NCBI RefSeq assembly: GCF_023518235.1 | Contig: NZ_CP090423.1 | Coordinates: 1,550,001 to 1,614,000 of the forward strand | DNA: 64,000 bases | DNA from: Stenotrophomonas maltophilia | GTDB lineage: Bacteria > Pseudomonadota > Gammaproteobacteria > Xanthomonadales > Xanthomonadaceae | Direction: 5' to 3' | Part shown: positions 1 through 64,000 of the stretch, one piece after another | How the letters are laid out: every line of letters begins with the position of its first letter | Position numbering within the stretch: position 1 is the first letter of the stretch | The notes under the pieces: model-generated | Databases searched by the model: none | The model's input: the letters and a program-made list of their open reading frames with translations, nothing else | Told to the model about the DNA's origin: nothing | Translations under genes and position numbers: made by a program

Positions 1-1
1 C

Positions 2-490
2 CACCGTGGCGTGAGTGGCCCGGCGATCCTGCAGATCTCTTCGTTCTGGCAACCCGGCGACGCGCTGGAGCTGGACCTGCTGCCCGGTCAGGATGCCGGC
101 GAGTGGCTGCGCCAGATGAAGCGCGAGCGCCCCGCTGCCGAGCTGCGCACGGTACTGGGCGAGGTGCTGCCCAAGCGCTTTGCACAGCGCCTGTGCGAAC
201 ACTGGTTGCCCGACCGCCCGGTGCGCCAGCTGGATGAGCCGGTGCTGCGCCAGGCCGCGCAGCTGCTGGGCGCGTTCCCGCTGGTGGCCAGCGGAACCGA
301 AGGCTATCGCACCGCCGAGGTTACCCTGGGCGGCGTCGATACTGCAGAAGTGTCGTCCTCGACGATGGAGTCCAAGCGCGTGCCCGGCCTGCATTTTGTC
401 GGCGAGGTGCTGGATGTGACCGGCTGGCTGGGCGGATACAACTTCCAGTGGGCCTGGGCCAGCGGCCACGCGGCCGGCGGCGTGGTGTGA
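2..490 (+). CDS. NAD(P)/FAD-dependent oxidoreductase, BaiN/HI0933 family (3' part only)
   Basis: Open from the window edge in the frame beginning at base 2, which reads HRGVSGPAILQISS, a conserved stretch of HI0933/BaiN flavoproteins. The C-terminal end carries TAEVTLGGVDT, then GLHFVGEVLDVTGWLGGYNF and WAWASGHAAG, the typical second FAD-binding segment of the family. About 162 residues are visible from proteins that are usually near 390-420. The family binds FAD and acts on poorly defined substrates; BaiN is named for a bile-acid dehydroxylation role in gut anaerobes that need not apply here. The GTG at 11 is internal, not a start. Family call is firm, substrate unknown. Confidence 0.85.
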   Translation, partial: HRGVSGPAILQISSFWQPGDALELDLLPGQDAGEWLRQMKRERPAAELRTVLGEVLPKRFAQRLCEHWLPDRPVRQLDEPVLRQAAQLLGAFPLVASGTEGYRTAEVTLGGVDTAEVSSSTMESKRVPGLHFVGEVLDVTGWLGGYNFQWAWASGHAAGGVV

Positions 491-581
491 ACCACTTCGC
501 CGTTCGGCGCGCGCAAGGGGGCCGCGCATGGACGGTTCGCCGCGCATCGTGTATCTAGGTTCGCAGATTGGGGAGCAGTGC

Positions 582-2651
582 ATGCAGAACGCGAACGACA
601 TCACCATCCGCCTGCTGATCATCGATGACAGCGGCGAGAATGCCGAAGCCATCGTCAGCACCCTGCGCAACAGCGGCATCGCGGTGCGCCCCTGGCGCCC
701 GCAGGATGCCGCCGAGCTGGCCCAGGTGCTGGCCAGCCAGGCCATCGATCTGGTCCTGGCCTCGCCGTCGCAGGGTATTCCGCTGCCCTTGGTCGCCCAG
801 CACATTGCCGCCAGCGGCAAGGACATCCCGCTGGTGCTGCTGGCCGAACGCATCGACGAGGACGAACTGGTGCAGGCCAGCAGCCACGGCATCCGCGCCC
901 TCGCCCTGCGCCAGCGTGCCGAGCACCTGCTGGCCGTGGTCCGCGACCAGTGGGTCGATCTGCAGGCCCGCCGCGGCCTGCGCCGGATCGAGGCACAGAT
1001 GCGCGAGACCGAGCGCCGCTGCGATGCACTGATCGCCTCCTCGCGCGACCCCATCGCCTATGTGCATGAAGGCATGCACATCCGCGCCAACGACGCCTAC
1101 CTGGAGATGTTCGGCTATGAGCAGTTCGACGACATCGAAGGCATCTCGCTGCTGGACATGGTCGCGGCCCAGCATGTGGAGGGCTTCAAGCAGCTGCTGA
1201 AGGGCCTGAGCCGTGGCGAGGCGCCGCCGCCGCAGTACCAGCTCGACGCGCGCCACGAGGACGGCAGCGCGTTCCCGGCGACGATGGAGTTCACCGCCGC
1301 CACCTACGAAGGTGAATCCTGCCTCCAGGTCGTGCTCCGCCGCCGCATGGAGTTCGATCCGGAGCTGGCGCGCGAGGTCGAGGACCTGCGCCAGCGCGAC
1401 CAGGTCACCGGCCTGCTCAACCGTCCCACCTTCATGCTGCAGCTGGAAAGCGCGGTGGCCCAGGCCGGCCGCAGCGAAGGCCAGTTCGGCCTGCTGCTGA
1501 TCGAGCCGGACCATTACGCACGCCTGCTGCCGGACATCGGCCTGGCCTCGGCCGACACGCTGATTGGCGCCCTGGCCGCCCTGCTCACCGAGGTGGTGGG
1601 CGAACAGGCACAGCTGGCGCGCTTTGGCGAGCACAGCTTCGCCGTGCTGCAGGCCGGCCCATACGCGCAGACCGTCGCACTGGCCGAGCGTATCCGCGAG
1701 GCCTATGCCGCGCATGTGTTCAGCATCGGCGCGCGCTCGGCCACAGTTACCGTCAGCATCGGCGGCGTGCAGGTGGGCGAGAAGATCGCCAGCATCGGCC
1801 AGGTGCTGGCACGTGCCAGCGAGTGCACACAGGCCGCGGCCGAACTGGGCAACACCTGCCGCATCTTCGATCCGGCCGCGGTCGACCGTGTCGAGCAGGA
1901 GCGCGTGCTGCGCTGGGTAGCGCGCATCCGCGAGGCGCTGGCCGGCGACGGCTTCCAGCTGCACTACCAGCCGGTGCTGAACCTGCAGGGCGAGCCGCTG
2001 GAACTGTACGAGGCCTATCTGCGTCTGGAACACAACGGCGAGCTGTTGAGTCCGACCGCTTTCCTTGGCATTGCCGAGGAGCATGGGCTGCTGGCCGACA
2101 TCAATCGCTGGGTGGTCTCCCAGGCCATTTCGGTACTGGGCCAGCGCGCAGCCGAGGGCCATGCCACCCAGGTCCTGGTGAAGGTGACGCCGGAGTCGTT
2201 TGACGACCCGCAGATGGTGGCCACCCTGCGCCGTGAACTGCAGGCACGCGGCGTGCCCGGCGAACGGCTGTGGCTGCATGCGCCGGAAGCCAAGGTGTTC
2301 ACCCACCTGCGCAGCGCCCAGCAGTTCCTGGCCGACGTAGCGCCGCTGGGCTGCCGCATCGGCCTGGAGCAGTTCGGTTCGGGACTGGATTCGTTCCAGC
2401 TGCTGGCGCACTTCCAGCCGCAGTTCCTGAAGCTGGACCGCGGCTTCACCAGTGATCTGGCGGCTACCCGCGAGAACATCGACCGCATCAGCCAGATCAC
2501 CGCGCGCGCGCAGGAAGCCGGCATCCGCACCATCGCCGAGTTCGTCAGCGATGCCAATTCCATGACGCTGCTGTTCAGTGCCGGCGTGGATTACGTGCAG
2601 GGCGATTTTGTCGGCCCGGCGCTGCCGGAGATGGGCTTCGAATTCGGGTGA
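582..2651 (+). CDS. FimX-like regulator: receiver-like, PAS, degenerate GGDEF and EAL domains
   Basis: Predicted cytoplasmic c-di-GMP effector of 689 residues. Order: receiver-like domain (about 8-120), PAS (about 140-270), GGDEF-like (about 285-430), EAL-like (about 445-690). The GGDEF motif is replaced by RFGEHSFAVL and the EAL motif by YEAYLRLE (E at about 477); the DDFGTG motif reads LEQFGSG, so both catalytic sites are lost. This pattern matches FimX of Pseudomonas and Filp/FimX of Xanthomonas, which bind c-di-GMP through the EAL domain and control type IV pilus assembly and twitching (family knowledge). The ATG at 582 has a GGGGAG Shine-Dalgarno six bases upstream; an in-frame ATG at 528 is less well supported. 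The pilus role is inferred. Confidence 0.8.
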   Translation: MQNANDITIRLLIIDDSGENAEAIVSTLRNSGIAVRPWRPQDAAELAQVLASQAIDLVLASPSQGIPLPLVAQHIAASGKDIPLVLLAERIDEDELVQASSHGIRALALRQRAEHLLAVVRDQWVDLQARRGLRRIEAQMRETERRCDALIASSRDPIAYVHEGMHIRANDAYLEMFGYEQFDDIEGISLLDMVAAQHVEGFKQLLKGLSRGEAPPPQYQLDARHEDGSAFPATMEFTAATYEGESCLQVVLRRRMEFDPELAREVEDLRQRDQVTGLLNRPTFMLQLESAVAQAGRSEGQFGLLLIEPDHYARLLPDIGLASADTLIGALAALLTEVVGEQAQLARFGEHSFAVLQAGPYAQTVALAERIREAYAAHVFSIGARSATVTVSIGGVQVGEKIASIGQVLARASECTQAAAELGNTCRIFDPAAVDRVEQERVLRWVARIREALAGDGFQLHYQPVLNLQGEPLELYEAYLRLEHNGELLSPTAFLGIAEEHGLLADINRWVVSQAISVLGQRAAEGHATQVLVKVTPESFDDPQMVATLRRELQARGVPGERLWLHAPEAKVFTHLRSAQQFLADVAPLGCRIGLEQFGSGLDSFQLLAHFQPQFLKLDRGFTSDLAATRENIDRISQITARAQEAGIRTIAEFVSDANSMTLLFSAGVDYVQGDFVGPALPEMGFEFG

Positions 2652-2660
2652 TCCCTGCCT

Positions 2661-2726
2661 GTAGAGCCGAGCCATGCTCGGCTGCCAGGCCCAGGCAAAA
2701 CGTAGCCGAGCATGGCTCGGCTCTAC
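2661..2726. repeat. SMAG-type inverted pair
   Basis: Two GTAG-led palindromes facing each other: GTAGAGCCGAGCCATGCTCGG and its near reverse complement ending CTCGGCTCTAC. This dimer arrangement is typical of SMAG elements in S. maltophilia. It lies between the convergent ends of the FimX-like gene and fabV. Confidence 0.85.
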
Positions 2727-2732
2727 AGAAAC

Positions 2733-2762
2733 AAAAAAAAGGCCGGCGTTCGCCGGCCTTTT
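2733..2762. terminator. Bidirectional intrinsic terminator between the FimX-like gene and fabV
   Basis: A run of eight A, the stem AGGCCGGCG/CGCCGGCCT with loop TT, then a T run. It can end transcription from both sides of the convergent gene pair. Confidence 0.85.
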
Positions 2763-2768
2763 CGTTGA

Positions 2769-4028
2769 TCAGGTCATGTCGACCAGGTTGTCGATCTTCA
2801 CGTCCGGATTGACGTCGGCCTCGTAGTCCACGCCCTCCACGCCAAAGCCGAACAGGCGCAGGAAGTCGGCCTTGTAGCCGGCCAGATCGCTGATCTCGTA
2901 CAGATTCTCGTTGGTCACCTGCGGCCACAGCGCGACGACCTTGCCCTGCACATCGGCGGCCATCTCCTTGTAGTCGGCGCGCAGGCGGCCTTCCTCATCG
3001 ATCAACGCGACGCTATGGCCGTCGCCATCGACCAGGGCGTGGCGCAGGCGATCGATCGCCACGCCGTCGGCCTTGCCGCCGTAGAGGATGTCGTAGAGCA
3101 CGTCCAGCTGCTCGATGCAGCCTTCGTGGGTGCCCTTTTCCTTCATCACCTTGAACAGCAGCGACAGGTACAGCGGCATGGTCGGAATGGCCGAGCTGGC
3201 CTGGGTGACCACGGCCTTGAGCACCGATACACGCGCATCGCCGCCGATTTTCGCCAGCTTCTCGCGCAGGCCCAGCACCTTGTTGTCCAGGTCCTTCTTG
3301 GCAGCGCCGATCGAACCGTTCCAGTAGATGGCCTGGGTGATCTCCTCGCCCACGTAGGTGAAGGCGGTGGTGGTGCAGCCGTTGGCCAGCACGCCGGCAT
3401 CGGCCAGCGCGTCGATCCACATCTGCCAGTCTTCACCGCCCATCACCGCAACGGTACCGGCGATTTCTTCCGGGGTGGCCGGCTGCAGGTGGGTCTCGGT
3501 CAGCACTTCCTTGTCGGTATCCAGGCCACGCAGCGTGATCGGCTCGCCGATCGGCTTCAGCGTGGAGCTGATGACCTCGCCGGTCTTGGGATGCTTGCGG
3601 CGCGGCGCGGCCAGGCTGTAGACGACCTGGTCGACCTGGCCGAGATCGGCCTTGATCATCTCGATGGTCCTGGCCTTCACTTCATCGGAGAAGGCATCGC
3701 CATTGATGCTCTTGGCGTACAGGCCGGCTTCGTCGGCGTACTTGTGGAACGCCGCCGAGTTGTACCAGCCCGCCGTGCCCGGCTTGGTCTCGCTGCCCGG
3801 GCGCTCGAAGAAGATGCCCAGGGTCGCCGCGCCACTGCCGAAGGCAGCGGTGATGCGCGCGGCCAGGCCGTAGCCGGTGGAGGCGCCGATCACCAGCACG
3901 CGCTTGGGGCCATTCTGGATCGGCGGACGCGCGCGGATGTAATCGATCTGCTGCTTGACCGCGGCCTCGCAGCCGGTCGGGTGGGTGGTGACGCAGATGA
4001 AGCCGCGGACGCGCGGTTTGATGACCAT
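2769..4028 (-). CDS. fabV: Enoyl-[acyl-carrier-protein] reductase (NADH), FabV
   Basis: Catalyses the last step of each fatty-acid elongation cycle, reducing trans-2-enoyl-ACP in the cytosol. The protein has 419 residues, within the usual FabV length (about 400). The nucleotide-binding segment [16 protein letters not shown] lies at about 44-59. The catalytic Y-X8-K motif reads [10 protein letters not shown] with Tyr235 and Lys244, the positions known for FabV. GAGG lies five bases before the ATG. FabV is naturally tolerant to triclosan, and it is the typical Xanthomonadaceae isozyme. It is convergent with the FimX-like gene and shares its terminator. Confidence 0.97.
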
Positions 4029-4194
4029 GGATACCTCGGGTTGGCAGATGCGGCGCGCGGGGCGCTCAGCAGGAGTACGGGCGGGCGCCTGCGCGCGCGA
4101 ACCGCAGGATCGTAGTGCGCGGGGGCCGATTGCACAACCGACGCTGGCGTAGGGTGGGGTTTGTTCTGCAGGGTTGCACCCTGCACCCGCCGAA

Positions 4195-4222
4195 TCAACG
4201 TCAACGTCAACGTCAACGTCAA
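4195..4222. repeat. TCAACG hexanucleotide tandem run
   Basis: TCAACG repeated four times plus four bases (28 bp), directly before the long-hairpin element. In the related element at 22.5 kb the corresponding spacer is a degenerate purine-rich stretch, so the length of this run may vary between strains. Confidence 0.8.
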
Positions 4223-4242
4223 AAGCGAGCTACCTGTGGGAT

Positions 4243-4344
4243 GGCGGGGCGGGTCCGGTTGCGGGGGACACCGTAAACCCATCCTTGGGGGCTTGGCCGC
4301 GGCATCCATGCCGCGGACACCCCCGCAACCGGACCCACCCCGCC
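4243..4344. repeat. 102-bp long-hairpin element, copy 1
   Basis: Arms of 25 bp (4243-4267 and 4320-4344), complementary except for one position. The loop has its own hairpin centred on GCGGCATCCATGCCGC (about 4300-4315). It matches copies at 22534-22635 and 22786-22887 in length and plan. Confidence 0.8.
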
Positions 4345-4573
4345 TTCGACAGTTCTCTGCGATCTGTCGGAACCGCATTCTGCTCTGGTGGGTGTCGACC
4401 TTGGTCGACACCTACCAACAGCCGCAGGAATGATCTGGGGCAGAGCCCCCTGAGTCAGGGGGCGGCCGCGAAGCGGCGGGGGTCTGGGAGCTGGTAAGTG
4501 GGGCCCACGGTTCGCGCAGCGAAGCGTGGGAGCGACAGCGCGCATGCGATGACGCGTACCAGCCCTGCAACAC

Positions 4574-4598
4574 AAAAAACCCCGCTTGCGCGGGGTTC
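4574..4598 (-). terminator. Intrinsic terminator after secF
   Basis: Read on the minus strand, the stem AACCCCGC/GCGGGGTT with a short loop is followed by a U run. It lies about 25 bases beyond the secF stop. Confidence 0.8.
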
Positions 4599-4623
4599 TC
4601 TGTGTGTTGCATGCCGCAGGTGA

Positions 4624-5604
4624 TTACGGGCGACGGGCCAGGGCCTCGACGTCCTTTGCCTTGGGCAGCAGGTCCTGCTTGCTGACGCGCAGGAAACCGA
4701 TCGTCAGCATCGGCACCGCCACCAGGATCGAGGACAGCACCACGATCACCGCACCAATCATGTGCGTCTCGGCCAGGCCTTCCATCGAGCTGCCGCCGTA
4801 CAGGTACAGGGCCAGCGCCGACAGGAAGAACATCACCGCGGTGATCACCGTACGCGACAGCGTCTGGTTGATCGAACGGTTCAGCACTTCCATCGAGTCC
4901 ACGCGCAGGCTGCGGAAGTTCTCGCGGACGCGGTCGAAGACCACGATGATGTCGTTGATCGCAAAGCCCATCACCGACAGCAGGCCGGCCAGCACGGTCA
5001 GGTCGAACTCACGGCCCAGCAGGGACACGTAAGCCACCGTCACGATCAGGTCGAACATCGCCACGATGCTGGCGGTGACCGCGAACTTCCATTCGAAGCG
5101 CACCGCGATGTAGATCAGGAAGCCGGCCAGCATGAAGATGGTGGCATACAGGCCATTCATCGCCAGGTCCTTGCCGATCTGCGGACCCACGAACTCGTTA
5201 CGCAACACCGTGGCCTGGTTGTCGGCCGACGACAGCGCCTTCACCACAGCCGCAGCGGTCGCCTTGTCTTCGGTGGCGGCAGCGCCGGTACCCGGGGCGT
5301 GCTCGCCGTGCGGAGCCAGGCGGATCAGCAGGTCGGTGTTGCCACCGACACTCTGCACCTGGGCGCCATCAAAGCCATTCTGCTCGAGCTTGGTACGGAC
5401 CTGCTCGACGTCCACCGGCTTGTCGAAGCGGGCTTCGATCAGGGTGCCGCCGGTGAAGTCCAGCGCGTAGTTGAAACCCTTGAACGCGATGATGCTGATC
5501 GACGCCAGGAACACCACGATGGTGACTGCCATGGCGACATGGCGCCAACGCATGAAGTCGATCTTGGTGTCGTTCGGGAGGATATGCAGCGGAAACAGTT
5601 TCAT
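4624..5604 (-). CDS. secF: Protein translocase subunit SecF
   Basis: Inner-membrane SecDF subunit that uses the proton gradient to help move proteins out through SecYEG. It has 326 residues. The first membrane helix is at about 22-45, followed by the conserved ALDFTGGTLIEARF motif at the start of the periplasmic P1-like domain. Five more helices lie in the C-terminal half, with GFAINDIIVVFDRVREN, the SecF signature, in the fourth-fifth helix region. It lies 16 bases downstream of secD in the same operon, as in most proteobacteria. Confidence 0.97.
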   Translation of the reverse strand: MKLFPLHILPNDTKIDFMRWRHVAMAVTIVVFLASISIIAFKGFNYALDFTGGTLIEARFDKPVDVEQVRTKLEQNGFDGAQVQSVGGNTDLLIRLAPHGEHAPGTGAAATEDKATAAAVVKALSSADNQATVLRNEFVGPQIGKDLAMNGLYATIFMLAGFLIYIAVRFEWKFAVTASIVAMFDLIVTVAYVSLLGREFDLTVLAGLLSVMGFAINDIIVVFDRVRENFRSLRVDSMEVLNRSINQTLSRTVITAVMFFLSALALYLYGGSSMEGLAETHMIGAVIVVLSSILVAVPMLTIGFLRVSKQDLLPKAKDVEALARRP

Positions 5605-5620
5605 TGTGCGTGTCCTCCCG

Positions 5621-7477
5621 TCAGATGGCCACGTTCTGGAGCTTCTTGCGGCGGCCGTAGATCAGCGTCGCCAGCGCACGCGACACGGTGATCGCGGTGA
5701 ACATGGAGGCGAAAATACCGATGATCATGGTCAGCGCGAAGCCCTTCAGCGGACCGGTACCGAATGCGAACAACGCCACACCGACGATCAGGCCGGTCAG
5801 GTTGGCGTCGAGGATGGTGCCCGAGGCTCGCTCGTAACCGGTCACGATCGCGGTCTTGCCCGGCACGCCGGCACGCAGCTCTTCACGGATACGCTCGTTG
5901 ATCAGCACGTTGGCGTCCACCGACAGGCCAACCGACAACGCCAGGCCGGCGAAGCCCGGCAGGGTCATGGTCGCGCCGAACAGCGACATCACCGCCACCA
6001 CGATCAGCAGGTTGAACAGCATCGCCGCCGAGGTGATCACGCCGAACATGCGGTAGTACACGCTGAAAAACACCAGAGTGAACAGGAATGCGAACACCAC
6101 CGCGCGCATGCCGTTCTTGACATTCTCGGCACCGAGGCTCGGGCCGACCACACGCTCTTCGACGAAGTCCATCGGCGCGGCCAGCGAACCGGACTTCAGC
6201 AGCTTGGCCAGGTCTTCGGCTTCCTTCTTCTGCAGGCCGGTGGTCTGGAAGTTCTTGCCGAACACGCCGTTGATGTTGGCCACCGAGATCACTTCCTCGT
6301 TGACCTTGAAGCCACGCACTTCCTGGCCGTCAACGACGGTCACGGTCGGCACGCGTTCGGTGTAGACCACCGCCATCGGCTTGTTCACGTTGGCGCTGGT
6401 GAAGTCGAACATGCGCTGGCCGCCGACATTGTTCAGCGTCACGCTGACCGCCGGCGAGCCGCTGTTGGAGTCGGTCACCGCCTGCGCGCCGACCATCTGG
6501 TCGCCGGTGACGATCACGCGCTTGTTCAGCAGGATCGGACCGCCGCCGTCACGGCGCTGGTAGACCTTGGCTTCCGGCGGGATGCGGCCGGAGCTGATCG
6601 CGTCCTGTGCGTTGCCTTCCACCACCGCGCGATATTCCAGGGTGGCGGTGGCGCCGATCATGCGCTTGGCTTCGGCGGTGTCCTGCACGCCCGGCAGCTG
6701 CACGACCACGCGGTCGGCACCCTGGCGCTGGATGATCGGCTCGGCCACGCCGAGCTGGTTGACGCGGTTGCGCAGGGTATTGATGTTCTGCTCGATGGCA
6801 CCGTTGGCGATCTGTGCGATCTCGGCTTCCGGCACGGTCACCGTGATGCGGCTGCCACTGACGTCATAGCCGAGGGTCGGCTGCGCCTTGACCAGGGCGG
6901 CGCGGGCACGCTGCGCGGCGTCATCGCCGGCGGACGGGCTCAGGTTGGCCACGATGCTGTTGTCCGCACGGCGCTCCACCGACTGGTAGGCGATGCGGGC
7001 GTCACGCAGGGTGCTGCGCACGTCTTCGGTATAGGCATCCAGGCGCTTGTCCAGCGCAGCCTTCTGGTCGACCTGCAGCACGAAGTGCACGCCACCCTGC
7101 AGGTCCAGGCCCAGCACCATCGGGCGGCCGCCGAGCTTGGACAGCCAGTCCGGCACGGTCGAGGCCAGGTTCAGGGCCACGGTGTACTTTTCACCGACGG
7201 TGTCACGCAGCGCATCGCTGGCCGCGGACTGCGCCTTCAGGTCCGGCAGGCGGACGATCAGGCTTTCCCCTTCCTTCTCGGCACCGAGGGTGGTGACACC
7301 GGCCGTCTTCAGGTCGGCCAGCACACGGTCGCGCAGCGCATCGTCGATCTGCCCGCCACGGTTGGCGGTGATCTGGATGGCCGGGTCCTTCTGGTAGATG
7401 TTGGGCAGCGCGTACAGCGCGCTGAGCGCCAGTACGATCAGGATGACGACGTACTTCCAGCGTGGAAATTCGAGCAT
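5621..7477 (-). CDS. secD: Protein translocase subunit SecD
   Basis: Partner of SecF in the proton-driven SecDF motor. It has 618 residues from the ATG that gives the family N-terminus MLEFPRWKYVVILIVLALS. The first helix is at about 9-27. The large periplasmic domain carries GLDLQGGVHFVLQVD, and the C-terminal half has five helices including LSVGLSVDANVLINERIREE (the proton-path Asp region). An in-frame ATG at 7501 would add eight residues; neither start has a strong Shine-Dalgarno, so I followed the family N-terminus. Operon yajC-secD-secF. Confidence 0.96.
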   Translation of the reverse strand: MLEFPRWKYVVILIVLALSALYALPNIYQKDPAIQITANRGGQIDDALRDRVLADLKTAGVTTLGAEKEGESLIVRLPDLKAQSAASDALRDTVGEKYTVALNLASTVPDWLSKLGGRPMVLGLDLQGGVHFVLQVDQKAALDKRLDAYTEDVRSTLRDARIAYQSVERRADNSIVANLSPSAGDDAAQRARAALVKAQPTLGYDVSGSRITVTVPEAEIAQIANGAIEQNINTLRNRVNQLGVAEPIIQRQGADRVVVQLPGVQDTAEAKRMIGATATLEYRAVVEGNAQDAISSGRIPPEAKVYQRRDGGGPILLNKRVIVTGDQMVGAQAVTDSNSGSPAVSVTLNNVGGQRMFDFTSANVNKPMAVVYTERVPTVTVVDGQEVRGFKVNEEVISVANINGVFGKNFQTTGLQKKEAEDLAKLLKSGSLAAPMDFVEERVVGPSLGAENVKNGMRAVVFAFLFTLVFFSVYYRMFGVITSAAMLFNLLIVVAVMSLFGATMTLPGFAGLALSVGLSVDANVLINERIREELRAGVPGKTAIVTGYERASGTILDANLTGLIVGVALFAFGTGPLKGFALTMIIGIFASMFTAITVSRALATLIYGRRKKLQNVAI

Positions 7478-7538
7478 TGCTTGGGTCCCGCGCGGCGCCA
7501 TCCCCGGCGCCGCGGTTGTGCATCGGAAAGGGAGTGGC

Positions 7539-7883
7539 TTACTGGGCCGACTTCAGGGTGCCGGCCGGCAGCACGTTGCCGACGGCGCCCTTCTGCACGC
7601 GGATGCGCACGTTGTCGGCCACTTCGATGGTGATGAAGTTGTCGCCGATGTCGGTGACGATGCCGGCGATGCCACCGTTGGTCAGCACTTCGTCGCCACG
7701 CTTGATCTTCTCCAGCATGGCCTTGTGCTCCTTCTGCCGCTTCATCTGCGGGCGGATCATCAGGAAGTACATGATGGCGATCAGGATGATCGGGAACAGC
7801 AGCGTGGTCAGGCCCATGCCCTGCGGTTGGCCGCCGGCGGCCTGGGCGTGGGCGGCGGGAATCAGGAAGGCAAGCAGGTTCAT
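7539..7883 (-). CDS. yajC: Preprotein translocase subunit YajC
   Basis: Small single-span membrane protein associated with SecDF. It has 114 residues, with one helix at about 24-44 (GLTTLLFPIILIAIMYFLM) followed by RPQMKRQKEH and the conserved KRGDEVLTNGGIAGIV core. The ATG at 7883 has AAAGGA upstream (AAAGGACCAACG before the ATG). It is first of yajC-secD-secF, downstream of tgt, the usual proteobacterial order. Confidence 0.96.
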   Translation of the reverse strand: MNLLAFLIPAAHAQAAGGQPQGMGLTTLLFPIILIAIMYFLMIRPQMKRQKEHKAMLEKIKRGDEVLTNGGIAGIVTDIGDNFITIEVADNVRIRVQKGAVGNVLPAGTLKSAQ

Positions 7884-8017
7884 CGTTGGTCCTTTGGTTG
7901 GGCGGCGCTCCCGTCCCTTCAGGGGCGGGGGTGTCGACCGCGGATCTGGGTCAGCCTTGAAGTATGCCACGGCCCCAGGCGTTCGTCCTTGGGCCGTTCG
8001 GCAGGGGGCATCCGGAG

Positions 8018-9148
8018 TTACAGGGGCGGGGCCACCGCCCCACGTGCCGCGTAGAAGGACTCGCGGAAGGCCAGGAAGGTTCCCGCCTCGATCGCGGCCC
8101 GGATGTCGGCCATCAGTTTTTCGTAATAGAACAGGTTGTGCAGGGTGCCCAGCATCGGCGCCAGCATCTCGTTGCAGCGGTCCAGGTGACGCAGGTAGGA
8201 GCGGGTATAGCCGCCGGTGCAGGCCACGCAGCCGCAGCCCGGCTCGATCGGATCCATGTCGCGCGCGTACTGGGAATTGCGGATGCGAACGGTGCCGAAC
8301 GAGGTGAAATAGTGGCCGTTGCGCGCATTGCGGGTCGGCATCACGCAATCGAACATATCCACGCCGCGGGCCACGCCTTCCACCAGGTCTTCCGGCCGGC
8401 CCACGCCCATCAGGTAGCGCGGGCGGTCGCCGGGCAGCTCCGGGTCCAGGTGGTCGAGCATGGCGTTGCGCTCGTGCTCCGGCTCGCCCACGGCCAGGCC
8501 GCCGATGGCATAGCCATCGAAGCCGATCGCCTGCAGGGCCTCGGCCGAGCGGCTGCGCAGGTCGGTATGCACCCCGCCCTGCACGATGCCGAACAGGGCT
8601 GCGTCGTTGCCCAGCTCGTCATGCGCGTTGCGGCTTCGCTGGGCCCAGCGCAGGCTCAGCTCCATCGAACGGCGGGCAACATCCTCGGTGGCCGGGTACG
8701 GGGTGCACTCGTCGAAGATCATCACCACGTCCGAATCGAGCACCTTCTGGATCTTCATGCTCTCCTCCGGGCCCAGGAACACGCGGGCACCGTCGGTGGG
8801 CGAGGCAAAGGTCACGCCCTGCTCGGTGATCTTGCGGCGGTGGGCCAGCGAGAACACCTGGAAACCGCCGGAGTCGGTCAGGATCGGGCCGTCCCAGCGG
8901 CAGAAGCCATGCAGGCCACCGTGGTCGGCGATGATGTCCAGGCCCGGGCGCAGGTACAGGTGGAAGGTGTTGCCGAGGATGATCTCGGCGCCCAGCGCAC
9001 GCACCTGGTCCGGCAGGATGCCCTTGACCGAGCCATACGTTCCCACCGGCATGAAAGCCGGCGTTTCCACCGTGCCACGCGGGAAGGTCAGGCGGCCACG
9101 ACGGGCACGGCCATCGCGGGTCTTGAGCTGGAACTGCAGTCGGGACAT
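8018..9148 (-). CDS. tgt: Queuine/preQ1 tRNA-guanine transglycosylase
   Basis: Exchanges G34 for preQ1 in tRNA-Asp, -Asn, -His and -Tyr, a step of queuosine synthesis. It has 376 residues. The active-site segment [13 protein letters not shown] has Asp92 (Asp89 in E. coli numbering). A second conserved Asp lies in [13 protein letters not shown], and the zinc site is CGCVAC with a downstream His. Gene order queA-tgt-yajC-secD-secF matches other gammaproteobacteria and suggests one transcription unit or a closely spaced set, although a SMAG pair separates queA from tgt. Confidence 0.97.
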
Positions 9149-9203
9149 GGAGCGGTCGTTCAGGCAAATAGTCGCCTATTGTCTCCCAAAGCGGCCGATG
9201 CCG

Positions 9204-9269
9204 GTAGCGCCGGGCCATGCCCGGCGCCCCTTGGGCCCTCCCTCCCCGCCGGGCATGGCCCGGCGCTAC
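9204..9269. repeat. SMAG-type inverted pair between queA and tgt
   Basis: GTAGCGCCGGGCCATGCCCGG and its reverse complement ending CCCGGCGCTAC face each other across a short spacer. The element lies inside the presumed queA-tgt operon and could act as an RNA-processing or partial termination site. Confidence 0.8.
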
Positions 9270-9271
9270 CG

Positions 9272-10339
9272 TTACTGTTCCTGCGGGAACAGCAGCATCG
9301 CGTCGCCGTAGCTGAAGAAGCGGTAGCGCTGCTCGATCGCGTGCTGGTAGGCCTCGAACACGCGCTCCTTGCCGGCAAACGCGGAGATCATCATCAGCAG
9401 CGTGCTTTCCGGCAGGTGGAAGTTGGTCACCATCGCGTCGACGCTGCGGATGCGGTAGCCCGGGGTGATGAAGATCTGGGTCTCGCCGGCGAACGGCAGC
9501 AGCTCACCGCCACGCATCGCACTTTCCAGCGCGCGCACCACGGTGGTGCCCACGCCGATCACCCGGCCGCCGGCCGCGCGCGTGCGCCGCACCTGCTGGA
9601 CCAGTTCAGCGCCGACGTTCAGCCACTCGCGGTGCATCACGTGGTCCTTCAGGTCATCTGCGCGCACCGGCTGGAAGGTACCCGCACCCACATGCAGGGT
9701 GACATGGCCGAACTCCACGCCCTTGTCCTTCAGCGCGGCCAGCAGCGGTTCGTCGAAGTGCAGGCCGGCCGTTGGCGCGGCCACCGCGCCCACTTCGCGC
9801 GCGAACACGGTCTGGTAGCGCTCGCGGTCGTCCACGCCCGGCTCGCGCTGGATGTAGGGCGGCAGCGGCAGGCGCCCGGCATGCAACAGCCACTGCTCCA
9901 GCGCTTCGGGCACGTGGAACTGCAGCACGTAGAACTCGCCGTCGCGGCCCAGCACCTCGGCCTCGCCGCCCGCGTCCAGCGCGATACGGCTGCCGGCCTT
10001 CGGCGACTTGCTGGCCCCGACCTGCGCACGCGCCTGCTGGCCGCCGAGCAGGCGCTCGATCAGGATCTCCACGCGGCCACCACTGGCCTTCTGCCCGAAC
10101 AGGCGCGCCGGGATCACCCGGGTATCGTTGAACACCAGCAGGTCGCCCGGCTGCAGCAGCGACGGCAGGTCGCGCACCTGCAGGTCGGTGAAGGCGGCCG
10201 GCGCTGCGGGCACCAGCATCAGACGGCTGGCCGAGCGTTCGGCCAGGGGCGCCTGCGCAATCAGTTCAGCCGGCAGGTCGTAATGGAAATCGGACTTCTT
10301 CAAGGCAGTGGGCGGCAACAGGTCGACAATGGCGCGCAT
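9272..10339 (-). CDS. queA: S-adenosylmethionine:tRNA ribosyltransferase-isomerase QueA
   Basis: Transfers the ribosyl part of SAM to preQ1-tRNA to make epoxyqueuosine, the step after Tgt. Family motifs are [19 protein letters not shown] near the N-terminus, [35 protein letters not shown] and [19 protein letters not shown]. From the ATG at 10339 the protein has 355 residues, like the E. coli enzyme (356). The TTG at 10303, which gives an N-terminus of [11 protein letters not shown], aligns better with many homologues and may be the true start (343 residues). Neither start has a clear Shine-Dalgarno. Confidence 0.95.
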
Positions 10340-10550
10340 TGTACGGCCAGCGTCTGCGAGCCGGCGCGCTTCGCGGCGAACGTCGCGCAAAATGCTGCTA
10401 TGCAGCAGGTTTCTGCGGGGTTATCGCGCAAAAAAACAAGTGCTAGCATCGAGTTGGAAGTCCGCTGCACGAGCCTGCCCCGAAGCGCGCGTGATGACGC
10501 GCGTTTTGCTTTTGAAGGCCCGTGCGACCCAACGTTTCAGGAGATCTGCA

Positions 10551-12047
10551 ATGAGCTTCATCGAACGCCTCGCCCCCCTGCGCAGCCAGCCCGGCACTCG
10601 TCTCACCACCGGCCTGGACGACGCGACCCTGACCGCCCTGTCCGCCAACCACCCGCAGCTGATCGCCGCCGTGGACGCCGCCGCCGAGGAATTCGCGCGC
10701 GTGCAGGCCGACCTGGGGCCGCTGCTGGCGCAGGACGAACAGGCGCAGATCGATGCCATGCAGGACGGCTTCGTCAACTTCTATGCCGATGACGCGGTGA
10801 CCCCGTACGTGGCGCTGGCCGCGCGCGGCCCGTGGGTGGTCACCTTGAAGGGCGCGGTGCTGTACGACGCCGGTGGCTACGGCATGCTCGGCTTCGGGCA
10901 CACTCCGGACGTGGTGCTGGAGGCGATGGCGCGTCCGCAGGTGATGGCCAACATCATGACCCCCAGCCTGTCGCAGCAGCGCTTCATCAGTGCCCTGCGC
11001 GCGGAGATCGGCCACCGCCGTGGCGGCTGCCCGTTCACCCGCTTCATGTGCCTGAACTCCGGCTCCGAGGCGGTCGGCCTGGCCGCGCGCATCGCCGACG
11101 TCAACGCCAAGCTGCAGACCGACCCGGGCGCACGCCACGCCGGCGCCGCGATCAAGCGCGTGGTGGTCAAGGGCAGCTTCCATGGCCGCACCGATCGGCC
11201 GGCGCTGTACTCCGATTCCAGCCGCAAGAGCTACCTGCAGCACCTGGCCAGCTACCGTGGCGAGGACTCGGTGATCACCGTGGCGCCGTACGACGAGGCC
11301 GGCCTGCGCAAGGTGTTCGAGGATGCCGCGCGCAACCAGTGGTTCATCGAAGCGGTGTTCCTGGAGCCAGTGATGGGCGAAGGCGACCCGGGCCGTTCGG
11401 TGCCGCCGTCGTTCTATGCCGTTGCCCGCGAGCTGACCCGTGCGCACGGCAGCCTGCTGCTGCTCGACTCGATCCAGGCCGGCCTGCGTGCGCATGGCGT
11501 GCTGTCGGTGGTCGACTATCCGGGCTTTGAAGACCTGGACCCGCCGGACATGGAGACCTACTCCAAGGCACTCAACGCCGCGCAGTTCCCGCTGTCGGTG
11601 CTGGCGGTGACCGACCATGCCGCGCAGCTGTACCGCAAGGGCATCTACGGCAACACCATGACCAGCAACCCGCGCGCGCTGGACGTGGCCTGCGCCACGC
11701 TGGCGCAGCTGACCCCTCAGGTGCGCGCCAACATCGCCGAGCGCGGCGCCGAAGCGGTGCGCAAGCTGGAGCAGCTCAAGGGCGAGCTGGGCGGGCTGAT
11801 CACCAAGGTGCAGGGCACCGGCCTGCTGTTCTCCTGTGAGCTGGCCCCGCAGTTCAAGTGCTACGGCACCCACTCCACCGAGGAATGGCTGCGCCAGCAC
11901 GGCATCAACGTGATCCACGGTGGCGAGAACTCGCTGCGCTTCACCCCGCACTTCGGCATGGACAGCGAGGAGCTGGACCTGCTGGTGGGCATGGTCGGCC
12001 GCGCCCTGCGTGAAGGCCCGCGCCGGGAGCAGGCCGCAGCAGCGTAA
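10551..12047 (+). CDS. Class III (PLP-dependent) aminotransferase
   Basis: Cytosolic fold-type I aminotransferase of 498 residues. Typical signs are LNSGSEAVGLAARI (PLP phosphate region), GSFHGRTDRPALYS, a Schiff-base lysine in TYSKALNA and GNTMTSNPRALDVA. The usual DExQTG motif reads DSIQAG, so this is a divergent subfamily. The N-terminal 100 residues extend beyond ordinary ornithine-type enzymes. CAGGAGA precedes the ATG at 10551. Substrate cannot be told from sequence; it stands alone between queA and a LOG gene, with no pathway neighbours. Confidence 0.85.
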   Translation: MSFIERLAPLRSQPGTRLTTGLDDATLTALSANHPQLIAAVDAAAEEFARVQADLGPLLAQDEQAQIDAMQDGFVNFYADDAVTPYVALAARGPWVVTLKGAVLYDAGGYGMLGFGHTPDVVLEAMARPQVMANIMTPSLSQQRFISALRAEIGHRRGGCPFTRFMCLNSGSEAVGLAARIADVNAKLQTDPGARHAGAAIKRVVVKGSFHGRTDRPALYSDSSRKSYLQHLASYRGEDSVITVAPYDEAGLRKVFEDAARNQWFIEAVFLEPVMGEGDPGRSVPPSFYAVARELTRAHGSLLLLDSIQAGLRAHGVLSVVDYPGFEDLDPPDMETYSKALNAAQFPLSVLAVTDHAAQLYRKGIYGNTMTSNPRALDVACATLAQLTPQVRANIAERGAEAVRKLEQLKGELGGLITKVQGTGLLFSCELAPQFKCYGTHSTEEWLRQHGINVIHGGENSLRFTPHFGMDSEELDLLVGMVGRALREGPRREQAAAA

Positions 12048-12167
12048 GCCCCCGCCTCCGTAGCGCCGAAGGAAGCGGCAGGAGCCGCTGCCAACGTCGC
12101 TGGCGACGGCCCGGAGGGTGCCGGGCAGGACGACCGGCATAGCCCATGCTCGACTGGGCCGGCCTTT

Positions 12168-12240
12168 GTAGAGTTGAGCTTGCTCGACCGGGCCGTTGCC
12201 GGGATCTGAATGAAGGGCAGTCGAGCAAGCTCGACGCTAC
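12168..12240. repeat. SMAG-type inverted pair
   Basis: GTAGAGTTGAGCTTGCTCGAC and GTCGAGCAAGCTCGACGCTAC face each other across a spacer, downstream of the aminotransferase gene. Confidence 0.75.
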
Positions 12241-12335
12241 GGAAAGCCTCATACTCCACCAGCACCCCGCCCGCGACCGCTGACCCGGTCGCTGGCGGGG
12301 CGTTTTCGTTTCCGCACCAAGAGACAGGAACCCCC

Positions 12336-12929
12336 ATGAAGTCCATCTGCGTCTACTGTGGCTCCAACGCCGGCAGCAAGCCGGCCTATACCGAACGCGC
12401 CATCGCGCTGGGTGACCGCATCGCCCGCGATGGCCTGCGCCTGGTGTACGGCGGCGGCAACGTCGGCCTGATGGGCACCGTGGCCAATGCCGTGCTGGCT
12501 GCCGGCGGCGAAGTGACCGGCGTGATTCCGCGCCAGCTGGCCGACTGGGAAGTGGCCCATCGCGGCCTGACCGAACTGGAGATCGTCGGCTCGATGCATG
12601 AGCGCAAGTCGCGCATGTTCGATCTGGCCGATGGCTTCGTCGCCCTGCCCGGCGGCTTCGGCACCCTGGAAGAGATCTTCGAGATGCTGACCTGGCGCCA
12701 GCTGGGCATCGGCAACAAGCCATGCGCCTTCCTCGATGTGGACGGCTTCTACGCGCCGCTGATCGGCATGATCGATCGCATGGTGGAAGAGCGTTTCCTG
12801 CACCCGGACCAGCGCCAGGATCTGTGGTACGGCTCGGACATCGACGCGATGCTGGCCTGGATGCGCAATTACCAGCCGGCCCAGGCGTCGAAGTGGATCG
12901 ACGAGAAGCGCCGCGCCGCCCTGCGTTGA
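12336..12929 (+). CDS. LOG family protein (TIGR00730-type nucleoside 5'-monophosphate phosphoribohydrolase)
   Basis: 197 residues, the usual size. The N-terminus is MKSICVYCGSNAGSKPAY, followed by GLRLVYGGGNVGLMG and the signature LPGGFGTLEEIFE (PGGxGTxxE), which forms the catalytic loop. Characterised members cleave ribose-5-phosphate from AMP or cytokinin nucleotides in the cytosol. Bacterial homologues outside plant-associated species are often nucleotide hydrolases of uncertain role. CAGGAA lies shortly before the ATG. The gene is convergent with the GGDEF/EAL gene, 19 bases apart. Confidence 0.9.
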   Translation: MKSICVYCGSNAGSKPAYTERAIALGDRIARDGLRLVYGGGNVGLMGTVANAVLAAGGEVTGVIPRQLADWEVAHRGLTELEIVGSMHERKSRMFDLADGFVALPGGFGTLEEIFEMLTWRQLGIGNKPCAFLDVDGFYAPLIGMIDRMVEERFLHPDQRQDLWYGSDIDAMLAWMRNYQPAQASKWIDEKRRAALR

Positions 12930-12948
12930 GACGGCAACACGCGGCCGC

Positions 12949-15789
12949 TCAGGCTGCCGCGTGCGCCCACGGTGCGGGCCGGCCCAACAGGTAGCCCTGC
13001 CCGTAGTCACAGCCGAGTTCGCGCAGGGTCTGCCGCTGCGCCTCGGTTTCGATGCCTTCACCGATGGTTTCAATGCCCAGCGTGCGCGCCAGTGACAGCA
13101 CACCTTCCACCAGCGCGCGCGTGCTGTGCACTTCCGGACCGTGCAGCCCGGCAATGAAGCTCTGGTCGATCTTCAACGTGCTGATCGGGAAACGGTGCAG
13201 GTAGGACAGCGCCGAGAAGCCGGTACCGAAATCGTCCAGCTGCACCTGGATGCCACGCTCGCGCAGGCCTTGCAGGATGCGCAGCGTGTGCGGGCCATCG
13301 TCCAGCAGCGCCACCTCGGTGATCTCCAGCCGCAGCCGGCGCGGGTCGGCGCCGCAGGCATCGAGCAGGCCGAACAGGCGGGTGCTGAAGCCGGCCGAGC
13401 GGAAATGGCGCGGCGATACGTTCACCGAGACGTAGCCCTGCCCGCCCTCGGCCAGGCCAGCGATGACCTGTTCGTAGATCAGCCAGTCAACCTGCTCGAT
13501 CAGGCCACTCTCCTCGCCCAGCTCGAGGAATGCGCCGGGCAGCAGCAGGCCGCGGCGCTCATGCTGCCAGCGCAGCAGCGCTTCGTGGCCGACCACCTCG
13601 CCATTGCACAGGCGCACGATCGGCTGGTAGAACGGCACGAAGTCGCGGTTATTGATGGCACGGCGCAGATCGGCCTCCAGATCGAGGCTGCGCATGGCCT
13701 GCTCGCGCATGTCCTCATCGAAGATCGCGCAACGATCATGGCCCTGCGCCTTGGCCCGGTACATGGCCGCGTCCGCATCGCGCAGCAGCTCTTCGCCGGT
13801 GCGATAGCGCGGGTTCCACAAGGCAATGCCCAGGCTTCCGGACGGGAACAGCTCGCGCCCGGCGATCCACATCGATTCCTGCAGGGCCAGCAGCAACCGC
13901 TGGCCGAAGTCCAGTGCCTGTGCCAGCCCCTGCGGGCATTGCAGCAGCACCGCGAACTCGTCGCCGCCCAGCCGCGCCACCACATCATCGGAGCCGGCCA
14001 TCGATACGATGCGCTTGGCCACCTCCACCAGCATGCGGTCGCCCGCAGCGTGGCCGATGCTGTCGTTGACCAGCTTGAACCGATCCAGGTCGAGGAACAG
14101 CACGGCGAACACCGGGCCGCCCTCGCGCCGGGCCAGCGCCAGCGCGTCCTGCAGCCGATCAAGCAGATGCAGGCGATTGGGCAGGCCGGTCAACGCGTCA
14201 TGCATCGCCTGGTGGGTCAAGCGCTGTTCGGCGCGCAGGCGCTCGCCAATCTGGCCGAGCAGCTTCTCGTTGACCTCGGCCAGCTCGCGGGTGCGCTCTT
14301 CCACGCGCTTTTCAAGTTCGGCGTGCGCAGAACGCAGCCGCTGCTGGTCGCGCTGGCGGGCCAGACCGGTACCAATGTTCTGCGCGACGAATGTCAGCAG
14401 GCGCTGGTCATGCACGCTGAACGTGCTGTTCTGGCTGTAGCTCTGCACCACGATCGCACCCACCACCTCGTCGTCGCGCAGCAGCGGCACGCCCAGCCAG
14501 CAGTGCGAGCGGGCGCCGTGTTCACGCACCTCGCCGGCGGCCAGCAGCGCATCGATCTGCGCACGCGAGGCCAGCAACGGCCGCCGGTTGCGCACCACGT
14601 ACTCGGTCAGCCCGCGACTGAACGGCCGGGGTGCGCGGCTGGCGTTGTGTTCATCCACCGAGTAGACGAAGTCCAGCCCATTGCCGGCGGCATTGACCAG
14701 CGCGATGTAGAAGTTGCGGGCGTCGAGCAGGCGCCCGACCACGCCATGCACCTGGCCGTAGAATTGGGCCAGGCTGTCGGCCGACATCGCCATTTCGGCG
14801 ATGTTGTACAGCGCGGTCTGCAGCTGCTCGGCGCGACGCCGCTCGGCCACTTCGTCCTGCAGGCTGCGGTTGGCGCGCTGCAGCTCCTGCGTGCGCCGCT
14901 CCACCTGCTGCTCCAGCCGCACCTGGGCCTGGCGCCGGTCCATCGCGGTCTGCACGTGCTGGGCAACGAAGCCCAGCAGGGCACGCTCGGCTTCACCATA
15001 GCGGGCCGCCCGTTCATAGCTCTGCACCACGATGGCGCCGCACACCCGGCCATCGCGCAGCATCGGTACGCCCAGCCAGTCCAGGCTTTCCGGCCCCCGC
15101 TGCGGATCGTGCTCCTGCTCGACCACGCGCGCCAGGAGCTCTCGCGAGGGGCCACTGAGCGGCTTGCCATGGCGCAACAGTGCCACGGTCAGGCTGCGCG
15201 GCATCTCGCTGGCGTCGTGGCTCTGCGATGGATCAGCTACGAAGTCATCCACCTGGTCTGCGAAATACAGGAAGCGGATCTGGTCGCGTACATCGTCGTA
15301 CTCGACGATGTAGCAGTTCTCCGCGTACATCAGCGTGCCCAGCACGCCGTGCACATGGCGCAGCATCTCGGCCATTTCCAGGTCGGCGCCGGCCAGGTCG
15401 GCGATCTGGAACAGTGCCTGCTGCAGCCGCTCGGCTTCTTCCAGCGCCTTGATCTGGCCGGCCTGGCGGCCGCGCTGCAGGGCCAGCTCCATGGCCTGCC
15501 GGGCCAGCCCCCACCATGCCGCGGAGGGTACCGCGCCCTCCACCGACAAACGCAGGCGCGCGCCATCGTGCACCCAGCCGTGGCTGCCGTCGTCGCCGCC
15601 CTGGATCGCGGCGCCTGCGGTTACGGCAACGGGCGGCCAGCCGGCTTGGCCGCTGCCCAGCTGCGGATCGTCCCAGCCCACGCGGACCACGGCCGGATCG
15701 GGCAGCAGCCCATGCAATGCGCGCACCAGCGCCGTGCTCAGCACGGCCTCGTGTGGTGGCTCTTCCGCCGGTTCAACATGCGTGGACAA
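12949..15789 (-). CDS. GAF-GAF-GGDEF-EAL protein (bifunctional c-di-GMP enzyme candidate)
   Basis: Large cytoplasmic sensor-effector of about 946 residues with no membrane segment. Two GAF domains (about 120-290 and 330-480) are joined by helical linkers rich in E, R and Q. Then come GGDEF (about 530-690; motif RLGGDEFAVL intact, first Gly about 608) and EAL (about 700-940; GHEALLRW intact at about 736, with VNVSP, DDFGTGFS, LKIDQSFI and GEGIE). All key catalytic residues are present, so both cyclase and phosphodiesterase activity are possible. The TTG at 15789 (AAGAGA upstream) is preferred, because longer in-frame starts run into the divergent sigma-factor gene; a start inside the next 30 codons cannot be excluded. 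Confidence 0.88.
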   Translation of the reverse strand: MSTHVEPAEEPPHEAVLSTALVRALHGLLPDPAVVRVGWDDPQLGSGQAGWPPVAVTAGAAIQGGDDGSHGWVHDGARLRLSVEGAVPSAAWWGLARQAMELALQRGRQAGQIKALEEAERLQQALFQIADLAGADLEMAEMLRHVHGVLGTLMYAENCYIVEYDDVRDQIRFLYFADQVDDFVADPSQSHDASEMPRSLTVALLRHGKPLSGPSRELLARVVEQEHDPQRGPESLDWLGVPMLRDGRVCGAIVVQSYERAARYGEAERALLGFVAQHVQTAMDRRQAQVRLEQQVERRTQELQRANRSLQDEVAERRRAEQLQTALYNIAEMAMSADSLAQFYGQVHGVVGRLLDARNFYIALVNAAGNGLDFVYSVDEHNASRAPRPFSRGLTEYVVRNRRPLLASRAQIDALLAAGEVREHGARSHCWLGVPLLRDDEVVGAIVVQSYSQNSTFSVHDQRLLTFVAQNIGTGLARQRDQQRLRSAHAELEKRVEERTRELAEVNEKLLGQIGERLRAEQRLTHQAMHDALTGLPNRLHLLDRLQDALALARREGGPVFAVLFLDLDRFKLVNDSIGHAAGDRMLVEVAKRIVSMAGSDDVVARLGGDEFAVLLQCPQGLAQALDFGQRLLLALQESMWIAGRELFPSGSLGIALWNPRYRTGEELLRDADAAMYRAKAQGHDRCAIFDEDMREQAMRSLDLEADLRRAINNRDFVPFYQPIVRLCNGEVVGHEALLRWQHERRGLLLPGAFLELGEESGLIEQVDWLIYEQVIAGLAEGGQGYVSVNVSPRHFRSAGFSTRLFGLLDACGADPRRLRLEITEVALLDDGPHTLRILQGLRERGIQVQLDDFGTGFSALSYLHRFPISTLKIDQSFIAGLHGPEVHSTRALVEGVLSLARTLGIETIGEGIETEAQRQTLRELGCDYGQGYLLGRPAPWAHAAA

Positions 15790-15931
15790 ATGACAATCTC
15801 TTGGCACCGTCTGAGCGGCACCTCCCCTGAGCCGACGAGCATAGCGCGCCACCGGGGGGGCAATGGAAGCCCGCGAACCCCGAATCGTGCGCCCGTACGT
15901 TTTTCCTGTTGCCCATCTCCCCTTCGCCGCC

Positions 15932-16555
15932 ATGACCCTCGCTCTTGCCGCCCTCCCCAACGGCTATGCGCCATCGCCTCCAGGCCTTACCCTGTATGCC
16001 GTGGAAGCCAGCGCACTGCCAACCGATGAAGCCTTGATGCTGGCCTGGGCCGGTGGCGATCTGCGTGCGTTCGAGAGCCTGTATGCGCGCCACCGCAAAC
16101 GCCTGTTCGGCTTCCTGCTGCGGCACCTGCGCGACAACGCGCTGGCCGAGGAGATCTTCCAGGATGTGTGGCAACGGGTCATCAGTGCCCGCGCCGGCTG
16201 GCAACCTGAGGCCGCGTTCAGCACCTGGCTGTTCCGTATCGCGCACAACCGCCTGAACGACCACTGGCGCGCCGCCCGCCATCGCCCGGCAGCACCGGCC
16301 GACGCCGACCTGCGCCTGGCCGCGCTCGAAGACGGGCAGACCCCGGAAGCTGAACTGTCCGAATTCGAACAGCGTCGCCGCATCCAACGGGCGATGGAAG
16401 AACTGCCGCCCGAGCAGCGCGAAGTGCTGCAGCTGCGGCTGGATCAGGAACTGAGCCTGGAGGAGATCGGCCAGATCACCGGCGTGGGCCGGGAAACCGT
16501 GAAATCGCGGCTGCGCTATGCGATGGACAAGCTGCGTGCGGGATTGAACGCATGA
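15932..16555 (+). CDS. ECF-type RNA polymerase sigma factor
   Basis: 207 residues. Sigma70 region 2 lies at about 45-110 (DLRAFESLYARHRKRLFGF, AEEIFQDVWQRVI, FSTWLFRIAHNRLNDHWR). Region 4 lies at about 150-205 (LPPEQREVLQLRLDQELSLE, then EIGQITGVGRETVKSRLRYA), with no region 3. The ATG at 15932 has no obvious Shine-Dalgarno; upstream in-frame starts exist. It overlaps the next gene by four bases (ATGA), the classic arrangement for an ECF sigma factor and its membrane anti-sigma factor. Target regulon unknown. Confidence 0.9.
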   Translation: MTLALAALPNGYAPSPPGLTLYAVEASALPTDEALMLAWAGGDLRAFESLYARHRKRLFGFLLRHLRDNALAEEIFQDVWQRVISARAGWQPEAAFSTWLFRIAHNRLNDHWRAARHRPAAPADADLRLAALEDGQTPEAELSEFEQRRRIQRAMEELPPEQREVLQLRLDQELSLEEIGQITGVGRETVKSRLRYAMDKLRAGLNA

Positions 16556-17502
16556 ACCGAGACGAACCGCTGACGCCGGAAGAACGCGAACTGGCACGCC
16601 TGCTCGGCCGTCGTGCTGAGCAGGCACCGCCGGCCGCGCTGGATGCCGCCATCCTGGCCGCTGCCCGTGCAGCGGTGGACGCGCCGGTCGTCGATACCGC
16701 TGCGGCGCCACGCGCGCCGCGCAGGCGGCCACGCTGGCCAGCGGTGTTCGGCATTGCCGCCTCGATGGTCTTTGCCATCGGCATCGCCTGGCAGCTGCGT
16801 CCCGAGCCACCGCCGATCCCGGCCAGCGAAGCCGCAGTGGCGGCGGCACCGGCTACCACCGATCAGGCCACTGAAAACCGTGCGGCGGACGCAGCGATGG
16901 CGCCCCCCGAACCGGCCGCTGCAGCACCGGCAGCCCCGCAGGCGGCGCCCATGGCGGCTCCGGCCCCTGCCATCGCCCGCACAGCCAGGCCAGCGCCACC
17001 ACCGGCACCGGCGAAGGCAGAGGCCGCCCGCGCACGCATCGCGGAACCGGCCGCCGACACGTCTTTCGCAGCGCTGCCGCCGCCGGCGTCGCCCGCGCCT
17101 CCTGCACCTGTTGCCTATTCGGCGCCGGTGCCGGCCTCCGCACCGGCTGCGGCCGCGGCCATGAAGGCAGACAACGATGCGGCACCCATGGCCAGCGCGG
17201 CGAGCGCCGAACAGGCGCCGGCACTGGATCGCGTCGAGGTCACTGCGAGCAAGCACGTGGCCCCCCCCCGTTCGGCGCCCGGCGTCATGCGCCGCAGCGG
17301 CAATGCGAGCCTCAGCGCGGACGCAGTACAGGCTGAAGTGAACGCCGACGCCCGCCTGCCGCGCCGGCAATGGCTGCAGAAGATCCGCGAACGCCGCGAC
17401 CAGGGCCAGCGCGATCTTGCCCGCGCCAGCCTGGAGCGCTACGTGCAGCAGTATCCGGAAGCACGCCTGCCGCGTGACCTGCGCCCGCTGCTGGACGAGT
17501 GA
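16552..17502 (+). CDS. Probable membrane-anchored anti-sigma factor, Ala/Pro-rich
   Basis: 316 residues. The N-terminal cytoplasmic part (about 1-62) begins MNRDEPLTPEERELARLLGR. One membrane helix follows (about 63-82, WPAVFGIAASMVFAIGIAW), then a long periplasmic Ala/Pro-rich linker (about 85-230) and a compact C-terminal domain (about 265-316, RQWLQKIRERRDQGQRDLAR). It is coupled to the sigma gene by an ATGA overlap. I infer anti-sigma function from topology and coupling; no known ASD signature is clear. Residues around 225-235 (LDRVEVTASK) resemble the N-terminal segment of Xanthomonad TonB-dependent receptors. Confidence 0.6.
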   Translation: MNRDEPLTPEERELARLLGRRAEQAPPAALDAAILAAARAAVDAPVVDTAAAPRAPRRRPRWPAVFGIAASMVFAIGIAWQLRPEPPPIPASEAAVAAAPATTDQATENRAADAAMAPPEPAAAAPAAPQAAPMAAPAPAIARTARPAPPPAPAKAEAARARIAEPAADTSFAALPPPASPAPPAPVAYSAPVPASAPAAAAAMKADNDAAPMASAASAEQAPALDRVEVTASKHVAPPRSAPGVMRRSGNASLSADAVQAEVNADARLPRRQWLQKIRERRDQGQRDLARASLERYVQQYPEARLPRDLRPLLDE

Positions 17503-17533
17503 AAGCAGCGGCCACGGCCGGCAACCCCGTAGA

Positions 17534-18139
17534 ATGAGCGGGATGCCCGATACTCTCGCCCAGCCGGCCAGCCACACACTGGACGTCAAGCACAGCCGCT
17601 TCATCGCCCACGCCACGGCAATCGACGGTGCCACGGCGGCACTGGCGTTCCTGCAGCAGGTGGCAGTGGCCGATGCCACGCACAACTGCTGGGCCTACCG
17701 GCACGGCCAGGACTATCGCTCCAGCGATGACGGCGAGCCTGCGGGCACCGCCGGGCGGCCGATCCTGGCCGCGATCGACGGCCAGGGCTTCGACCGGGTG
17801 ATGGTGGTGGTGACGCGCTGGTACGGCGGCATCAAGCTCGGTGCCGGCGGCCTGGTGCGCGCCTATGGGGGCGCCGCCGCCGAGTGCCTGCGTACCGCGC
17901 CGCGGCTGCCGCTGGTGGCCATGACCCGATTGCAGCTGCTGGCCGGTTTCGAGGACCTGGGCACCCTGCATGCCGCCCTGCCCGCCTTCGGCGCCGAAAA
18001 ACGCGATGAACAGTTCGATGCCAACGGCGTGTGCCTGCGGGTCGAATTGCCCGCCGATCAGGCCGACGCATTGAAAATCCGTCTGCGCGACGCCACCCGT
18101 GACCGTATCCGCATACAAGACGACGACCAGGATGACTGA
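17534..18139 (+). CDS. IMPACT/YigZ family protein
   Basis: 201 residues. The N-terminal UPF0029 domain carries KHSRFIAHATAID, THNCWAYRHGQDYRSSDDGE with PAGTAGRPIL, and VVVTRWYGGIKLGAGGLVRAY, the family signature; a C-terminal DUF1949-like part follows. YigZ-type proteins bind nucleic acid or ribosomes and eukaryotic IMPACT affects translation control; the bacterial role is unclear. ATGs at 17534 and 17543 are both possible, without a good Shine-Dalgarno. The stop overlaps the start of the ABC transporter gene. Confidence 0.9.
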   Translation: MSGMPDTLAQPASHTLDVKHSRFIAHATAIDGATAALAFLQQVAVADATHNCWAYRHGQDYRSSDDGEPAGTAGRPILAAIDGQGFDRVMVVVTRWYGGIKLGAGGLVRAYGGAAAECLRTAPRLPLVAMTRLQLLAGFEDLGTLHAALPAFGAEKRDEQFDANGVCLRVELPADQADALKIRLRDATRDRIRIQDDDQDD

Positions 18140-19904
18140 CAAGGACGGCGCCCCCGCCTCGACCCCGCCATTGCGCCGCCTCGGCAGCCTGCGCACGTTG
18201 TGGCCGTTCGTGCGCCGCCACAGCGGCCTGTTCAGTGCCTGGCTGCTGGCCCTGGCGGTGTCTTCGGCAGCCACGCTGAGCCTGCCGCCGGCGGTGAAGC
18301 AGATGATCGATCACGGCTTCAGCAGCGGCGGCCAGATCAACCGTGCCTTTGCCCTGTTGATGCTGGTCGCCGTGGTGCTGGCGCTGGCCACCGCCGCGCG
18401 CTTCTACTTCGTGTCGCTGCTGGGCGAGAAGGTCGTGGCCGACCTGCGCAGCCGCCTGTACGCGCACCTGATCCAGCTGGGTGCCGGCTTTCATGACCGC
18501 AGCCGCAGCGGCGAGCTGGTCTCGCGCCTGACCGCCGACAGCGAGCTGCTGCGCAGCGTGGTCGGCTCCACCATGTCGGTTGCGCTGCGCAGCAGCGTCA
18601 CCGTGGTCGGCAGCCTGGCGATGCTGTTCGTCACCAGTCCGCGCCTGGCCGCGTGGTCACTGCTGGGCATTCCGCTTGCGGTGCTGCCGATCATCATCGG
18701 CGCACGCAAGCTGCGCACCGTTGCGCGCAGCAGCCAGGACCGCATCGCCGACGCCAACAGCCTGGCCAGCGAGACCCTGGGCGCGGTGCGCACGGTGCAG
18801 GCCCACGCACGCGAGCCCTACGAGCGTGGCCGCTTCGACCACGCGCTGGGCGATGCGATCAAGGCCGCCCGCCGCCGCATCGGCGCGCAGTCGCTGGTCA
18901 CCGCCAGCGCCATCCTGCTGGTGTTCGGCGCCATCGTCGGCGTGCTGTGGCTGGGCGCGCACGATGTCATCGATGGCCGCCTCAGCGCCGGCACCCTGGG
19001 CCAGTTCGTGCTGTACGCGCTCATCGGCGGCGGCTCGGTCGGTGCACTGGCCGAGGTCTGGAACGAACTGCAGCGCGCGGCCGGCGGCATGGGCCGTATC
19101 GGCGAACTGCTGCAGGAAGACATCGAGATCCGCGCTCCGGCGCAGCCACACGTGCTGCCGCAGCCGCTGCGTGGGCAGATCCAGTTCGAGGATGTGGTGT
19201 TCCACTATCCACAGCGGCCGGACCAGGCCGCACTGGACCACTTCAACCTGCACGTGCGCCCGGGCGAGACCGTGGCCCTGGTCGGACCGTCGGGCGCTGG
19301 CAAGAGCACGGTGCTGTCGATGCTGCTGCGCTTCCATGACCCGGCCGCCGGCCGCATCTGCGTGGATGGTATCGACGTGCGCCAGGTCGATCCGGCCGAA
19401 CTGCGCGCGCAGCTGGCGCTGGTGCCACAGCAGCCGACGCTGTTCGCGGCCAGTGCACGCGACAACATTCGCTACGGCCGCCTGCAGGCCAGCGACGCCG
19501 AGGTCGAGGACGCCGCGCGCGCGGCCGAGGCCGATGGCTTCCTGCGCGCGTTGCCGCACGGCTATGACAGCGAACTGGGCGAACGCGGCGCGCGCCTGTC
19601 CGGCGGCCAGCAGCAGCGCGTAGCGATTGCCCGTGCCCTGCTGAAGGACGCTCCGATCCTGCTGCTGGACGAAGCCACCAGTGCCCTGGATGCGCAGAGC
19701 GAATACGGCGTGCAGCAGGCGCTGGAGCGGCTGATGGCCGGCCGCACCACGCTGGTCATCGCCCACCGCTTGGCCACCGTGCTCAAGGCCGACCGTATCG
19801 TGGTGATGGACCAGGGCCGCATCGTCGCCGAAGGCACGCATGCGCAGCTGCTGGCCGAAGGCGGTCTGTACGCTGAACTGGCACGACTGCAGTTCATCGA
19901 TTGA
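18132..19904 (+). CDS. ABC transporter, fused permease/ATPase (MsbA-like exporter)
   Basis: Half-transporter of 590 residues that should work as a homodimer in the inner membrane. The six-helix domain spans about 25-320, with the first helix near SAWLLALAVSSAATLSL. The ATPase domain (about 345-590) has Walker A GPSGAGKST, Q-loop VPQQPT, signature LSGGQQQR, Walker B ILLLDEATSALD and the H-loop in VIAHRLATV. The ATG at 18132 overlaps the upstream gene's stop by eight bases, so translation is probably coupled. It resembles MsbA/LmrA-type lipid or drug exporters; the substrate cannot be assigned. Confidence 0.92.
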   Translation: MTDKDGAPASTPPLRRLGSLRTLWPFVRRHSGLFSAWLLALAVSSAATLSLPPAVKQMIDHGFSSGGQINRAFALLMLVAVVLALATAARFYFVSLLGEKVVADLRSRLYAHLIQLGAGFHDRSRSGELVSRLTADSELLRSVVGSTMSVALRSSVTVVGSLAMLFVTSPRLAAWSLLGIPLAVLPIIIGARKLRTVARSSQDRIADANSLASETLGAVRTVQAHAREPYERGRFDHALGDAIKAARRRIGAQSLVTASAILLVFGAIVGVLWLGAHDVIDGRLSAGTLGQFVLYALIGGGSVGALAEVWNELQRAAGGMGRIGELLQEDIEIRAPAQPHVLPQPLRGQIQFEDVVFHYPQRPDQAALDHFNLHVRPGETVALVGPSGAGKSTVLSMLLRFHDPAAGRICVDGIDVRQVDPAELRAQLALVPQQPTLFAASARDNIRYGRLQASDAEVEDAARAAEADGFLRALPHGYDSELGERGARLSGGQQQRVAIARALLKDAPILLLDEATSALDAQSEYGVQQALERLMAGRTTLVIAHRLATVLKADRIVVMDQGRIVAEGTHAQLLAEGGLYAELARLQFID

Positions 19905-19974
19905 TGACGGCCACCTAACATCGGTGGGGCGAAGCTGGCGGCGCATCAACAGCATCCATTGGAGGAGGTGCACG

Positions 19975-20169
19975 ATGTCGTTCCGTCAGTTCCCCGCCGT
20001 CGACAGTCAGGGCGAAAGCCACATCATCATCGAGTTCAAGCCCGAGGCGAATGGCAGCGGGCATCATTCCGAAGCCACCCCGCGCTACGAGCTGGACGAT
20101 GGGCGCCTGCTGGTGCGCAATGGCCGCGAGTTCACCACCAGCGGTGGCGAACTGAGGCTGACGATCTGA
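19975..20169 (+). CDS. Small conserved-looking hypothetical protein, 64 residues
   Basis: Begins MSFRQFPAVDSQGESHIIIE and ends GGELRLTI, with ELDDGRLLVRNGREF between. It is charged and soluble, with no signal peptide or membrane helix. A very strong Shine-Dalgarno (GGAGGAGG, six bases before the ATG) supports real translation. No known domain. It stands alone between the ABC transporter and a repeat cluster. Confidence 0.75.
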   Translation: MSFRQFPAVDSQGESHIIIEFKPEANGSGHHSEATPRYELDDGRLLVRNGREFTTSGGELRLTI

Positions 20170-20173
20170 GGCT

Positions 20174-20288
20174 TGCCGGGCATGCCCCGGCGCTACCGGA
20201 TCGCTTATCGCCCCGCTCTGTCTGGTGTCGACCTTGGTCGACACACGCTTTGGCCGAAAGCAGCCGAGCATGGCTCGGCTCTACAAAA
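20174..20288. repeat. Cluster of SMAG-like palindromes
   Basis: Three units in about 115 bp: CCGGGCATGCCCCGGCGCTACC near 20177, the perfect 20-bp palindrome GTGTCGACCTTGGTCGACAC at 20225-20244, and AGCCGAGCATGGCTCGGCTCTAC-type at 20262-20284, followed by an A run. The last could act as a terminator for tyrA. Confidence 0.75.
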
Positions 20289-20402
20289 AAGGTGTGGCCA
20301 ATTTTTGACCAACCATCTTGACAGCCTTGGCTGCCAAGGCCTGCGCGCGGTTATCCACATGTTTGCGCAGAAGCCATCCACACCACCTGTGGATGAATGT
20401 TC

Positions 20403-21527
20403 TCAGCCAAGCACACGCCCGATGCCGCTGGCATCGACCTCGGCCGCCGCCAGCGCAATCGCTGCCCGGTCGCTGCCGGCGACGAAACCGATACGGAAAT
20501 GCACTTCGCCGCCCGGCGTGCGCGAAGAATGGATCGAGGCCAGGCTGATGCGATGCTGCTCGAACACGTTCAGCAGCTCGCGTAGCGAACCCGGCCGGTC
20601 TTCCGGCAGATGCACCGACAACGCGTTGCGCTCGGTCAGGTCGGCCAGCAGGTACCCCACCCGCTCGAAGGTGTAGTTGCCTTCGGCCAGTGCCTGTTCG
20701 CCGAAGGCTCTGCGGTTGGCCGACAACAGCTGCTCACGGAATGCGTCGCGCGCGCTGTCGTCGCCCTGCCCGACCTGGGCCTGCAACGCCTGCAGCTGGC
20801 CGACCAGACGCTCCAGCATCGGTGCCACATACGGGTTGCCGAACTGGATGTCCTCGTAGATCGCCGGGTTCAGCGACAGGATGCGCGAGATGATCGCGGT
20901 GTCCAGCTCGAACGACGCCGAGCGGTACGGCATCATCGCGGCCAGATCCCCCAGGTGTGGCTGGTACTGGCGCAGCACGCCGGCCTGGGCCAGATGGGTG
21001 GCGTGCACCATCGCCTGCACCAGCGCCATCATCTGGTCGTGGTGCTGCGGCGTGGCCCGCACGCATTCGGCCTGTAACGTCGTGCACAGCGTATCGACCC
21101 ACGGCTGCCAGTGCTGCAGTCGCGCTTCGCAGACCACCATCACCCGGCCCTTCAGCGTGGGTGCCTTCGGCGGTGCGGTCATCGGGTGCAGGCCGACCAC
21201 CTCGGCCTGCGAGTCCAGCATGGCGTGCACCGGCGCCTCCTTCACCGAGGTCACGTCCAGCCACAGCCGGTCGCGTTCACGGCCAGCCGACTGCCGTACG
21301 TACCCGGCAATCAGCGCCGGCGTGTGCCGGATCGGTGCCGAGAACACCAGCACGTCGGCCTGCGCCAGCAGCTGTTCCGGCGTATGCGATTCCGGATCCG
21401 CCGGATCGTGACCGATCACCTGCAGCTGCATGTGCTGCTGGAAGAAGCGGGTCAGCCAACGCCCATAGGCGCCGGCACTACCGACGATGCCGACCGTGCG
21501 CGGCGTGCGTGCGTTGAGGCCGGTCAT
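20403..21527 (-). CDS. tyrA: Prephenate dehydrogenase with C-terminal ACT-like domain
   Basis: Oxidative decarboxylation of prephenate to 4-hydroxyphenylpyruvate in tyrosine synthesis. 374 residues. An NAD-binding Rossmann motif lies at the N-terminus (VGIVGSAGAYGRWLTRFF, about 12-29). Catalytic-region motifs are DVTSVKEAPV, VVGLHPM and HHDQMMALVQAMVHATHLAQ. The last 80 residues (LSVHLPEDRPGSLRELLNVF onward) form an ACT-like domain, usually the tyrosine feedback site. There is no chorismate mutase domain, unlike the E. coli T-protein. It overlaps pdxY by four bases. Confidence 0.9.
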   Translation of the reverse strand: MTGLNARTPRTVGIVGSAGAYGRWLTRFFQQHMQLQVIGHDPADPESHTPEQLLAQADVLVFSAPIRHTPALIAGYVRQSAGRERDRLWLDVTSVKEAPVHAMLDSQAEVVGLHPMTAPPKAPTLKGRVMVVCEARLQHWQPWVDTLCTTLQAECVRATPQHHDQMMALVQAMVHATHLAQAGVLRQYQPHLGDLAAMMPYRSASFELDTAIISRILSLNPAIYEDIQFGNPYVAPMLERLVGQLQALQAQVGQGDDSARDAFREQLLSANRRAFGEQALAEGNYTFERVGYLLADLTERNALSVHLPEDRPGSLRELLNVFEQHRISLASIHSSRTPGGEVHFRIGFVAGSDRAAIALAAAEVDASGIGRVLG

Positions 21528-22432
21528 GCCACGCGTTCGGCGCGGAAGCGCGTCCCCTCGGCCAGCGCAGCGGGCGCGGCGGCGATCACATCAAATTCCT
21601 CGAAGCCGCTTTCCAGGGTCGCCTCCAGGGCCGCATGGGTGCCGGCAATGGCGCGCGAGATCGCTTGCTGCATCGATTCGCCGCGCAGCAGGAACGACAC
21701 CACCAGCGACATCAGCACATCGCCGGTACCGGCCACGTCCACCGGCAGCAGCGGCGAGGTCCAGCGCCAGGTTTCCTCGCGACCGACCGCCAGCGTCACC
21801 AGTTCGCCCGGATTGCCGCCGACGCTGTGCGCGATCACCCAGTGCGGGCCACGATCGAGCAGCGTGCGTGCGGCGGCAATGGCATCGGCTTCAGCCAACG
21901 CCGGCATGCCGGTGAGGCGATTGAGTTCGAAGGCGTTCGGCGTGACCAGCCACGCATGCGGCAGCAGGCGCTGCGCAAAGATCGCTTCCAGGCCCGGCTC
22001 CACGTAGGGGCCGGTATGGGTATCGCCGATCACCGGGTCCAGGCAATAACGCAGCTGCGGGCAGGCCGGCAGGATCCCGTCCAGCCAGTCGGCGAAGGCG
22101 GCACCGTTGGCGGTACTGCCGAAATAGCCGGACACCAGCATCTTCGCCCGCTGCGGCAGGCCACGTTCGCGGGTGCCGAGCAGCAGGTCGGCGAACCAGT
22201 CTGCGGGCAGCACGCGGCCGCGAGTGGTGTCGTAGAACGGCGCGTTGCTGAGCAGGACGGTCGGAACTTCCGCCACGCGCACGCCGAGCGCGCGCATCGG
22301 CGGCACGGCGGCGCTGTTGCCGGCGTGGCCGTAGACCAGTTGCGACTGGACCGAAATGACATCGATCGGCGATGGGCCATCCGGCCGCTGGCGGCGGCCG
22401 TGGACCAGGTGGTTATCAAGGGATTCGCTCAT
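21524..22432 (-). CDS. pdxY: Pyridoxal kinase (PdxY/PdxK type)
   Basis: Phosphorylates pyridoxal in the vitamin B6 salvage pathway. 302 residues. Ribokinase-fold features are DVISVQSQLVYGHAGNSAAV at the N-terminus (substrate site), YCLDPVIGDT, VTPNAFELNRLTG and the anion-hole DVAGTGDVLMS near 228-238 with the catalytic Asp. The N-terminus carries about 20 extra residues compared with E. coli PdxY. It is translationally coupled to tyrA by an ATGA overlap; PLP is not a TyrA cofactor, so the pairing is probably positional. Confidence 0.92.
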   Translation of the reverse strand: MSESLDNHLVHGRRQRPDGPSPIDVISVQSQLVYGHAGNSAAVPPMRALGVRVAEVPTVLLSNAPFYDTTRGRVLPADWFADLLLGTRERGLPQRAKMLVSGYFGSTANGAAFADWLDGILPACPQLRYCLDPVIGDTHTGPYVEPGLEAIFAQRLLPHAWLVTPNAFELNRLTGMPALAEADAIAAARTLLDRGPHWVIAHSVGGNPGELVTLAVGREETWRWTSPLLPVDVAGTGDVLMSLVVSFLLRGESMQQAISRAIAGTHAALEATLESGFEEFDVIAAAPAALAEGTRFRAERVA

Positions 22433-22533
22433 GGCCGCATTCTACGCCCAAGGGGGTTTTCGGCAGGGCTTGCAGCCCTGCACCTGCTCAATGCAACGGC
22501 AAAAGCCAAAGCCGGAGCGGCATCCCGTGGGAT

Positions 22534-22635
22534 GGCGGGGCGGTGTCGGAGTGCGGGGACGCCGCAAGTACGTCCCTGTAGGCTTGGCAGCGGCATCCAT
22601 GCCGCTGACACCCCGCACTCCGACACCGCCCCACC
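22534..22635. repeat. 102-bp long-hairpin element, copy 2
   Basis: 25-bp arms (22534-22558 and 22611-22635) differing at one position. The loop contains GCGGCATCCATGCCGC, as in copy 1. The arm sequence differs from copy 1 (GGTGTCGGAGTGCGGGG against GGGTCCGGTTGCGGGG), with compensating changes in the partner arm. Confidence 0.8.
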
Positions 22636-22710
22636 TTCGACAGGTTCACTCAGCTGTTGGTAGGTGTCGACCTTGGTCGACACATCTGTCAGATATCGAT
22701 ACACAAAAGG

Positions 22711-22750
22711 GGGTCAGATCCGTTTTCCTTCGGAAAACCGATCTGATCCC
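22711..22750. repeat. GGGTCAGATCC inverted repeat
   Basis: Left arm GGGTCAGATCCGTTTTCC, loop TTCG, right arm GGAAAACCGATCTGATCCC: an almost perfect hairpin. A related GGGGTCAGATCC...CTGACCCC palindrome is at 34303-34342. Confidence 0.75.
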
Positions 22751-22785
22751 ACGAGTTGTTCCAACAGATCGCGAAAACTGTCGAA

Positions 22786-22887
22786 GGCGAGGTGGGTCCG
22801 GTTGCGGGGGCGTGAGCGCCATGGATGGCGCGACCGAGCCTACAGGGACGTATTCACGGCGTCCCCCGCAACCGGACCCACCTCGCC
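22786..22887. repeat. 102-bp long-hairpin element, copy 3 (inverted)
   Basis: 25-bp arms (22786-22810 and 22863-22887) forming a perfect match. The loop is the reverse complement of the copy 1 and 2 type. The three elements have identical length although the arms differ in sequence. Confidence 0.8.
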
Positions 22888-22971
22888 CACTCACGGATAG
22901 CCAGCTTCCGCTGTTGCTTCGGCTCTGGCTTGCAGCAGGTGCAGGGCTGCAAGCCCTGCAAACCCACACCC

Positions 22972-24168
22972 TCAGTGCGCAGGCCGCGACGGCGGCAGCC
23001 ACGCCGCCACGATGCCCAGCAACGGCAGGAACGCGGTCAGCTGGTAGACGTATTCGATGCTGGTCTTGTCCGCCAGCAGGCCGAGCACGACTGCACCCAA
23101 CCCGCCCATGCCGAAGGCAAAGCCGAAGAACAGACCGGAGACCATGCCGATGCGGTGCGGCATCATTTCCTGCGCATACACCACGATGGCCGAGAACGCC
23201 GAGGACAACACGAAGCCGATCAGCACCGCCAGCACCGTGGTCCACAGCAGATCGGCATGCGGCAGCATCAGCGCGAATGGCGCCACACCCAGGATCGAAG
23301 TCCAGATGATCGGCTTGCGGCCGATGCGATCGCCCAACGGGCCACCCAGGAAGCCGCCGGCAGCGGACGCCACCAGGAACGCGAACAGGTGCAGCTGCGC
23401 CTGCGCCACCGGAATGCCAAAGTGGTGGATCAGGTAGAAGGTGAAGTAGCTGCCGATGCTGGCCATGTAGAAGTACTTGCTGAAGATCAGCACCAGCAGG
23501 ATCGCCAGTACCTTGGCGACGGTGCGCGGCGGATGGCGCGGCGCCATCGACGCGGTGCCGGCCGGACGCGGCGCACCCAGGTGCAGCGCATACCAGCGAC
23601 CGACATAGGTCAGCAACGCGATGCCGATCAGGGCGGCACCGGCGAACCATGACGCGGCATGCTGGCCATACGGCACGATCACCGCCGCAGCAATCAGCGG
23701 GCCGAGCGCGGTACCGAAGTTGCCGCCGACCTGGAACACCGACTGCGCGAAGCCATGACGGCCACCCGAGGCCAGCCGCGCGATGCGCGAGGCCTCCGGG
23801 TGGAAGATCGCCGAACCAATGCCGACCATCGCTGCGGCCAGAAGCACCACGGCATAACTCGACGCGAAGCCGAGCAACAGCATGCCGCACAGGGTCGAAG
23901 CCATGCCGATCGGCAGCGAATACGGCGCCGGGCGCCGGTCGGTTGCCATGCCGACCAACGGCTGGAAGATCGAGGCGGTGAGCTGGTAGGTCAGCGTGAT
24001 CAGGCCGATCTGGGTGAAGCTGAGATTGAAGCCACCCTTGATCACCGGATAGATGGCCAGGATCAACGACTGCATCATGTCGTTGACCACGTGCGAGGTG
24101 GAAATGGCAGCCAGCACGCCGGGAGCCACCGGGCGCGAGGTCGTTGCGGGAGAAGCCAGGGCGGACAT
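22972..24168 (-). CDS. fsr: MFS exporter, fosmidomycin-resistance (Fsr) type
   Basis: Inner-membrane major facilitator of 398 residues with about 12 helices. It shows the E. coli Fsr pattern closely: HVVNDMMQSLILAIYPVIK, LSFTQIGLITLTYQLTASIF, PYSLPIGM, AIFHPEASRIARLASGGRHG and FAQSVFQVGGNFGTALGPLI. Drug/H+ antiport is known for Fsr; the natural substrate here is unknown. It is divergent from an AraC regulator gene with 72 bp between them, suggesting local control. Confidence 0.9.
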   Translation of the reverse strand: MSALASPATTSRPVAPGVLAAISTSHVVNDMMQSLILAIYPVIKGGFNLSFTQIGLITLTYQLTASIFQPLVGMATDRRPAPYSLPIGMASTLCGMLLLGFASSYAVVLLAAAMVGIGSAIFHPEASRIARLASGGRHGFAQSVFQVGGNFGTALGPLIAAAVIVPYGQHAASWFAGAALIGIALLTYVGRWYALHLGAPRPAGTASMAPRHPPRTVAKVLAILLVLIFSKYFYMASIGSYFTFYLIHHFGIPVAQAQLHLFAFLVASAAGGFLGGPLGDRIGRKPIIWTSILGVAPFALMLPHADLLWTTVLAVLIGFVLSSAFSAIVVYAQEMMPHRIGMVSGLFFGFAFGMGGLGAVVLGLLADKTSIEYVYQLTAFLPLLGIVAAWLPPSRPAH

Positions 24169-24240
24169 GGACGCAGTCAGGTTGGGGGCGAGCCCCGCAT
24201 GCTACGGTTGCCCTCCCCTCCCTTCTGCCGCGTTCGGGTC

Positions 24241-25038
24241 ATGGCCTATCGCAAAAAGGACATTGCCAGCGATGTCGACCCGGCCGCACCGTGGCGGGAG
24301 GTGCCGCTGCACCGCCCGGTCACCTACCGGGTTACCCAATACCCGGCCGGCACCCACATCGCAGGCCACAAGCATCAGCGCCACCAACTGGTCTATGCCA
24401 TCTCGGGGCTGATGGTGGTGCGCTCGGAAGTCGGGCGCTGGGTGGTGCCCTCGACCCGTGCAATCTGGATGCCGGCCGGCATGGTGCACGCGGTGGACTG
24501 CATCGCCGCCGTGCACATGCGCAGCCTGTACATCGATCCGTTGTTCGCGCCGCAGTTGCCGGCCGAGCCGTTCGCGGTGCAGGTGGCCCCCTTGCTGCGC
24601 GAGCTGCTGCAGGCGGCCACGCTGATCAAGGGCGAGCACATCGAAGACAGCCGCGATGGCCGCGTGGTGCGGCTGCTGCTGGACGAGCTGCATCGCATGG
24701 ATGTGCTGCCGTTGCATCTGCCTGCCGCGACCGACCCGCGCCTGCAGCGGATCTGCCAGCACATCCAGAAGCACCCTGGCGATGACGCCACGCTGCAGGA
24801 CTGGGCGCAGGCACTGGAGGTGGACGTGAAGACCATCCAGCGGCATTTCGGCAGCGAACTGGGCATGACCTTCGGGCAGTGGCGGCAGCAGGCACGGTTG
24901 CTGGCCGCGCTGGAACGGCTGGCGGTCGGCGACAAGGTCATCGATGTCGCGTTGGCGATGGGTTATGACAGCCCTAGCGCGTTCACCAGCATGTTCAAGC
25001 GGCAGCTGGGGCAGACGCCGGCGGCGTTTTTCCGGTGA
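24241..25038 (+). CDS. AraC-family transcriptional regulator with cupin domain
   Basis: 265 residues. The N-terminal cupin has HIAGHKHQRHQLVYAISGLM (about 41-60) and PAGMVHAVDC. The C-terminal double HTH (about 165-265) has DWAQALEVDVKTIQRHF and ERLAVGDKVIDVALAMGYDS, then AFTSMFKRQLGQTPAAFFR, the AraC signature. Divergent from fsr; the likely target is fsr. The ligand is unknown. Confidence 0.9.
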   Translation: MAYRKKDIASDVDPAAPWREVPLHRPVTYRVTQYPAGTHIAGHKHQRHQLVYAISGLMVVRSEVGRWVVPSTRAIWMPAGMVHAVDCIAAVHMRSLYIDPLFAPQLPAEPFAVQVAPLLRELLQAATLIKGEHIEDSRDGRVVRLLLDELHRMDVLPLHLPAATDPRLQRICQHIQKHPGDDATLQDWAQALEVDVKTIQRHFGSELGMTFGQWRQQARLLAALERLAVGDKVIDVALAMGYDSPSAFTSMFKRQLGQTPAAFFR

Positions 25039-25048
25039 GCATTACCCG

Positions 25049-25121
25049 GTAGCGCCGGGCCATGCCCGGCGGAATGCAGCCGCGCCCGCATACGAAAACG
25101 CCGGGCATGGCCCGGCGCTAC
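25049..25121. repeat. SMAG-type inverted pair
   Basis: GTAGCGCCGGGCCATGCCCGG faces GCCGGGCATGGCCCGGCGCTAC, between the convergent AraC gene and dnaJ; it may serve both as a terminator. Confidence 0.8.
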
Positions 25122-25144
25122 CGTTCAACGCTTGCGTTGAAAAC

Positions 25145-26269
25145 TCAGGACGTCATCCGGTCCCAGAAGCCCTTCACGCCATCCATGAAGGTGGCCGACT
25201 TCGGCGAATGCTTGCGCGCTTCCTCGCCGACGAAGGTGGCTTCGAACTGTTCCAGCAGCTTGCGCTGCTCGTTGGTGAGGTTGACCGGGGTCTCCACCAC
25301 GACGCGGCAGTACAGGTCGCCTTCGCTGCGGCTGCGCACCGAGCGCACACCCTTGCCGCGCAGGCGGAACAGCTTGCCGGTCTGGGTCTCGGCCGGGATG
25401 CGGATCTCCGCTTCGCCGCCGAGGGTCGCCACGCGCACGGTGTCGCCCAGCGCGGCCTGCGAGATGCGGATCGGCACTTCGCAGTGCAGGTCGTCGCCAT
25501 CGCGCTGGAAGATGGCATGCTCGCGCACGCGCACTTCCACGTACAGGTCACCCGGCGGGGTACCGGCCGGACCGGCCTCGCCCTCGCCCTGCAGGCGGAT
25601 GCGGTCGCCGGTATCGACGCCGGCCGGCACCTTCACCGACAGCACCTTGTCTTCCTCGACACGGCCATTGCCGTGGCAGGTCTTGCAGGGCTTGGCGATG
25701 ATCTGGCCACGGCCGCCGCAGTTGTGGCAGGCCTGCTGCATGGCGAAGATGCCACGCTGGATGCGCACCTGGCCACGGCCATGGCACACGTTGCAGGTTT
25801 CGACCTTGCCGTCTTCCGAGCCACTGCCATCGCAGTCGCCGCACTCGGCCAGGGTCGGAATCTCGATGCGGCGCTCGACGCCACGCACCGCTTCTTCCAG
25901 GTCCAGCTCCATCACGTAGCCGATGTCGGCACCACGGCGCGCCTGGCGCGGACCGCCGCCGGCACCGCCAAAGATGTTGCCGAAGATATCGCCGAAGATA
26001 TCGTTCATGTCCGGGCCGCCCGGACCACCACCGCCCATGCCGTGCTCGAACGCGGCGTGGCCATGGCTGTCGTACATGCGGCGCTTGTTGCCGTCGGACA
26101 GTACTTCGTAGGCTTCCTTGCACTCCTTGAAGGAGGCTTCGGCAGCCGTATCGCCCGGGTTGCGGTCCGGGTGGAACTTCATCGCGCAGCGACGGTAGGC
26201 CTTCTTCAGTTCTTCATCGTTGGCGGTGCGGGCAACGCCCAGCACTTCGTAGTAATCGCGCTTGCTCAT
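25145..26269 (-). CDS. dnaJ: Chaperone DnaJ
   Basis: Type I Hsp40 of 374 residues that stimulates DnaK ATPase and delivers clients. The J domain (1-70) has HPD at 33-35. A Gly/Phe-rich segment (about 75-110) is followed by four CxxCxGxG zinc motifs ([32 protein letters not shown]; about 135-205) and the C-terminal substrate domains. It is last of hrcA-grpE-dnaK-dnaJ. Confidence 0.98.
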
Positions 26270-26386
26270 ATCGTGGATCGCATTCCGGAAAGTCGGGATT
26301 CGTCAAAGCGGAAGAGCGGAACCAGGTCCGCTCTTGCGTCGGGCGCCCCGACACGCCGGGTGGCGGTCAGGACCCTGATGCGACAA

Positions 26387-26411
26387 CGGGACGCTGCCAG
26401 GCAGCGTCCCG
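26387..26411 (-). terminator. Stem-loop between dnaK and dnaJ
   Basis: Near-perfect GC-rich palindrome CGGGACGCTGCC/GGCAGCGTCCCG just after the dnaK stop, with no following U run. More likely a transcript-stabilising or attenuating structure than a full terminator. Confidence 0.6.
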
Positions 26412-26423
26412 TGTCGGTCCGGA

Positions 26424-28346
<1,923 letters not shown>

Positions 28347-28529
28347 GGGGGGAGACTCCTGAGGATGCTTGTTGGGGTCAGTCCGGCCGTTCGGCCGGTG
28401 GATGAATACGATGTGGGGGAGGTTCGTGGAACATTCAAGCCATCTCCCGAACGCTGTGTTTCCGGTCGCCCGGCGCGTTCAGCGTCGGGCCGGGTCGCGG
28501 GTTCTTCCCGCCGCCCGGCCCGGCGGGGG

Positions 28530-29045
28530 TCAGTCGGCGGCCACCACCACCAGCGCCGGCCGCAGCAGGCGCTCGTTGAGCAGGTAGCCCTTCTGGAACA
28601 CGGTCACCACGGTGCCGGGGGCGGCGCCCGGGGCCGGCACCTGGCTGATCGCCTGGTGGTGTTCCGGGTTGAACGGCTGGCCGGTCGGGTCGAGCAGGAC
28701 CAGCCCATTGTCGGCGGCGACCTTCAGCAGCTGCTTGTAGGTCAGCTCCAGGCCCTCGCGCAGCGGGTGCGGGTCATCACCGGCGGCCTTCAGGCCGGCA
28801 TCCAGGCTGTCGAACACCGGCAGCAGCTCGCCCAGCAGCTTCTCGTTGGCGAACTTGCGGGCCTGCTCGATGTCACGGGCCACGCGCTTGCGCTGGTTCT
28901 CCAGGTCGGCGCGCTCACGCAGCGCATCGGCCTTGATCTGCTCGACTTCGGCGCGCAGGCGCTCCACTTCGTCATTGACGCCAGTGGCGGCGGCCGCATC
29001 GGCGGCACTCTGCTGGGATTCGATATCTGGATGTTCGTGGTTCAT
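28530..29045 (-). CDS. grpE: Nucleotide exchange factor GrpE
   Basis: 171 residues. An N-terminal coiled coil (about 30-80: [20 protein letters not shown] onward) precedes the beta domain with [13 protein letters not shown] and [20 protein letters not shown], the GrpE signature. Promotes ADP release from DnaK. The ATG at 29045 ([10 protein letters not shown]) has AGGGAC upstream; a longer in-frame start at 29066 is less likely. Confidence 0.97.
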
Positions 29046-29108
29046 GTCTGGGTCCCTGGCGGTCAATCTCCGCCTCCACCCACCCTAGTATGGGCGGGAT
29101 ACTGCGTT

Positions 29109-30173
29109 TCAAGCGTCGGAAGTTCCGGGAGTGCGCCCGGCCGGCGAAAAGGCCGCGCCGAGCACATCGGCGGTGGCCTGGACCAGCGGGATCACGCGGT
29201 CGTAGGCCATGCGCTTGGGGCCGATCACCCCCAGCACGCCCAGCACCTGGCCGTTGGCGGTGTACGGCGCGGTGACCAGCGAGACCCCCTGCAGCGGCAT
29301 CATCCCGGTCTCCTCGCCGATGAAGATGCGCACGCCCGGCGCCTGGATGGTCCGCTCCAGCAGCTGCAGGATCTCGCGCTTGCTGGAGAACAGTTCGAAC
29401 AGCTCGCGCAGGCGCTCCAGGTCGGACAGGTCCTGCACCCCCATCAGCCGGGTCTGCCCAGCCACCAGCATGTCGTCGGCCGGCGGCTGCAGGGCCTGCT
29501 CGGCCAGCTCGATGCTGTGCGCCAGCAGCTGTTCCAGCTCGGAACGGGCATCGCGCAGCTCCAGCAGCAGGCGGGTGCGGATCTCGGCCATCGGCAGGCC
29601 GGCGAAATGGGCATTGAGGTAGTTGGCGACCTGCTCCAGCTGGCCCGGCGCGAACTCCTGGCGGGTCTCGATGACCCGGTTCTGCACCTCGTTGTCGGCG
29701 AACACCAGGATCGCCAGCACCCGGCGCCCGTCCAGCGCCACGAAATCGATCTGGCGGAAGGCGAACTGCTCGCGTCGCGGCGCGCTGACCACGCCGACGA
29801 AGTGGCTCATCGCCGACAGCAGCTCCGAGGCGCTGCCGAGCAGGGCCTGGGTGCTGCCGCCGCCGGCCAGCTCCTGGCGCAACCGGGCCAGTTCGCCCTC
29901 GCCCGGCGGCTGCATCTGCAGCAGGCTGTCGACGAACACCCGGTAGCCATGCGCGGTCGGGACGCGCCCGGCGGAGGTGTGCGGCGAGGCCAGCAGGCCC
30001 AGGTCCTCCAGGTCGCCGAGGATGTTGCGGATGGTGGCCGGGCTGACCTCCAGCCCGGCCACGCGCGCCAGCGTCTGCGAGCCGACCGGCTCACCGTCCT
30101 GGATGTAGCGCGCGATCAGCGTGCGCAGCAGATGGCGCGCACGCGGGGCAAGCTGGTCGGGAGAACCGTGCAT
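29109..30173 (-). CDS. hrcA: Heat-inducible transcription repressor HrcA
   Basis: 354 residues. The N-terminal winged helix has ARHLLRTLIARYIQDGEPVG, LEVSPATIRNILGDLEDLGL and HTSAGRVPTAHGYRVFVDSL. The C-terminal GAF-like domain ends near VLGVLGVIGPKRMAYDRVIP. HrcA represses chaperone genes through CIRCE elements. I see no perfect CIRCE palindrome in the upstream gap here, which may mean its target is groESL elsewhere. First of hrcA-grpE-dnaK-dnaJ. Confidence 0.97.
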   Translation of the reverse strand: MHGSPDQLAPRARHLLRTLIARYIQDGEPVGSQTLARVAGLEVSPATIRNILGDLEDLGLLASPHTSAGRVPTAHGYRVFVDSLLQMQPPGEGELARLRQELAGGGSTQALLGSASELLSAMSHFVGVVSAPRREQFAFRQIDFVALDGRRVLAILVFADNEVQNRVIETRQEFAPGQLEQVANYLNAHFAGLPMAEIRTRLLLELRDARSELEQLLAHSIELAEQALQPPADDMLVAGQTRLMGVQDLSDLERLRELFELFSSKREILQLLERTIQAPGVRIFIGEETGMMPLQGVSLVTAPYTANGQVLGVLGVIGPKRMAYDRVIPLVQATADVLGAAFSPAGRTPGTSDA

Positions 30174-30199
30174 GGAATCAACCTGTGAGACACGGACAC

Positions 30200-30229
30200 T
30201 AGATAATGGCGGCGCCTCACCTTGGCAAG
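30200..30229 (-). promoter_or_regulatory. Candidate heat-shock promoter of the hrcA operon
   Basis: On the minus strand CTTGCCA (30223-30229) lies 13 bases before CCATTAT (30203-30209), resembling the sigma-32 pattern CTTGAAA-N13/14-CCCCAT. The same bases can also be read as TTGCCA-N17-TATCTA for sigma-70. About 30 bases upstream of the hrcA ATG. Confidence 0.45.
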
Positions 30230-30288
30230 TCATTGGACCTCCCTCGCCCGCGTGCTAGCGTTGCGCGGCTGCTGATACCCCCTTACCC

Positions 30289-31950
<1,662 letters not shown>

Positions 31951-31959
31951 CGCCGGCCG

Positions 31960-32038
31960 AGCCGAGCATAGGCTCGGCTCTACAACCGCCCCCCCCCAAA
32001 CGAAACCGACATGTAGAGCCGAGCCCACGCTCGGCTAC
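31960..32038. repeat. SMAG-type pair
   Basis: GAGCCGAGCATAGGCTCGGCTC then TAC, and, after a run of nine or more C, GTAGAGCCGAGCCCACGCTCGG. Lies between the convergent recN and LysR genes. Confidence 0.75.
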
Positions 32039-32058
32039 GCGCACCGGCGCGGCGCATA

Positions 32059-32976
32059 TCACCCCAACGGCCGCGCCAGGTCGACGTGCTCCACCAGGAA
32101 ATCCAGGAACGCGCGCACCCGCAGCGGCAGATAGCCGCCCTGCCCCAGGAACACCGCGTGCACCTCTTCCAGGTCGCCGGGGTTGGCCGCTTCCAACACC
32201 GGCAGCAGGCGCCCGGCAGCGATGTCGGCCTGCACCTGGAACGCCGCCAGCCGTGCCAGCCCCAGACCGCCCAGCACCAGCTGGCGCAGCGCATCGCCAT
32301 TGCTGGCGCGGGCGTTGCCACTGGGCAGCAGCATCCTCTCGCGACCGTCCTGCAGCAGCGGCCAGCCCTGCATCGCGCGCGCATGGCCGATATCCAGCCG
32401 GTTGTGCGACTGCAGCGCCTCGACGTCGGCCGGCAGGCCGTGGCGCTGCGCATAGGCCGGTGCGGCCACGATCATCATCCGCGTCGCCCCAAGCCGCCGC
32501 GCCACCAGGCTGGAGCTCTTCAGCGGCCCGGCCCGCACCGCCACGTCGGTACGCTGCTCCAGCAGATCGATCACCTCGTCATTGAGGGTCAGGTCCACGC
32601 CCACCTGCGGGTTGCCGTCAAGGAAGCGCGGTAGCAGCGGCAGCAGAAAATGCTGGCCAAACGGCACGTTGGAATTGACCCGCAGCCGCCCACGCGGCTC
32701 GGCATGGGCGCTGGCGCAGCGCTCGGCCTCGTCCAGGTCGGCCAGCACGCGCAGGCCGCGCTCGTAGAACGCGCAGCCTTCCGGGGTCAGCTGCAGTTGC
32801 CGGGTGGACCGCTGCAGCAGGCGCGTACCCAGCCGCTGCTCCAGCCGCGCCACCAGCTTGCTGACCGCCGACGGTGTCATGTCCAGCGTTCGGGCGGCGG
32901 CGGAGAAGCCACCGGTCTCGATCACCCGCACGAACACTTCCAGTTCGCCGGATCGGTTGATGTCGGAGCGTGCCAT
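32059..32976 (-). CDS. LysR-family transcriptional regulator
   Basis: 305 residues. N-terminal winged HTH (about 10-70: VFVRVIETGGFSAAARTLDM, TPSAVSKLVARLEQRLG, RLLQRSTRQLQLTPEG) and a C-terminal periplasmic-binding-like effector domain (about 95-300). Divergent from the GDSL hydrolase gene with 96 bp between, so it may regulate that gene; the effector is unknown. Confidence 0.92.
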   Translation of the reverse strand: MARSDINRSGELEVFVRVIETGGFSAAARTLDMTPSAVSKLVARLEQRLGTRLLQRSTRQLQLTPEGCAFYERGLRVLADLDEAERCASAHAEPRGRLRVNSNVPFGQHFLLPLLPRFLDGNPQVGVDLTLNDEVIDLLEQRTDVAVRAGPLKSSSLVARRLGATRMMIVAAPAYAQRHGLPADVEALQSHNRLDIGHARAMQGWPLLQDGRERMLLPSGNARASNGDALRQLVLGGLGLARLAAFQVQADIAAGRLLPVLEAANPGDLEEVHAVFLGQGGYLPLRVRAFLDFLVEHVDLARPLG

Positions 32977-33072
32977 GGCGATGAAATAAATTCACAGATG
33001 ATTATCCCTGCGCAGTCTAGTTCACAGATGAGTCTGGAATCACCATGCCGCCATTCCACACGGGATCGCCCA

Positions 33073-34338
33073 ATGAACCGCCTCCGCCAGTTCACTGCCA
33101 CCACCCTGCTCCCCCTGTCCGGCGCCACCAGCGCCGCCCCCGCCCCACACTGGGTCGCCAGCTGGCAGGCCAGCCCGCAACCGGTGTGGGACGCCGATTT
33201 CCTGTTCCCGACCCTGGTGCCGGAGACACTGCAGGACCAGACCTTCCGCCAGACCGCGCGCATCAGCCTGGGCGGCACGCGCCTACGCATCCGGCTGAGC
33301 AATGCCTATGGCACGCAGCCGCTGCGAATCGGTGGCGCCAGCGTGGCGTCGCAGCCAGGTGCAACACCGCAGCCGCTCAGTTTCGACGGCCAGCCCGGGG
33401 CGTTGATCGGCCCCGGCCAGGAACGGTTGAGCGACCCGCTGGCACTGGTCACGGACAACCGCCAGGCATTGCAGGTGAGCGTCTTTGTGCCTGGGCCGAC
33501 AGCGGTTCGCACCTTCCACTGGGACGGCCGCCAGACCAGTTGGATCGCCCCCGGCGACCAGAGCCGGGCACGCGACCTCAGCGATGCCACCGCCACCACG
33601 GCCCGGCTGTTCCTGACCGGCATCGATGTCGAAGCGCCGGCCAGCGCACGCAGCGTCGTGGTCATCGGCGATTCGATCACCGACGGCGCGACCGCCAGCC
33701 TGGACCAGGACCAGCGCTGGACCGACCACCTGGCCGTACGGCTGGCGCCGCGTGGCGTGGCGGTGGTCAATGCCGGAATCTCCGGCGGCCGCCTGCTGAG
33801 CGACGGCATGGGGGAATCCGCACGGGCCCGCTTCCAGCGCGATGTGCTGGATCAGCGCGGGGTGGCCAGCGTGATCGTGCTGATCGGCATCAACGACATC
33901 AGCTGGCCTGGCACGGCCTTCGCCCGGCGGCAGGCCCGGCCCACGCTGGCGCAGCTGCAGGCCGGCTACCGTGCCCTCGCCGCGCAGGCACATCGACGGG
34001 GCCTGCGCATTCTGGGGGCGACCCTGCCACCGTTCGCCGGCGCCCTGCCCGGCACGCCGCTGGACGACTACTACCACCCGGACAAGGACGCGCTGCGCCG
34101 GCAGCTCAATGCCTGGCTGCGCGCGAGCAGCCCGTTCGATGCGGTGATCGACCTCGACGCTGCCCTGCACGACCCGGCCGATCCATCGCGGATGGCCGCC
34201 GCCCATGACGCCGGCGACCACCTGCACCCAGGCGACGCCGGCAACCGGGCGATGGCCGAGGCGGTGGATCTGGACGCCCTGCTTGGAGGTCAGGGGTCGG
34301 CCGGGGTCAGATCCCTTTGCGCCAGCAAAGAGCTCTGA
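33073..34338 (+). CDS. SGNH/GDSL hydrolase, exported
   Basis: 421 residues. A weak N-terminal signal (about 1-22) begins MNRLRQFTATTLLPLSGATS. A jelly-roll-like N-terminal domain precedes the SGNH core: block I VVIGDSITDG with nucleophile Ser201, block III LIGINDI, and block V DHLHPGD with the catalytic Asp/His. Predicted esterase acting on acetylated sugars or lipids; substrate unknown. The last 12 codons lie inside a GGGGTCAGATCC palindrome, so the C-terminus may have been altered by repeat insertion. Confidence 0.85.
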   Translation: MNRLRQFTATTLLPLSGATSAAPAPHWVASWQASPQPVWDADFLFPTLVPETLQDQTFRQTARISLGGTRLRIRLSNAYGTQPLRIGGASVASQPGATPQPLSFDGQPGALIGPGQERLSDPLALVTDNRQALQVSVFVPGPTAVRTFHWDGRQTSWIAPGDQSRARDLSDATATTARLFLTGIDVEAPASARSVVVIGDSITDGATASLDQDQRWTDHLAVRLAPRGVAVVNAGISGGRLLSDGMGESARARFQRDVLDQRGVASVIVLIGINDISWPGTAFARRQARPTLAQLQAGYRALAAQAHRRGLRILGATLPPFAGALPGTPLDDYYHPDKDALRRQLNAWLRASSPFDAVIDLDAALHDPADPSRMAAAHDAGDHLHPGDAGNRAMAEAVDLDALLGGQGSAGVRSLCASKEL

Positions 34339-34342
34339 CCCC
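34303..34342. repeat. GGGGTCAGATCC...CTGACCCC palindrome containing the GDSL gene stop
   Basis: Arms GGGGTCAGATCCCTTTGC and GCAAAGAGCTCTGACCCC with a short loop. The TGA stop at 34336-34338 falls within the right arm. Confidence 0.75.
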
Positions 34343-34348
34343 ACCAAC

Positions 34349-34374
34349 AAAAACCCCGGGCAAGCCCGGGGTTT
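34349..34374 (-). terminator. Intrinsic terminator of fur
   Basis: AAACCCCGGGC/GCCCGGGGTTT with loop AA; on the minus strand it ends in a U run about 27 bases after the fur stop. It may also serve the convergent GDSL gene. Confidence 0.85.
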
Positions 34375-34400
34375 CGTCGCATCTGGCTGGCCGGAACGGC

Positions 34401-34808
34401 CTACTTGCGCTTCTTGCGCACGTACAGCACCAGCGAGTGTTCTTCCAGCTCGTAGCCGTGATCTGCGGCGATCTTGCGCTGCAGCTCCTCGATCTCGTGG
34501 CTTTCGAACTCGATGATCTTGCCGCTGTCGACGTCGACCATGTGGTCGTGGTGGCCGCCGCGGTCCAGCTCATAGACGGCCTGACCGCCTTCGAAGTTGT
34601 GCTTGAGCACGAGGCCGGCGGCCTCGAACTGGGTCAGCACGCGGTAGACCGTCGCCAGCCCGATCTCGTCGCCGTGCTCCAGCAGCTGGCGGTAGATGTC
34701 TTCGGCGGTCATGTGGTGCTGGGCATTGCGCTGCTCGAGCAGCGCCAGGATCCGCATCCGCGGATGGGTCACCTTCAGGCCGACTTTGCGCAGGTCGTGG
34801 GTTTCCAT
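34401..34808 (-). CDS. fur: Ferric uptake regulator Fur
   Basis: Iron-responsive repressor, 135 residues. N-terminal winged helix (RKVGLKVTHPRMRILALLEQ, then GLATVYRVLTQFEAAGLV). The dimer and metal domain has ELDRGGHHDHMVDVDSGKII, with the sensory His cluster and downstream His/Glu ligands. The CxxC zinc motif of many Fur proteins is missing, and no cysteine occurs anywhere. Divergent from bamE (104 bp), the omlA-fur arrangement known in Xanthomonas and Pseudomonas. Confidence 0.96.
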   Translation of the reverse strand: METHDLRKVGLKVTHPRMRILALLEQRNAQHHMTAEDIYRQLLEHGDEIGLATVYRVLTQFEAAGLVLKHNFEGGQAVYELDRGGHHDHMVDVDSGKIIEFESHEIEELQRKIAADHGYELEEHSLVLYVRKKRK

Positions 34809-34911
34809 AGGTCTCCGTTCATTGGCGATTTAGCGCCAGCTGCCTCGGATTGGGTCGCGGTGGCACGCCGGGAGTGTATCATCGGTTCGATTTCCCCAAC
34901 CGCCATTCCCG

Positions 34912-35304
34912 ATGCGCAATCTTCTGCTGGTCGCCGCCGTCGCCCTGTCCACCACCGGGTGCGGCATCATCTACAAGCAACCCATCTATCAGGGCAACCT
35001 GATCCGGGAAGATGCCGTGGCCAAGCTGCAGGTCGGGCAGAGCAAGCAGCAGGTCACCGCGCTGCTGGGTACCCCGTCCATTCCCGATCCGTTCCACGCC
35101 CAGCGCTGGGACTACACCGCCAGCCAGCGCGTGAACCGCCTGGGCCGTACCGAAGTGAAGAACTTCGTGGTGTTCTTCGAGAACGACAGCGTCACCCGCT
35201 GGGAAGGTGACTACTTCCCGGGCAACGACAAGGCCCTGGCCGGGCAGACCGTGCGCCAGTTCGGCCGCAACCTGCCGAAAGACAAGAAGAAGAAGGGCCG
35301 CTGA
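34912..35304 (+). CDS. bamE: Outer membrane assembly lipoprotein BamE (OmlA/SmpA)
   Basis: 130 residues. Lipoprotein signal MRNLLLVAAVALSTTGCG with lipid-bearing Cys17. Then GIIYKQPIYQGNLI, LQVGQSKQQVTALLGTP and FHAQRWDYT, all BamE marks. A basic tail (KDKKKKGR) is typical of the Xanthomonad form. Part of the BamABCDE complex that inserts beta-barrels into the outer membrane. Confidence 0.96.
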   Translation: MRNLLLVAAVALSTTGCGIIYKQPIYQGNLIREDAVAKLQVGQSKQQVTALLGTPSIPDPFHAQRWDYTASQRVNRLGRTEVKNFVVFFENDSVTRWEGDYFPGNDKALAGQTVRQFGRNLPKDKKKKGR

Positions 35305-35339
35305 GGCCCCTGTCCGTCGGCAAGGACGGGCTGCGCCAA

Positions 35340-35597
35340 TCAACCGCCGAGCGCGCGACGCCGGCGGTTGTCCTTGGGATCGGCCAGCAACGGGCGCAGC
35401 AGCTCGATGCGATCACCATCCAGCAGCGGCTGCTGCGGACGTGCCAGCACGCCATGTACAGCCACCGCCGGGCAATCGGCACTGCCTTCCAGCCCAGCCG
35501 CCGCAATGGCATCGGCCACGGTCGCGCCCTCACCCAGCTGCAGACGGCGCGACAGCACCTGGGTTGGCCACGCCAGCACCACCTCGACCTCGATCAT
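35340..35597 (-). CDS. RnfH family ubiquitin-like protein
   Basis: 85 residues: MIEVEVVLAWPTQVLSRRLQ, VADAIAAAGL, AVHGVLARPQQPLLDGDRIE and LLRPLLADPKDNRRRR, all standard UPF0125/RnfH marks with a beta-grasp fold. Function unsettled; despite the name it is not within an rnf operon. Directly follows ratA (3-base gap), the usual pairing. Confidence 0.93.
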   Translation of the reverse strand: MIEVEVVLAWPTQVLSRRLQLGEGATVADAIAAAGLEGSADCPAVAVHGVLARPQQPLLDGDRIELLRPLLADPKDNRRRRALGG

Positions 35598-35600
35598 CGC

Positions 35601-36026
35601 TCAGCCTTCGTCGGCGACGCGGACGAAATCGTTGACCATGCGATCGGCCAGCCCCTGGAAACCGATCGCCAGCGCCGGCCCCAGCAGCCGTGAGCTGGGT
35701 TCGAACTCCAGGGTCAGGGTGACCTTGCAGGCATCTTCGGCCAGAGCATGGAATTCCCAGCGGCCGTGCAGCTGCTTGAACGGGCCATCGCGCAGCTGCA
35801 TATCGATGCTGTGCGGGCGCTGCAGGGTGTTTTCGGTCTGGAACCAGGTACTGAACGAGCCCAGGCCCAGGTCCAGGCGCGCCACCAGCCGGTCCTCGCC
35901 CTGCTCCAGGATCTGGGCAGCCGAGCACCAGCGGAAGCGGTGCGGATAGGCCTGGACGTCGTTGACCAGGTCGAACATGCGCGCGGCCGAATGTTCGACC
36001 AGGGCGCTGCGGCGGATAGTAGGCAT
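35601..36026 (-). CDS. ratA: RatA/COQ10 family START-domain protein
   Basis: 141 residues: [34 protein letters not shown] and [19 protein letters not shown], then LHGRWEFHA and [14 protein letters not shown]. The family forms a lipid-binding START fold; members act in ubiquinone function (COQ10), and E. coli RatA has been reported to block ribosome subunit joining. Operon ratA-rnfH, divergent from smpB, is conserved in proteobacteria. Confidence 0.93.
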
Positions 36027-36083
36027 GAATACAGGACGTTTCGGCAATCGACCGGGCGGGCCCGAATCGGAGACAATACGGAA

Positions 36084-36587
36084 ATGAGCAAGAACAGCGG
36101 CAAGGATAAAGCAAAGAGCGCGACGGCCACCAAGACCATCGCGTTGAACAAGCGTGCCCGCCACGAGTACCACATCGAAGAGCGGTTCGAGGCCGGCCTG
36201 GCCCTGCAGGGCTGGGAGGTGAAATCGATCCGTGCCGGCCGCGGCAACATCATCGACGCCTACGCCTACGTGAAGCGCGGCGAGATCTACCTGATCGGCG
36301 CCCAGATCACCCCGTTGATCCAGGCCTCCACCCACGTGGTGGCCGAAGACCGCCGCGAGCGCAAGCTGCTGCTGCACCGGAACGAGATCGACAAGCTGAT
36401 CGGCAAGGTCGAGCGCGATGGCTACACGATCGTGCCCACCGCGATGTACTGGAGCAAGAACAAGATCAAGCTCGAGATCGCGCTGGCCAAGGGCAAGCAG
36501 AACCACGACAAGCGCGATGCCGCCAAGGACCGCGACTGGGCGATCGAGAAGCAGCGCGTGATGCGTCGCGGCAACCGCGACGCGTAA
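36084..36587 (+). CDS. smpB: SsrA-binding protein SmpB
   Basis: 167 residues. Carries [37 protein letters not shown], and basic tail [20 protein letters not shown]. Binds tmRNA and delivers it to stalled ribosomes. The start at 36084 gives the family N-terminus [12 protein letters not shown]. Its RNA partner ssrA is 2.2 kb downstream on the same strand. Confidence 0.97.
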
Positions 36588-36607
36588 GCAGCTTCGCATC
36601 CCCCCGG

Positions 36608-36735
36608 TGGAGTCGAGCTCGCTCGACTGCCCTGGCCTTCTGTAGAGCCGAGCGATGCTCGGCTGCCCTGGCCTTCTGTAGAGCCGAGCCATGCTCGGCT
36701 TCGGCGAAGCAGCAGTCGAGCAAGCTCGACTCTAC
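36608..36735. repeat. Three to four SMAG units in a row
   Basis: GGAGTCGAGCTCGCTCGACTGC, two GTAGAGCCGAGC(G/C)ATGCTCGG units 41 bases apart with the same flank (CCCTGGCCTTCT), and an inverted AGTCGAGCAAGCTCGACTCTAC. Confidence 0.8.
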
Positions 36736-36742
36736 GGGCCGG

Positions 36743-37315
36743 TCACCCCGCCAGCATGCCCTGCCCGCGCAGGCGCGGCGCCAGCGCGGCATGCATCACC
36801 GCCAGGTGCATGACCACCGCCAGCTCCGGCGCATGGCGGTCATCGCCGGACCGCCACTGCTGTGCCAGGTGCGCTGCGTCGGCCGGCAACAGCGCCAGCA
36901 ACTGGGCGTCATCCAGCGCATCGGCAGCGCCCTGCAGCTGCCGCGCCAACTGGCGCGATTGCAGCACGTGCACGCCGATGCTGAGGCTGGCCAACGACAT
37001 CAGGACCACGGCCAGCCCGTGTTCGAACCACTGCGCCAGCACCTCCGGCCCCCACAACAGTGCGGCCATCACCGCCAGTGCCGGCAGGCGCCAGCCCAGC
37101 CAGTGCGTGCGGCCTCGCTGCGGCCAATGCACCACCACCGCGCTGGCCACCAGGGCCGCCGCCGCCGTTGCCGGCAATTCGGTCAACGCGGTGGCCGCCA
37201 GCAGCACGCCCAGCACGGCCCACACCCAGCCGGGGGGCAGCGCCCGCCGCTGGTAGTCAGCGCCGACCGGGCCGACCAGCTGTCGCAGGCTGCGTTGTTG
37301 GCTTGCCTCGATCAC
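36743..37315 (-). CDS. Hypothetical membrane protein
   Basis: 190 residues, unrecognised. After a short cytoplasmic start (IEASQQRSLRQLVG) there are about four hydrophobic segments (WVWAVLGVLLAATALTELPA, AAAALVASAVVVHW, LPALAVMAALLWG, GLAVVLMSLASLSIGVHVL). A soluble tail with paired His residues (APELAVVMHLAVMHAALAPR) follows. A GTG start at 37315 is chosen for its GGAG at seven bases; another GTG is at 37321. No domain assignment. Confidence 0.6.
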   Translation of the reverse strand: MIEASQQRSLRQLVGPVGADYQRRALPPGWVWAVLGVLLAATALTELPATAAAALVASAVVVHWPQRGRTHWLGWRLPALAVMAALLWGPEVLAQWFEHGLAVVLMSLASLSIGVHVLQSRQLARQLQGAADALDDAQLLALLPADAAHLAQQWRSGDDRHAPELAVVMHLAVMHAALAPRLRGQGMLAG

Positions 37316-37473
37316 CCACACTCTCCGTGTCTGTCCTAGCCTGGATGGTGATGGCCAGTGTGTCGCAAATTCGTGCCAGGGAGGTTAGCAATCCGCTATG
37401 ACCGTGGCTCTACAACGAGTTGCGGATTGTCAAAAGCCATCCGGCCTGCGGATACCCATGTCGGACCCGCCAC

Positions 37474-38562
37474 TCAAGGCGCCCCGTCCTTGCTCGCGCC
37501 GCAGGCAGACGCCGCCGCCTGCAACAGGCGCCCGGCCTTCAGCGACGGGGCGGATTCGGTGGCGGGAAAGGCTGCGGCCAGCGCCTTGGCGGCGCGATCG
37601 GCGTGTGGCTGCACGTACCAGGCCGACGCCACTGGCAGCGCCTGTCCCCGCACCTGCTGCTCGAACCGGTACTGGCCCCAGTAGATGGCCAACGGCTCCT
37701 CCAGTGCATTGAGCGGATTGGGCAACGCCAGCGCAGCCGGACATGCCGCAACGAATGCGTCGGCCAGCGCCCGCCGCTGCGTCAGCGGCTGTCCTGCCGA
37801 AAGGTAGTGGCTGTACTCGTGCATCACGATGGGTGCCCAGTCGTCTTCGGTCTCGAAGGTCGAAAACAGCAGGATGTAGCCGCCGCGCAGCTTGGCCTGG
37901 GTCCGCCCCGCCTCCGGCCACCAGACGAAGCGGACCTGGAAGGCAGGCGAGTCATCCACGTGGAAGAACGCCTTCATCTGTTCGGCCAGGTCCACGACCG
38001 CAGGCGCGGCCAGTTGCCGGACCAGCGCGGCCTGCTGCGCCGCGAAGGGTGCCTGCGCCGCCAGCAGCTGTGCCGCACGCGGTGCGAAGTGCGCGTAGTA
38101 CTGCCGCAGCAGCCGCTGGTCTTTCCCGTCCAGCCCGGCAAGGGCCGCGACTACGCCGGCATCGAAGGTCCGAGCGGCAAGGAAATGGCGCGAATAGGGA
38201 TCGCCGGTGCGGGTGTCGGCCCCCGCGAACAGGCGGTCAGCCGGTGTAGCCGATTTCACCTCATCGCGCGCGAGCGGCGAGGTACGCAACCGGAAGGCTG
38301 CATAGCCGGCCAGCAGCGCCCGATCCTGATCATCCAGCCCGAAGCGTCGCTGCCACTCCTTCTGGTACACCGACGAGGTGTATCCGGGCAGCCAGTCCGG
38401 CAGGTTGTCCAGCAGATTGAACAGATCCAGCGCCGGGCTGTAACCGACCTCCACCGAGTAAGGGCGTTCGGCAGCCTGGAGCGCGCACCACGGCATCGCC
38501 AGCAGGCAGGCGAGCACGGCGAGCGCGCCACGGAATCGCAGAGTGCGGAAGCTGAAGCGCAT
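37474..38562 (-). CDS. Exported protein with HEXXH motif (putative metallopeptidase)
   Basis: 362 residues. Signal peptide at 1-30 (MRFSFRTLRFRGALAVLACL, then AMPWCALQAAE). The mature protein has IVMHEYSHYLSAGQPLTQRR with HEYSH (His248, Glu249, His252), a zinc-peptidase active-site pattern. A downstream NALEEPLAIYWGQYRFEQQV offers a Glu as possible third ligand, as in gluzincins. No family name recognised. Predicted periplasmic. It is divergent from ssrA. Confidence 0.7.
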   Translation of the reverse strand: MRFSFRTLRFRGALAVLACLLAMPWCALQAAERPYSVEVGYSPALDLFNLLDNLPDWLPGYTSSVYQKEWQRRFGLDDQDRALLAGYAAFRLRTSPLARDEVKSATPADRLFAGADTRTGDPYSRHFLAARTFDAGVVAALAGLDGKDQRLLRQYYAHFAPRAAQLLAAQAPFAAQQAALVRQLAAPAVVDLAEQMKAFFHVDDSPAFQVRFVWWPEAGRTQAKLRGGYILLFSTFETEDDWAPIVMHEYSHYLSAGQPLTQRRALADAFVAACPAALALPNPLNALEEPLAIYWGQYRFEQQVRGQALPVASAWYVQPHADRAAKALAAAFPATESAPSLKAGRLLQAAASACGASKDGAP

Positions 38563-38809
38563 GGAAGGGTTCAGCGGCAAAGGGCGTTGGCCGATTCGAT
38601 CACGCCACCGGTGCTTCCACAACGTGCCAAGCGGCAGGGGCGGAGGCGCGTGGCGCTGGCCCCCATTTCCGCAAGCCGGCCCTGCCAGGCCCAAGCCCGA
38701 CGCCCGCACGTGACTGTTCAGCAAGATTGCCGTAACATTCGCAGCGTTGGGCAGGCCCTGCCCGTGGCGACACGGAATCGGCCCTGTACCTTGCAGCACT
38801 GTAGAAACC

Positions 38810-39163
38810 GGGGGTGCATTGGTTTCGACGGGGGTTGTGAAGTCGCCTGGCGCATGCCGAGGGGGTAGCTTTCCTCGTAAATCCAGCTGCAAAACTCTAG
38901 TTGCCAACGACGACAACTACGCTCTGGCCGCTTAAGGCCTAAGCCTCGAAACCGCTTGTGTCCATGCTCGCGGTGTAGAGTCACTATCATGGAATCGCGC
39001 TGGACGGCTGCCTGTCAGTCCGGCACTAGAACACAACAGGCTGGTTCCCGGATGCGCTTTGCGCGCCGTGCTGTTCGGGGACGAGATCCAACGGCGAGCT
39101 AAGCATGTAGTGCTGGGGATGGAGTGCCTTCGGACGGCGGTTCAATTCCGCCCACCTCCACCA
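38810..39163 (+). ncRNA. ssrA: Transfer-messenger RNA (tmRNA)
   Basis: 354 nt. The 5' end GGGGGTGCATTGGTTTCGACG is nearly the standard tmRNA start; GGGGGTG pairs with CACCTCC before the 3' ACCA. The tag frame at 38903-38935 encodes ANDDNYALAA then TAA, the proteobacterial degradation tag (ANDENYALAA in E. coli). The 3' end GGTTCAATTCCGCCCACCTCC is the T arm plus acceptor. With SmpB it rescues stalled ribosomes. Confidence 0.98.
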
Positions 39164-39186
39164 TCTGTATGGCCTGTCGAGGCCGC

Positions 39187-39229
39187 AAGAAGCCGGATCT
39201 CCTCTTCAATCAGGGGCTTCGGCTTTTTT
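39187..39229 (+). terminator. Intrinsic terminator of ssrA
   Basis: AAGAAGCCG and GGGCTTCGGC can pair across a short loop, followed by TTTTTT, about 25 bases past the mature tmRNA 3' end. Confidence 0.7.
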
Positions 39230-39321
39230 GTGCCTGCACGCCTGGAAGCTTTAACTCCAGGCCCTTTTCATTGCATCATTCCGGCCATCGAGACCCCGAT
39301 CTCCGCCAAGGAAGAACTGTG

Positions 39322-39768
39322 ATGAAGCCACTGCTCGTCCCTGCCCTGCTGATTGCCGCACTATCCGGCTGCATGCCCACCAAGCAGGCGTCGCCTGAGC
39401 AGATCAAGGACGCACCGGCCGCGCGCATTTTCCCGATCGATGCCCAGGGTGAACCCACGGGTACCGTCACGGTCACCCGCGACGTCGGATTCGTGGGCAG
39501 CGGCTGCTACTTGGGCGTCATGGTCGACGGGAAGATGGCCGCACATCTCGACCCCGCTGAGCGCCTGTCCCTGGCTCTGGCCGAGGGGCGCCACGTACTG
39601 ACCGCCACGCCTGTCCAGGGGCGGGGCCTGTGTGGCGTGCTGCAATCGGAGAAGACCAACAATACCCGCCGGCGATCGACCGAAATCAACGTCCGCGCCG
39701 GCGCCACGCAGGCGTATCGCCTCTACTCCTCCGCTGAAGAGTTCCCGGTAATCGAACCGGCGTTCTGA
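39322..39768 (+). CDS. Small lipoprotein, unknown function
   Basis: 148 residues. Lipoprotein signal MKPLLVPALLIAALSGCMPT with Cys17. The mature part includes GEPTGTVTVTRDVGFVGSGC, YLGVMVDGKMAAHLDPAER and LALAEGRHVLTATPVQGRGLC, resembling small carrier-type lipoproteins with a beta fold, but no family name is certain. AAGGAAG lies seven bases before the ATG. It is the first gene after the ssrA 3' end, a common integration site. Confidence 0.8.
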   Translation: MKPLLVPALLIAALSGCMPTKQASPEQIKDAPAARIFPIDAQGEPTGTVTVTRDVGFVGSGCYLGVMVDGKMAAHLDPAERLSLALAEGRHVLTATPVQGRGLCGVLQSEKTNNTRRRSTEINVRAGATQAYRLYSSAEEFPVIEPAF

Positions 39769-39778
39769 TTCCTGCTCC

Positions 39779-40067
39779 CATCAGAAGGCCGGGACGAATT
39801 TCAGTGCGGCCGAAGCCATCGATGCGCTGCAGGCGGCCAACCCGGCCAAGAAGCCAGGCGGCACGTTCGAGCCTCTTCGTGTACTTGAACGGTGTCGATT
39901 CCAAGCGCCTGGCCAAGGCTTGGTCGGTGACCGAGGACAACGAGCATGCCAACACCGAAGAGCCTTGGCACGTGGAGCACATCGACAAGCACCACACTCT
40001 GCGCGTGATCGCAGGCGACGACTACGAGGGCTATTCGGCTGCGGTGAAGTGCCAGTTCAGCCGGTAA
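39779..40067 (+). pseudogene. Frameshifted gene remnant
   Basis: One frame reads KAGTNFSAAEAIDALQAANP then AKKPGGTFEP up to about 39872. After a one-base shift the next frame continues LFVYLNGVDSKRLAKAWSVT, EDNEHANTEEPWHVEHIDKH, HTLRVIAGDDYEGYSAAVKC and QFSR then stop at 40067. Both halves look like coding protein, and no start with a ribosome-binding site is seen. I read it as the decayed 3' part of a gene of unknown function. Confidence 0.5.
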
Positions 40068-40102
40068 TGGGGTGACCTGAACTACAGCCAGCAACGCTGA
40101 CT

Positions 40103-40897
40103 CTAGTGAGCCATCGGCACGGTGGCTACGATGGCACCAGTCTTCTCGTTCTGCACCGAAACAGCAATCAACCGCGCAGGGAACAGCGTCTGTTGATCTA
40201 CACTTTCGAATGGGCTGCTGAGCAAGGGCGGTGTCCAGCGGCGGGAGGCAAGCACGAAAGGTTCGATCAGCTCGATCTGGTAGACCAACGAGGTGTTGTT
40301 ATTAAGCGATCGCGCCAGCTCCGGGCTGGCATCGAGCTCCAACCGTAACGCGACGCCAGTATTGATGACTTCTTCACTGGAGGCTAATGCGTCTATATCC
40401 TTCTTGGAGAACGCGACGTTCACCGTCTGGAGTACCGTTTTATCCACCATCGCCCCGGCCCCGAATGCGTTTTCGGCCCGATACTTCTCGCGCTTCAGAA
40501 TTTTCCGAGTAAGCGGCATTGCATAGTAGATCTTGCTGTCGTTTTTGGCACCAGTGAGATTCAACGACTTGTTGATGAGATACACGGTCAGGCGCTGCCG
40601 GTCCGCATCGTATAACGTGGTGACCGCCGAATCCTGCCTGAAACAGATCATGCCGTTGGCAATCGGGCTCGCCTGCAGCACCTTGTCCGCGCGCTGCTGG
40701 TAGGCGGCACTGCTCTCGAACTCATCCTTGGGCCCCAGTGACGCTGCAAGCATATCGGTGACAGACAGGACATTTCCCCGTAACCGTATCGAACCAACAC
40801 CCTCGAGCTGCAGGTCACATGTTTCCCGCGATCTGTTGTCGGCCGCAGAGCACGTGAACGCAGCGGCGATGGCGATGGTGAGCAAGATGCTGCGCAT
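40103..40897 (-). CDS. Exported protein of unknown function, lower GC than neighbours
   Basis: 264 residues. Signal peptide MRSILLTIAIAAAFTCSAAD. The mature part (SIRLRGNVLSVTDMLAASLG, KYRAENAFGAGAMVDKTVLQ, ELARSLNNNTSLVYQIELIE) has no domain I know. AGGGGG lies six to seven bases before the ATG at 40897. By eye the gene is clearly less GC-rich than its surroundings and uses more A/T-ending codons, which suggests acquisition. Convergent with the remnant at 39.8 kb. Confidence 0.75.
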   Translation of the reverse strand: MRSILLTIAIAAAFTCSAADNRSRETCDLQLEGVGSIRLRGNVLSVTDMLAASLGPKDEFESSAAYQQRADKVLQASPIANGMICFRQDSAVTTLYDADRQRLTVYLINKSLNLTGAKNDSKIYYAMPLTRKILKREKYRAENAFGAGAMVDKTVLQTVNVAFSKKDIDALASSEEVINTGVALRLELDASPELARSLNNNTSLVYQIELIEPFVLASRRWTPPLLSSPFESVDQQTLFPARLIAVSVQNEKTGAIVATVPMAH

Positions 40898-41123
40898 GGA
40901 TATCCCCCTAACGGTGGAGCACATTATCAGGGCAGACAGCTCCGCGGAATCGTCGCGTGGCCCCGGTGTGACGACCACGGCAGAGCCCCCCATTCACCCA
41001 GTGTCACACGGAAGCACCTGAATCGCCCTTCTGGCGACAGTCTCGTGCCCCAAACCGACCGCCCGGGATATTCCGCTTTGACAGGCCGGCCGCTAAAGTG
41101 GCGCCACCGCGCAGGAGGATCGT

Positions 41124-43130
41124 ATGGCTACCACGGGCTTGGGCTTCATCGGCCGCACGACCCTCATCATTACCGTGCTGCTCGGCCTGGGCGGTTGCGC
41201 GACGCTGCGCCAGTTCGGGCCATCGGTGCAGGTCGCCTCGGTCACGCCGGGCCAGTACATCGCGCTCAAGCGCGGCGACATCCTCACCACCGGCAAGCTC
41301 AGCTCGGCAACGATGGAAACGCTGCGCGTGGCCGGGCTCGACGAAGGTGTCTGTGCCAAGCCTGGCCTGCCCTGCATCGAGGCGATGGAAGGCAGCATCG
41401 TGGTGCGCGAGGAAGACAAGCGCTCCAGCCTGGCCGAGCTGTGGCTGCAGTACGCCATGACCCTGCCGGCGCCGAAGCGCGAATACTCGGCCTCAGGCCG
41501 CGCCAAGACTGCCGTCACTGAACTGGATGCTGAATTCCAGCCGCGCCTGGATGCCTGGATGCAGGTTGCGCGGCAGGCCTACGCGTACCTGTTCTTCACC
41601 GAGCGCACCGCCAACCAGCGCGGCTTCGAAGACCGCCAGACCCAGGTACGCGACTACTACAATCTGGCCGTGCAGGAAGCCTCGGTGCAGTTGTACAACG
41701 CCTACGCCACCGGACGCGTGCGCAACGATACTAGCCATTTCCAGCTGGGCCGCTGGACCTTCGTACTGGCGCCGGCCGATGAAGCCTCACCGCTGGATAC
41801 CCGCACCCCGACAGAGCTGGTACCGGCCGCGTCGCTGTCTTTCACCGGCACCCTGCGCAGCGTGCACCGCCGCGACGGCTTCGGTGCCGAGCTGGTGGCG
41901 GTGATGGACGATTCCGATGCCAGCATCGCGCCTGCCGCCGCCGGGGCTTCAACGGCGCCGGCACTGCGCAGCTGGAGCGAGATGCCCTCGCCATCGATGA
42001 GCGTGCTGCTGCGCTTCTCGGGGAAGAATCTCTGGGAAGTGCTGCATGATGATTCGCCGGAACTGGAGATCCACGATCCTTACCAGGTCTCCGAAGTCAC
42101 CCTGCACGGCCAGCAGGTGCCGCTGGCAGCCAACTTCACCGCAGGCTACGCACTGTGGCTGGCGCGCTCGAACTTCAGCCACCAGTCGCTGCGCTCGCTG
42201 TTCGGCGGCAAGGGCGGCATCGACACGCCGCATCTGTACATGATGCAGCCGTACGACCCGAACCGCCGCGTGCTGTTGATGATCCATGGCCTGGCCAGCA
42301 GCCCGGAAGCCTGGGTGAACGTTGCCAACGAACTGATGCGCGATGATGAGATCCGCCGCGACTTCCAGGTCTGGCAGTTCTACTACCCGACCAACATGCC
42401 CATCGCGATGAGCCACGATGCGATGCGCCACACGTTGGCCGAAGTGTTCCAGCACTTCGACCCGGGTGCCAAGGCGCAGGCGTCCCACGACATGGTGCTG
42501 GTCGGCCACAGCATGGGCGGGGTGATCGCGCGGCTGATGGTTTCTTCCTCCGGCGACCATCTGGTCGATACCCTGCTTGCCACTGCACAGATGACGCCGG
42601 CCCAGCGCGAACTGCTGCGCACCAAGGGCGCTCCGGTGCTGACGTTCGTGCCGGAGCCGGAAGTATCGCGGGTGGTGTTCATCGCCACTCCGCATCGTGG
42701 CACCGACGTGGCCGGCACCCGCCTCGGGCGCTGGATCGGGCGTCTGGTCCGGCTGCCGTTGACCGTGCTGGAGGACGTCACCACGCTGGCCAACGATGGC
42801 CAGATCGATCGCAACGATGGCAAGCACGGCTACCAGATGAACAGCATCCAGAACCTGGACAAGGATGACCCGTTCGTGCGCGCGGTGGCCGATCTGCAGA
42901 TGTCACCGAAGGTGCGCTACCACTCCATCATCGCCCGCGCCAAGGCCGAGGGCCCGCTGGAGAAAACCGATGATGGGCTGGTGCCGTACTGGAGCTCGCA
43001 CCTGCCGCGTGCGGATTCGGAAAAGGTGATCGTGTCCGGCCACAGCGTGCAGGAAGCCACGCCGGCCATCGTCGAGCTGCGCCGCATCCTGCATGAGGAC
43101 ATGCAGGCGCATGGGCGGGGCAGCAACTAG
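41124..43130 (+). CDS. Lipoprotein with C-terminal alpha/beta hydrolase (lipase-like) domain
   Basis: 668 residues. Lipobox LGGC (Cys25) after signal MATTGLGFIGRTTLIITVLL. A large N-terminal region (about 30-370) of unknown fold contains LYMMQPYDPNRRVLLMIHG, where the hydrolase domain begins. Nucleophile elbow VGHSMGG with Ser463; FIATPHRGTD nearby; likely catalytic His in VSGHSVQEATPA near the end. AGGAGG precedes the ATG. Predicted envelope-anchored esterase, lipase or PGAP1-like hydrolase; substrate unknown. Tail-to-tail with the first P450 gene, 19 bases apart. Confidence 0.85.
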   Translation: MATTGLGFIGRTTLIITVLLGLGGCATLRQFGPSVQVASVTPGQYIALKRGDILTTGKLSSATMETLRVAGLDEGVCAKPGLPCIEAMEGSIVVREEDKRSSLAELWLQYAMTLPAPKREYSASGRAKTAVTELDAEFQPRLDAWMQVARQAYAYLFFTERTANQRGFEDRQTQVRDYYNLAVQEASVQLYNAYATGRVRNDTSHFQLGRWTFVLAPADEASPLDTRTPTELVPAASLSFTGTLRSVHRRDGFGAELVAVMDDSDASIAPAAAGASTAPALRSWSEMPSPSMSVLLRFSGKNLWEVLHDDSPELEIHDPYQVSEVTLHGQQVPLAANFTAGYALWLARSNFSHQSLRSLFGGKGGIDTPHLYMMQPYDPNRRVLLMIHGLASSPEAWVNVANELMRDDEIRRDFQVWQFYYPTNMPIAMSHDAMRHTLAEVFQHFDPGAKAQASHDMVLVGHSMGGVIARLMVSSSGDHLVDTLLATAQMTPAQRELLRTKGAPVLTFVPEPEVSRVVFIATPHRGTDVAGTRLGRWIGRLVRLPLTVLEDVTTLANDGQIDRNDGKHGYQMNSIQNLDKDDPFVRAVADLQMSPKVRYHSIIARAKAEGPLEKTDDGLVPYWSSHLPRADSEKVIVSGHSVQEATPAIVELRRILHEDMQAHGRGSN

Positions 43131-43149
43131 CCGCCCCCTGCCCCTGCGC

Positions 43150-44373
43150 TCAGGCGGCCGGTGCGCGTCGCGAGAACGTGCCGTGCAATGCAGCGGGAAT
43201 CGCAAAGCCCTCCATGCGCACCTCCGGCCGGTAGCCACTGCCTGGCGTGAAGCGGTACTCGCGCGCCAACAACGCGCACAGCAGCACCAGCTGCGCATTG
43301 CCCACCGCCGAACCCACACACGAACGGGTGGGAAACCCGTAGGGCACGTAGATGCCGGCGGTGCGCTTGCGCCGTTCGGGGAGCCAGCGGTCCGGGTCGA
43401 ACCGTAGCGGATCATCCCAGTACTTGGCCGAACGGTGCTGGATGAACGAGCTCAGTTCGAACACGGTGCCTTCGGCGATCGCCTGCCCTTCCACTTCAAG
43501 ATCACAGGCGGCCACCCGGCGGTTGTTGAATGGCGTGGAGTACAGCCGCATCACCTCTTTCAGGAAGCGCATGGTGGCCGGAATGCGCCCCATCGGCAAT
43601 GCGTGGATCTCAGCATCGGACAGCGCCGCGAACTCCTCTTCGATGCGCTGCTGCCATTGCGGATGCATCTGCAACGCCAGCAACAGGCAGGCGGCCATCA
43701 TGCCCGGCACGCCGGAGATGGCGATCAGCTGCACGGTGACCAGATAGGTGACCTTGTCCAGGCCGATGCGTTCGTGCAGCGACAGCAGCGACTGTGCGTA
43801 ATCCAGATGGGAATGACCCGCACGCACGCGTCGTTTCAGTTCGGCGTGGATCACGCGCGACTCGGCGCGGTTGATGAGGAAATTGCGCAACAGGTCGCGA
43901 CGATGGATGACCTGCTCAACCTGGATGCTGTAGCGAAGATGCAGCGCGCGTTCGATGGCGGCCACGCCCCGCGCGTCCAATCCATCGATAACCAGTGGAA
44001 TCAACGGATGAGCCATCACCTTCCAGATGGCCGGCGTTGCGTCCTGTTCGACATCACAGAGCGCGTCCAGCGCCCGCCGCATGCGCGACTGCAGCACCTT
44101 CAATGTCTCCGCGCCGGTGAGTTCGGCACTGCGCGTGGCGATCAGGCTGCGCACTTCGGTCCAGCGCACGCGCTCATGCCGCCGGAACAGGTCCGCCAGC
44201 GATTCGATCACGAACAGATGCTCGGAATTTTCCTTGTCGATCTTTCCGGCCAACTCCGGGCAGAACACCCCGACCCCGCCCGTGTCCAGCTTCAGCACCG
44301 GTCCCTCGCGCTCCACGCGTGCGGCCAGGCGCTCGGCAGCGACGGTGCTGCCTTCGTTCGACGTCCCTTGCAT
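43150..44373 (-). CDS. Cytochrome P450-like enzyme of peptide cassette A
   Basis: 407 residues. ExxR is in FLKEVMRLY; the PERF-type segment is DPLRFDPDRWLPERR; the heme loop is PYGFPTRSCVGSAVG with Cys352. The I-helix, normally AGxET, reads LIAISGVPGMMAACLLLAL, so the acid/alcohol pair used for O2 activation is missing. No ferredoxin or reductase gene lies beside it. GGAGG is eight bases before the ATG at 44373, just after a perfect hairpin, and a 32-codon peptide gene lies 83 bases upstream. I infer it crosslinks or oxidises that peptide. A TTG at 44391 is a poorer start. Confidence 0.85.
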   Translation of the reverse strand: MQGTSNEGSTVAAERLAARVEREGPVLKLDTGGVGVFCPELAGKIDKENSEHLFVIESLADLFRRHERVRWTEVRSLIATRSAELTGAETLKVLQSRMRRALDALCDVEQDATPAIWKVMAHPLIPLVIDGLDARGVAAIERALHLRYSIQVEQVIHRRDLLRNFLINRAESRVIHAELKRRVRAGHSHLDYAQSLLSLHERIGLDKVTYLVTVQLIAISGVPGMMAACLLLALQMHPQWQQRIEEEFAALSDAEIHALPMGRIPATMRFLKEVMRLYSTPFNNRRVAACDLEVEGQAIAEGTVFELSSFIQHRSAKYWDDPLRFDPDRWLPERRKRTAGIYVPYGFPTRSCVGSAVGNAQLVLLCALLAREYRFTPGSGYRPEVRMEGFAIPAALHGTFSRRAPAA

Positions 44374-44391
44374 GAAGTACGCCTCCGGCAA

Positions 44392-44417
44392 GAAGGGACT
44401 CGAAGACGAGTCCCTTC
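44392..44417 (-). promoter_or_regulatory. Perfect hairpin between precursor A and its P450
   Basis: 11-bp stem GAAGGGACTCG/CGAGTCCCTTC with a 4-base loop and no U run. It ends five bases before the P450 Shine-Dalgarno. It could protect or attenuate the transcript so that the peptide is made in excess over the enzyme. Confidence 0.75.
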
Positions 44418-44456
44418 GTCCTGCTGCAGATCAGATCCGGGCCGAAACCCGGGGAA

Positions 44457-44555
44457 TCAGAACTCTACCCAGATCTGCCAGACCGTCCACACACTGCTCT
44501 TTTCGGTCGGATGGATGTTGAGGCTGACGCGCAATGCTCGGGCGAATCTTTTCAT
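44457..44555 (-). CDS. Candidate RiPP precursor peptide A, 32 residues
   Basis: Starts MKRFARALRVSLNI (basic, amphipathic leader) and ends SVWTVWQIWVEF, with Trp23, Trp26, Trp29 and Phe32 evenly spaced by three. The Shine-Dalgarno AAAGGAG is about five bases before the ATG. The leader matches precursor B at 46989-47090 (RALxVSLN), and both genes precede a P450 of the same subfamily. The aromatic tail is the kind of core that P450s crosslink in biarylitides, cittilin and tryptorubin-type peptides. Product and cleavage site are unknown; no protease or exporter gene is adjacent. Confidence 0.75.
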   Translation of the reverse strand: MKRFARALRVSLNIHPTEKSSVWTVWQIWVEF

Positions 44556-44612
44556 GATCACTCCTTTGATTGTGCTTGCTGTGTGGTTATGCCGGGATTA
44601 TCCGGCCCCGGT

Positions 44613-44642
44613 TAGATAACACGACATAATCGCGCTGTCCAA
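44613..44642 (-). promoter_or_regulatory. Candidate promoter of peptide cassette A
   Basis: On the minus strand TTGGAC (44637-44642), an 18-base spacer, then TATCTA (44613-44618), about 57 bases before the precursor ATG. The surrounding stretch is locally AT-richer. Confidence 0.4.
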
Positions 44643-44757
44643 TCCATGCGGGTGGCGCAGTGCAGCATGCCGTGGCGTGAATGTCGCGGGTAAACCCTCA
44701 TCCTGCGTGCGCAGGCACGCCTCTATGCTGGCCGCACATTCCCCCGCGGAGATTGCC

Positions 44758-45630
44758 ATGAATACGCACGATTCCAGCCGCCAGCCCCGTCCCGATCCGG
44801 CCGAGCGCGATGCCTTTTTCCCCTCGCCCTATTCGCTGTCGCAGTTCACCTCGGCACTGAGCGATCTGTCCGGCGCCGATTATCCCGACGCGCGCCGCGA
44901 TGGCCGCTGGAAAGTGCTGATGATCGGCGCCGATGAGCGCTACCTGCCCACGGCCGATGGTCACCTGTTCTCCACCGGCAATCATCCGGTGGAAACCCTG
45001 CTGCCCATGTACCACCTGGACAAGGCCGGGCTGGACATCGATGTGGCGACGCTGTCCGGCAACCCCGTCAAGTTCGAGTGGTGGGCGTTTCCGCGCGAGG
45101 ACCGCGAGATCGGCGGGCTGTACGAACGCTACCAGACACGGTTCCGCCAACCGCTGCGCCTGGATGACGTGGTGGCGGCCCTCGGCGCGGACTCGGACTA
45201 TGCCGCGGTGTTCATTCCCGGCGGCCATGGCGCGCTGCTCGGTCTGCCCGACAGCCGCGCAGTGAAAGCCACCCTGCACTGGGCGATGGCCCAGCAGCGG
45301 CACATCATCACGCTGTGTCATGGCCCCGCCGCGCTGCTGGCGGCAGGCGTCGACGAGGCCGACGGCGGTTCACTGTTCCGTGGCTATCGCATCTGTGCCT
45401 TCCCCGACGCCATGGACCGGCAGACACCGGAGATCGGCTACATGCCGGGCCAGCTGCGCTGGTTCTTCGGCGAGCGCCTGGCGCAGCAGGGGGTGCAGAT
45501 CGTCAACGCTGGCATCGATGGCAGTGTGTTGCAGGACCGTCTGCTGCTGACCGGTGACAGCCCGCTGGCCGGCAATGCACTGGGCAAACTGGCCGCACGT
45601 ACGCTGCTGGACACATTGGCCGGACGCTGA
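44758..45630 (+). CDS. hchA: DJ-1/PfpI family protein, Hsp31/HchA type
   Basis: 290 residues. Matches E. coli Hsp31 in the P domain ([42 protein letters not shown]) and the catalytic elbow [15 protein letters not shown] with Cys187-His188. An acid residue lies in the EWW region. Hsp31 is a holding chaperone with glyoxalase III/deglycase activity in the cytosol. GGAG precedes the ATG. It stands between two precursor-P450 cassettes on the opposite strand and is convergent with cassette B; any link to them is unproven. Confidence 0.93.
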
Positions 45631-45692
45631 GCACGGCCGCCCACGCTGCGCACGCCGGCGCCCACCGACGTGCTGCACGCGGTGGGCGCGGC

Positions 45693-46916
45693 TCAGCCGC
45701 GCGGGATCAACCGGCCGACGAAATCGACCGGATACGCAAAGCCTTCCAGCTGCATCCACGGCGTGGGCTGTGCCTGCACCTGCAACTCGAAATCACGCGT
45801 GACCAGCGCGCAGAACAGCAGCAGCTGGGCGTGCCCGACCGCGCTTCCGATGCAGGCGCGGGAGGAGAATCCGAACGGGACATAGGCGCCCTTGTTGGAC
45901 TGGCGACGCTCCGGCAACCAGCGGTCCGGGTCGAAGCTGTCCGGCGCCTCCCAGAAGTCGGGGGAGTGATGCTGGAAGTAGGACGACAACTCGTACGCAC
46001 CGCCCTTGCGGATGCAGACGCCCTCGATATCGATGTCATGCGACGCCGGACGATGCAGGGCGAACAGACCCGGCCAGAGCCTGAGCGTTTCCTTGACGAA
46101 GCGCGAGGTGCACGGCAGCGATCTGATCGGCAGCGCGTACAGTTCATCCAGGCTGAGCGCCGAGGTTTCCTCGCGGATGCGGGCGTGCCACTGCGGGAAA
46201 CGATGCATGGCGTACAGCAGACTGGCCGCAGTGATGCCCGGCAGGCCCGACATGCCGGCCAGCACCATCGATACCAGGTAGGCGACCCGATCCGCCCCCA
46301 CCCGTGGCACCAGGGGCAGCAGGGAGTGCAGGAAATCCTCGCGCGGCTGCGGCTCGCGCGCCCGGCGCCGGATGTGCCGCGAGACGGTGCGTGCGGCACG
46401 GCGGGAGAGATGGAAATCGATGATCCGGCGCCACCACGAGAAGTTCTGCAGCACGATGGCGTTGTAGCGGGTCTTCTGCTCGCCGATGAGCGCTGCAACA
46501 TCGGCACGACTCAGCCCGTCGATCAGCAGCGGCAACAACGACTGCGATATCGCCCACCAGCTCAACCCACCCAGATCCTGCGGACGCGCCGCACGCTGCA
46601 GAAGAAACGCATGCATGCGTTCATACAGCGCGCGCATCTGCGCGGGCGCGGCCAGGCGCCCAGCCTGCTCGCTCAACAGTGTGCGTACCTCGCGCCACGC
46701 CACCGGGTCCTGCTTGCCACGCAGGCCCAGAAAATCGATCAACGAGTCGGGCACCGTATGCCGGTCGGTGTTGGCCTTGTCGATCCTGACCGCCAGCGCC
46801 GGATCGAAAATACCCACCACATCATTCTGGAACCGCAGCACCGGCCCTTCACGACGTACCCGCTCAAGCAGGTCGTCGATGGACATCACCTCCGCATCCG
46901 CTGCACGCTCATCCAT
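45693..46916 (-). CDS. Cytochrome P450-like enzyme of peptide cassette B
   Basis: 407 residues, the same length as the cassette A enzyme and collinear with it throughout. ExxR is in FVKETLRLW; SFDPDRWLPERR; heme loop VPFGFSSRACIGSAVG with Cys355. The I-helix reads MVLAGMSGLPGITAASLLYA, again without the acid/alcohol pair. The N-termini also match (VRREGPVLRF here, VEREGPVLKL in A). AGGAG lies six bases before the ATG, three bases after a perfect hairpin. Probably modifies precursor B; redox partners must come from elsewhere. Confidence 0.85.
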   Translation of the reverse strand: MDERAADAEVMSIDDLLERVRREGPVLRFQNDVVGIFDPALAVRIDKANTDRHTVPDSLIDFLGLRGKQDPVAWREVRTLLSEQAGRLAAPAQMRALYERMHAFLLQRAARPQDLGGLSWWAISQSLLPLLIDGLSRADVAALIGEQKTRYNAIVLQNFSWWRRIIDFHLSRRAARTVSRHIRRRAREPQPREDFLHSLLPLVPRVGADRVAYLVSMVLAGMSGLPGITAASLLYAMHRFPQWHARIREETSALSLDELYALPIRSLPCTSRFVKETLRLWPGLFALHRPASHDIDIEGVCIRKGGAYELSSYFQHHSPDFWEAPDSFDPDRWLPERRQSNKGAYVPFGFSSRACIGSAVGHAQLLLFCALVTRDFELQVQAQPTPWMQLEGFAYPVDFVGRLIPRG

Positions 46917-46930
46917 GCCCAGCTCCTGAC

Positions 46931-46958
46931 GCCAGGGAGGGCATCGGCCCTCCCTGGC
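46931..46958 (-). promoter_or_regulatory. Perfect hairpin between precursor B and its P450
   Basis: 12-bp stem GCCAGGGAGGGC/GCCCTCCCTGGC with a 4-base loop (ATCG on the plus strand) and no U run. It sits three bases before the P450 Shine-Dalgarno, the same position as in cassette A though the sequence is unrelated. Confidence 0.8.
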
Positions 46959-46988
46959 GATGTCATCGAATACGTCGCGTCCTGCTGC

Positions 46989-47090
46989 TCAGAACAGATT
47001 CCAATAGCGATACCTGGAACGGATGCACTGCGTCGAATTGTCCGAACGCAGGTTCAGTGACACCTGCAACGCACGAATCAGTCGTGTCAT
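46989..47090 (-). CDS. Candidate RiPP precursor peptide B, 33 residues
   Basis: Starts MTRLIRALQVSLNL and ends RSRYRYWNLF, with Tyr27, Trp30 and Phe33 spaced by three and Tyr29 between. The Shine-Dalgarno AAGGAG is seven bases before the ATG. It shares R3, R6-A7-L8, V10-S11-L12-N13 with precursor A, while the middle (RSDNSTQCI) is unrelated: conserved leader, variable core, as in precursor families. It precedes a P450 by 72 bases including a hairpin. One Cys (22) lies before the aromatic tail. Confidence 0.75.
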   Translation of the reverse strand: MTRLIRALQVSLNLRSDNSTQCIRSRYRYWNLF

Positions 47091-47323
47091 GGCACAGCTC
47101 CTTGTGGTTCCATCATGGGTTGACGGTTGCAACTGCCCGGGCGAAGGCCTGGGCACCGCCGTTCTAGCACGCAGCCGCGCGCGCCCGGGTCAAGGCACGA
47201 TGAAGAACGGCCTGAATACGCAGGAGGCATCGCTGCCGTTACCGCCAGCGCAGGCACATCCGGCCCCGCTCGATTCGTGCGATGCTGCATGAAACCGTTT
47301 TCATGGAATGGAGGGATTCCACG

Positions 47324-48178
47324 ATGTTGTCGCGTTTCCGTTGCCCGGCACTGGTCGCGTTGCTGGCCATTGCTCTACCTGCCGTCAGCTGGGCCGCAGC
47401 CGCGGCGCCGCTGAAGGTGATGTCGTTCAACGTCCGCACGCCGGCCGATACCGAGCCGGGCAAGCGCTGGCCGGACCGCCGCGATGCGATGGTCAAGGTC
47501 ATTCTCGATGCCCATCCTGCAGTGATCGGTACCCAGGAACTGGTGCAGGAACAGGCCGACTACCTTGTCCAGCATCTGCCGGGCTATCGCTGGTTCGGCG
47601 AAGGTCGCCGCGGCGGCAATGGCGATGAACACATGGGCGTGTTCTACGACAGCACGCGCCTGAGCGTGGAATCGTCAGGCGATTTCTGGCTGTCCGATAC
47701 ACCCGAGGTTGCCGGCAGCATCACCTGGGGCAACCTGTATCCGCGCATGGTCACCTGGGCGGTGTTCCGTCGCCTTGACGACGGTCGCCGCTTCTACTTC
47801 ATGAATACCCACCTGCCCTACCGCGACGAGGACGAGCCCCGCCGGGTGAAGGGGGCCGAGCTGATCGCCACGCGTCTGGCGACGCTGCCGCCCGATCTGC
47901 CGGTGGTACTGACCGGCGACTTCAACAGCGAACCGGGAGGTGAGACCTACAAGGCGTTTACCCGCGTGCTGCAGGACACGCGGCCCCAGGTGGCAGCGCC
48001 ACAGGGTCCGCGCCTGACCTTCCATGATTTCACCGGCACACCCACCGTGCAGCTTGACTGGGTACTGGTGCGCGGATTCCACGCACGCAGCTTCCTCACC
48101 GATGATCGCCGCATCAAGGGCGTGCTGCCTTCGGACCACTTCCCGCTGGTGGTGGAACTGGACTGGCCGAAGCGTTGA
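47324..48178 (+). CDS. Exported endonuclease/exonuclease/phosphatase (EEP) family hydrolase
   Basis: 284 residues. Signal peptide MLSRFRCPALVALLAIALPA, then AVSWAAAA. EEP fold motifs: KVMSFNVRTP (Asn), VIGTQEL (catalytic Glu), FYFMNTHLPYRD (His), VVLTGDFNSEP (Asp/Asn) and VLPSDHFPLVVEL (SDH). The family includes sphingomyelinases, nucleases and sugar-phosphate phosphatases; the substrate here is unknown. GGAGGG precedes the ATG at 47324; earlier in-frame starts are weaker. Divergent from peptide cassette B. Confidence 0.88.
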   Translation: MLSRFRCPALVALLAIALPAVSWAAAAAPLKVMSFNVRTPADTEPGKRWPDRRDAMVKVILDAHPAVIGTQELVQEQADYLVQHLPGYRWFGEGRRGGNGDEHMGVFYDSTRLSVESSGDFWLSDTPEVAGSITWGNLYPRMVTWAVFRRLDDGRRFYFMNTHLPYRDEDEPRRVKGAELIATRLATLPPDLPVVLTGDFNSEPGGETYKAFTRVLQDTRPQVAAPQGPRLTFHDFTGTPTVQLDWVLVRGFHARSFLTDDRRIKGVLPSDHFPLVVELDWPKR

Positions 48179-48195
48179 ACCAGCTGTCGCGGCGG

Positions 48196-48459
48196 CTACA
48201 GCGATGCCCGCCGCGACAAGAGCCGGTACAGTGCCTGGTGCTGATCGCGTGCCTGGCAGATCCGGGCGCCGATGGCCAGGAACACCGCGATCCCGATCAG
48301 CCCCAGGCCCAGCATCGAATCGACCAGCCGCAGGAAACCGACTGCTGCGGCCAACGTCGCCAGCACCATCAACGCCACGACCGCCACCGACAGCCCGGCG
48401 CCGGGTAGCCCGGGATCGCCGAACAACATGCGCTGGGTGTCTCGCTTTTCGTCTGTCAT
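48196..48459 (-). CDS. Small inner-membrane protein, two helices
   Basis: 87 residues. MTDEKRDTQRMLFGDP then two hydrophobic segments (LSVAVVALMVLATLAAAVGF and MLGLGLIGIAVFLAIGARI) and a basic tail. GGGAGGAA precedes the ATG. No family recognised. Convergent with the EEP hydrolase gene. Confidence 0.7.
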   Translation of the reverse strand: MTDEKRDTQRMLFGDPGLPGAGLSVAVVALMVLATLAAAVGFLRLVDSMLGLGLIGIAVFLAIGARICQARDQHQALYRLLSRRASL

Positions 48460-48610
48460 TGCCGTTCCTCCCAAGGGCCACCCCACTAGTTACACGGGGC
48501 GGCGGCATTCCGGCAGAGTCAGAAGCGACATGACTGTGAACTGCACCACGACCTGAGACATCGGGTCGGGCACGAAAGGGGCGACGGCCTGGGCCATCGC
48601 CCCTTCCGGC

Positions 48611-50032
48611 TTACTGCGCCTGCGCCACGCGGGGCGGCTGCGGCGACTGCCCCCAGCCGCCCAGCGCCTTGTACACGCCCACCACGCTGACGTTGACTTC
48701 GGCTTCGGCCGCCGCCAACGCATCGTCAGCGGCCAACTGCGTGCGCTGCGCATCCAGCAGGGTCAGGAAATCTTCCGAACCCTCGCGGTAGCGGATCTGC
48801 GCCAGCGACTCGGCCCGCCGCGCCGCCTGCGCCTGTTCGACCACGATGCCCAACCGCGCCTGCTGCTTGGAATAGCGGGTCAGTGCATTCTCGGTGTCTT
48901 CCAGGGCCAGCAGCACCGCCTGCTCGTACTGGGCGGCAACGCCTTCGGCCTCGGCCTTGCTGGCCCGCAGGCGTGCGCGCACGGTGCCGAAATCGAATGC
49001 CGCCCAGCTCAGCGACGGCGTCAGCGACCACGCCTTGTTGTTGCCGTTGACCAGGCCGCTGGCATCACCGCCGAGGAAGCCGACAAAACCGGACAGCGAC
49101 AGCCGCGGGAACAGATCGGCGGTGGCCACACCTACGCGTGCCGTGGCAGCGGCCAGGCGACGCTCGGCCACACGCACGTCGGCACGCTGGCGCAGCAGTT
49201 CGCGGGTATCACCCAACGGCAGTGCCTTGGCGAAAGCGGGCACCTCATGCGGTGCCAGCATGTCGGCCAGCACTTCCGGGCGTTGGCCCAGCAGCACGGC
49301 CAGGCGGTTGCGCGACTGCGTCTCGGCCACTTCCAGCAGCGGGATGTCGGCCTCGATCGCCTTCAAGCGGGCACGGCTGCTCTGCACATCCAGCTCGCTG
49401 CCGGCACCCAGTTCCCAGCGTGCCTCGGTCAGCTTCTGCGTATCGCGCAGGTTTACCAGGGTGTGCTGGGCCACGGCGATGCGCTTCTGCGTACCGCGCA
49501 GCTCGAAGTAGTTGCGTGCCACTTCGGCGGCGACCAGCACCTGCGCGTCGGCCAGATTGGCCTGCTCGGCGTCGAGGTCGGCGCGCGCGGCTTCGGCAGC
49601 ACGGCGCTTGCGGCCGAACAGATCCAGCTCCCAGCCGGCGTCGAAGCCGAGCTGGTAGCTTTCACTGAACACCCGCTGCCCACCCAGCTGCGGATCGGGT
49701 TGCTTGCGGCGGTCGTAGCTGCCGCCTGCGGTGACGTGCGGGGCCTGGTCGAAACGGCTTTCGACGAACACCGCGCGGGCCTGGCTGACGCGGGCCACGG
49801 CCACGCGCAGGTCGAGGTTGTCCGACAGCGCACCGTGCACCAGCTGCTCCAGCACCGGATCATCGAACTGCGCCCACCAGCTGGCCACCGGCGAGGCGGT
49901 GCTGAACACCGGCTGCTGGGCACCCTGCAGAACCACCGGTTCCTGCACCGGCGCCTTGTAGTTCGGGCCGACGCTGACACAGCCTGCCAGCACCAGGCTG
50001 GAGACGGCCATCGCCAACGTGCGGATCACCAT
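48611..50032 (-). CDS. smeX: Outer-membrane factor of RND efflux pump (SmeX type)
   Basis: 473 residues. Lipoprotein signal MVIRTLAMAVSSLVLAGCVS with Cys18; GPNYKAPV follows, the NodT/OprM start. Two OEP repeats with long helices (ARVSQARAVFVESRF, YFELRGTQKRIAVAQHTLVN) and GWELDLFGRKRRAAEAARAD. Forms the trimeric exit duct. Overlaps smeU2 by seven bases as last gene of the smeU1-V-W-U2-X operon. The symbol rests on operon order, which is distinctive for S. maltophilia SmeVWX. Confidence 0.9.
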   Translation of the reverse strand: MVIRTLAMAVSSLVLAGCVSVGPNYKAPVQEPVVLQGAQQPVFSTASPVASWWAQFDDPVLEQLVHGALSDNLDLRVAVARVSQARAVFVESRFDQAPHVTAGGSYDRRKQPDPQLGGQRVFSESYQLGFDAGWELDLFGRKRRAAEAARADLDAEQANLADAQVLVAAEVARNYFELRGTQKRIAVAQHTLVNLRDTQKLTEARWELGAGSELDVQSSRARLKAIEADIPLLEVAETQSRNRLAVLLGQRPEVLADMLAPHEVPAFAKALPLGDTRELLRQRADVRVAERRLAAATARVGVATADLFPRLSLSGFVGFLGGDASGLVNGNNKAWSLTPSLSWAAFDFGTVRARLRASKAEAEGVAAQYEQAVLLALEDTENALTRYSKQQARLGIVVEQAQAARRAESLAQIRYREGSEDFLTLLDAQRTQLAADDALAAAEAEVNVSVVGVYKALGGWGQSPQPPRVAQAQ

Positions 50033-50763
50033 GGCAGCACCTCGCCCAGGTAGGTGAAGCTGCCGCTGGCGCCGGATTCACCGATCAGCGCCATTTCCAC
50101 GCTGGAACGTGCGCCTTCGCTGATCTCGATCTCCCCGTTGCCACCGTTCATGTCGGTCTTCACGTACCCGGGATGCACGGTGTTGACCTTGATCGGGGTG
50201 TTGCGCAGTTCGTAGGCCAGGCTCAGGGTCCAGCTGTTCACCGCCGCCTTGGAGGCGTTGTAGGCCGGGACCTTGAAATCGTAGATGCCCGAGGCCGGGT
50301 CGGCATGCAGGGTCTGCGAGCCGAGCATGCTCGAGACGTTGACGATGCGGCCGGACTTGGCCTGCTTGACCAGCGGCAGGAAGGCCTGGGTGACCGCCAC
50401 CAGCGCATACACGTTGGTGTCGAAGGTGCGCTTCCAGGTATCGAGCGACTGTTCCGACGGCGCCTGCGCCGGGTTCTCGATCATGATGCCGGCGTTGTTG
50501 ACCAGGATGTCGAGGCGGCCATGGCGCTGGCGCACCTGCTCGACCGCTTCGGCGATGCTGGCCGCATCGGTCACGTCCAGCTGGATGGCTTCCACCGGCA
50601 GGCCTTCAGCCTGCAGCTTCAGCGCCTGCTCCACGGCGGTCTCGCGCTTGCGGCCGGCCAGCAGCGTGTGCACGCCGGCCTGGGCCAGCTGGCGCACGGT
50701 CTCGGCACCGATACCGCGGGTGGCGCCGGTGACCAGCGCGATCTTGTTCTGATGGGTATTCAT
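50026..50763 (-). CDS. smeU2: Short-chain dehydrogenase/reductase (SmeU2 type)
   Basis: 245 residues. Classical SDR: ALVTGATRGIG (NADP site), DILVNNAGIM, catalytic Ser in IVNVSSMLGS and YNASKAAVN (YxxxK), and VHPGYVKTDM. Starts at the ATG giving MNTHQNKIALVT. It lies between the RND transporter and outer-membrane genes, a position special to the smeU1VWU2X operon. Substrate unknown; a redox-stress role has been suggested for the SmeU proteins. Confidence 0.9.
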   Translation of the reverse strand: MNTHQNKIALVTGATRGIGAETVRQLAQAGVHTLLAGRKRETAVEQALKLQAEGLPVEAIQLDVTDAASIAEAVEQVRQRHGRLDILVNNAGIMIENPAQAPSEQSLDTWKRTFDTNVYALVAVTQAFLPLVKQAKSGRIVNVSSMLGSQTLHADPASGIYDFKVPAYNASKAAVNSWTLSLAYELRNTPIKVNTVHPGYVKTDMNGGNGEIEISEGARSSVEMALIGESGASGSFTYLGEVLPW

Positions 50764-50827
50764 GGATTCATGCCTTGTGAGGGGGAGGCCGCCGCCGGCC
50801 AGTGACCGGCGGCGACGGGGTTCCATG

Positions 50828-53800
50828 TCAGTGGTGGATGGTCGGCTCGCCGTGCTGCACCAGCTGGCCACCGCCGTTGCGGGTGACGAACTTGCGCAGG
50901 GCCACGTAGAACACCGGGGTGAGGAACAGGCCGAACAGGGTCACGCCCAGCATGCCGGCGAACACGGTGATACCGGTCACCGAGCGCACTTCGGCGCCTG
51001 CACCGTGCGACAGCACCAGCGGCACGGTGCCGGCGATGAACGCGATGGAGGTCATCACGATCGGGCGCAGACGCAGGCGGCAGGCTTCCAGCGCGGCTTC
51101 GACGATGCCCTTGCCGCCCATCTCCAGCTCTCTGGCGAACTCGACGATCAGGATCGCGTTCTTGCACGCCAGGCCCATCAGCACCACCAGACCGACCTGC
51201 ACGAACACGTTGTTGTCGCCACCGGTCAGCCACACACCGAACAGCGCGGACAGCAGGGTCATCGGCACGATCAGGATCACCGCCAGCGGCAGCGACCAGC
51301 TCTCGTACAGCGCAGCCAGCACCAGGAAGGCCAGCATGATCGCCACCGGGAACACGATGAAGGCGGCCTTGCCCTGGGTGGCCTGCTGGTAGCTCAGGTC
51401 GGTCCATTCGGTGGTCATGCCCACCGGCAGCACCTTGCCGGCGATCTCGGTCAGCTTGTTCATCGCTTCGGCCGAGGACAGCAGGCGCGGGTCGGCTTCA
51501 CCGGCCAGATCCGCAGCCGGGTAACCGTTGAAGCGCAGCACCGGGTCCGGGCCGAAGGTCTGCTTGATGGTGACCATCGAACCGATCGGCACCATTTCGC
51601 CGCGGTCGTTGCGGGTACGCAGCTTGCCGATGTCCTCGACCGTCTCGCGGAACGGACCGTCGGCCTGCGCGATCACCTGCCAGGTACGGCCGAACTGGTT
51701 GAAGTCGTTGACGTAGGCCGAACCCAGGTAGGTCTGCAGCGTGTCGAACAGCTCGGTGAGCTGCACGCCCTGTGCCTTCGCCTTCACGCGGTCCACCTCG
51801 GCATCCAGCTGCGGCACGTTGGCCTGGTAGCTGGAAATCGGGAAGGCCATGCCCGGGGTCTGCGCGACGGTGCCCTGCATCGCCTGCACGGCGTTCTGGA
51901 GCGCGCCGTAGCCCAGGTTGCCACGGTCCTCGATGAACATCTGGTAGCCGTTGCCGTTGCCCAGGCCGAGGATCGGCGGCGGCATCATCGCGAAGGCGAA
52001 GCCTTCCTGCAGCCCGGCGATCTTCTGGTTGATCTCGGCATTGATCTGCGCAGCGGTACGGCCATGACGCTCGGCGAACGGCTTGAGCGGAATGAACGCC
52101 ACACCGGTGTTCGGCGTATTGGTGAACTGCAGCGCGTTCAGGCCCGGGAACGAAATGGTGTGGGCCACGCCGTCGGTTTCCTGGGCGATCTTGGCGACCT
52201 TGCGCAGCATTTCATCGGTGCGCGCGATCGACGAGCCTTCCGGCAGCTTCACACCGGCAATCAGGTACAGCTTGTCCTGGGTCGGGATGAAGCCCGGCGG
52301 CACCAGCTTGAAGATCACACCGGTACCGACCAGCAGGATCGCGTAGACCACGAACACCGCGCCGCGACGGCCAAGGATGCGAGCCACGCCAAGCTCGTAC
52401 TTCTCCGAACTGGACTTGAAGAAGCGGTTGAACGGACGGAACACCCAGCCGAACAGGCGGTCGATCAGGCGGCTCGGGCCGTCCTTCGGGGCGCCATGGG
52501 CCTTCAGCAGACGCGCGGCCAGGGCCGGCGACAGGGTCAGCGAGTTGATCGCCGAGATCACCGTAGAGATGGCGATGGTGACCGCGAACTGCTTGTAGAA
52601 CTGGCCGGTGACACCGGACAGGAAGGCCATCGGCACGAACACAGCACACAGCACCAGTGCGATCGCCACGATCGGGCCGGACACTTCACGCATGGCCTGG
52701 TGTGCCGCCGCGGTGGGCGACAGGCCTTCTTCGATGTTGCGCTCGACGTTCTCCACCACCACGATCGCGTCATCGACCACGATACCGATCGCCAGCACCA
52801 GTCCGAACAGGCTCAGCGTGTTGATCGAGAAGCCCAGCAGGTACAGCGCAGCGAAGGTACCCACCACCGACACCGGCACCGCGATGAGCGGGATGATCGA
52901 AGCACGCCAGGTCTGCAGGAACAGGATCACCACCAGCACCACCAGCGCGATGGCTTCCAGCAGCGTGGAGACCACGGCCTTGATCGAATCGCGCACGAAG
53001 ATGGTGGTGTCATACACCGCTTCGTACTTCACATCGGCCGGCATGGTCTTCTGCATCTCGTCCATCGTCGAGATGACCTGGTCGCGGATTTCCAGCGCGT
53101 TGGCACCGGGCGACTGGAAGACACCGATACCCACCGCGTTCTTGCCGTCCAGCTGCGAGCGCAGGGTGTAGTCGCCGGCACCCAGTTCCAGGCGGGCCAC
53201 GTCGGCCAGGCGCACGATCTCGCCATCGGTGCCGCTCTTGAGCACGATGTCGCCGAATTCCTTTTCGGTCTTCAGGCGGCCCTGGGCATTGATCAGGGTC
53301 AGGAACTGGCTGTTCGGCAACGGTTCGGCGCCGAGCTGGCCGGCCGACACCTGCACGTTCTGCTCGCGCATGGCGCGCACCACGTCGCTGGCGGTCAAGC
53401 CACGCGAGGCCACCTTGTCCGGGTCCAGCCAGGCGCGCATGGCGTAGTCGCCACCACCGAAGATCTGCGCGTCACCGACGCCGGGGATACGCGCCAGCGC
53501 ATCCTTGACGTGCAGTCGCGCGTAGTTGCGCAGGTACAGGGTGTCGTACTTGCCTTGCGGCGAGGTCAGGTGCACCACCATCAGGAAGGTCGGCGACTGC
53601 TTCTGCGTGGTCACGCCCTGCCGGCGCACGTCCTCGGGCAGGCGCGCCTGCGCCTGCGCCACGCGGTTCTGCACCTTCACCGCCGCCGCGTCCGGGTCGG
53701 TGCCCGGGCGGAAGGTCACGGTCATCTGCAGCACGCCATCGGAACCGGCCACCGACTTCAGGTACATCATGCCTTCGACGCCGTTGATGGCCTCTTCAAG

Positions 53801-53998
53801 CGGCGTGGCAACGGTCTCGGCGATGACCTTGGGGTTGGCGCCCGGATACACCGTGCGCACGACCACCGACGGCGGCACCACTTCCGGGTACTCGCTGATC
53901 GGCAGGATCGGAATCGTGATCAGGCCTGCGGCGAAGATCACGATCGACAGCACCGCCGCGAAGATCGGCCTGTCGATGAAGAAACGGGAAAAGTCCAT
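50828..53998 (-). CDS. smeW: RND multidrug efflux transporter, inner-membrane pump (SmeW type)
   Basis: 1056 residues, usual for HAE1-family pumps. N-terminus MDFSRFFIDRPIFAAVLSIV; porter domains; the TM4 proton-relay segment GIVVDDAIVVVENVERNIEE carries the Asp pair; LSGVTGQFYKQFAVTIAIST; the C-terminal half repeats the fold. Proton-driven drug exporter. SmeVWX overproduction in S. maltophilia raises resistance to quinolones, chloramphenicol and tetracyclines (literature knowledge). Two in-operon SDR genes flank the V-W core. Confidence 0.93.
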   Translation of the reverse strand: MDFSRFFIDRPIFAAVLSIVIFAAGLITIPILPISEYPEVVPPSVVVRTVYPGANPKVIAETVATPLEEAINGVEGMMYLKSVAGSDGVLQMTVTFRPGTDPDAAAVKVQNRVAQAQARLPEDVRRQGVTTQKQSPTFLMVVHLTSPQGKYDTLYLRNYARLHVKDALARIPGVGDAQIFGGGDYAMRAWLDPDKVASRGLTASDVVRAMREQNVQVSAGQLGAEPLPNSQFLTLINAQGRLKTEKEFGDIVLKSGTDGEIVRLADVARLELGAGDYTLRSQLDGKNAVGIGVFQSPGANALEIRDQVISTMDEMQKTMPADVKYEAVYDTTIFVRDSIKAVVSTLLEAIALVVLVVILFLQTWRASIIPLIAVPVSVVGTFAALYLLGFSINTLSLFGLVLAIGIVVDDAIVVVENVERNIEEGLSPTAAAHQAMREVSGPIVAIALVLCAVFVPMAFLSGVTGQFYKQFAVTIAISTVISAINSLTLSPALAARLLKAHGAPKDGPSRLIDRLFGWVFRPFNRFFKSSSEKYELGVARILGRRGAVFVVYAILLVGTGVIFKLVPPGFIPTQDKLYLIAGVKLPEGSSIARTDEMLRKVAKIAQETDGVAHTISFPGLNALQFTNTPNTGVAFIPLKPFAERHGRTAAQINAEINQKIAGLQEGFAFAMMPPPILGLGNGNGYQMFIEDRGNLGYGALQNAVQAMQGTVAQTPGMAFPISSYQANVPQLDAEVDRVKAKAQGVQLTELFDTLQTYLGSAYVNDFNQFGRTWQVIAQADGPFRETVEDIGKLRTRNDRGEMVPIGSMVTIKQTFGPDPVLRFNGYPAADLAGEADPRLLSSAEAMNKLTEIAGKVLPVGMTTEWTDLSYQQATQGKAAFIVFPVAIMLAFLVLAALYESWSLPLAVILIVPMTLLSALFGVWLTGGDNNVFVQVGLVVLMGLACKNAILIVEFARELEMGGKGIVEAALEACRLRLRPIVMTSIAFIAGTVPLVLSHGAGAEVRSVTGITVFAGMLGVTLFGLFLTPVFYVALRKFVTRNGGGQLVQHGEPTIHH

Positions 53999-54110
53999 GG
54001 AGGAATTCCTGGGAAAGGCGTTCGGCGGGCAACAGCCGCCCCGCCCCTCGCCGAGATGACGAAGGCAGGGAAGGCTGCCGCTGGCGCCGGCAGCTAAGCG
54101 GAGACGTGGA

Positions 54111-55334
54111 TCAGTGCTTCAGGGCAGCGGTGGCATCGCGGCCCGGTGCCGGCGCCGGCTGTGGCTGCATCGCCACCGCCTTGGCCTGCACCGGCATGCC
54201 CGGCATGAAGACCTTCTGCACGCCGTCGATGATCACCTTGTCACCGGCTGCCAGGCCGTGCTCGACAATGCGCAGTCCGTCGGCGGTGCGGCCGAGCTGG
54301 ATGTCACGGCGCTGCGCTTTGCCATCCTTGTCGACCACGTAGACGTACTTGCGGTCCTGGTCGGTCAGCACCGCCTTGTCGTCGATCAGCAGAGCCTGGA
54401 ACTGGCCGCTGCCGAGCAGCTGCACGCGGGCGAACAGGCCCGGCGTGAACTGGCGGTCGGCGTTGTCCAGCAGCGCGCGGACGCGGATGGTGCCTGTGCT
54501 GCGCGCGACCTGGTTGTCGAGGAAGTCGACCTTGCCCGCATGCGGGTAGCCTTCTTCACCGGACAGGCCGACCTTCACCGGCAGCTGGCTGTCACGCTCG
54601 CTCGGGCGCTCGCCCTTGCGTGCCATCTGGGCATAGCGCAGGAAGGTGCTTTCGTCGGCATCGAAGTAGACGAACACGGTATCCAGCGAGACCAGCGTGG
54701 TCAGCACGCTGGCGCTGTCGCCGGCGGTGACCAGGTTGCCGGCGGTGACCATCGCGCGGCCGGCACGGCCGTCGATCGGTGCACGCACCTTGGTGAACTC
54801 CAGGTTGAGGCGCGCCGCATCCAGCGCGGCCTGCGCCGCCTGCACGGCGGCACCGGACTGGTCGGCGGCGGCGCGACGCTGCTCGGCGGTCTCGGTGGAG
54901 ATCGCCTGCTGCTCGGACAGCCGCTTGGCACGCTCGGATTCGCTGCGGGCCAGCGTGGCCTGGGTGCGGGCGCGGGCCAGTTCGGCGGCGGCGCGATCGT
55001 ACTCGGCCTGGTAGCTGCGCGCGTCGATGGTGAAGAGCACTTCGCCCTTCTTCACTTCCTGGCCTTCGACATAGTTGACCTTGTCGATGTAGCCGGACAC
55101 GCGCGGACGCAGTTCAACGCTCTGTACCGCTTCGACGCGGCCGCTGAACTCGTCCCACTGGCTGACCTGCTTGACCAGCACCGGCGCGGCGCTGACCTGC
55201 GGCGGCGGCGGCGCACCGGCTTCTTCGGCATGGCCGCCGCTGCACGCTGCCAGCACGGCTGCGGCGAGGATCGACACGCCAACCATCGCGATGCGATGGC
55301 CGAAACGATGTGGGGTGGTATTGGGGGAAGTCAT
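54111..55334 (-). CDS. smeV: RND efflux periplasmic adaptor (SmeV type)
   Basis: 407 residues. Lipoprotein signal (SILAAAVLAACSGG). Membrane-fusion protein marks: ELRPRVSGYIDKVNYVEGQE, KKGEVLFTIDARSYQAEYDR, an alpha-hairpin of A/R/E-rich heptads (about 95-165), LEFTKVRAPIDGRAGRAMVT. Links SmeW to SmeX. The ATG at 55334 is chosen; another at 55343 would add three residues. Confidence 0.92.
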   Translation of the reverse strand: MTSPNTTPHRFGHRIAMVGVSILAAAVLAACSGGHAEEAGAPPPPQVSAAPVLVKQVSQWDEFSGRVEAVQSVELRPRVSGYIDKVNYVEGQEVKKGEVLFTIDARSYQAEYDRAAAELARARTQATLARSESERAKRLSEQQAISTETAEQRRAAADQSGAAVQAAQAALDAARLNLEFTKVRAPIDGRAGRAMVTAGNLVTAGDSASVLTTLVSLDTVFVYFDADESTFLRYAQMARKGERPSERDSQLPVKVGLSGEEGYPHAGKVDFLDNQVARSTGTIRVRALLDNADRQFTPGLFARVQLLGSGQFQALLIDDKAVLTDQDRKYVYVVDKDGKAQRRDIQLGRTADGLRIVEHGLAAGDKVIIDGVQKVFMPGMPVQAKAVAMQPQPAPAPGRDATAALKH

Positions 55335-55425
55335 GGCATGCATCCGTACGGAGGGGTGGTACAGCAATGGGAAAACGTGTTGCAAAAAGCGGCGGCGAAT
55401 ACTGCGACCTCAACCTTGGTCGAGG

Positions 55426-56196
55426 TCAAGCGACGCCGGCGGTATCGCGCCACAAGGGAGGAATCTCCAGGTGCAGCAGGCCGCGTGGCAGTTCGGCGTC
55501 GCTGCTGTCACAGCGCACGATCGCGCGGTTGTCACGGCAACCATCCAGCAGCGAAACCACGCGACGGCCGACCAGCAGCGAGCTGGGCCACTCGATGCAG
55601 GCATTGGCGGCATTGGCCGGGGTACAGACCGGGCTGCAGACTTCCAGCATCTGCGCGCGTACGCCCAGTGCCTGTGCCTCCTGGTGCACCACCTGCGCGT
55701 ACATGCGCATCGCCGCCGCGGTGATCGAGCTTTCGCCGTAGCCCGCCCACGGCTTGACCGCCGCCGGGCTGCCGATCATCACGTAGCGGCGCGCGTGCAC
55801 GTTGTCCTGCAGCAGCGGCAGCAGGTGACGCACCGCATGCACGTGCGGCATCAGATCGGCCTGCATCGCGCCGAGCAGTTCATCGCCATTGCGATCAATC
55901 ACGCGGCCGCGGCGATACGGGCCACCCATGGCCGCGATCACCGCTGCCAGCGGGCGCGGGCGCTGCGCGATGCGCTCGGCCAGCGCGCGCGCCGAGCCGT
56001 CGTCGCTGAGCGAACCCAACACCGTCTCCAGCCCCGGCTCATCGGCGAACTGCTCGTGCAGCGCGGCCAGCCGGCCCGGATCGCGGCCCACCACCAGCAC
56101 TGGGCTGCCCGCTTCCAGCAGCGCACCGACCACGCCCTGGCCGACGGCGCCGGTACCGCCCAGGACCAGGACTTCGGGCGTCAGCATCCCATTCAC
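55426..56196 (-). CDS. smeU1: Short-chain dehydrogenase/reductase (SmeU1 type)
   Basis: 256 residues. Atypical SDR: VLVLGGTGAVGQGVVGALLE (nucleotide site), AVIAAMGGPYRRGR, YVMIGSPAAVKPWAGYGESS with a Ser and Tyr region but no clear YxxxK, so catalysis is uncertain. First pump-operon gene in known annotations. Its ATG overlaps the stop of a 75-codon frame at 56193-56420. Confidence 0.85.
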   Translation of the reverse strand: MNGMLTPEVLVLGGTGAVGQGVVGALLEAGSPVLVVGRDPGRLAALHEQFADEPGLETVLGSLSDDGSARALAERIAQRPRPLAAVIAAMGGPYRRGRVIDRNGDELLGAMQADLMPHVHAVRHLLPLLQDNVHARRYVMIGSPAAVKPWAGYGESSITAAAMRMYAQVVHQEAQALGVRAQMLEVCSPVCTPANAANACIEWPSSLLVGRRVVSLLDGCRDNRAIVRCDSSDAELPRGLLHLEIPPLWRDTAGVA

Positions 56197-56420
56197 GGGA
56201 CATTTCCTCCCAAATCCGGGATAGTCCCAATTCGACGCAGCCGGTCACCCCCATGGGGGATCAGCCGGATGACACCGCCACGCTGCTGACGCATGGGCGC
56301 GGTAAACTCACGAAAGTCCTTGTGTACCAAGGAACTCGGACGGGCTTCGACGGTCATCGCCAGGTCCAGGGTGTTCTGGCCGGCGTTCCGGAGTCGGGCA
56401 AGAATGTTGCGCAGGCTCAT
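56193..56420 (-). CDS. Possible small gene coupled to smeU1, 75 residues
   Basis: Begins MSLRNILARLRNAGQNTLDL and continues VEARPSSLVHKDFREFTAPM to DLGGNVP. Arginine-rich, soluble, no known domain. Its TGA overlaps the smeU1 ATG by four bases (ATGA), an arrangement of coupled genes. GGAG lies about ten bases before the ATG. It starts at the smeRv-smeU1 divergent promoter region. It may be a real leader gene of the efflux operon or just an open upstream frame. Confidence 0.5.
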   Translation of the reverse strand: MSLRNILARLRNAGQNTLDLAMTVEARPSSLVHKDFREFTAPMRQQRGGVIRLIPHGGDRLRRIGTIPDLGGNVP

Positions 56421-56472
56421 GGCGGACGGGCTCCAATTAACGAATGGCGCCACGATAGACCTCAAACCTTTA

Positions 56473-56506
56473 CTTGATTAGTCCTGATTAAGGGGAATAA
56501 TCATCC
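56473..56506. promoter_or_regulatory. Candidate LysR-type operator between smeU1 and smeRv
   Basis: TTGATTAGTCCTGATTAAGG with a following TAATCA gives two direct TGATTA half-sites and one inverted one in an AT-rich patch, midway between the divergent starts. LysR regulators typically bind such sites next to their own gene. Confidence 0.4.
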
Positions 56507-56568
56507 CGCTCCCGGTCCAATCGTTCTGTCACGATTGTCCCATCCCCGACGTCCAGGATCCCCCGACC

Positions 56569-57600
56569 ATGTCCCACGATCTCAACGAGACGCTGATCTT
56601 CGTCAAAGTGGTTGAGCAAGGCAGCTTCATTGCCGCTGCCAAATCGCTCGGCCTGCCCAAGACTACGGTCAGCCGCAAAGTGCAGGAACTGGAAACACGC
56701 CTGGGCGCGCGCCTGCTGCACCGGACCACGCGCCGCCTCGGCCTGACCGAAGCCGGTTCGATCTACCACGAACATTGCCAGCGCATCGCCCGCGAGCTGG
56801 AAGAAGCCGAGAGCGCGGTGAGCCAGCTGCAGTCCGGTCCGCGTGGCTGGCTGCGCTTCACCGTGCCCTATTCGATCGGCATCACCTGGATCGCCCCGCT
56901 GCTGGGCCAGTTCCACGCGCAGTACCCGGAGATCCGGCTGGACATGCATATGGGCAACGAGAAGCTGGACCTGATTGCAGGTGAAGCCGACCTTGCGCTG
57001 CGTGTGGGTGCCCTGCCCGATTCCAACCTGGTGGCGCGCAAGCTGGGCAGCCTGCGCACGCAGGTGTTCGCCAGCCCGGCCTACATCGAACGCTACGGCG
57101 AGCCGCTGCATCCGGAGGAGCTGCAGTTCCACCGCATCCTGGCGATGCGCAAGCCCTACCACACCGGCAACTCGCCGCGCTTCACCTGGCAGCTCGGCGA
57201 GAACGGCGGCGAGCTGCGCGACTTCCCGGTCACCCCGCTGATGACCGCCAACGACATGTCTGCGCTGAACGGTGCGCTGGTGTGTGGCGAAGGCCTGCTG
57301 TTGACCGGTGACGTGATGGCCAAGCCGTTCGTCGAGTCGGGCATGGTGCGCCGCGTGCTGGCCGGCTGGACCGGGCCGGAAGTGGATTTCAACGCGGTGT
57401 TCGCCGGTGGCCGCCTGGTCTCGCCGAAGGTGCGTGCGTTTGTCGACTTCCTGGTCGAGAAGCTCAACTTCGATGCCAACTACATGCTGGCGCAGTGCCC
57501 CGGCGCGAAGCTGGCACAGCAGCAGAAGGCGCAGGAAGATGCCGCGCTGGAAAGCAGCGGCAAGCGCATCCTGGAGAAGGTGGCCGCTTCGGCGGCATGA
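56569..57600 (+). CDS. smeRv: LysR-family regulator of the efflux operon (SmeRv type)
   Basis: 343 residues. Winged HTH at about 5-65 (ETLIFVKVVEQGSFIAAAKS, LPKTTVSRKVQELETRLGAR), then an effector domain (WLRFTVPYSIGITWIAPLL; ADLALRVGALPDSNLVARKL). A 40-residue C-terminal tail after FDANYMLAQCPGAK is longer than usual. Divergent from smeU1. SmeRv mutations activate smeVWX in S. maltophilia (literature). Confidence 0.88.
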   Translation: MSHDLNETLIFVKVVEQGSFIAAAKSLGLPKTTVSRKVQELETRLGARLLHRTTRRLGLTEAGSIYHEHCQRIARELEEAESAVSQLQSGPRGWLRFTVPYSIGITWIAPLLGQFHAQYPEIRLDMHMGNEKLDLIAGEADLALRVGALPDSNLVARKLGSLRTQVFASPAYIERYGEPLHPEELQFHRILAMRKPYHTGNSPRFTWQLGENGGELRDFPVTPLMTANDMSALNGALVCGEGLLLTGDVMAKPFVESGMVRRVLAGWTGPEVDFNAVFAGGRLVSPKVRAFVDFLVEKLNFDANYMLAQCPGAKLAQQQKAQEDAALESSGKRILEKVAASAA

Positions 57601-57640
57601 CCGGAAGCATCCACGCATGGCGTGGATCTGCCGGCATTCC

Positions 57641-57662
57641 GTAGGGTCGAGCTCGACTCTAC
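57641..57662. repeat. Short SMAG-like palindrome
   Basis: GTAGGGTCGAGCTCGACTCTAC, just after smeRv and before the tandem array. Confidence 0.7.
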
Positions 57663-57664
57663 GG

Positions 57665-58416
57665 GCGCTATCGGTGTTCCGAGCAACGCTCGGCACCTAC
57701 AAAAATGCCGCCTGCAAGGGCGGCATTTTCGTTCCGCGTGCGCCCGGCTTCCGGTAGATGCCGACCTTGGTCGGCGCCGTTGGGAGAAGCCGCGAACGGG
57801 AGCGCTATCGGCGTGCCGAGCAAGCTCGGCACCTACAAAAATGCCGCTTGCAAGGGCGGCATTTTCGTTCCGCGTGCGCCCGGCTTCCGGTAGATGCCGA
57901 CCTTGGTCGGCACCGTTGGGAGAAGCCGCGACCGGCAACGCCATCGGCGTGCCGAGCAAGCTCGGCACCTACAAAAATGCCGCCTGCAAGGGCGGCATTT
58001 TCGTTCCGCGTGCGCCCGGCTTCCGGTAGATGCCGACCTTGGTCGGCGCCGTTGGGAGAAGCCGCGAACGGGAGCGCTATCGGCGTGCCGAGCAAGCTCG
58101 GCACCTACAAAAATGCCGCTTGCAAGGGCGGCATTTTCGTTCCGCGTGCGCCCGGCTTCCGGTAGATGCCGACCTTGGTCGGCACCGTTGGGAGAAGCCG
58201 CGAACGGGAGCGCTATCGGCGTGCCGAGCAAGCTCGGCACCTACAAAAATGCCGCTTGCAAGGGCGGCATTTTCGTTCCGCGTGCGCCCGGCTTCCGGTA
58301 GATGCCGACCTTGGTAGGCACCGTTGGGAGAAGCCGCGACCGGCAACGCCATCGGCGTGCCGAGCAAGCTCGGCACCTACAAAAATGCCGCCTGCAAGGG
58401 CGGCATTTTCGTTCCG
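57665..58416. repeat. 136-bp tandem repeat array, about 5.5 units
   Basis: The marker AAAAATGCCGC occurs at 57701, 57837, 57973, 58109, 58245 and 58381, exactly 136 bp apart. Each unit has GTGCCGAGCAAGCTCGGCAC, a terminator-like hairpin (ATGCCGCCTGCAAGGGCGGCAT plus T run) and GTAGATGCCGACCTTGGTCGGC. Units differ at a few linked sites (GAACGGGAGCGCTAT or GACCGGCAACGCCAT) in the order A-B-A-A-B, hinting at 408-bp duplication. Open frames through it are not genes. Confidence 0.92.
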
Positions 58417-58446
58417 GCTGCGCCGGAACCGCAATAACGCCATGCG

Positions 58447-59142
58447 TTATTGCTTGAGCGGAATCACACGGATCTCGACGCGGCGGTTCTTGGCGCGGCC
58501 GGCATCGGTGCTGTTGTCGGCAATCGGGTAGGACTTGCCGGCGCCCAGGGTTTCAATGCGCACGCTCTGCACGCCCTGGCCGATCAGGTACTGCGCCACC
58601 GAGTCGGCACGTTCCTTCGACAGGCGGTTGTTGACCGCGTCGCTGCCGATGCTGTCGGTATGGCCGACCACTTCGATCATGGTCTGGTTGTAGTCGCGCA
58701 GGGTACCGGCAACGCCATTGAGCGAACCGTAGAACTGCGGCTTCAGGGTCGACTTGCCGAAGTCGAAGGTGATGCCGTCGGGCAGGTTCAGCATGATGTT
58801 GTCGCCCTGGCGCTGCACATCGATGCCGGTGTTGGCAGTGCGCTCACGCAGCGCGCGTTCCTGGCGATCCTGGTACTGGCCAACGGCGGCGCCGCTGAGT
58901 GCGCCGATACCGGCACCGATCAGCGCATGCTGACGACGCTCGGTGGCGCTGTCGCCGGTCAGCAGACCAGCGGCCACACCAATGGCGGTACCGATCAGGG
59001 CGTTGCGGCCGGTGCGGTTCTGCTGCTCGGTCGGGTTGCCGTACTGGTCACTCTGTACGTAGGAGCCGCCGGTGGCGCAGGCCGACAGGACGGCCGCACT
59101 CATCAGGGCCAGTGCGACGTTGCGGGTGGTGTTACGGATCAT
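58447..59142 (-). CDS. OmpA-family lipoprotein with glycine-zipper segment (YiaD-like)
   Basis: 231 residues. Lipobox VLSAC (Cys22). A glycine-zipper region follows (NALIGTAIGVAAGLLTG, HALIGAGIGALSGAAVGQY). The OmpA C-terminal domain (about 115-228) binds peptidoglycan: FDFGKSTLKPQ, VVGHTDSIGSDAVNNRLSKE, RIETLGAGKSYPIADN, NRRVEIRV. AAGGAG lies before the ATG. Anchors the outer membrane to the wall. Confidence 0.93.
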   Translation of the reverse strand: MIRNTTRNVALALMSAAVLSACATGGSYVQSDQYGNPTEQQNRTGRNALIGTAIGVAAGLLTGDSATERRQHALIGAGIGALSGAAVGQYQDRQERALRERTANTGIDVQRQGDNIMLNLPDGITFDFGKSTLKPQFYGSLNGVAGTLRDYNQTMIEVVGHTDSIGSDAVNNRLSKERADSVAQYLIGQGVQSVRIETLGAGKSYPIADNSTDAGRAKNRRVEIRVIPLKQ

Positions 59143-59281
59143 GAGGTTCTCCTTGGTTTCCGGTCGGCCGGCGGCCTGCGGGCGCAAAGAGAATAAACAG
59201 CCCGATGCGATGCCGGAATGATGATCCATGCCCTCGACAGGGGCGCGTTCAGCTAACTGACTGGCTCGCTCAGCCAGCACT

Positions 59282-60703
59282 TTACCCTGCCCCCGACTGG
59301 CGGTAGGCCGCCAACGCGGCATCGCGTCCGGCGGCCAGGTCCACCAGCGGCGTGCGCGGATAGCCCGGCGCATGCGCGGCCAGCAATTGCGGATGCTGCC
59401 AGGGCGCAAACCGCGCCTTCACCGGCAGCGCGGCCAGTTCGGGTACCCAGTGGCTGATGTAGCGCGCCTGTGGATCGAACTTCTCGGCCTGGGTCACGGG
59501 GTTGAACACACGGAAGTACGGCGCGGCATCGGCACCGGTTCCCGCCACCCACTGCCAGCCCATCGTGTTGTTGGCCAGGTCGGCATCGACCAGGGTGTCC
59601 CAGAACCAGCGCGCGCCGTGCAGCCAGTGCGCGCGCAGGTGCTTGCACAGGTAGCTGGCGACGATCATCCGCACCCGGTTGTGCATGTAGCCGGTGTGCC
59701 ACAGCTCGCGCAGACCGGCATCGACGATCGGCACGCCGGTGTGGCCGCGCTGCCAGTCGCGCAGCTGCGCGGCGCTGGGGTCCGCCCAGGGAAAGCGATC
59801 GAAGCGCGGATTGAGATTGTCGGTGGGCGTCTTCGGGAAGTGGTGCAGCAGGTGATAGGCGAAGTCGCGCCAGCCCAGCTGGCGCAGGTAACCATCGATG
59901 TCGGCGTCGGTACCGGCGCTGCGCAGCCCCTCCAGCGCGTGGGCGATGCGCCACGGCGCAATCTCGCCGAAATGCAGGTGCGGCGACATTCGCGAGGTCC
60001 CGACCCGGTCCGGCAGGTCACGCTGCTCCCGGTAGCCGCGCAGGGCGCCGTCCTCGAACACGGACAGCGCTTCCAGCGCCCCGGTCTCGCCCGGCTGCCA
60101 GTGCTCCCAGAAACCGGTGTCCCAGTCCAGCGTCGGCGCAAGCTGCAACTCGTCCAGCGCGAGGCTGTCGACCGAATGTACCGGCAGCGTCTCCGGCGCG
60201 GCCTGCAGCGCGGGCAGGCGCCAATGGCTGAGCACATTGCGCCAGTACGGGGTGAACACCTTGTACGGCTGGCCCTGCTGGGTGGCAATGTCCCAGGGCT
60301 CGAACAGCAGGCTGCCATTGCAGCTCTGCGCATCGACACCCTGCTCGCGCAGCGTGCGCTTGATGGTGGCATCGCGTGGCTGCGTGGCAGGTTCGTACTT
60401 GCGGTTCCAGTACACCGCTTCAGCGCCGGTCTGCCCGATCAGCGCCTGCAGCGTTGGCAGGCTGTCACCGCTGCGCAGCACCAGCGAAGAGCCACGCGTG
60501 CGCAGGTCGGCATCCAGCGCCGCCAGCGAACGGTGGCGCCACGCATCGGAGGCCGCACCCGGTGCCCACTCGCCTTCCTCATGCGGTGCGTGCAGGTAGA
60601 CCGGTACCACGTCGTGACCGGCATCCAACGCGGCCTGCAGGGCCGGATTATCCTGCAGCCGCAGATCACGGCGGAACCATAGCAACGCTACCGACACAGA
60701 CAC
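59282..60703 (-). CDS. phrB: Deoxyribodipyrimidine (CPD) photolyase
   Basis: 473 residues from the GTG at 60703, matching class I photolyases (about 472). N-terminal antenna domain (ALLWFRRDLRLQDNPAL); FAD domain with RMSPHLHFGEIAPWRI (the usual TSxLSPHLxxGxLS), GMPVVDAGLRELWHTGYMHN-type stretch and NRVRMIVASYLCKHLRAHW. The C-terminus has DWRDFAYHLL-like and NNTMGWQWVAGTGADAAPY. Repairs UV-induced pyrimidine dimers using blue light. GAAGG just before the GTG. Confidence 0.94.
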   Translation of the reverse strand: MSVSVALLWFRRDLRLQDNPALQAALDAGHDVVPVYLHAPHEEGEWAPGAASDAWRHRSLAALDADLRTRGSSLVLRSGDSLPTLQALIGQTGAEAVYWNRKYEPATQPRDATIKRTLREQGVDAQSCNGSLLFEPWDIATQQGQPYKVFTPYWRNVLSHWRLPALQAAPETLPVHSVDSLALDELQLAPTLDWDTGFWEHWQPGETGALEALSVFEDGALRGYREQRDLPDRVGTSRMSPHLHFGEIAPWRIAHALEGLRSAGTDADIDGYLRQLGWRDFAYHLLHHFPKTPTDNLNPRFDRFPWADPSAAQLRDWQRGHTGVPIVDAGLRELWHTGYMHNRVRMIVASYLCKHLRAHWLHGARWFWDTLVDADLANNTMGWQWVAGTGADAAPYFRVFNPVTQAEKFDPQARYISHWVPELAALPVKARFAPWQHPQLLAAHAPGYPRTPLVDLAAGRDAALAAYRQSGAG

Positions 60704-60785
60704 CGCCTTCGTTCTGGAAGGCGCACATGATAGCCGGCGGCGGTGAAGGCGATGCGTGGGCGCAACATCCACGCATCGCGTGGAT

Positions 60786-61400
60786 CTACTGGTTGAAGCG
60801 CTGCATCGCCTCGCTGATCAGCGCGCGCGCCTCGGCGGCGTTGCCCCAGCCGTTGAGCTGCACCGGATTGCGCCCGGCCGGCAGGTCCTTGTAGACCCGG
60901 AAGAACGCCTCGATGCGTTGCCGCTCGATCTCCGGCAGATCGTCCAGATCGCGAATGCCGGCGTAGCTCGGATCCACCTTGTCGGTGGGCAGGCCGATGA
61001 TCTTCTCATCGTGCTCGCCGCCGTCGATCATCTTCAGGTAGCCGATCGGGCGGAAGCGCACGATCACGCCCGGATGCAGCGGCTCGCGGGTCAGCACCAG
61101 CGCGTCCAGCGGATCGTTGTCGCCTGCCAACGTCCGCGGCATCGAGCCGTAGTTGGCCGGATAGGCGACCGGCATCGACTGGAAGCGGTCCACATGCACC
61201 AGGCCGTCTTCCTTGATCTCGTACTTGGTGAAGCTGCCCGCAGGAATCTCCACGGCCAGATTCACCTCCTGCGGCGCCTGCTTCGGCTGCGCCACCAGCA
61301 ACGGGTGCAGCACAGCATCCGCGGCGGTCACCGCTGTCGCGAGCAGCAGCAGGGCGCCGCCGATGGCAGCCATGGGGACAAGACGGCGTGCAGCGTTCAT
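60786..61400 (-). CDS. Family I inorganic pyrophosphatase with signal peptide
   Basis: 204 residues. Begins MNAARRLVPMAAIGGALLLL, then ATAVTAADAV, a clear signal sequence or anchor. Core: EIPAGSFTKYEI, YPANYGSMPRT, DNDPLDALVL (metal-binding Asp signature) and KVDPSYAGI. Ordinary Ppa enzymes are cytosolic, so export is unusual. GGAGAT before the ATG. Ten bases downstream of a phosphatase gene in a likely phosphate-scavenging operon, where it could split released pyrophosphate. Confidence 0.9.
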   Translation of the reverse strand: MNAARRLVPMAAIGGALLLLATAVTAADAVLHPLLVAQPKQAPQEVNLAVEIPAGSFTKYEIKEDGLVHVDRFQSMPVAYPANYGSMPRTLAGDNDPLDALVLTREPLHPGVIVRFRPIGYLKMIDGGEHDEKIIGLPTDKVDPSYAGIRDLDDLPEIERQRIEAFFRVYKDLPAGRNPVQLNGWGNAAEARALISEAMQRFNQ

Positions 61401-61410
61401 CCGGATCTCC

Positions 61411-62778
61411 TCATTCCCAGCAACGGTCAGCGCGACCCTTGGCGGTCCGCGCACGCGGGCAGTCGCGTGGTGCGATGCGCCCTTCGGTCAGCTCGGTACG
61501 CTGCTTGCTGCCCTGGGCATCGCGACGCAGTTCAAAGCTGTCGTACAGGCGTCCTGTCACCGTACGCGCTTCGTAGCGCAGGCGCTGTGGGTCGATGCGC
61601 AGCACCTGGAACAGCTGGGTATCCTCGGCCACCGGATCCATCGTCCTGCGCGCTTCATCGGAAAGGCGGTACTGCTTCGGGCCGGCCACGGTCACCACGT
61701 ACTGCGGCGTCGCTGCCTGCCCTTCGCCACGGCGTCCGTAGGTGTGATCGTGGCCCTGCAGCACCAGATCCACCTTGTGGCGACGCACCACCGGCAGCAG
61801 CACATCTCGCAGCGCGGCATTCTCGCGCCCCTCGCGGGGCGAATAGAACGGCTGGTGCAGCAGCACGAGGGTCCACGGCTGCGGGTTTGCCGTCAGCACC
61901 TTGTCCAGCCACTGCGCCTGCGCCTTGGCCGTGCCCAGATCCAGTGCCGAAGTACCGTCAAGCACCACCACGCGCGCCGCCTGCGCGTCGAACCAGTAGC
62001 TGGTCTGCTGGGCGGCGGCGGCACCATTGCCCGGCAGCGCGAACGTCACCGGCCAGTGCCGGCCCAGCACCCGACGCTCCTGCGGGGTGTCCTCGAACTC
62101 CTCGAAGTATTCGTGGTTGCCGATCGCCGGCGCCACCAGCGTTTCCTGCGCCAACCAGCCGGTGGCGGCGAACCACTCGCCCCACTCGCTGTCGTCCATG
62201 TTGTCGCCGCCACTGACCAGATCGCCTGCGAACAAGCTCACGCGCGCGTCCGGCGCCGCCTTCTGCGCGGCGCGCACCACGCGGCTGACATGGCTGAGGT
62301 TCTTGTTCTGGGTGTCGCCGAAGTACAGCAGGGTCAGCGGCTGCTCGGCGCTGGCCAGCGTGCGCAGCTGGTTCCAGGCACTCCAGCTGCCGTTGCCCTG
62401 CACGCGGTAGACGTACAGGGTGTCCGGCTGCAGCCCATCGACGTCGGCACGATGATGGTGTGACGAGCCGTTCTCGGTCTGCAGCGCACGGGTCGTCGCG
62501 CGGATCTGGCGGATGCCCTCGATGGCCGGTGAATCAGCGGCCAGGGCGATTTCCAGCAACGGCGCCTGCACACTGCCATCGGTGCGCCAGGCCACGGCGA
62601 AACCGTGACCGGGATCGGCTGCGGGCGAGGCTACGATACGGTCCGGCAGCGCTGTCGCTGCGTAATGGCGACTGCCCACCGGCACCTGCGTATTCGGTTC
62701 GGCCGCCGCGAACGACAGCGACGGCACGGCCAACAGCAGGCCCAACACCCGCGCGCGCATCACCCAGGGCCGGCTCAT
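61411..62778 (-). CDS. Exported purple-acid-phosphatase-like metallophosphoesterase
   Basis: 455 residues. Signal peptide MSRPWVMRARVLGLLLAVPS, then LSFAAAEP. N-terminal fibronectin-like domain (about 50-150). The metallophosphoesterase core has TLLYFGDTQNKN (GDxx), FAGDLVSGGDN, APAIGNHEYF, LVLLHQPFYSP and LVLQGHDHTYGRRG: the full set of metal ligands. Starts inside the stop of the phytase gene (ATGA overlap). Predicted periplasmic phosphatase. Confidence 0.9.
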   Translation of the reverse strand: MSRPWVMRARVLGLLLAVPSLSFAAAEPNTQVPVGSRHYAATALPDRIVASPAADPGHGFAVAWRTDGSVQAPLLEIALAADSPAIEGIRQIRATTRALQTENGSSHHHRADVDGLQPDTLYVYRVQGNGSWSAWNQLRTLASAEQPLTLLYFGDTQNKNLSHVSRVVRAAQKAAPDARVSLFAGDLVSGGDNMDDSEWGEWFAATGWLAQETLVAPAIGNHEYFEEFEDTPQERRVLGRHWPVTFALPGNGAAAAQQTSYWFDAQAARVVVLDGTSALDLGTAKAQAQWLDKVLTANPQPWTLVLLHQPFYSPREGRENAALRDVLLPVVRRHKVDLVLQGHDHTYGRRGEGQAATPQYVVTVAGPKQYRLSDEARRTMDPVAEDTQLFQVLRIDPQRLRYEARTVTGRLYDSFELRRDAQGSKQRTELTEGRIAPRDCPRARTAKGRADRCWE

Positions 62779-63890
62779 GCGCCACACTCCAACGGCAGCG
62801 CCAGCTGCTTGGCAATGCTCTCCCAATCGAACGCCACCACGCCCTGGTCATCATGCACTGCGTACAGCGCACCATGCGGGAAGCGCGCGCTGGGCTGCTG
62901 CATCAGCCAGATGCCATCGGTGTTGGCCACGGTATTGCCCTGGAAGGCGCCCACTGGCTTCAACGTGTGGCGATCAAACAGGTGGAACACGCTGCGCTGC
63001 TTGCCCTGTTCGGTGGTGATCCACCACCCATCCTTGCCGCAGGTGCGCAGGGTCACGCCTTCGGCCTGCGCCTTGAACACATCGCGGCCGAAGGTGGTGC
63101 CGGTGAAACGCCCGGCCAGGGTGTAGACCTTGAATTCGCTGGCGTAGCGCTCGTCCTCTTCGGCGATCAACAGGCGACCGTTGTCCGGGTCGCCCCAGAT
63201 CGATTCGACCACGCGCAGCGCACCGGCTTCGCTGGTGTCACCGATGCTGGCGACGAGCGTTGCCTCGACCTTCGCACCGTCGCGGGTCACGTGGTACTGG
63301 CGCACGCGCTTGTCCAGCTCCGCCAGCGGCGGCAGGATGTCACGCCCCTGTGCATCCTCGCCGTTGTCCCAGGAGTCGGTGACGTAGACGCTGTAGCCAT
63401 CGGCACGGCGGTCGACCCACAGCCCGTACGGCTTGCGCAGGTCCTCGGCAGCGAACGTCGCCAGCGGGGTGAAGTCCGGCAGGCCCAGCACCTGTACGCG
63501 GTGATTGTCGCGCTCCACGATCCACAGCAGGTCGTCGGTCACCGCAATCCCGTTTGGGCGGTCGAACTGCCCGGGCGCGGCGCCGCTGCTGCCGACGTCG
63601 CGCAGGTGCTGGCCGGTGCTGCCGTCGTAGACCACCAGCTTGTCGGTGGCCTTGGCAGTGGCAATCAACCACAGCGTTCCGTCAGGTGCGCGCCAGGCAG
63701 CAGGGGAATCGATGTTGTCGGCCGGCGTCATCGGCGAAAGGAACGCCTCGGCGATGGTGGTCACCGCACGCTCGGCTGCGGCCTTTGCCTCGGGCGTGGC
63801 CACGGACGGATCGTTGCCGGTGGCCGGCGTGCAGCCAGCCACCAGGGTCGCGGCCAGTGCGGAAGCCAGCAGGGTGATGCGACGCGCCAT
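62775..63890 (-). CDS. Beta-propeller phytase-like lipoprotein
   Basis: 371 residues. Lipobox LVAGC (Cys20). Propeller markers: DNIDSPAAW (compare DDPAIW of Bacillus phytase), LVVYDGSTGQHLRDVG, NGIAVTDDLLWIVERDN, DRRADGYSVYVTDSWD, KAQAEGVTLRTCGKDGWWIT and ANTDGIWLMQQPSARFPHGA, all in the order of BPP enzymes. Releases phosphate from phytate with Ca2+. Its ATG overlaps the upstream receptor stop (TGATG). Confidence 0.87.
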   Translation of the reverse strand: MARRITLLASALAATLVAGCTPATGNDPSVATPEAKAAAERAVTTIAEAFLSPMTPADNIDSPAAWRAPDGTLWLIATAKATDKLVVYDGSTGQHLRDVGSSGAAPGQFDRPNGIAVTDDLLWIVERDNHRVQVLGLPDFTPLATFAAEDLRKPYGLWVDRRADGYSVYVTDSWDNGEDAQGRDILPPLAELDKRVRQYHVTRDGAKVEATLVASIGDTSEAGALRVVESIWGDPDNGRLLIAEEDERYASEFKVYTLAGRFTGTTFGRDVFKAQAEGVTLRTCGKDGWWITTEQGKQRSVFHLFDRHTLKPVGAFQGNTVANTDGIWLMQQPSARFPHGALYAVHDDQGVVAFDWESIAKQLALPLECGA

Positions 63891-64000
63891 CACAGTGCCA
63901 CCTTCAGGCCCAGCGCGTAGGTGCGGCCATACTCTTCCATCTGCAGGGTGCGCGAGCGCGTGCCCTGGTACAGCTCAAGCGGCTTGTCCAGCAGGTTCTG
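63890..64000 (-). CDS. TonB-dependent receptor, C-terminal end only
   Basis: The 36 residues visible end in LQMEEYGRTYALGLKVAL, the final beta-strand type of TonB-dependent outer-membrane receptors; QNLLDKPLELYQGTR is the preceding strand. Rest lies beyond the window. Stop overlaps the phytase start by one base, so the receptor probably imports what the phytase acts on. Confidence 0.8.
   Translation of the reverse strand, partial: QNLLDKPLELYQGTRSRTLQMEEYGRTYALGLKVAL

Follow-up and report, generated by a model that had tools for sequence, protein, structure and literature searches.

Crosslinked cyclic peptides are wanted as drug scaffolds, and those made by cytochromes P450 (P450s) have so far been described mostly from actinomycetes. 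The stretch of Stenotrophomonas maltophilia DNA analyzed here (64,000 nucleotides; NZ_CP090423.1, positions 1,550,001 to 1,614,000; referred to as the window) contains two P450 genes, each preceded by a tiny open reading frame. Precursor genes may often be missed by annotation because they are so short. The question raised by this locus is whether the short frames encode substrates of the neighboring P450s, i.e., whether a common, easily grown Gram-negative genus carries a two-gene system for P450-tailored RiPPs.

Two peptide-P450 cassettes in the window

Two minus-strand cassettes have the same order, in which a tiny peptide gene is followed by a strong hairpin and then by a P450 of 407 residues (Table 1). 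The first-pass annotation had described two such units, each with a 32- to 33-codon peptide, a Shine-Dalgarno sequence, and a 407-residue P450, and ORF reading and Pfam searches confirmed this layout. The motif AAGGAG is located at Shine-Dalgarno distance before both peptide A and peptide B, and both leaders have R3, RAL at positions 6 to 8, and VSLN at positions 10 to 13, as had been noticed. The units were also correctly described as paralogous copies: P450-A and P450-B are 40% identical, and each has its own peptide.

Table 1. Features of the two cassettes and the intervening gene (window coordinates)
Feature	Coordinates	Strand	Basis
P450-A, 407 aa from ATG	43150..44373	-	Pfam PF00067, 1.6e-27; type-A clade of tree
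RNA hairpin, peptide A to P450-A, 11-bp stem	44392..44417 (by eye)	-	Fold of 100-nt stretch, z -2.25
Precursor peptide A, MKRFARALRVSLNIHPTEKSSVWTVWQIWVEF, 32 aa	44457..44555 (ATG at 44555, stop ends 44457)	-	ORF reading
hchA (glyoxalase III / DJ-1 family)	44677..45630	+	NCBIfam NF003168, 460.6 bits (cutoff, 365)
P450-B, 407 aa from ATG	45693..46916	-	Pfam PF00067, 1.9e-32
RNA hairpin, peptide B to P450-B, 13-bp stem, no U-tract	46930..46959 (by eye)	-	Fold of 90-nt stretch, z -2.22
Precursor peptide B, MTRLIRALQVSLNLRSDNSTQCIRSRYRYWNLF, 33 aa	46989..47090 (ATG at 47090, stop ends 46989)	-	ORF reading

The span originally flagged (44457-47090) is bounded by the stop codon of peptide A and the start codon of peptide B; it includes hchA and omits P450-A. 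The hchA gene, which sits between the cassettes, also occurs in other genomes of the genus that have no cassette, and we regard it as a neighbor rather than a component of the peptide-P450 system. Besides hchA, the scan of adjoining genes identified an Exo_endo_phos protein and an alpha/beta hydrolase, but neither a peptidase nor an exporter, next to the two cassettes, and the MATE and M16 proteins of relatives had no match within the window. We name no leader peptidase because the M16 peptidase matches in the window's own genome were distant only (best, 31%).

Association of the peptide with its P450

The first-pass annotation had proposed that its reading would fail if related genomes lacked a conserved short frame ahead of the P450 homologues; this test did not refute it. 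Each of the 41 loci read that have a full-length family P450 carried a homologous peptide upstream of it; 26 of these loci lie in the genus, another 12 lie elsewhere in the bacterial family, and 3 are distant. The 41 loci omit L027, a P450-B fragment that contains a stop (G009); L055 and L056, which duplicate L028 and L009, were dropped before counting. Among 297 genomes of the bacterial family, the 15 with the peptide (E ≤ 7e-9) were the same 15 with the P450 (E ≤ 4e-47). The peptide profile was built partly from the same loci, and its hits are therefore partly by construction, but its absence elsewhere is not.

Short frames of 20 to 60 codons are common in GC-rich DNA, and 13,100 of them were found in 90 loci (L040-L054 and L060-L134) intended as controls with other P450s, a number that might suggest that the peptides are chance frames before ordinary P450s. 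However, the peptide profile gave matches below an E value of 0.3 at only three of these loci (L060-L062), which proved to be members, with family P450s flanking the peptide on both sides. Pooled pN/pS ratios were 0.24 for 18 type-A genes, 0.28 for 12 type-B genes, and 0.34 for 7 type-C genes of 33 codons; the codon changes are thus those of a selected protein. P450 clades track the peptide type on the tree, with 7 label changes (the minimum possible being 7), and two of the eight labels (A2 and C2) are not single groups. The pairing is not due to chance, because of the 41 of 41 loci, the pN/pS ratios, and the match of P450 clades to peptide type. Chance is contradicted further by the control-locus profile search and by the invariant Trp or Tyr at two positions of the peptide (see below), and we consider it hardly credible.

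In a sample of Gammaproteobacteria, the window genome was the sole member found (1 of 369 genomes, with up to 4 candidates per genome scored), and 2 of 200 genomes in a sample of the order had members, both belonging to the window's genus (up to 9 candidates per genome scored). Members may have been missed in both samples because few candidates per genome were scored. The family is likely rare outside its bacterial family. Viral contigs gave no match to the cassettes in a search that reaches close relatives only, and plasmid and phage records gave none at E ≤ 1e-30. Our claim regarding the mobility of the cassettes is confined to their presence or absence across genomes.

Invariant aromatic residues in the precursor core

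Precursors of the family are 29 to 44 residues long. Their leaders have a basic residue at position 3 in most cases, Ala at position 7, and a hydrophobic pattern up to a basic residue at position 15. All 39 distinct peptides have Trp or Tyr, and never Phe, at positions -7 and -4 from the C terminus, in the pairs W/W, Y/W, and W/Y. The residue at -7 is Trp in 32 peptides and Tyr in the other 7, which are the type-B peptides, peptide B among them. The C-terminal residue is F, I, L, or V across the family and F in both peptide A and peptide B.

Because Trp or Tyr is fixed at -7 and -4 in 39 of 39 peptides, a count that overstates the independent evidence since many of the peptides are near relatives, we infer an i/i+3 crosslink made by the P450. 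The predicted pair is W26 (-7) and W29 (-4) in peptide A and Y27 (-7) and W30 (-4) in peptide B. Alternative pairings are possible, since type A has three Trp residues (-10, -7, and -4) and type B has a Tyr at -5; W23 (-10) of peptide A is a possible further crosslink partner.

An aromatic-rich frame located upstream of a P450 gene and in the same direction might also be a regulatory leader peptide (i.e., a Trp/Tyr-rich attenuator or a stalling uORF) that, together with a hairpin, controls a P450 acting on an unrelated small molecule. The hairpin that follows the frame agrees with this explanation, and in type B it covaries: across 12 loci, 12 consensus pairs were found, of which 3 have pair-keeping changes on both sides and 1 has one broken cell. 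Type-A relatives have a similar hairpin in the same place; no Rfam match for the hairpin and no promoter-like site were found. On the other hand, no terminator-like site was found, operons of the family contain up to four tandem paralogous peptides with differing cores, and the second P450 gene of type-C clusters precedes the peptides. M16 peptidases and an exporter in the clusters of relatives also argue against a purely regulatory frame. Moreover, Trp and Tyr interchange at -7 and -4, which would not be expected of an attenuator sensing one amino acid. Regulation by a leader peptide is therefore an improbable explanation of the short frames.

Features of the P450 enzymes

By alignment and a structural model, the window P450s have the heme-ligand Cys, the ExxR motif, and the P450 fold. 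Cys355, E276xxR279, and Pro226 at the I-helix break of P450-B are invariant in 50 aligned sequences. The AlphaFold2 model of P450-B (pLDDT, 88.5) resembles solved P450s with a TM score of about 0.7, and its Foldseek matches are generic P450s (CYP184A1, CYP170A1, CYP46A1, and CYP3A). In an alignment to a solved P450, the I-helix acid and Thr that are usual in P450s are not conserved in the family, although Pro226 is invariant. Such a change suits coupling enzymes.

The same features bear on whether the P450 might hydroxylate, nitrate, or otherwise oxidize Trp or Tyr of the peptide without crosslinking. Such chemistry has a precedent in RufO, a P450 of a RiPP pathway that is reported to nitrate Tyr. 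The nonconserved I-helix acid and Thr beside an invariant Pro226 speak against it, however, as do the two aromatic residues kept at a fixed i/i+3 spacing in every type, with Phe never there. We consider oxidation without crosslinking unlikely.

Comparison with known P450-tailored peptides

We found no description of this peptide-P450 family in the open literature. Published P450-RiPPs of Gram-negative bacteria include aminopyruvatide (Burkholderia), myxarylin (myxobacteria), and predicted atropopeptides of Xanthomonas, and i/i+3 Trp-Trp and Trp-Tyr links made by RiPP P450s are documented chemistry.

Atropopeptides (tryptorubin and scabrirubin, with bitryptides as a subfamily) resemble the cassettes in being encoded by two-gene clusters of a short precursor and a P450 and in having a Trp-x-x-Trp/Tyr core; the clusters predicted in Xanthomonas often have proteases nearby. 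The atropopeptide core is written xWxxxx with a conserved Trp, and in the family peptides Trp is at -7 in 32 of 39 cases. Membership of the cassettes in this group is nevertheless very unlikely. The KSLK leader motif, or a listed variant, occurred in none of the 49 family peptides gathered, and the family core instead has its aromatic residues at -7 and -4, with F, I, L, or V as the last residue. The KSLK pattern was found in 7 of the 297 family genomes, six of which have a precursor frame with a P450 (L217 lacks the frame). Four of the six P450s were included in the tree (L219 and L220 were left out), and all four were placed outside the clade of the window family; these references are from the same bacterial family and include no published enzyme, and a joint clade was not firmly rejected (AU P = 0.059). 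KSLK-linked P450s scored 39 to 45 bits against the family profile, compared with 382 to 631 bits for the 11 first P450s scored, and P450-B is 24 to 29% identical to the four compared.

Aminopyruvatides likewise involve a Gram-negative RiPP P450 (ApyO) that couples two aromatic residues close to the C terminus, and ApyO was among the best NCBIfam matches (56 to 61 bits; cutoff, 525). In contrast, the link made by ApyO is i/i+2 within a YLYD motif, and its partners (an MNIO, a B12-radical SAM enzyme, a methyltransferase, and RRE domains) are absent among the adjacent genes scanned, as is the C-terminal Asp from the window precursors. Biarylitides (P450Blt/BytO and myxarylin), also known from myxobacteria, similarly combine a very small precursor with a P450, but theirs has five residues (an 18-bp gene) and forms a tripeptide ring, whereas the window precursors have 32 and 33 residues and an i/i+3 spacing. 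For cihunamides and the P450s mined with TrpB as bait (SroB and others), a review documents (i, i+3) links of Trp to Trp or Tyr, which is the chemistry predicted here.

The first-pass proposal of a proteobacterial P450-tailored RiPP thus needs qualification, since P450-RiPPs are not new to Gram-negatives and the precursors are not biarylitide-like. Its core gained support from the co-occurrence of peptide and P450, coding selection, the match between P450 clade and peptide type, the invariant Trp/Tyr positions, and the peptidases and exporter of relatives, and because of these lines of evidence we favor a P450-tailored RiPP. Each cassette is probably a minimal RiPP cluster in which the P450 links the -7 and -4 Trp/Tyr residues of the precursor. 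In the precursor encoded by the short gene, a conserved leader at the N terminus would precede a variable, aromatic core at the C terminus; the P450 encoded downstream would oxidize the Trp or Tyr at -7 and couple it, with loss of 2 H, to that at -4, so that a small macrocycle forms close to the C terminus. The RNA hairpin that follows the stop codon of the precursor gene probably raises precursor output relative to the enzyme. In Stenotrophomonas, leader removal and export would be performed by host proteins. The system is directly testable by coexpression of peptide and P450, and the family supplies natural core variants for structure-function work.

Fuller relatives with two P450s

Type-C clusters in the family sample have the same gene order in eight of eight cases: second P450, one to four precursors, first P450, MATE, M16, and M16. 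The clustered M16 peptidases and MATE exporter probably perform leader removal and export in these larger relatives. Two-P450 forms were also found in Shewanella, Rheinheimera, Myxococcus, and three actinobacteria, and the wider family has this form in three phyla (Pseudomonadota, Myxococcota, and Actinomycetota).

The fuller relatives pair the second P450 with an extra aromatic residue. All 25 type C/D peptides, but none of the 14 type A/B peptides, have a third aromatic residue at -9. A second P450 adjoins 14 of 14 C/D loci, compared with 0 of 10 A/B loci read with 11 to 15 kb of context, and every peptide of all 14 two-P450 loci has the -9 aromatic. The second P450, which falls together on the tree (support, 97/93) with KSLK-linked P450s from the bacterial family of the window, probably makes a further link at -9.

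Taken together, the loci read favor, with fair but not strong confidence, an undescribed P450-RiPP family spanning three phyla, whose members share a leader and have a fixed frame at the C terminus. The link between Trp/Tyr at -7 and -4 would be made by a dedicated P450, a second ring would be added by another P450, related to those of atropopeptides, that is present in the loci read exactly where there is a -9 aromatic, and the one-enzyme forms of Stenotrophomonas would be cassettes gained and lost mostly at one chromosomal slot.

The correlation between the -9 aromatic and the second P450 follows one deep type boundary. A published P450 of Amycolatopsis xylanica forms bonds between two Trp residues; since the L061 peptide has one Trp, that enzyme is probably encoded at another locus.

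Paired peptide and P450 genes in the window and its relatives

Two minus-strand cassettes in the window, A and B, had been described in the first-pass annotation as precursor-peptide and P450 units of a candidate P450-tailored RiPP system. Both were confirmed: each peptide gene has an AAGGAG and an ATG, and P450-A and P450-B are 40% identical. A search of the same genome with P450-B found no family P450 beyond these two. Close relatives of these P450s come from genomes named Stenotrophomonas.

Features of the two cassettes and the gene between them (window coordinates)
Feature	Position	Strand	Remark
Peptide B gene	46989-47090	minus	33 residues
P450-B gene	45693-46916	minus	separated from peptide B gene by a hairpin
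hchA (glyoxalase III)	44677-45630	opposite to cassettes	between A and B
Peptide A gene	44457-44555	minus	32 residues
P450-A gene	43150-44373	minus	separated from peptide A gene by a hairpin

Family P450s occurred in 18 of 91 Stenotrophomonas genomes (26 full-length copies and one fragment). Among 297 genomes of the window's bacterial family (the family sample), 15 had a P450 at an E value of ≤4e-47, the next match being at 4e-18. A same-kind peptide was encoded upstream in all 41 full-length P450 loci read (26 from the genus, 12 more from the family, and those from Shewanella, Myxococcus, and Rheinheimera, among the matches listed for named genomes). The peptide profile alone recovered the same 15 genomes at E values of ≤7e-9; it was drawn partly from the same loci, so that the hits, but not the absence from other genomes, are partly by construction. 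The next matches, four at E values of 0.0018 to 0.008, lay within open frames of 136 to 557 codons. In a control of 90 loci taken as other-P450 loci (13,100 short frames), profile hits below an E value of 0.3 came from three loci only, in Amycolatopsis anabasis, A. xylanica, and Lentzea aerocolonigenes. The peptide there sits between a second-type P450 (the extra enzyme described below) and a first-type P450 (a homologue of P450-A and P450-B), and these loci are true family members. Pooled pN/pS ratios of the peptide genes were 0.24 (18 type A genes), 0.28 (12 type B), and 0.34 (7 type C of 33 codons). The peptide-P450 association is not a matter of chance, and a RiPP pairing is very likely; the original reading is supported and extends to the relatives.

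Core residues and the predicted crosslink

A C-terminal alignment of 39 distinct peptides placed Trp or Tyr at position -7 from the C terminus (32 Trp, 7 Tyr) and at -4 (25 Tyr, 14 Trp) in every case, never Phe, with -5, -6, and -8 variable. The leader was conserved across phyla, with Ala at position 7 in 38 and Arg or His at position 15 in all 39. The -7/-4 pair is W/W in type A peptides, Y/W in type B, and W/Y in types C and D; the 39 peptides are not independent cases, and the agreement of four diverged types is the stronger point. Residues restricted to those carrying an indole NH or a phenol OH, kept at a constant i/i+3 spacing, are what oxidative coupling requires. Since only Trp and Tyr occur at this spacing, and since Trp-Trp and Trp-Tyr i/i+3 links have been documented for other RiPP P450s, a -7/-4 crosslink is probable; it would join W26 to W29 in peptide A and Y27 to W30 in peptide B. 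Other or extra links may form, given the additional Trp at -10 in type A and the Tyr at -5 in type B.

Four type A loci (L002, L019, L020, and L023) share the core WTVWQIWVEF, most others having WNTWPLWVEF, yet in a quick tree their P450s are not grouped together. Core exchange between strains is possible.

A second P450 in fuller clusters

All eight type C clusters of the family sample have the order second P450, one to four precursors, first P450, MATE exporter, and two M16 peptidases. The second P450 also comes first in Myxococcus and three actinobacteria; it follows the first in Shewanella and Rheinheimera, and in the latter an ABC exporter comes next. A second P450 was present in 14 of 14 type C/D loci, and no full one was found at 10 A/B loci read with 11 to 15 kb of context. 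Trp or Tyr at -9 was found in 25/25 distinct C/D peptides versus 0/14 distinct A/B peptides, a correlation that follows one deep type boundary and so represents few independent events. Because enzyme and aromatic residue are both present in C/D and both missing from A/B, the second enzyme is predicted to work at -9; we regard a second ring as an even prospect.

In each of the clusters L167 to L170, three or four precursor genes that differ in their cores lie in tandem, with a hairpin after each one whose spacer was folded. Genes for a DUF1552 protein and for a large protein of DUF1592/PSCyt3 type, possibly part of the system, lie downstream of the Myxococcus two-P450 cluster (L058, 7372-10836).

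A hairpin between peptide and P450 genes

In both cassettes a strong hairpin lies between the peptide stop and the P450 start (z scores of -2.25 and -2.22 for the stretches). Of the 12 consensus pairs across 12 type B loci, 3 had changes on both sides that preserve the pair. With identical spacers counted once, all precursors shown for Myxococcus and for the window's family were followed by a stem-loop with a folding energy of -18 kcal/mol or lower; the stem-loops of Shewanella and Rheinheimera were weak (-4.7 to -11.4 kcal/mol), these energies being without shuffle control. As no terminator-like site was found at the cassettes, a role in processing or stability is the likelier one for the hairpin.

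Relationship to atropopeptides and other P450s

Atropopeptides are defined by a KSLK leader motif and an xWxxxx core, and members have been predicted in Xanthomonas, often with proteases (PMC11450843). Five Pseudomonadota precursors were modified by an actinomycete P450, giving Trp-x-x-Tyr/Trp rings (PMC12352619); ApyO (PMC13192836) and biarylitides (PMC13417212) have also been described, and mining work has been reviewed (PMC11002830, PMC12299652). Neither KSLK nor a listed variant occurred in any of the 49 peptides gathered from the loci read. Within the same bacterial family, the KSLK pattern did find six precursors of atropopeptide type (L218 to L223, six genomes), MKMLFSLKNLLASKKSLKSYSWYIWY being one example, and a frame downstream of each matches the P450 profile; these precursors fit the members predicted for Xanthomonas (PMC11450843). 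On the family profile, these KSLK-linked P450s scored 39 to 45 bits, versus 382 to 631 for first P450s (11 scored) and 59 to 86 for second P450s (6 scored). In a careful tree including four of the six KSLK-linked P450s, the window family was recovered as a single clade (100/99), and the KSLK-linked enzymes grouped with the second P450s (97/93); forcing the window family and KSLK-linked P450s into one clade was not rejected at 0.05 (p = 0.059). Taken together, the window system would work like an atropopeptide-type system, yet it falls outside the published definition. No description of this peptide-P450 family was found in open papers, most subscription papers being outside coverage; it may also be present, without a name, in large network studies of P450s and short peptides.

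Across 50 aligned P450 sequences, Cys355, Glu276, and Arg279 do not vary. The I-helix AGHETT of CYP184A1 aligns to a stretch with an invariant Pro226 and without a conserved acid and Thr; in an AlphaFold2 model of P450-B (pLDDT 88.5, pTM 0.88) the I helix is broken at 224, and among solved folds it comes nearest to generic P450s. In the quick tree, P450 clades track peptide types, with labels assigned beforehand from the peptides; the 8 labels need 7 changes, the fewest possible. Types A, B, C, and D and the second P450s each form one group, and the small labels A2 and C2 do not.

Presence and absence of cassettes

The region is flanked by alpha/beta hydrolase and Exo_endo_phos genes, and cassette GC is 0.63 and 0.65 versus 0.67 for the window. 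hchA is present in 37 of 91 genus genomes. Of the 30 hchA loci read, nine lacked a P450 and matched both flanking genes (4 of the 9 with an Exo_endo_phos match of only 20 residues); in the clearest empty slot, L206, hchA lies directly between them. Depending on the Stenotrophomonas genome, this slot holds A, B, both, or neither. Cassettes also occur without an hchA match (G027, G060, and G074) or with A and B on separate contigs (G027 and G074). From this distribution, we infer that the cassettes are gained and lost as units, for the most part at a single slot. Genome G009 has cassette A and only a C-terminal fragment of P450-B (L186, 2417-2728); no B peptide was found there.

Upstream of cassette B, frames at 48611-53998 resemble an outer membrane factor and an RND-type efflux permease, with no sign of belonging to the system. 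A stretch of the window at 18894-19892 shares 32% identity with the ABC exporter next to the Rheinheimera cluster and is probably an unrelated transporter.
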